The translations under genes were made by a program, and so were the position numbers. The notes beneath the pieces were generated by a model that did no database searches, had not been told where the DNA came from, and saw only the letters and a program-made list of their open reading frames with translations. 20,803 bases of DNA from NCBI GenBank assembly GCA_003451675.1, contig DMCY01000096.1, positions 1-20,803 on the forward strand, in the 5' to 3' direction. Origin of the DNA: Candidatus Atribacteria bacterium (lineage in GTDB: Bacteria > Atribacterota > JS1 > SB-45 > 34-128). Below, one piece after another: positions 1 to 20,803 of the stretch (its first letter is position 1; every line of letters begins with the position of its first letter).

Positions 1-9
1 GGCTTTCAT
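1..9 (-). CDS. Possible start of the next gene of the buk operon (partial)
   Basis: Only three codons (ATG AAA GCC, minus strand) are inside the window. An AAGG ribosome-binding motif lies 4 bases before the ATG, and the ATG is 30 bases after the buk stop. The spacing fits a second operon gene, but three codons cannot identify it. In related operons the neighbours of buk are phosphotransbutyrylase or 2-oxoacid oxidoreductase genes; that is context, not evidence here. Confidence 0.3.
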
Positions 10-39
10 TTTACCTTTTTATTTTAAGTATAAAATATT

Positions 40-1128
40 TTACTTATATTCCAGAGCTTTTTCTTCCCCTTTTAACACTCTAAGTGCTCCTAAAGCCAGG
101 GCTTTCATCTCATCAGTTCCCGGATATACGGTAATAGGAGCGATAAAATTAATCCTTTCTTTTATCCAATCTACAAAACTATTGCCCAATGCTCCCTTAT
201 TTTTTGCTCCGTTTCCGGTAATAACTATAGCATTCACTTTCCCCTTTAATACCGCTGCCATCGCCGCTATCTCTTTGGCTATTTGATAGGCCATGGCCCG
301 ATATAATAATTCAACTTTTTTGTCTCCTTTAATAATTCTTTCTTCTACTTCTAATAAATTATTTGTACCCAGATAGTCTACTAATCCACCCTTTCCAATA
401 AGTTTTTTTAACATTTCCCGAAGAGTGTATTTTTGGGAATAACACAATTTTACCAATTCTACACTGGGTAGCCCTCCGGTTCTTTCAGGGGTAAATGGTC
501 CTTCTGCACTGGCATTGTTTGCATCTATCATTCTTCCTTTACGATGAGCACTTACTGAGATTCCTCCTCCTAAATGAACGACTATTAAATTGAGTTCTTT
601 GTAGGATTTGCCTAATTCCTGAGCTATTCTTCTTGCGGCTGCTTTCATACTTAAAACATGACATAAACTTTCTCTCTCAATATCAGACATCCCGGAAATT
701 CGAGCAATGGGTTCCAACTCATCGACTGCTACTGAGTCAACAATAAATGAAGGAATTCCTACTTTTTGAGCCAGGTCATAAGCAATTACTGCTCCTAAAT
801 TTGAGGCATGTTCTATCCTTGGTCTTTCTTTTAAATCTTCCAGCATTAATTTATTTATTCTATATGCTCCGCTTCTAACGGGTTTTAGCACTCCCCCTCT
901 GCCTACTACAATATCTAAAGAACTAATGTCGATATTTTTTTTCTTTAAAAAATTGATAATTACTTTTTCTCTAGGCTCGTGCTGGTCAAATATTTTTTTG
1001 TACTTCGACAATTCTTCCGAACTATGTCTTATTGTCTCTTTATCTAATAGTTTGTCATCTTCAAAAAGAGCGATAGCAGTAGAGGTCGAACCGGGGTTTA
1101 TTACTAATATTCTCAAATTTTTTTTCAT
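40..1128 (-). CDS. buk: Butyrate kinase (acetokinase family)
   Basis: Cytoplasmic kinase that interconverts butyryl phosphate (or branched-chain acyl phosphate) and the acid with ADP/ATP. It is the ATP-yielding last step of butyrate or branched-chain acid fermentation. The family hallmarks are visible: the N-terminal phosphate-binding segment INPGSTSTAIALF and, mid-protein, HLGGGISVSAH followed by EGPFTPERTGGLP. The 362-residue length is normal for Buk. I start it at the ATG at 1128 (MKKNLRILVINPG), with a GGA motif 7 bases upstream. A TTG at 1140 would add four residues but lacks a ribosome site and would sit almost on the predicted transcription start. It is probably the first gene of an operon continuing leftward. 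It is preceded by a sigma-54 promoter and an enhancer-like palindrome, with a sigma-54 activator gene next door. Substrate preference (butyrate versus isobutyrate/isovalerate) cannot be read from the sequence. Confidence 0.95.
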   Translation of the reverse strand: MKKNLRILVINPGSTSTAIALFEDDKLLDKETIRHSSEELSKYKKIFDQHEPREKVIINFLKKKNIDISSLDIVVGRGGVLKPVRSGAYRINKLMLEDLKERPRIEHASNLGAVIAYDLAQKVGIPSFIVDSVAVDELEPIARISGMSDIERESLCHVLSMKAAARRIAQELGKSYKELNLIVVHLGGGISVSAHRKGRMIDANNASAEGPFTPERTGGLPSVELVKLCYSQKYTLREMLKKLIGKGGLVDYLGTNNLLEVEERIIKGDKKVELLYRAMAYQIAKEIAAMAAVLKGKVNAIVITGNGAKNKGALGNSFVDWIKERINFIAPITVYPGTDEMKALALGALRVLKGEEKALEYK

Positions 1129-1150
1129 ATATATATCCAATTATATTATT

Positions 1151-1168
1151 AAGCAATTTTTGTGCCAA
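1151..1168 (-). promoter_or_regulatory. Sigma-54 (-24/-12) promoter of buk
   Basis: Read on the minus strand the site is TTGGCACAAAAATTGCTT, matching the RpoN consensus TTGGCAC-N5-TTGC. The invariant GG and GC are exactly 10 bases apart. Counting 12 bases past the -12 C puts transcription start near 1141, leaving a leader of about 12 bases before the buk ATG at 1128. Confidence 0.9.
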
Positions 1169-1271
1169 TTTATTGAGCAATCCTAATAAAACAAAAAATA
1201 GCCATTTACTAATTGGTAAAAAGCCATTTTTGAAATAAATCAAAATTTTTTATTTTTATTATCATTTGCAT

Positions 1272-1314
1272 ATTTATGCATATTATTGCACAATGTGCAA
1301 TAATATGCATAAAT
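1272..1314. promoter_or_regulatory. Perfect 21-bp-arm palindrome, likely enhancer (UAS) for a sigma-54 activator
   Basis: Two 21-base arms are perfect reverse complements around a single A at 1293. The core is TTGCACAATGTGCAA, and TATGCATA occurs near each outer edge. The centre lies about 150 bp upstream of the predicted start of the buk transcript, the usual distance for binding sites of Fis-type sigma-54 activators, which are dyads of this kind (for example TGCAC...GTGCA for NtrC). A terminator role is less likely because no T tract follows on either strand. Binding by the neighbouring regulator is inferred. Confidence 0.7.
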
Positions 1315-1337
1315 ACAAGGAAAGCAATCTCAAACAG

Positions 1338-1375
1338 GGATTGCCGCGCTCTGATAAATCAGAGCTCGCAATGAC
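1338..1375. repeat. REP-like hairpin, copy A
   Basis: A short palindromic element starts GGATTGCC and ends CTCGCAATGACA. Its stem is CTCTGAT (1349-1355) and ATCAGAG (1358-1364). A second copy lies at 19485-19525, with the same flanks and a stem changed on both sides. Elements of the 'CATTGCGAGC...GCAATC' type are dispersed in many bacterial genomes; the cellular role is unknown. Confidence 0.7.
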
Positions 1376-1479
1376 ATAAAACATAATAAACTGAAATCTG
1401 AAGACGATTTTCTTTACGCAATACTATTCACTTACAATTAATCTCTCTTGTATTTTATATTTTTCTTACACTTATTGCC

Positions 1480-1600
1480 CGCACCTATACGCTAAACGCT
1501 GTACGCTCCATGCTAGGTTCATTCACTAACAACTAATTTAACTGGTAAACCGGGTAACTGGCAAACTGGTTAACTAATTTAATCGATCAATTGGTAAATT
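1480..1600. repeat. Degenerate word repeats in the buk-regulator gap
   Basis: This part of the 477-bp gap between buk and the regulator holds near-repeats of CTATACGCTAAACGCTGTACGCT-like words (about 1486-1508). They are followed by runs built from AACTGGTAAACC/GGTAACTGG words (1536-1580). A 22-base stretch at 1540-1561 recurs exactly, inverted, at 3199-3220. No gene is supported in the gap. Confidence 0.6.
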
Positions 1601-1605
1601 CTCTT

Positions 1606-3075
1606 TCACTTGAATTCATATACTTTTTTAATATTATATTTTTTTATTTTATAATAAAAACTTCTCAGACTGATTCCCAACTTTTTTGCTGCCTTTAAAC
1701 TATTCCCATTGGCAGCCTTTAAAGCATTTATCAGGGCTATCCTTTCCGTATCGTCTTTTATCTTCTTTAAACTATTTTTATCCAAATTATAATCAATTAA
1801 ATTGTCAGGTTCAGAACTGATAATTGGCTTTTCTTCAATTACTTTAACTTTATTTAATTCAGTTAAAAGAGGAATATGTTTGGGTAAAATTAATTCTTCA
1901 CTTAATTTCATATTTATTACTGCTCTTTCAATTACATTTTCTAATTCCCTTACATTTCCTGGCCAGGAATAATTCGATAATATATTTAATGCTTCCGGTA
2001 AAATCCCATTTATGTTTCTTCCAAAGTCTTGATTAAATTTTCTTATTAAATTATTAACCAAGAGAGGCATATCTTCTTTCCGTTCCCTTAAAGGAGGGAT
2101 ATAAATAGGAATAACATATAATCGGTAATAAAGGTCATCTCTGAACCTTCCTTCTTTTACCGCATTTTTTAAATCAATATTAGTTGCTGAGATTATCCTA
2201 ACATCCACATTAATAGGTTTCCTTCCTCCTACCTTTACAATTTCCTTTTCCTGGAGAACCCTCAGTAACTTAGCCTGTAAATTCAGGCTCATCACTCCGA
2301 TTTCATCTAAAAATATAGTCCCTTTGTCGGCTTCTTCAAATAGTCCCTTCTTTCCGGTCTTCTTGGCTCCGGTAAACGAACCTCCCTCATAACCAAATAG
2401 TTCACTCTCTAATAAAGTATCCACTAAAGCAGAACAGTTTACCCTAATAAATTGCTGGTTTTTTCTTTTACTAACATGATGTATGGCATGAGCAAAGAGT
2501 TCTTTCCCGGTTCCGCTTTCTCCCTGAAGTAAAACGGTCGCTGGAGTTTGGGCAGCCTTTCTGGCTTGTTCTTTAGCGATAATCATTCCCCTGCTTTTTC
2601 CTACAATATCTTCAAAAGTATATTTTGATTCTAAATGTCTAACCCTTTGTTTAACCCGCTTCAACTCCTCGTTTAAATACTCAATTTCAGAAACATCATG
2701 TATTACTCCCACACTACCCTTTAATACTCCATCTACTATTACAGGTGCAACATTTACTATCACCTCTTTACGATTAGGTCCAACTCTCATCCTTACACCA
2801 TGCACTGGCTTCCTGGTTCTCAGTACTTTTAAATGCATACTTTCGCCCTCATCAGGAATATCAATAGTAGGAGGTTTCCCTAACACATCTTTTTCTGTTA
2901 AACCAGTAAGCCGGGTATAAGCAGGATTAATAATGGTATGTAAGCCACTTTCATCAACTACTGAAATAGCATCATCGGTAGAATAAATTATGGCCTCTAA
3001 AGTGCTCTGGATTTCTTTTTGTCTGGCAAATTCTTTTCTCCATTTATCTTTATTTGTATTATCTCTTTCTTTCAT
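1606..3075 (-). CDS. Sigma-54 activator: PAS - AAA+ - Fis HTH
   Basis: Enhancer-binding protein that uses ATP hydrolysis to open sigma-54 promoters; 489 residues, cytoplasmic. Domain order: PAS sensor (about 18-130), short coiled coil (130-152), AAA+ domain (about 155-395), Fis-type helix-turn-helix (about 442-482). Visible motifs are Walker A GESGTGKE (185-192), sigma-54 contact loop GSFTGA (232-237, Ser in place of the commoner Ala), Walker B GTIFLDEIG (252-260), arginine-finger segment GRFRDDLYYRL (309-319) and WPGNVRELE (371-379). There is no receiver domain, so the signal is probably a small molecule or redox cue at the PAS. The ATG is preceded by AAGG about 10 bases upstream. Its position beside buk, whose promoter is sigma-54 type with an enhancer-like palindrome, suggests it controls buk as BkdR does in Bacillus. 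That link is inferred. Confidence 0.93.
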   Translation of the reverse strand: MKERDNTNKDKWRKEFARQKEIQSTLEAIIYSTDDAISVVDESGLHTIINPAYTRLTGLTEKDVLGKPPTIDIPDEGESMHLKVLRTRKPVHGVRMRVGPNRKEVIVNVAPVIVDGVLKGSVGVIHDVSEIEYLNEELKRVKQRVRHLESKYTFEDIVGKSRGMIIAKEQARKAAQTPATVLLQGESGTGKELFAHAIHHVSKRKNQQFIRVNCSALVDTLLESELFGYEGGSFTGAKKTGKKGLFEEADKGTIFLDEIGVMSLNLQAKLLRVLQEKEIVKVGGRKPINVDVRIISATNIDLKNAVKEGRFRDDLYYRLYVIPIYIPPLRERKEDMPLLVNNLIRKFNQDFGRNINGILPEALNILSNYSWPGNVRELENVIERAVINMKLSEELILPKHIPLLTELNKVKVIEEKPIISSEPDNLIDYNLDKNSLKKIKDDTERIALINALKAANGNSLKAAKKLGISLRSFYYKIKKYNIKKVYEFK

Positions 3076-3548
3076 AAATAAACAACCTTATACCAATTTT
3101 CCAATTAGCCAATTCTCCAATTGAATTAGTCGATAGTGAATAGTGAATAGTCGTTAGTATTAAATACAAGTTGCAAGTTAATTTGGTTACTTGGTTACCC
3201 AGTTACCCGGTTTACCAGTTGGCCAGTTAAATATAGTCGTTAATTTCAAATACAAATTCTCAGTTGTAATATGAGAGTTAGCTGATACAGTTAACCAGTT
3301 TGATTTTAATTCTTCAACCGGGTAACCGGTAAACTGGCTAACCATCTTCGTGAGATACGAATTTTATGCTTTTAGCTTTTTTCTAATCTTGTTTTCACTT
3401 CCTACCCACAACTATACGTTCTAAACTAGCAATTCGTATACAATACGATCTCATTCTGGATTCTGACTCCTGGATTCTACCTTTCCTCTCCTTAACTAGC
3501 TAACCAGGTAACCAATTAACTCCTTCTTACTAAACGCTCTGCGCTATC
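3076..3548. repeat. 473-bp gap filled with degenerate word repeats
   Basis: No gene is seen. The sequence is built of short recurring words: GATAGTGAATAGTGAATAGTCG (about 3131-3152), GGTTACCCAGTTACCCGGTTTACC-type runs (3184-3228), AACCGGGTAACCGGTAAACTGG-type runs (3316-3343), CTGGATTCT twice (about 3456-3478), and AACGCTCTGCGCTAT near 3533. The stretch at 3199-3220 is an exact reverse complement of 1540-1561. I see no T-tract terminator for recN and no clear promoter for the activator gene. Confidence 0.65.
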
Positions 3549-5264
3549 TTATCTATTTAACATCTTTTGGGCATGTTGGATAGTAATCTCACTCATCTGA
3601 CTTCCATCTAACATCCGAGCGATTTCTTTAACTCGCTCTTTTCCTTTCATTTCTTTTAGTGTTATTCCGGTCTGATTATTTAAAATATATTTTTCAATAT
3701 AAAAATGTCTCCCGGCTCTGCAGGCTATCTGAGGCAGGTGAGTTACACAAATTACCTGTCTTTTTTTAGAAAGTGCCTTCAGTTTTTGAGCGATTACCTC
3801 ACCCAAGCGTGCACCTACGCCGCTATCGATTTCATCAAAGATTAATGTAGGAACTTGATCAACCTCTGAAAGGATTGATTTTAAAGCTAACATAATTCTC
3901 GAAACTTCTCCTCCTGAAACAATTCGAGCTAAAGGGCGCAGTCTTTCTCCTACGTTAGGAGAAATCATAAACTCAATATCATCTATCCCTTTTGGACCTA
4001 CTTTATATTTTTCCCCTTCTATTTCTATTCCGTTATCATCTTCGTAATTATTAATTGAAACTTTAAACTGACATTTCCTCATATTTAAATCTTCTAATTC
4101 TCTTATCACCATCTCCTCTAAATCCTCGGCAATTTTTCTCCGATTTACATTTAGATGGTGAGAAATAGCAGATATTTTATTTTCCAGAGAATCGATCTCT
4201 TCTTTTAACTTTTTTACCTTATCTTCGCTATAATCAATGTCTTCTAATTCCCGGTATATTTTTTGACGATATTGCAATATTTCTTCTATGGTAGAACCAT
4301 ATTTGCTCTTTAAATTATTAATCAGATTTAATCTTCCCTCAACTTCTTTTAATTTTTGGCTATCTAATTCTATTTCGTCTTTATACTTTACAATTTCATT
4401 AACAATATCCTCAAATTGGTAGCCTATCTCTTTTAAATTTTCTCTTATCTTCTCTATCCGCCGGTCTAAGGGAGAAATCTCCCCTAAATCTGTAGTAACT
4501 TCGCTTAAAGAATCTCTTACTGAGACTTGTTCTGATCCACCTTCGTAGAGAATAAAATTAGCTTTTTCCATGGCCTCAATTATCTTCTCGGCATTTCTTA
4601 ATACCATCTCTTCCTCTTCTAAAACCTTATCCTCATCTTTAACTAAAGAAGCTTTGTCTATTTCTTCTAATTGAAATTTTAAAAAATCTATCCGTTTTAA
4701 ATTTTCCTCTCTATCTTTTGTCAACTGAAATAACTTTTTTTTCTTATCTCGCCACATTCGATAAGTATCAAATAATTCTTTTCTATATTTAATAATTTTA
4801 TCTCCTCCCAGATTATCCATTAGATCTATATGTCTGGACGAATCTAAAAGAGATTGATGATTGTGCTGACCATGTAAATCAACTAAAATATTTCCAATAT
4901 CCTGAAGCAAGGATAAATTTACTAATTTTCGGTTAATCCAACATTTATTCCGTCCTTTCTTATTAACTTCCCGTCTAATAAGTAAATATCCCTCTTCATC
5001 AACAATTTCTATGTCTGAATTTAAATTACTTATTAACTCTTTTTCTTGGGGAGCCAACAGAAACAGACCTTCAACTACTAAACTATCCTCTCTGTCTCGA
5101 ATTAAATCAGTAGCAGCATAACCTCCTAAAATTAAATCTATTGCTTCTATAATAATAGATTTCCCGGCTCCGGTCTCACCCGTTAGAACGTTTAATTTTT
5201 CCTCAAATTCGATATTTAATTCTTTTATTAAGGCCATATTTTTTATATTTAGCTGAAATAACAT
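3549..5264 (-). CDS. recN: DNA repair protein RecN (SMC-like ATPase)
   Basis: SMC-family ATPase that acts early in double-strand-break repair, bridging or protecting DNA ends for RecA-dependent recombination. At 571 residues it has normal RecN length. The two half-ATPase domains flank a charged coiled coil (about 150-370). Walker A is GETGAGKS (29-36), the ABC signature is SGGEVSR (450-456), Walker B is FDEIDSG (476-482), followed by the THLPQIA D/H-loop region. The ATG has a GAGGTGG ribosome site 12 bases upstream. It is the last gene of a collinear minus-strand block, after nadK and a 127-130 bp gap, which matches the conserved tlyA-nadK-recN neighbourhood of Firmicutes-type genomes. No LexA-type operator was recognised upstream. 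Confidence 0.96.
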   Translation of the reverse strand: MLFQLNIKNMALIKELNIEFEEKLNVLTGETGAGKSIIIEAIDLILGGYAATDLIRDREDSLVVEGLFLLAPQEKELISNLNSDIEIVDEEGYLLIRREVNKKGRNKCWINRKLVNLSLLQDIGNILVDLHGQHNHQSLLDSSRHIDLMDNLGGDKIIKYRKELFDTYRMWRDKKKKLFQLTKDREENLKRIDFLKFQLEEIDKASLVKDEDKVLEEEEMVLRNAEKIIEAMEKANFILYEGGSEQVSVRDSLSEVTTDLGEISPLDRRIEKIRENLKEIGYQFEDIVNEIVKYKDEIELDSQKLKEVEGRLNLINNLKSKYGSTIEEILQYRQKIYRELEDIDYSEDKVKKLKEEIDSLENKISAISHHLNVNRRKIAEDLEEMVIRELEDLNMRKCQFKVSINNYEDDNGIEIEGEKYKVGPKGIDDIEFMISPNVGERLRPLARIVSGGEVSRIMLALKSILSEVDQVPTLIFDEIDSGVGARLGEVIAQKLKALSKKRQVICVTHLPQIACRAGRHFYIEKYILNNQTGITLKEMKGKERVKEIARMLDGSQMSEITIQHAQKMLNR

Positions 5265-5394
5265 TTATTTCTGTATCCACCTCATAATATAGTCAATATA
5301 TTAGTCTATTAGTCATAATAGCTAGTTAGTTGGTTATAACCAATTAACTCCTCCTCGCTAAATACTAAATGCTATACGCTATACGGTAATTTGA

Positions 5395-6267
5395 TTACTT
5401 ATTTATCTGTCCACTCCATCCTAATTTTTCCCGTAAAATAGCATAAAAACTCTTTTCTTTAAAAGTAATTAAATAAGCTTTATGGTCTGATTTTTTTATT
5501 ATCACTTCATCCTTTGGTTTTAAAATAAAGCCCTCCTGCCCATCTATAGTTGCCATTACTTTTTCTTCGCTTGATTCCAATTTTATTTTTACTTGGTCAT
5601 TTTCACCAATAATTAAAGGCCGAGCAGATAAAGTATGGGGGCAGATAGGGGTAAGTATTATAGAACTTATATTAGGATTGACAATAGGACCGCCAGCAGA
5701 AAGAGAATAAGCAGTAGAACCTGTAGAAGTAGATACAACCAATCCATCTGCTGAATAAGTAATAACATAATCATTATTGACATAGGTAGCTAAACAGATA
5801 ATTCGGGCAAAAGCTCCCTTACCTATAACTACATCATTTAAGGCTGTAAATTTTTTAATCTCTTCTCCTCTTCTTTTCACTGTACAATTTAACATCATTC
5901 TCTCATCAAGGAAATATCTCCCCTGATACAGTTTCTCTAAAGACTTTTCCAGGTCATCGATGCCAATTTGAGTCAAAAAGCCCAATCCTCCTAAATTCAC
6001 TCCAAAAACCGGTATATCTTCGGCAGCGGCTACTCTAGCTGTTCTAAGGAGAGTTCCGTCTCCCCCCAAAGAGATTATTAGATCAACTTCTTTAAGAAAT
6101 TTTTCGGTAGGGCAGTTTAATTCTTCCTTTCCTATTTCTTTACCTTTTTTTCCCTCTATACACACTTTTAGTTTTTTAGAATTTAGCCAATCAATTATCC
6201 TACAGGCTGTTTCCCGAGTCTTTTCTTTTTTATAATTCACTATTAAACCAACACTGTCTAATTTCAT
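5395..6267 (-). CDS. nadK: NAD kinase
   Basis: Phosphorylates NAD to NADP, the only route to NADP. The protein is 290 residues from the ATG at 6267, normal for bacterial enzymes. The diagnostic GGDGTLLR is at residues 68-75, followed by NLGGLGFLT, and later by TYSADGLVVSTSTGSTAYSLSAGGP in two parts. An in-frame GTG six bases upstream (6273) directly abuts the ribosome site AAGGAGG, so the ATG six bases after that site is the better start. The stop of the upstream membrane-nuclease gene is two bases before this ATG, so the two are translationally coupled or nearly so. It is followed by recN. Confidence 0.96.
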   Translation of the reverse strand: MKLDSVGLIVNYKKEKTRETACRIIDWLNSKKLKVCIEGKKGKEIGKEELNCPTEKFLKEVDLIISLGGDGTLLRTARVAAAEDIPVFGVNLGGLGFLTQIGIDDLEKSLEKLYQGRYFLDERMMLNCTVKRRGEEIKKFTALNDVVIGKGAFARIICLATYVNNDYVITYSADGLVVSTSTGSTAYSLSAGGPIVNPNISSIILTPICPHTLSARPLIIGENDQVKIKLESSEEKVMATIDGQEGFILKPKDEVIIKKSDHKAYLITFKEKSFYAILREKLGWSGQINK

Positions 6268-6269
6268 CT

Positions 6270-6818
6270 TCACCCTCCTTGAAGTAAATAATATAAGACC
6301 AAACTAAAAATTGCTCCTGCTAAAAAATATACTAGCTTTATTGCCTTTTGACGCATAGTGCTTTCGAATTGAAACTTAACTTCAGAAATACTCTTATTTT
6401 TCATATTTAATAAGAGTATACCGCACGGTTGGTAAGCAAGATAATATTCTAACATCTGTCTTCGGGTCTCCCGGTTAGTAATATAAGGAATCTTCTCTCC
6501 GCTTTTGACTTCTACTACGAAAACTTTTCCTCCCTTTCTCACTAAATAATCTATCCGCACTAAGTAGCGATGAATCTTATCGCCGATAGTTATAAAGAGT
6601 GGTTTGCTTTTTTGGGCATCTATAATCGCATAACCGTTTTTCCTCAATATTTTTTCTGCTTCTTTTTCCGCTTGCCTGCTTTTAGAAAATCTCTTCCTTA
6701 ATCTCTTAGCTCTTAACCAATTACCTATCTTGATAAATAGAACCAGGCAGATCATCCCTCCGCTAATAAATAATATAAAGACTAAAACACCATTTTCGTT
6801 TATGTTCAAAAACTTCAC
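6270..6818 (-). CDS. Membrane-anchored PD-(D/E)XK nuclease-like protein
   Basis: I do not recognise a named family, but the fold signals are clear. An N-terminal membrane helix (about residues 10-30) is followed by a basic linker (RAKRLRKRFSKSR) and a cytoplasmic domain. That domain has the PD-(D/E)XK pattern: helix with EKEAEKILRKNGY (51-63), RIDYLV with Asp90, then VFVVEVKSG with Glu103 and Lys105, then RRQMLEYYLAY with Gln121. A second membrane helix (about 161-179) ends the protein. The order resembles RecB/Cas4-type and NERD-type nucleases. The gene lies between tlyA (8-base gap) and nadK (2-base gap) in the operon that ends with recN, so a role in DNA processing at the membrane is possible but inferred. 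The listed GTG start overlaps GGAG; a TTG at 6809, eight bases after GGAG, is an equally good or better start. Confidence 0.75.
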   Translation of the reverse strand: MKFLNINENGVLVFILFISGGMICLVLFIKIGNWLRAKRLRKRFSKSRQAEKEAEKILRKNGYAIIDAQKSKPLFITIGDKIHRYLVRIDYLVRKGGKVFVVEVKSGEKIPYITNRETRRQMLEYYLAYQPCGILLLNMKNKSISEVKFQFESTMRQKAIKLVYFLAGAIFSLVLYYLLQGG

Positions 6819-6826
6819 TCCAAATA

Positions 6827-7654
6827 TTATTTTTTAGGAGAAAGTTCCTGATGAGCTTGTTTTACCACTTCTTCAACAATTTGAGGAAAATTATTTATCT
6901 TATCTTTTCCAGTATTTTTTACTAAATAGATGAGATATTCTATATTACCGGAAGTCTTTTTTAAGGGAGAAAAGGTTAGACCTTGAATACTAAAATCCAT
7001 TTCTTGCGCCTTATCGCCAACTCTTTCAATTACCATCTGATGAACTTCTGCCTTCTTTACTAATCCGCCCTTTTGAATAAACTCCCGGCCTGCTTCGAAC
7101 TGTGGTTTGATTAAAGCCACCACTTCTCCTTTCTCCTTAATTAAATTATACACCGCTGGCAGAACTTTATCTAATGAAATAAAGGAGACATCTATGGTAG
7201 CTAATTCAAAAAGGTCATCAAATTTATTAGAAGTAAGATATCTTATATTAGTTCTGTCTATAACTACGACTCGACTATCTTTCTGCAGTTTCCAGGCTAA
7301 CTGTCCGTAGCCTACATCTACACAATAAACTTTCTCAGCTCCAGATTTTAAGAGGCAATCAGTAAAGCCCCCTGTAGATGCACCAACATCTATTACTCTC
7401 TTTCCTTTGACCAAAATGTTAAATTCTTTTATAGCTTTTTCTAATTTTTCTCCACCCCTGCTTACATAAGCAATTTCTTTCTTTATTACTGAAATATTGC
7501 TATCGAATTTAACTATTCGTCCTGCTTTATTGAATTTTTCTCCATCAACTAAAACTTCTCCGGCCATTATCGCACTTTTAGCTTTTTCTCTAGTGGTAAA
7601 AAACCTTTTTTCAACCAGTAATATATCCAAGCGTTCTTTCTTTGCTTTTTTCAA
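6827..7654 (-). CDS. tlyA: TlyA-family rRNA 2'-O-methyltransferase / hemolysin A homologue
   Basis: S-adenosylmethionine-dependent methyltransferase that, in characterised members, 2'-O-methylates cytidines of 16S and/or 23S rRNA. An S4 RNA-binding domain (about 8-65, RLDILLVEKRF...AIMAGEVLVDG) is followed by an FtsJ-like domain with the SAM loop VIDVGASTGGFTDC (87-100). Plausible catalytic residues are Lys70 in SRGGEK, Asp155 in IDVSF, Lys183 in LIKPQFE and Glu239 in GNIEYL. The 275-residue length is typical. The start is a TTG: it has an AGAGGTG ribosome site 11 bases upstream, no other start codon is in frame nearby, and the S4 domain begins at once. It sits in the tlyA-nadK-recN neighbourhood. 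Confidence 0.94.
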   Translation of the reverse strand: MKKAKKERLDILLVEKRFFTTREKAKSAIMAGEVLVDGEKFNKAGRIVKFDSNISVIKKEIAYVSRGGEKLEKAIKEFNILVKGKRVIDVGASTGGFTDCLLKSGAEKVYCVDVGYGQLAWKLQKDSRVVVIDRTNIRYLTSNKFDDLFELATIDVSFISLDKVLPAVYNLIKEKGEVVALIKPQFEAGREFIQKGGLVKKAEVHQMVIERVGDKAQEMDFSIQGLTFSPLKKTSGNIEYLIYLVKNTGKDKINNFPQIVEEVVKQAHQELSPKK

Positions 7655-7697
7655 ATCTATAAATTCACCTCTCGGGCTGAAATTCTATCTGTTAAAA

Positions 7698-8165
7698 CTA
7701 AATTACCTGACATAATATCCAGGCCATTACAATTCCTATAAAGGCTCCTACTATAACTTCAAAAGGAGTGTGTCCAACTAATTCTTTTAAATTTTTATCT
7801 CTGATCTTTCTTTCCTTAAAAAATTCTAAAACAATTTTATTTAATACTTTAGCTTGCTCTCCGGTCTCTCTCCTTACCCCGGCTGCATCGGCCATAATAA
7901 TAAAAGCTATGACTAGAGCTAAAGCAAACAAAGTAGATTCCCAACCTTCTTTTAAACCAATGGTGGTAGCCACGCACATAGAAAGGGCGGAATGAGTACT
8001 GGGCATCCCTCCTGCCCCGATAAATCTCCCAATATCCCATTTTTTTTCGGTAATATAAAATACCATTAGCTTTAAGCTCTGATTTAAAACCCAGGTTATA
8101 AAAGCAATTAATATAATCTCATTTCTAAAAATTAGAGATAAATCAGCAATATTAATCTTTATCAC
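7698..8165 (-). CDS. Divergent PAP2 family membrane protein (DUF212/YuiD type)
   Basis: Small integral membrane protein of 155 residues belonging to the divergent PAP2 (acid phosphatase/vanadium haloperoxidase-related) family; substrate unknown. Visible motifs are GGMPSTHSA (52-60), MADAAGVRRETGEQA (91-105) and GHTPFEV (131-137), which carry the His/Arg/Ser residues of the phosphatase site. Membrane helices are around 17-37, 60-92 and 134-152. The GTG start overlaps its apparent ribosome site (AAGGAGTG), so the exact start is uncertain; no ATG is available nearby. It lies 43 bases before tlyA and 25 bases after the GerMN gene, in one operon with envelope genes, which fits a lipid- or envelope-phosphate role without proving it. 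Confidence 0.88.
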   Translation of the reverse strand: MIKINIADLSLIFRNEIILIAFITWVLNQSLKLMVFYITEKKWDIGRFIGAGGMPSTHSALSMCVATTIGLKEGWESTLFALALVIAFIIMADAAGVRRETGEQAKVLNKIVLEFFKERKIRDKNLKELVGHTPFEVIVGAFIGIVMAWILCQVI

Positions 8166-8190
8166 TCCTTATTTTTCTATATTATCCATT

Positions 8191-8820
8191 TTAGTTTTCT
8201 GGTTTAATCCAATCTTCGTCTCTAAGCAAAGGCATACTGATATCTATATGTCCGGCTAAACTCTTCATCTCATTTCCTTCCACTAATATTTGCACACCTT
8301 TAATCGGAGGGATTTCAGTTAAAGTATTGACTATAGAATAGATGGTCATTAATTCACCACTGCTTCCTCCGGGATGATTTTTAAATATTTCCTCAGATAG
8401 GTCTATATAGGCAATATCATCAGCAATATATACTTCATTGATTTGAGTTCCTTCGGGAATTGTAGGATAAAGATCGGAATTTTCCGGACCTTTTATCAGC
8501 TCAATAACTGCTTGTCTGGCTAAAGAAGGGATTTGAGATATTTTTCTTTTTTCAGGTACTAAGTACATTGCTTTAGAATCAGAAAAATAAAGGTTAACTT
8601 CGATCACCTCTTCTGTCGGCACAGGTTGAACTTCTTTTCTTTCTTCTTTGTAGGGGACTTCTTTGGTAACAATGGGCTTTTCCTTGTATCTTTCCCAGAC
8701 AGGAACAATAAATTTATTAAAAATGATATAGCTAAAAATTATAATTAGCACAAATACTAACAATATAAAGATGATTTTTAGATTATTTTTTTTCTTCTTT
8801 GACTTTCTGTTTTTAGCCAT
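8191..8820 (-). CDS. GerMN-domain membrane protein
   Basis: Membrane-anchored extracytoplasmic protein of 209 residues. A very basic N-terminus (MAKNRKSKKKKNN) precedes one membrane helix (about 14-36). A short charged/proline linker follows, then a GerMN domain (about 73-195) with VNLYFSDSKAMYLVPE, ARQAVIELIKGP, the acidic strand AYIDLSEEIF and the helix GGSSGELMTIYSIVNTL. GerMN domains occur in GerM, a lipoprotein of spore engulfment, and in LpqB and other envelope proteins; here there is no lipobox cysteine. The gene lies 11 bases after the amidase gene, so both probably serve cell-wall remodelling. AGGA seven bases before the ATG supports the start. It need not mean that the organism sporulates. 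Confidence 0.9.
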   Translation of the reverse strand: MAKNRKSKKKKNNLKIIFILLVFVLIIIFSYIIFNKFIVPVWERYKEKPIVTKEVPYKEERKEVQPVPTEEVIEVNLYFSDSKAMYLVPEKRKISQIPSLARQAVIELIKGPENSDLYPTIPEGTQINEVYIADDIAYIDLSEEIFKNHPGGSSGELMTIYSIVNTLTEIPPIKGVQILVEGNEMKSLAGHIDISMPLLRDEDWIKPEN

Positions 8821-8831
8821 AATAATTAATC

Positions 8832-10340
8832 CTATACACCATTATCAGGGGTATTTTCTATATAATATTTTATTGCTTCAAACAGGGCCTGAGCACTTTT
8901 TTGCTTAAATTCGTTGTCTTTTAATAATTTTTCCTCTTTAGGATTAGAAATAAAAGCAACCTCTACAATAACAGCTACCATATTTGCTCCCTTTAGTACT
9001 ACAAATGGAGCTTGTTTTACTCCCCTATCTTCTAATTTTAAATAATTTACTAATTTTTTCTGTACAATTTCTGCAAAATCGAGACTATATTTAATATTAG
9101 CGCTTTCTTCCAGGTCAGCGATAATTAAGGCTAAATCAGTATCTACCTCCGGGTGAGCCCTACTGGCTCTATTTTCTCTATCTGCTACATCTCTGGCAGA
9201 AGCACCGATATATTTGGAACTTAATACGAAGGTCTCTATTCCTTCAGCACTAGGGCGATGCTTGATAACTGAATTAGCATGTAAACTTACAAATATAAAA
9301 CCATTTTTTTGATTAGCGAAATTTGTTCTATTTTCCAAATAAACAAACTCATCTTTACTTCTGGTTAAATAAGTGGGAATACCGGCCCCTTTTAACAATT
9401 TCTCTAAATGAAGAGCGATTCCTAAAGTAACTTCTTTTTCTTTCAAGCCAGTAGGTCCGATCGCTCCGGGGTCTTTTCCCCCATGACCGGGATCAATAAT
9501 TACTACTCTCTTGCCGGTTATCTCAGGTCCGGGAGCAGGTTTTTCTTCGGGTTTAGCGGGAAGAGTTTCAGAAATGGCTGCCTTTTCACCTGGTTTGAAT
9601 ATATCAATCACTACTCTATCGGGTTCAATAAGGCTAAAAATATCATATCTGGCTTCCTGATAAAGGTCAAGTACAACTCTGGTAATTTCCTCGTTAAATT
9701 GAACTGCCCTTACTGTCTTTATCACCCCATCATTTATCTCTATCTGTTTAAAAGCATCTTCCAACTTTACAATAGAACCCATTATATCGATAAAAATTCT
9801 ATCCGGATTTACTAATCTATCTGCTCTAAATTCTGTCTTTTCAGATAAATCTATTACTACTCTGGTTTTATCGGGGTGAGAATAACTTCTAACTTTTAAT
9901 AGATAAGGTCTTATGGTATTAATAGATAAAGTCTTGGTCTGGTTCTCCCATTTAATATCTACTTCGGCAATAAGTTTTATCACTTCTAAGGGAATCATTA
10001 CCCGATTATCGAGAATTCTTGCTGGCATCTCCAGAGAAATTACCTTTTCATCTATCTCTAAAGAAGGGTCATCGATTACTAAACGGGCTGTGTGACCATT
10101 AATATTTATAGTCATCAACTTTAAAGCAGGAAACCAGGTAATCCTTCCATCTAAAGCTTCCACCACATTACGAGCCGAAACAAATAATCGGTCATTCACG
10201 ATAACTGAAGGGACAACGGTTTCGAGAGGTTTATTATCTAACAATATCTTTATTTCTGAAGATTGGGCGAAAGTCGAAGAAAGAGGAAATAAAATAGCAA
10301 ATAAAGCTGTTATTAAAATTATGCAGAATATCTTTTTCAT
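8832..10340 (-). CDS. N-acetylmuramoyl-L-alanine amidase (Cu-amine-oxidase-N, AMIN, amidase_3)
   Basis: Exported peptidoglycan hydrolase that cuts the bond between muramic acid and the stem peptide; 502 residues. Order: signal peptide (1-25, cleavage likely after TFA-Q), copper-amine-oxidase-like N domain (about 30-140, with the repeated IPLEV/SARNVVEAL pattern), AMIN wall-targeting domain (about 148-248), Pro/Glu-rich linker (250-275), and amidase_3 catalytic domain (278-497). Zinc and catalytic residues are visible: His286 in DPGHGG, Glu303 in LKEKEVTL, His354 in SLHAN and Glu460 in VEVAF. The upstream AI-2E permease gene ends 10 bases before the ATG, and the GerMN gene begins 11 bases after the stop. 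The start is the only Met ahead of the signal peptide. Confidence 0.95.
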   Translation of the reverse strand: MKKIFCIILITALFAILFPLSSTFAQSSEIKILLDNKPLETVVPSVIVNDRLFVSARNVVEALDGRITWFPALKLMTININGHTARLVIDDPSLEIDEKVISLEMPARILDNRVMIPLEVIKLIAEVDIKWENQTKTLSINTIRPYLLKVRSYSHPDKTRVVIDLSEKTEFRADRLVNPDRIFIDIMGSIVKLEDAFKQIEINDGVIKTVRAVQFNEEITRVVLDLYQEARYDIFSLIEPDRVVIDIFKPGEKAAISETLPAKPEEKPAPGPEITGKRVVIIDPGHGGKDPGAIGPTGLKEKEVTLGIALHLEKLLKGAGIPTYLTRSKDEFVYLENRTNFANQKNGFIFVSLHANSVIKHRPSAEGIETFVLSSKYIGASARDVADRENRASRAHPEVDTDLALIIADLEESANIKYSLDFAEIVQKKLVNYLKLEDRGVKQAPFVVLKGANMVAVIVEVAFISNPKEEKLLKDNEFKQKSAQALFEAIKYYIENTPDNGV

Positions 10341-10350
10341 ATAACCTATT

Positions 10351-11385
10351 CTATCCCTCCTGGACTAAATATCTGATAGTTAAAACTTTCAAAATAGCTG
10401 CCAAAGGAACAGCCACTAATACTCCTAATATTCCTAACAACTGACCACAGATTAAAATCGATAGAATTACCGTTAAAGGATGAAGACCTAATTCCTTACC
10501 TAAAATATTAGGATTGAGAAGTACTGCTTCAATCTGATTAGCAAAAATAAATAAAATTACAATCATTAATAATACCCACCAGGGTTGACCCAGGGCAAAA
10601 ATTAAAGCCAAAATGACTCCTATAATAGGTCCTAAATAAGGGATAAAATTTAATACTCCGCTAACTATGCCTATAATCAAAGCAAACTTTAAATTTAAGA
10701 AATATAATCCAACCCCTATTATACTTCCTACAATAAAACAAACTATAATCCTACCGCGGATAAAACCACTGAGAACATTATCGATCTCTTTCATTACTAC
10801 CCCAAATTCTTCTTTTCTTTTCTTGGATACAAAAGTAGATAAATTTTTCTTAAATATAGCCATATCTCTCATCAGATAAAATAAAATTAAAGGTATAATT
10901 ACTATACCAAAAGTTATGCTGGATACTATGTTAGATAGGTAAATTATAATCTTTTGTGAAAAACCCAATATAATTTTTTGCAGTTCAGATAAGTTTTCTT
11001 TAATTAAAGCTTCTACATCAGCAGGATTTATAAATTTCGAGAGTTGGGGTTTTAAAGACAAAATTAGATTCTGATAATTTTCAGCTAAATCAGGAATTTC
11101 ATTATATAATACATTAAGTTGATTGACCACGCTGGGAATTAGAAAAAATATAACCAGGATTAACAAGGTAATTATTATCCCAAAAACAACAATAATAGCC
11201 AATACTTTCGGGGCCCTCTTATTAAGAAGAAATTTATATAAAGGGTCGAAGAAATAAGCTAAAATTAAGGCGATACTAAAATATATAAATAACCACTTCA
11301 ATTTACTTAATACATAAAATAGAATGACAAGACCAATGGCTATACTGATAATAAAATTTAATTTCTTCTCTTTTACAAATTCCAT
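10351..11385 (-). CDS. AI-2E family transporter / PerM-like permease
   Basis: Polytopic inner-membrane protein of 344 residues. The family is named after TqsA (autoinducer-2 export), but most members have unknown substrates or act as cation antiporters. Paired hydrophobic segments at about 10-27 and 31-48, a helix at 60-85, an extracytoplasmic amphipathic stretch (about 86-150), and clusters at 150-172, 210-232, 233-262, 268-290 and 305-335 match the family. So do IPYLGPIIG and the ending LGLHPLTVILSILICGQLLGILGVLVAVPLAAILKV. ATG with a weak AGGCGGA site upstream. It lies 62 bases after glnS and 10 bases before the amidase gene. Confidence 0.93.
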   Translation of the reverse strand: MEFVKEKKLNFIISIAIGLVILFYVLSKLKWLFIYFSIALILAYFFDPLYKFLLNKRAPKVLAIIVVFGIIITLLILVIFFLIPSVVNQLNVLYNEIPDLAENYQNLILSLKPQLSKFINPADVEALIKENLSELQKIILGFSQKIIIYLSNIVSSITFGIVIIPLILFYLMRDMAIFKKNLSTFVSKKRKEEFGVVMKEIDNVLSGFIRGRIIVCFIVGSIIGVGLYFLNLKFALIIGIVSGVLNFIPYLGPIIGVILALIFALGQPWWVLLMIVILFIFANQIEAVLLNPNILGKELGLHPLTVILSILICGQLLGILGVLVAVPLAAILKVLTIRYLVQEG

Positions 11386-11447
11386 AAATATTTTCCGCCT
11401 AAAATAACTTTTTACTTATCTATTTATAACAGATTAGCTCATATTAT

Positions 11448-13151
11448 TCAATTTTTACCAGCTTTAAGAATTCTATCCCAAGTATCCCGTAAAGATACAA
11501 TTCGGTTAAACACTAACTTATCCGAAGTTGAATCGGGATCCACACAAAAGTAACCTTTTCGCATAAACTGGTATCTGCTTCCGGATGCCGCTTCCGCTAA
11601 ACTGGGCTCCACTAAGCAATCAGTTAACACTTCCAGGGAATTTAAGTTAAGCTGCTTTATAAAATCTTCCCCTTCCTCCTGCTCTTCCGATCTCTCGTTC
11701 TGATCCAGCAGAAGGTACTCGTATAAGCGCACTTCCGCTTTCAAAGCATGGTCTGCGGAAACCCAGTGTAAAGTTCCTTTTACTTTACGTTTAGCACCCG
11801 GCTTACCGCTTTTGCTTTCCGGATCATATGTACAGTGTACTTCTTTTATTTCTCCCGTTTTTTCATCTCGAACAAATCCTTCACATTTGATAATATAAGC
11901 ATTTTTTAATCTGACCTCACGACCGGGAGCCAGACGAAAATACTTTTTCGGCGGGTTTTCACAGAAGTCGTCCCGTTCGATGTAAAGAATCCGGGAAAAA
12001 GGTATCTTACGCTTCCCGGCAGTAGAATCCTCAGGATTATTTTCTGATTCCATCTCTTCCAACATATCGCGAGGATAATTATTAATAACCAGCTTTAAAG
12101 GCCGCAGTACTGCCATCGCCCGGGGAGCCTTTACATTTAAATCCTCACGTATACAGTGTTCCAGGAAGCGGATATCCACTACACTATTAGTCTTAGCTAC
12201 CCCGATACGCTCGCAAAAGTTTCGGATAGCCTCCGGGGTGTAGCCCCTGCGCCGCAAACCGGCTATAGTCGGCATCCGAGGGTCATCCCATCCAGCTACA
12301 TAACCTTCCTCCACCAGCCTACGAAGCTTCCGTTTGCTCATCACCGTGTTAGTTAAGTTAAGACGGGCAAATTCGATCTGCTGGGGTGAATCAGGAAGAT
12401 TCAAGGCATCGAGAACCCAATCGTACAGAGGGCGATGGTCTTCGAACTCCAGAGTACAGATGGAGTGGGTAATCTTTTCGTAATAATCTTCAAGAGGATG
12501 AGCGTAGTCATACATAGGATAAATACACCACTTGTCCCCCGTCCGGTGATGAGTAGCCTTTAAAACACGGTAAAGAATGGGATCTCTCATATTCAGATTA
12601 GGTGAAGACATATCAATTTTAGCCCGCAACACCCGGGAGCCGTCAGGAAATTCACCAGCCCGCATACGTCGAAATAAATCCAGATTCTCTTCCATAGAAC
12701 GGTTGCGATATGGGCTTTCTCTTCCCGTCTCCTTGAAACTTCCCCGGTACTCCCTGATTTCTTCAGGGCTCAGGTCACACACATAAGCCTTACCTACTTT
12801 AATTAGACGAACGGCGTAATCGTACATCTTTTCAAAATAGTCGGAAGCATAAAAAAGCCTATCATCCCAGTCAAATCCCAGCCAGCGAACATCGTTAATT
12901 ATAGAATCAATATACTCCACATCTTCCTTGCTGGGGTTTGTATCGTCAAAACGGAGATTGCATAGACCACCATTTTGTGCAGCCAAACCAAAATTCAAGC
13001 AGATAGACTTGGCATGACCGATGTGCAGGTATCCATTAGGTTCCGGAGGAAACCGAAGATGAACCCTCCCATGGTATTTATTCGTTTTTTTGTCTTGATT
13101 AATAATCTCCTGAACAAAATTAACCATTGTTTTAGACTCTTCGTGATCCAT
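11448..13151 (-). CDS. glnS: Glutaminyl-tRNA synthetase
   Basis: Class I synthetase that charges tRNA-Gln directly; 567 residues against about 554 in E. coli. The catalytic motifs are HIGH (43-46, in [15 protein letters not shown]) and MSKRK (271-275, the KMSKS equivalent). GlnRS-typical segments [44 protein letters not shown] and the C-terminal anticodon-binding beta-barrels are present. The ATG has AGGGG eight bases upstream. The gene is markedly richer in G+C than its neighbours: sampled 60-base lines at 11941, 12241, 12361, 12721 and 13021 contain 27, 37, 30, 33 and 28 G+C, against 14 in the line at 10861. GlnRS is patchily spread in bacteria, most of which use GluRS plus GatCAB, so horizontal acquisition is likely. 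It may head the transcript that runs through the envelope genes toward recN. Confidence 0.97.
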
Positions 13152-13177
13152 AAATCAGTCCCCTTATTTTATATTGT

Positions 13178-13205
13178 ATTATACTTTTTAGTATTATTTT
13201 ATCAG
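13178..13205 (-). promoter_or_regulatory. Possible sigma-70-type promoter of glnS
   Basis: On the minus strand a perfect TATAAT (13178-13183) lies 27 bases upstream of the glnS ATG. A weak -35 candidate, CTGATA (13200-13205), is 16 bases further up. The -10 is convincing by itself, the -35 is not. No T-box or other leader structure was recognised. Confidence 0.5.
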
Positions 13206-13981
13206 TGTTAAGCGTTTTATTATATTACTACATTTGCCCCCAAAAATCCAACTTTATTATTACTTCATATAGCGTATTGAGTATTGAGTATCGCTATACG
13301 CCCCTACTCCAAAACCTCACTCAACCCCCTTATAAAATAGGCTTTCAGCCTCATAAAAATAGAGTTTTTAGCCCTTTTTGCCTTATTTTCTCCATATTTT
13401 AGAAGTGCTATCACCATCCCATATAACAAAAAAACGCAGAAACCCTTATGTTTACTGCGTTTTAGAGCCTTACTATTTTTTCCTATAAAAATTGATAATG
13501 CTCTAATTCTATATATATTTATCTCCCTTATTTACTAAAATATCAGTTTTCCTGTTCCTCTCTTTTTCTCTTTTTTTAATTACAGAACTGTCCTCTGTCG
13601 TGCTCAGGAAAGCCTTATAAATAAAAGGTTGTATAACAAAAGATTTACTAAGGTCGATTTAATATTTTATGCTCCCCCACAGTTCTAAGAATAATTAACT
13701 TCCCTTTTAAGTTAAAGGTGTTTCTTAAGCTTTTAGAGGCTCTTGCTTCACAAATAGAATTTGTTCCCTTAAGTTTTTTGGACTCCAGAGAGGGATGTTT
13801 TAAATCTCTTTCCATTCACAAACCGTGTATTTTAGAATTATTTTCTGAACTTGTGAAGCTTGAATTTCCCCTCCTCTCTACATCTCTTTTTCCTCTCAAA
13901 ATTTCGCCTAACGATTCGAACTGGTTCGAGTATCTTCCCAAATCAGTAATATATATGAAGTATTTTGGAAGTACCTGCCAT
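13206..13981. other. Gene-poor stretch between glnS and the marR module
   Basis: No gene can be named here. It holds GTATTGAGTATTGAGTATCGCTATACGC word repeats (about 13272-13300), a small GGCTTTCAGCC hairpin near 13340, an orphan terminator (13431-13463), an AGAACTGTCC motif near 13584 like that at 19117, and two opposed open frames between 13648 and 14008. It reads as accumulated debris of mobile or decayed genes. Confidence 0.5.
13424..13463 (-). terminator. Orphan leftward rho-independent terminator
   Basis: A nine-base stem, AAAACGCAG (13431-13439) with CTGCGTTTT (13455-13463), and a 15-base loop. On the minus strand the stem runs straight into seven T residues, which is a good terminator. 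On the plus strand only four T follow. No convincing minus-strand gene lies directly to its right, so the gene it served may be lost. Confidence 0.6.
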
Positions 13982-14004
13982 AAAATAGGATATGTCCCTA
14001 TTTT
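13648..14004 (-). pseudogene. Possible decayed minus-strand reading frame
   Basis: One frame stays open for about 119 codons except for a single TGA at 13816-13818, immediately followed by ATG. The readable text includes LPKYFIYITDLGRYSNQF, and after the stop ERDLKHPSLESKK and KGKLIILRTVGEHKI. I do not recognise a family and see no ribosome site. It would be served by the leftward terminator at 13424-13463, which is the only supporting context. An opposed plus-strand frame (13718-14008) is also open, so neither can be trusted. Confidence 0.2.
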
Positions 14005-14006
14005 TT
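13982..14006. repeat. A+T-rich hairpin upstream of the marR promoter
   Basis: AAAATAGG (13982-13989) pairs with CCTATTTT (13997-14004) across a seven-base loop and is followed by TT. It could terminate weakly rightward transcription just before the marR promoter. A similar AAATAGG hairpin lies past the end of the module at 18421-18448. Confidence 0.5.
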
Positions 14007-14030
14007 AAGTAAAACCTTTTTTAAAAAAGA

Positions 14031-14060
14031 TTGACAAAGGATAAAGGTATATTTTATAAT
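14031..14060 (+). promoter_or_regulatory. Sigma-70-type promoter of marR-ABC operon
   Basis: Perfect TTGACA (14031-14036) and perfect TATAAT (14055-14060) are separated by 18 bases. Transcription should start near 14067, next to the MarR-like operator, giving a leader of about 56 bases before the marR GTG. Confidence 0.85.
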
Positions 14061-14068
14061 AGTTCTGT

Positions 14069-14085
14069 TTTATAATTGTTATAAA
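14069..14085. promoter_or_regulatory. Probable MarR operator
   Basis: Inverted repeat TTTATAA-TTG-TTATAAA directly downstream of the -10 element, at about the transcription start. The size and placement fit autorepression by a MarR dimer. A related TTTTATAAAA occurs at 14577-14586, between marR and the first ABC gene. Binding is inferred from position. Confidence 0.6.
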
Positions 14086-14122
14086 GTATAACCATAAATT
14101 TATAAAAAGGGGGTGTGAGAAC

Positions 14123-14563
14123 GTGAGTCAAAAAGTTGATCGAAATCAAACTATTGAATATCTTATTAAGTATATACCTTTATTTCATAAAATATTTTTT
14201 CGAAAGGTTTGTTCTAATAAACCACCCAGACAGCATTTACAATTGCTAATGTATATCAAGAAAGACAGTGGCAAACCCATGCGCTATTATGGTCAAAAAT
14301 TGTTAATTTCAAATCCGAATATGACTGCTTTGGCTGATAAATTAATTAAAGAAGGTTTATTGGAAAGACAAACAGATGAAAACGACCGACGGATTATCAA
14401 TTTGATGATTACACCAAAAGGAAAAGAATTTCTTGAATTTCACAAGAGAAATTTAAAAAAATCGATAATAAAGCAATTGGAAGTACTTGAAGATGAAGAT
14501 ATACAGAAATTAAATGATAGCTTTGAAGAGATACAAAAAATTTTTAGTAAATTAGATGACTAG
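14123..14563 (+). CDS. MarR-family transcriptional regulator
   Basis: Cytoplasmic winged-helix repressor of 146 residues, normal for the family. The DNA-binding part lies at about 33-105: RQHLQLLMYIKKDSGKPMRYYGQKLLISNPNMTALADKLIKEGLLERQTDENDRRIINLMITPKGKEF. It contains the recognition helix (NMTALADKLIKEGLLER) and the wing Asp-Arg-Arg motif DENDRR. Helices at both ends form the dimer. The GTG start follows an AGGGGGTG ribosome site by about seven bases. It is the first gene of an operon with two ABC exporter genes, so it probably represses them and itself until a toxic ligand binds. Nothing in the sequence identifies that ligand. Confidence 0.93.
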   Translation: MSQKVDRNQTIEYLIKYIPLFHKIFFRKVCSNKPPRQHLQLLMYIKKDSGKPMRYYGQKLLISNPNMTALADKLIKEGLLERQTDENDRRIINLMITPKGKEFLEFHKRNLKKSIIKQLEVLEDEDIQKLNDSFEEIQKIFSKLDD

Positions 14564-14626
14564 ATAGTAGAAAAAGTTTTATAAAATTAAAAATACAAAA
14601 ATTTCACTCACAGGAGCAAATTTGTA

Positions 14627-16408
14627 ATGATTGAATTATTAAAAAACTTAAAACCCTATACCTTATTAATAATAGGGGTTATAGTTTTTGTTTTTTTACA
14701 ATCACTTTCGGAATTATATTTGCCTACACTTATGTCAGATATTGTAGATATAGGAGTGGTCAAGGGGGATATTAATTATATTATAAGAACTGGAGGACGG
14801 ATGATTCTGTTTGCCGTCATTGCTATGATTAGCTCCGTTTTAGGAAGCTACCTGGCAGCTAAAGTAGCGACTGGATTCGGAAGAGATCTTCGGACAAAAG
14901 TATTTACCAAAGTAGAAAGTTTTTCTTTGGAAGAATTTGATGAAAAAGGGACGGCCTCTCTTATCATTAGAACAACCAACGATATTACCCAAATTCAGCA
15001 ATTAGTAGTAACCATGCTTAGAATGTTCTTAAGAGCACCGTTGCTCTTTATCGGTGGTATTATTATGGCCGTTTCAAAGGATGCTAAATTGTCTCTGATC
15101 TTTGTGGTTATCTTACCAATTTTAAGCATTATAATTTTTTTCGTCGCCAAGAAGAGTATGTCTCTTTTTAAATCAATGCAAATTAAATTAGATAAGCTTA
15201 ATTTAGTTCTTCGCGAATATTTAACCGGTATACGGGTTATTCGGGCATTTAATCGGGAAGTTTATGAAAAGAAAAAATTCCATAAAGCCAATCTTAATTT
15301 AACGGAAACAGCTATAAAAGTTAACAAACTGATGGCTATTTTAATGCCTTTAATGATGTTAATTCTTAACTTGACCATTGTAGCTATTATTTGGTTCGGA
15401 AGTATACGAATTAATAATGGTGGTATGCAAGTCGGGGATTTAATGGCATTTATTCAATATGCATCACAGATTATGTTTTCTTTAATTATGGTTTCAATGA
15501 TGTTTATCATGCTACCCCGAGCAGCAGTATCGGCAAACCGGATTAATGAAGTTTTGGAAGTTGAACCAAAAATTAAGGATCCCTTAACTTTGAAAGAAAA
15601 TAAGTTAGAGAAAGGAGATAATGGTCCTAAATCAGAAGGTCCTATAATACAAAAAATAAAAAAAAGAGGTTATCTGGAATTTGATAAGGTTAGCTTCTGT
15701 TACCAAGGTGCGGAAGAACCGGTTCTTGAGAATATTTCATTTAGTGCTAAGCCGGGGGAATTAACGGCGATTATCGGAAGCACAGGTTCCGGAAAATCAA
15801 CCCTGGTTAATCTTATTCCAAGATTCTATGATGTAACCTCGGGTCGTATTTTAGTTGATGGTGTTGATATCCGAGAGTTAACTCAAGAAAAATTACGTGC
15901 CAAGATTGGATTAGCTCCTCAAAAAGCCGTTCTCTTTACGGGAACTATTGCAGAAAACATTAGTTTTGGAAATAATAATTTATCTCGCGATGAAATTGTC
16001 AGAGCAGCCGAAATTGCTCAAGCAGCAGAATTTATTTCTACTACGAAACAAGGTTATGATTCTCCAATTGCCCAAGGGGGAACTAATATCTCAGGGGGAC
16101 AGAAACAACGATTAGCTATTGCCAGAGCTTTGGCCAAACATCCTGAAATCTATATTTTTGATGATTCTTTTTCCGCTCTTGATTTTAAAACAGAGGCAAA
16201 ATTACGAGTAGCAATTAAAAAAGAGATAAAAAATGCTACCGCTTTAATTATTGCTCAACGAGTTACCACTGTTATGGATACAGACCAAATTATTGTTTTA
16301 GATGAGGGCAAAATTGTAGGTATAGGTAAACACCAAGAGTTAATCAAGACCTGCAAAGTCTACAGGGAAATCGTGGCTTCACAGCTCTCAGAAGAGAAGT
16401 TAGCATGA
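14627..16408 (+). CDS. Heterodimeric ABC exporter, subunit with degenerate ATP site
   Basis: Half-transporter of 593 residues: six-helix exporter domain (about 1-310), charged linker (about 322-350), nucleotide-binding domain (352-590). Walker A is GSTGSGKST (384-392) and the signature ISGGQ (488-492) is normal. The Walker B segment reads IFDDSFSALD with Asp513 where the catalytic Glu should be, and the H-loop has Gln544 (IAQRVTT) instead of His. This is the pattern of the non-catalytic partner in LmrC/D-, BmrC/D- or TM287/288-like pairs. An AGGAG site is 10 bases before the ATG. Its stop overlaps the next gene's start (ATGA), so the subunits are translationally coupled. Likely role: export of drugs, lipids or peptides; the substrate is unknown. 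Confidence 0.95.
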   Translation: MIELLKNLKPYTLLIIGVIVFVFLQSLSELYLPTLMSDIVDIGVVKGDINYIIRTGGRMILFAVIAMISSVLGSYLAAKVATGFGRDLRTKVFTKVESFSLEEFDEKGTASLIIRTTNDITQIQQLVVTMLRMFLRAPLLFIGGIIMAVSKDAKLSLIFVVILPILSIIIFFVAKKSMSLFKSMQIKLDKLNLVLREYLTGIRVIRAFNREVYEKKKFHKANLNLTETAIKVNKLMAILMPLMMLILNLTIVAIIWFGSIRINNGGMQVGDLMAFIQYASQIMFSLIMVSMMFIMLPRAAVSANRINEVLEVEPKIKDPLTLKENKLEKGDNGPKSEGPIIQKIKKRGYLEFDKVSFCYQGAEEPVLENISFSAKPGELTAIIGSTGSGKSTLVNLIPRFYDVTSGRILVDGVDIRELTQEKLRAKIGLAPQKAVLFTGTIAENISFGNNNLSRDEIVRAAEIAQAAEFISTTKQGYDSPIAQGGTNISGGQKQRLAIARALAKHPEIYIFDDSFSALDFKTEAKLRVAIKKEIKNATALIIAQRVTTVMDTDQIIVLDEGKIVGIGKHQELIKTCKVYREIVASQLSEEKLA

Positions 16409-18285
16409 GTAAAAAAAATATAAAACAGGGAACGCCAATTAAGGGATTAGGCCGTGGTCCTGGAAGTCATAGAAGTATGGCTATACCGGTAGAAAAAGCT
16501 AAGGATTTTAGGGGAACCTTAAAACGATTACTCGATTATTTAAAACCTCATAGAGTGAAGCTTATCATTGCTTTCCTGGCGGCTGTAGCCAGTACAACTT
16601 TCAGTATCATCAGTCCAAAAATTATGGGACGGGCGACCACCAAATTATTTGAAGGGTTTCTCCTAAAAATGAGAAATGTCCCTAATGCAACCATTGATTT
16701 TAAATATATTTTAAATATTATTTTCATCTTAATCGGGTTGTATGTCATCAGTGCTATATTTAAATATATTCAACAGTATATTATGGTTGATGTGGCGCAA
16801 AAAACCGTTTACAATATGAGAAAAGATATTAGCTCTAAGTTGTCAAAATTGCCTTTAAAGTATTTTGATGGAAGAACTCATGGAGAAATACTCAGTCGGG
16901 TGACCAACGATATTGATCTCGTCAGTAACACTCTTCAACAAAGTATTACTCAATTAATTACTGCTATAGTAACCCTAATCGGAATAGTAGTAATGATGCT
17001 AACCATTAGCCCGCTGTTAACTTTAGTTGCTTTCGTTACTTTGCCTTTAAGTTTTTTGGTTACTAAAGTTATTGCCAGGCAATCACAAAAATTCTTTGCC
17101 AAACAACAAAAATTTTTAGGTCAATTAAATGGTCAAGTGGAAGAAATGTACACTGGCCACAAAATAGTCAAAGCTTTTAATTATGAAAAGCAATCCATCG
17201 ATAAATTCAATAAAGTGAATGATCAACTCTATGATGCTGGATGGAAGGCTCAATTCATATCGGGGATTATTATGCCCTTGATGAGTGCTATTGGTAATCT
17301 GGGTTATGTCTTTATTGCCATCCTGGGTGGAATTTTGGTGACTAAAGGTACTATAACCATTGGTAATGTTCAAGCATTTATTCAATATTCCAGGCAATTT
17401 ACCCAACCGATCGTTCAAACAGCTAACATTGCCAATATTATTCAATCAACCATTGCGGCTGCTGAACGTGTCTTTGAAGTTCTCGATGAATCTGAGCAAA
17501 TACCGGATAAAAAAGATATGATTCATTCAGATAAACCTCAAGGCAATATAAAGCTTGAGCATATTAAATTTGGATACAATCCAGAAAAAATACTCATAAA
17601 TGATATGAATATGGATATTAAAAAAGGTCAAACTATTGCCATTGTAGGTCCTACTGGAGCTGGAAAAACAACATTGGTTAATTTACTGATGCGTTTTTAT
17701 GAAATTAATGACGGAAAAATCACCTTTGATGGAATAGATATTCGCGATATGAAACGTGGTGAATTGAGAAGTCTTTTTGGAATGGTCCTTCAAGATACCT
17801 GGTTATTCAAGGGAAGCATTAAAGAGAATATCGCCTATGGTCGGGACAATGCTATGGAACAGGAAATTGTCCAGGCAGCAAAAATGGCTTATGCTGATCA
17901 CTTTATCAGAACACTTCCTGATGGCTACGATACTATTATAAATGAAGAAGCTAGTAATCTTTCTCAAGGTCAAAAACAATTACTGACCATCGCACGGGCT
18001 ATTTTAGCTGATCCGACCATATTGATTCTCGATGAAGCGACAAGCAGTGTTGATACCAGAACAGAAATTCATATTCAAAAGGCTATGCTTGCCCTTATGA
18101 AAGGGAGAACCAGTTTTGTGATTGCTCATAGACTATCTACTATTCGTAATGCAGACTTAATTTTGGTTATGAACGAAGGAAGTATTATTGAAAAAGGAAC
18201 CCACAAAGAATTACTAAAACAGAATGGATTTTATGCTGATCTGTATAATAGCCAATTCGTTGGATTAAATAGTAAAAAAAGTTAG
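16405..18285 (+). CDS. Heterodimeric ABC exporter, catalytic-site subunit
   Basis: Half-transporter of 626 residues. The Gly/Pro-rich N-terminus (GLGRGPGSHRSM...EKAKDFRGTLKRLL) is typical of the second subunit of these pairs. Then come a six-helix exporter domain (about 50-355) and a nucleotide-binding domain (about 380-620). Walker A GPTGAGKTT (415-423), Walker B ILDEATSSVD with Glu544 and H-loop His575 (IAHRLST) are intact. The signature is LSQGQ (519-523), with Gln in place of the first Gly. So the working ATP site would use this subunit's Walker motifs with the partner's ISGGQ. The four-base overlap with the first subunit gene and its own operon with marR support a drug-type exporter. The extra loop KLFEGFLLKMRNVPNATIDF between the first two helices is usual for this subfamily. 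Confidence 0.96.
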   Translation: MSKKNIKQGTPIKGLGRGPGSHRSMAIPVEKAKDFRGTLKRLLDYLKPHRVKLIIAFLAAVASTTFSIISPKIMGRATTKLFEGFLLKMRNVPNATIDFKYILNIIFILIGLYVISAIFKYIQQYIMVDVAQKTVYNMRKDISSKLSKLPLKYFDGRTHGEILSRVTNDIDLVSNTLQQSITQLITAIVTLIGIVVMMLTISPLLTLVAFVTLPLSFLVTKVIARQSQKFFAKQQKFLGQLNGQVEEMYTGHKIVKAFNYEKQSIDKFNKVNDQLYDAGWKAQFISGIIMPLMSAIGNLGYVFIAILGGILVTKGTITIGNVQAFIQYSRQFTQPIVQTANIANIIQSTIAAAERVFEVLDESEQIPDKKDMIHSDKPQGNIKLEHIKFGYNPEKILINDMNMDIKKGQTIAIVGPTGAGKTTLVNLLMRFYEINDGKITFDGIDIRDMKRGELRSLFGMVLQDTWLFKGSIKENIAYGRDNAMEQEIVQAAKMAYADHFIRTLPDGYDTIINEEASNLSQGQKQLLTIARAILADPTILILDEATSSVDTRTEIHIQKAMLALMKGRTSFVIAHRLSTIRNADLILVMNEGSIIEKGTHKELLKQNGFYADLYNSQFVGLNSKKS

Positions 18286-18303
18286 TTAAAAAAGCAAGAG
18301 ACT

Positions 18304-18350
18304 CATGAAATATATTTTCATGGTATAGAAATACTCTTTTAAAATTTTTA
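18304..18350 (+). terminator. Weak terminator after the ABC operon
   Basis: CATGAAA (18304-18310) and TTTCATG (18316-18322) form a hairpin. AAGAG just before it can pair with CTCTT at 18334-18338, and the second is followed by a T-rich run. The stem is A+T-rich, so it is a modest candidate. Confidence 0.4.
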
Positions 18351-18375
18351 TATTATATTGTCAGTTAAACCGTCC
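18350..18375. repeat. Direct repeat, copy 1 (ATATTATATTGTCA...AACCGTCC)
   Basis: The 14 bases ATATTATATTGTCA at 18350-18363 recur exactly at 19101-19114, and in both copies a similar AAC(C/T)GTCC follows. The copies lie in the same orientation on either side of the UPF0158 gene. Confidence 0.5.
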
Positions 18376-18420
18376 GTGATACGATTAACACCCAAAACAT
18401 TAGATATTTTAATATATGGT

Positions 18421-18448
18421 AATAAATAGGTGTTTGTACCTATTTATT
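18421..18448. terminator. Hairpin between convergent genes
   Basis: Perfect 11-base stem AATAAATAGGT / ACCTATTTATT with a six-base loop, between the ABC operon (plus) and the UPF0158 gene (minus). It may stop transcription from either side. Its AAATAGG stem resembles the hairpin at 13982-14006. Confidence 0.5.
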
Positions 18449-18504
18449 CTCTCGCTTTTTCTTAAAAGGCATCTTCATGTTTCACTATAACAAGAATAAA
18501 TACT

Positions 18505-18987
18505 TCATCTTTTTCCTTTCCATATGGACTCGACCCCGATACTATTTAACCACTCAATAACTTTTTTATTCATCCTTTCATCTCTAAATTTGAACCATTC
18601 TTTTTCATAATCAGGATAATCACCTACTACATTTTTAAAACGCCTGAAAGCTCCCTTCCCATCTAAGGCTATGCTCAATTTTTCCCTTAATAATTCATCC
18701 TCCACCTTCTCGGCAAATTCAACCATTAAATTATATCCTTCATATGATGGCCTCTCAGGGATGCAAATATAACGATCAGGGTTATTAAATAATATATCCT
18801 GGGCTAATTTAACTTCCTTTTTCTGCCAATCAGGTAAATCTTCTCTTATCTTATCTTCATCTTCTTCTGCATATCTAAATATTTCCTCTGAGGTAACAAC
18901 AACCTCTCCTGTTTCTTTATTAAGATAAAAGTCCATATCAATTCGGTCTACATTTCTCATTATCTCAGCAATCATTTCCAGATCCAC
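18505..18987 (-). CDS. UPF0158 family protein, apparent 5' frameshift
   Basis: Small acidic soluble protein of 160 residues in the UPF0158 family (function unknown). It is recognised by the early segment MDFYLNKETGEVVV, the EDLPDWQKKEVKLAQDIL stretch, IPERPSYEGYNLMVEFAE and the alternating helix GKGAFRRFKNVVGDYPDYEKEWFKFRDERM. The frame begins at a GTG (18987) with no ribosome site. A perfect GGAGG site instead precedes an ATG at 19001 by eight bases, in another frame that meets TAA after three codons. Adding one A to the A run would join this ATG to the frame as MKKLKVDLEMI, a much more natural start. So either one base has been lost (mutation or base-calling error in a homopolymer) or the gene uses the poor GTG. 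Confidence 0.85.
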   Translation of the reverse strand: MDLEMIAEIMRNVDRIDMDFYLNKETGEVVVTSEEIFRYAEEDEDKIREDLPDWQKKEVKLAQDILFNNPDRYICIPERPSYEGYNLMVEFAEKVEDELLREKLSIALDGKGAFRRFKNVVGDYPDYEKEWFKFRDERMNKKVIEWLNSIGVESIWKGKR

Positions 18988-19100
18988 TTTTAATTTTTCA
19001 TAATTTTAACCTCCATATCAAAAGAAAACGCCAGATTATATATTTATCATAAATAGACTCCCCGAATCACATTTTTTCTGTTTCCTGTTATCCTATTTTG

Positions 19101-19126
19101 ATATTATATTGTCAATAGAACTGTCC
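19101..19126. repeat. Direct repeat, copy 2
   Basis: Partner of 18350-18375. Here the shared 14 bases run into AATAGAACTGTCC. AGAACTGTCC also occurs near 13584, suggesting a dispersed element end. Confidence 0.5.
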
Positions 19127-19213
19127 CCGCAACATCCTTTTTTCAGCCTCAATCGCAAAATTCATTGCCTTAATATAGTTTTGAAGTTCCAGCCAATCAT
19201 CTCGTTTTTTATA
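19112..19213 (-). pseudogene. Short coding-like remnant
   Basis: An open stretch of about 33 codons reads KRDDWLELQNYIKAMN, FAIEAEKRM and ends LRGQFY-stop. It looks like the C-terminus of a helical protein, but in-frame stops lie just upstream and there is no start. The ending overlaps the AACTGTCC direct repeat. Family not recognised; decay of a mobile-element gene is a guess. Confidence 0.25.
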
Positions 19214-19484
19214 TTATTATCACTTTCTTATTATTATAGAAATATAACCAATTTTTAACTAAAAATGATAATAAGAAATCTATCATATCTTTAAAGGGAA
19301 CAGGAAATAGTATACTGTATCTTTCGCAATTAGGATTTGAACCCTTTTTTGTAAAAAATAGTTGCGGGGTGTACTAATCGTTAGTAAATAGCGTTTAGAT
19401 GAAAGAGATAAGATGAATTCTTACTTTCGTGGGAACAACATAAGTCCAAACGGGAATGAGGATGAAAGATATAAAGGAAATGAT
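19214..19484. other. Gap between remnant and REP copy B
   Basis: Within the 579-bp gap from the UPF0158 gene to ssrA, this part holds no gene. It contains A+T-rich sequence and a GTTAGTAAATAGCGTTTAG word repeat near 19380, like the words in the left gaps. Confidence 0.4.
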
Positions 19485-19525
19485 GAGATTGGCCACGCCC
19501 TGATAAATCAGGGCTCGCAATGACA
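19485..19525. repeat. REP-like hairpin, copy B
   Basis: Same element as 1338-1375: GAGATTGGCCACG, stem CCCTGAT / ATCAGGG (19498-19513), then CTCGCAATGACA. Relative to copy A both stem sides changed together, so pairing is kept. A further GAGGAA-TGGA-TTCCTC hairpin follows at 19526-19541. The pair lies downstream of ssrA and could act as its 3' boundary, though no T tract is present. Confidence 0.7.
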
Positions 19526-19566
19526 GAGGAATGGATTCCTCAAAGAGCTAATATTTATCTATAAAA

Positions 19567-19926
19567 TGGTGGAGGCGGCGAGATTCGAACTCGCGTCCAA
19601 AGATATTTCGGTAAAAACCGCTACGAGTGTAGTCTATAATTTGGTTCTCGCTCTTTTTACCTCCCATAGACAGGATGTAAATTGAGCCAGCCCTTAATTT
19701 TCTCTTCTACCTCCCAGGGCAGTAAGGTAAAAGATAGTCCACTTTAGGTTACACCCATAAAGGTCTCGTAGACAAAAGACCTTTACAGACGTACAGCCTA
19801 ATTAGGCTGCAAATGCTAATTCTGTTCTATCGTTAGCAATTAATGTTTTTCCACGGTTTTACGAGGACATGGAACCTCGACCCGCTGTTCTTACCTCTCT
19901 TATCCCTGTCGAAACCTATCGCCCCC
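19567..19926 (-). ncRNA. ssrA: tmRNA (transfer-messenger RNA)
   Basis: One-piece tmRNA of 360 bases that rescues ribosomes on nonstop messages with SmpB and EF-Tu. The 5' end GGGGGCGATAGGTTTCGAC pairs with the 3' end CGCCTCC-A-CCA in a seven-base acceptor stem. Its third pair is G-U, the alanine identity signal. The T arm GCGAG-TTCGAAT-CTCGC is perfect and CCA is encoded. The tag frame runs from GCT at 19837 to TAA at 19802 and gives ANDRTELAFAA, a normal hydrophobic, protease-targeting ending. A stem follows in AAAGGTCTTTTGTCTACGAG ACCTTT (pseudoknot region). Its first 11 bases are also the last 11 bases of smpB, including the smpB stop. Confidence 0.98.
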
Positions 19927-20395
19927 ATTTTTTAATCTTTAATTCTCTTTCTACTTCTCTTTGGGCATCTTTTTCAGCTAATGCTTGTCGTTTATCGTAT
20001 AACCTTTTTCCTTTAGCCAGAGCTAATTCGATCTTAGCGTGACCTCTTTTAAAATAAATTCGCAAAGGCACCAGGGTTAAACCTTTCTCCTCAACCTGCC
20101 CTCTTAAACGGTTAATTTCTCGTTTATGCATAAGTAATTTACGTTTCCTTCTGGGGCCAACATTGAACATGTTACCAAAGGCATAAGGTGAAATATGCAT
20201 ATTCATTATATAAAGTTCGTTATTTTCAAATTGAGCGAAACTTTCCCGTAAGCTAACTTTACCTTCCCTTAAAGATTTTACTTCTGTCCCTTTTAGAACC
20301 AACCCTACCTCGTAAGTATCTAATATATGATAATCATGTCGTGCTTTTCTGTTTACAGCTATATTTTTTACTTCATCTTTATTGGTAAAGCTCAT
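19916..20395 (-). CDS. smpB: SsrA-binding protein SmpB
   Basis: Small basic RNA-binding protein that escorts tmRNA into the stalled ribosome; 159 residues, normal length. Diagnostic segments are NRKARHDYHI, GLVLKGTEVKSLREGKVSLRESFAQ, NVGPRRKRKLLMHKREI, LVPLRIYFKRGHAKIELALAKGKRLYDKR and the basic C-terminal tail AEKDAQREVERELKIKKWGR that lies in the mRNA channel. The ATG has GAGGG seven bases upstream and a good promoter at 20421-20449. The last codons (GG of TGG, GGG, CGA, TAG) form the 5' end of mature tmRNA, so the two genes overlap by 11 bases on the same strand and must share a precursor unless ssrA has its own internal promoter. Confidence 0.97.
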   Translation of the reverse strand: MSFTNKDEVKNIAVNRKARHDYHILDTYEVGLVLKGTEVKSLREGKVSLRESFAQFENNELYIMNMHISPYAFGNMFNVGPRRKRKLLMHKREINRLRGQVEEKGLTLVPLRIYFKRGHAKIELALAKGKRLYDKRQALAEKDAQREVERELKIKKWGR

Positions 20396-20420
20396 AATTT
20401 TTCCCTCATCTGGCAGTTAA

Positions 20421-20449
20421 ATTATAGCATAAATGGGGAGAATTCTCAA
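20421..20449 (-). promoter_or_regulatory. Sigma-70-type promoter of smpB-ssrA
   Basis: On the minus strand TTGAGA (20444-20449), a 17-base spacer and perfect TATAAT (20421-20426). Transcription would start near 20414, about 19 bases before the smpB ATG. Confidence 0.8.
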
Positions 20450-20459
20450 CATTTCGAAT

Positions 20460-20520
20460 TGCCTCATCAAAAAAGTACTCCAAATAGTATCGATGCCTCA
20501 TATAAAAAAGTACTCCAAAT
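20460..20520. repeat. Tandem direct repeat of TGCCTCAT...AAAAAAGTACTCCAAAT
   Basis: Two units 34 bases apart start at 20460 and 20494. Each has TGCCTCAT, an A run and AAGTACTCCAAAT. The AAAAGTAC-CCA core also appears at 20639, in the IS-like end to the right, so these may be transposase-binding repeats of an IS21-type element end. Confidence 0.6.
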
Positions 20521-20540
20521 TATTTTAATTATAACCTAAT

Positions 20541-20587
20541 CTCCTCTATATTTAAAGATAGAAAATTATCTTTAGAATATAGAGGAG
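20541..20587. repeat. Long imperfect hairpin
   Basis: CTCCTCTATATT (20541-20552) pairs with AATATAGAGGAG (20576-20587). Inside it AAAGATA (20554-20560) pairs with TATCTTT (20567-20573) around a six-base loop, with only a small T/AG mismatch between the two stems. No T tract follows on either strand, so it is not a standard terminator. Confidence 0.7.
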
Positions 20588-20605
20588 GTAGAAGGGAATT
20601 GTTTA

Positions 20606-20803
20606 TGTTACTCTAAAACTGCACCACTCTATTAATTGAAAAGTACACCACTTTGAAATATGATTCCCTTATGTATGAAGGATAATAACATAGGGGGAAA
20701 AGGAGGATGATCAAATTGATAGAGAAGCAGAAAATAATCATATAACATTTTCAAAAAGGAAGATCGCAACGACAGATTGCAAGAGAAATGGGTCTAAACA
20801 GAA
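20606..20803 (+). mobile_element. Left part of an IS21-like insertion sequence (partial)
   Basis: TGTTACTC at 20606 may be the terminal tip. Two 24-base repeat units follow, AAAACTGCACCACTCTATTA (from 20615) and AAAAGTACACCACTTTGAAA (from 20639), as in the multiple terminal repeats of IS21-family elements. An istA-like reading frame begins about 45 bases later and runs off the window. The exact end and any target duplication cannot be fixed without the other end. Confidence 0.55.
20707..20803 (+). pseudogene. istA-like transposase start, interrupted by a stop (partial)
   Basis: ATG at 20707, or TTG at 20716 nine bases after AGGAGG, opens IEKQKIII, then TAA (20743-20745), then HFQKGRSQRQIAREMGLNR to the window edge. 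The second part is the N-terminal helix-turn-helix of IS21-family IstA transposases, where K-H-F-x-x-G-x-S-Q-R-x-I-A is usual. The stop therefore looks like a single AAA-to-TAA change. Either the copy is dead or a base was miscalled; a restart downstream would lose little. Confidence 0.6.

Follow-up and report, generated by a model that had tools for sequence, protein, structure and literature searches.

The closest described system to the one presented here is the smpB-ssrA overlap of Carsonella, for which Hudson, Lau and Williams (2014, PMC4131195) proposed a feedback: maturation of the tmRNA should give a nonstop smpB mRNA, which is a substrate of its own product. That report credits Mao et al. 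2009 and places the overlap in half of the Carsonella strains and nowhere else in a survey of about 2031 bacterial genome projects. The idea of the mechanism is, thus, already known from Carsonella. A related arrangement is that of selC (tRNA-Sec), which lies in or overlaps selB (PMC8124441), so that there, too, the genes of an RNA and of its partner protein share bases on one strand. In that case, processing has been proposed to yield a nonstop selB mRNA and to keep the products in ratio, and the arrangement is recurrent and largely conserved. It differs from the present case in that the partners are tRNA-Sec and SelB instead of tmRNA and SmpB, and in that the rescue system does not there produce a nonstop message that is also its own substrate. 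The third system is arfA (PMC3985003), in which the message of a rescue factor is cut, ribosomes stall near its end and the product is degraded via trans-translation. arfA is kept low in this way by nonstop mRNA and trans-translation; the cut is made by RNase III, and the truncated ArfA retains activity and acts as a backup. Here, by contrast, the cut is proposed to be made by RNase P during the birth of the tmRNA, and the product would be SmpB itself. The part of PMC11915505 at hand holds no mention of an smpB-ssrA overlap, and in the titles and abstracts searched, with most subscription journals lying outside the search, the overlap was unreported for Atribacterota, Desulfobacterota and Bacillota. 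What is apparently new in the present work is, then, the recurrence of the overlap, its stability within clades, and the presence of full-length SmpB tails with tmRNA-encoded ends.

The window, i.e., the whole stretch of DNA that was analysed, comprises 20,803 nucleotides of a Candidatus Atribacteria genome. Its smpB-ssrA unit is composed of the following features:

19567 to 19926, minus strand: ssrA (tmRNA), tag ANDRTELAFAA, CCA encoded; ARAGORN and Rfam give the same two ends.
19916 to 19926, minus strand: 11-nt overlap, in which the 3' end of smpB is tmRNA bases 1-11 (GG of TGG, GGG, CGA, TAG).
19916 to 20395, minus strand: smpB coding sequence, 159 aa, from the open reading frame (stop TAG at 19918-19916) and NCBIfam.
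19926 to 19927, minus strand: predicted RNase P cut, 19927/19926, placed by the tmRNA 5' end.
20421 to 20449, minus strand: TTGAGA-17-TATAAT, a promoter-like site with 11/12 matches that ends 25 nt ahead of the smpB ATG.

The smpB gene terminates in AAA AAA TGG GGG CGA TAG, with base 1 of the tmRNA at the first G of TGG and bases 9-11 at the stop TAG. The preliminary description had placed the smpB stop inside the mature 5' end of the tmRNA, and the open reading frame, ARAGORN and Rfam concur on that 11-nt overlap. Both genes are assigned with high scores. SmpB is above the curated cut-off of NCBIfam NF003843 (214.3 bits against 130, a whole-family match that spans profile positions 6-154 of 156) and also matches TIGR00086 with 200.5 bits, while the tmRNA, with a length of 360 nt, matches Rfam RF00023 with 215.4 bits (gathering score 47) over model positions 1-374 of 374. 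The 5' end of the tmRNA is set by a 7-bp acceptor stem, which in the predicted fold is formed with the encoded 3' end ...GCCUCCACCA and includes at its third position a G-U pair, the alanine identity pair. Cleavage by RNase P at 19927/19926 would give an smpB RNA with the end AAA AAA U. Around the smpB-ssrA unit no nucleotide repeats bearing on the overlap were found. A 17-nt direct repeat, two identical copies 35 nt apart, lies at 20469-20485 and 20504-20520, upstream of the smpB promoter. Downstream of ssrA there is an open reading frame of 160 aa on the minus strand (18505-18987), for which the NCBIfam search gave no match, and the plus strand carries at 14123-18285 a MarR-type regulator-like gene followed by two overlapping genes of MsbA-kind ABC exporters, all of these matches being below curated cut-offs.

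The likeness to Carsonella is that smpB enters the mature 5' end of the tmRNA on the same strand there and here. The differences from the Carsonella case (PMC4131195) are several. Carsonella is an insect symbiont with genomes of 157-174 kb, whereas the overlapping genomes found here, which belong to five clades of three phyla, have 1.1-4.4 Mb. The Carsonella SmpB is devoid of the C-terminal tail and of the central loop, in contrast to the full-length tails with tmRNA-encoded ends described below; in the window's clade a tail loss of the Carsonella kind is absent, since the tail has 23 residues in 17/17 junctions of the 11-nt type. Finally, the overlap is variable in Carsonella, but its length is fixed within each clade here except in one genome.

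We think that there is about an even chance that the overlap makes smpB and ssrA a single unit run from the smpB promoter, in which the birth of a tmRNA ends the smpB message and so couples the supply of SmpB to rescue capacity. The preliminary description had put forward such a self-limiting loop, and its interpretation as a whole is partly supported. The starting point is that, given the overlap, no single RNA molecule can hold both a mature tmRNA and an intact smpB message, and excising the tmRNA should destroy SmpB's own message. What we infer around this is co-transcription, cleavage before translation ends, tagging, and selected control. Both genes would form one transcription unit driven by the promoter before smpB. 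Early ribosomes travelling behind the RNA polymerase would get as far as the UAG (tmRNA bases 9-11) and finish full-length SmpB, and a ribosome at this stop would cover the acceptor stem on its 5' strand. When all 360 nt of the tmRNA have been made and the stem has closed, RNase P, which processes the tmRNA 5' end (PMC3985003), would cut between 19927 and 19926. As RNase P needs the 3' half of the tmRNA to be made first, early ribosomes would complete SmpB and late ones could not. The cut smpB message would end one base past a lysine codon, with its stop gone; later ribosomes would stall at this end and be rescued by tmRNA-SmpB. The tagged product, predicted to be residues 1-156 plus the tmRNA-borne alanine plus the encoded ANDRTELAFAA, would be degraded. 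From the overlap lengths, the cut would leave 1 or 2 nt beyond the last whole codon in all five clades, and none in one aberrant genome (L098, see below); short 3' extensions are those preferred for rescue (PMC3985003). Each new tmRNA would, in this way, take one smpB message out of productive use, and the outcome would be SmpB held near the amount of tmRNA, with a supply that responds to rescue capacity. A stronger version of the proposal, which we regard as possible but rather unlikely, is that of a convergent homeostat selected in at least five lineages, in which the birth of tmRNA by RNase P makes nonstop smpB and terminating ribosomes hold the stem open and delay that birth. SmpB and tmRNA would then be made in exclusive turns from one transcript at a nearly fixed ratio, and the tmRNA would supply part of the tail of SmpB, the protein that it works with.

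The overlap is conserved among the relatives of the window. The SmpB genes nearest to that of the window are found in seven loci (94 to 61% identical), six of them titled Atribacteria or Atribacterota and one titled 'bacterium', which falls in the same phylum by the phylum search. All seven have the 11-nt overlap. It was found in none of the 73 other kept loci, of which 36 include a downstream tmRNA in the same orientation, no more than 200 nt away in 27 cases. The phylum search covered 50 genomes, 38 of them with an SmpB match. Reading the junction in each of the 38 gave 18 overlaps and 20 gaps of 0-42 nt, of which four are 0. The window's clade, which is presumably JS1, shows overlap in 18/18 genomes with SmpB, by 11 nt in 17 and by 36 nt in one; the seven nearest loci sit in seven of these 18 genomes and are, therefore, not additional cases. 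One of the 17 (L093) was counted after reading the junction by eye, its contig ending inside the tmRNA. The exception is L098 (genome G044, junction near 1942-1977), where the smpB frame is shifted just before the tmRNA and the C-terminus is altered. The 36-nt overlap is due to this frame change, which could be an assembly error. Conservation of the overlap among related genomes, a comparison proposed in the preliminary description, was, thus, borne out inside the clade, where 0/18 junctions are unoverlapped, but failed at the level of the phylum, where 20/38 are. In the 18 clade genomes tmRNA bases 1-13 are invariant, and the linker in which the smpB stop lies reads ATA in all of them, versus seven types in 19 distinct non-overlapping Atribacterota junctions. 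Since this linker is invariant, the stop is seemingly used, and uncut smpB messages are then seemingly translated to their end; as the 18 genomes have common ancestry, the comparison is no more than suggestive. Class A RNase P RNA was found in 7/7 clade genomes tested. The habitat of the clade is treated in PMC10826368.

The overlap also recurs in two other phyla. An even draw of 148 Desulfobacterota genomes gave tmRNA in 122 (E 1e-40). Reading these 122 loci placed smpB upstream in the fetched stretch in 68 and not in 54, and 10/68 overlap. The ten overlaps group into three families with 32, 28, and 25 nt. When these families were searched, the overlap was present in 12/12 tmRNA-bearing genomes of the 32-nt family (17 searched), 3/3 of the 28-nt family (6 searched), and 2/2 of the 25-nt family (3 searched). 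For Bacillota, a draw of 249 genomes gave tmRNA in 224. Junctions were read in 137 genomes, composed of two search centres and the rest from the 249-genome draw, a non-random set taken mostly by tmRNA score order or from early in that draw; smpB is upstream in 110 of them, with one overlap of 13 nt. The 13-nt Bacillota family has the overlap in 8/8 genomes, and five more of its members lie in the 249 draw outside the 137 read. In total, 43 of 259 distinct junctions overlap, but the family searches targeted families known to overlap and prevalence is, therefore, to be taken from the even draws. Many of the genomes surveyed are metagenome assemblies, and the taxa of overlapping genomes were resolved to the phylum or family of a locus.

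An SmpB tree (FastTree, 156 rows, tail trimmed to its first few residues, 40 random non-overlapping Bacillota) separates the five overlap groups, four of them cleanly with support of 96-100. For the 32-nt group, the smallest enclosing clade also takes in L390 (gap 108), with support of 93. L390 was not called a reversion because its SmpB tail differs; a loss or a tree error are both possible. The fewest state changes on the tree are 6, overlap lengths and frames differ among the five groups, and most close relatives in other families are without overlap. As the five groups are separate on the tree, this short single gene suggests at least five independent origins of the overlap.

Whether such recurrence speaks for a regulatory role has to be weighed against a simpler explanation. 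Deletions might have joined the genes, and the tmRNA happened to provide a basic tail acceptable to SmpB, together with a stop, with no regulatory effect; RNase P would act after enough SmpB is made and the cut message would just be degraded. An overlap of this passive kind would persist because a new upstream stop would shorten the SmpB tail. We consider this a serious possibility, though one with less than an even chance. Taking as tail the residues after the DKR-type motif (with a hand-entered pattern), 216 non-overlapping SmpBs have 17-26 residues, with a median of 21. The whole tail has 23, 23, 25, 28, and 24 residues in the 11-, 32-, 28-, 25-, and 13-nt groups, respectively, the 25-nt count coming from one of two rows since the other has no motif match. 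Total tails are, thus, at or near the ordinary range in the five clades, so that protein function alone could keep the junction. L098, with 31 residues, stands apart from the other clade members. Constant tail length was considered as a sign of selection and dropped, because it is almost matched by a cluster of Atribacterota without overlap, with 15/17 at 20 residues, which again suits a passive overlap. So does the tight spacing that is common without overlap (gaps of 0-10 in 28/110 Bacillota junctions). A Desulfobacterota junction with a gap of 4 (L161) has an SmpB tail (RKTMERELARGLKYKKFKK) that resembles that of the 32-nt family, as though a short deletion had created the overlap, and it is possible that this junction pictures the state of that family before overlapping. 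Two points tell against an overlap devoid of consequences. By established biochemistry, a cut by RNase P at base 1 during translation would make nonstop messages, selected or not. Moreover, the SmpB tree has five gains against at most one loss, a count that seems lopsided.

The portion of the tail finished before the tmRNA begins has 20, 13, 16, 20, and 20 residues in the 11-, 32-, 28-, 25-, and 13-nt groups. The tails of the 32-nt and 28-nt families would fall short of ordinary length without the residues that the tmRNA encodes, so that the functional SmpB of both families is probably made from uncut messages. In the window's clade the cut would take off WGR only, and 31% of the non-overlapping tails in an earlier, smaller set have 20 residues or fewer.

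A further alternative is that the two products come from separate transcripts: ssrA would be transcribed chiefly from a promoter that it has within smpB, full-length smpB messages would pass the stop uncut, and there would be no competition between them. Promoter-like anatomy speaks to this. The scans use hand-entered promoter weights, and other sigma factors lie outside their coverage. The consensus scan of 19350-20600 gave, besides the site before smpB, minus-strand sites at 20556-20528 (10/12) and at 20355-20327 (9/12, near the smpB start), and none on that strand between 20327 and 19926. It gave four promoter-like sites versus 3.5 expected from shuffles, so site counts by themselves are no proof of a promoter; terminator-like sites were found on neither strand of the same interval. 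The promoter that the preliminary description had seen before smpB reappears across the clade, with TATAAT placed 22-28 nt before the smpB start in 15/18 rows, window included. Similarly, the 32-nt family has TTGATT-17-TAAAAT before smpB in 10/12 genomes, and the 13-nt family has a 17-nt-spaced site there in 8/8, with p<0.05 in 3/8 or 1/8 depending on the scan.

Upstream of ssrA, the best site inside the window's smpB scores less than the mean of the null (p 0.97). Within the last 150 nt ahead of the tmRNA, 17/18 genomes of the clade, 12/12 of the 32-nt family, and 8/8 of the 13-nt family have no site better than a codon-resampled null at p 0.05, in agreement with the earlier remark that ssrA is without an obvious promoter of its own. 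A plain-shuffle null gives instead sites at p<0.05 in 3/18, 2/12, and 5/8, respectively, and only the codon-matched null takes away most of these passes. Internal promoter-like sites do appear in part of the set: the 28-nt family is an exception with a strong promoter-like site in smpB 115 nt before the tmRNA, above the codon null in 3/3; the 25-nt family has a similar site in 2/2 by the 160-nt scan and 0/2 by the 150-nt scan; and L098 has one at p 0.03 with the codon null. At the non-overlapping junctions a promoter-like site for ssrA is common at wide spacing. Among 175 of them, an ssrA-proximal site with p<0.05 is present in 27/47 at gaps of 41-100, 13/22 at 101-260, and 10/14 above 260, versus 7/49 at gaps of 0-10 and 7/43 at 11-40. 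Spacing between smpB and ssrA, thus, predicts a promoter-like site for ssrA, and the overlapping clades are like the tight class, apart from the 28- and 25-nt exceptions. As these sites are rare at tight spacing, tight pairs appear dependent on the smpB promoter. Where the gap exceeds 40 nt, the strong site belonging to ssrA often lies 12-50 nt upstream of it; tight pairs are mostly without one. Any RNA that reads past the smpB stop contains the tmRNA 5' end and would, once complete, be itself a substrate of RNase P. We, therefore, think that separate transcripts are an improbable explanation.

Synonymous conservation was considered as a mark of a promoter hidden in smpB and set aside. The last eight smpB codons are the top window in three clades, but these include codons inside the tmRNA, so that the top codons are partly shared with it, and for the clade of the window values of 0.66-0.67 are seen in other windows too, as in the second last.

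The smpB stop abuts tmRNA base 1 (gap 0) at L045, L100, L111, L113, L114, L132, L179, L218, L274, L296, and L303, where RNase P would leave an smpB message ending exactly in its stop codon. Among 218 distinct junctions, counted before the later Desulfobacterota loci, the gap is 0 in 10, 1 or 2 in none, and 3 in 14. An apparent 52-nt overlap at L192 was rejected as an error of the ARAGORN 5' end, the true gap being 20, and at L274, L296, and L303 the ARAGORN 5' ends were wrong, with the DNA reading giving the gap of 0. Despite these four miscalled ends and the many metagenome assemblies, an artefact of tmRNA end calling or assembly is highly improbable, as ARAGORN and Rfam agree on the tmRNA in the window and at L151, L152, L171, and L200, the same junction is found in many genomes, and base 1 is set by the acceptor stem.

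The present survey extends the 2014 report, which had the overlap in Carsonella alone. It shows one stretch of RNA that is a tRNA-like acceptor stem and at the same time encodes the terminus of the RNA's own binding protein, and it puts at hand a natural comparison between five overlapping clades and their unoverlapped relatives. If the proposed loop works, a main ribosome-rescue system of bacteria would set the supply of its own protein by means of its own substrate.
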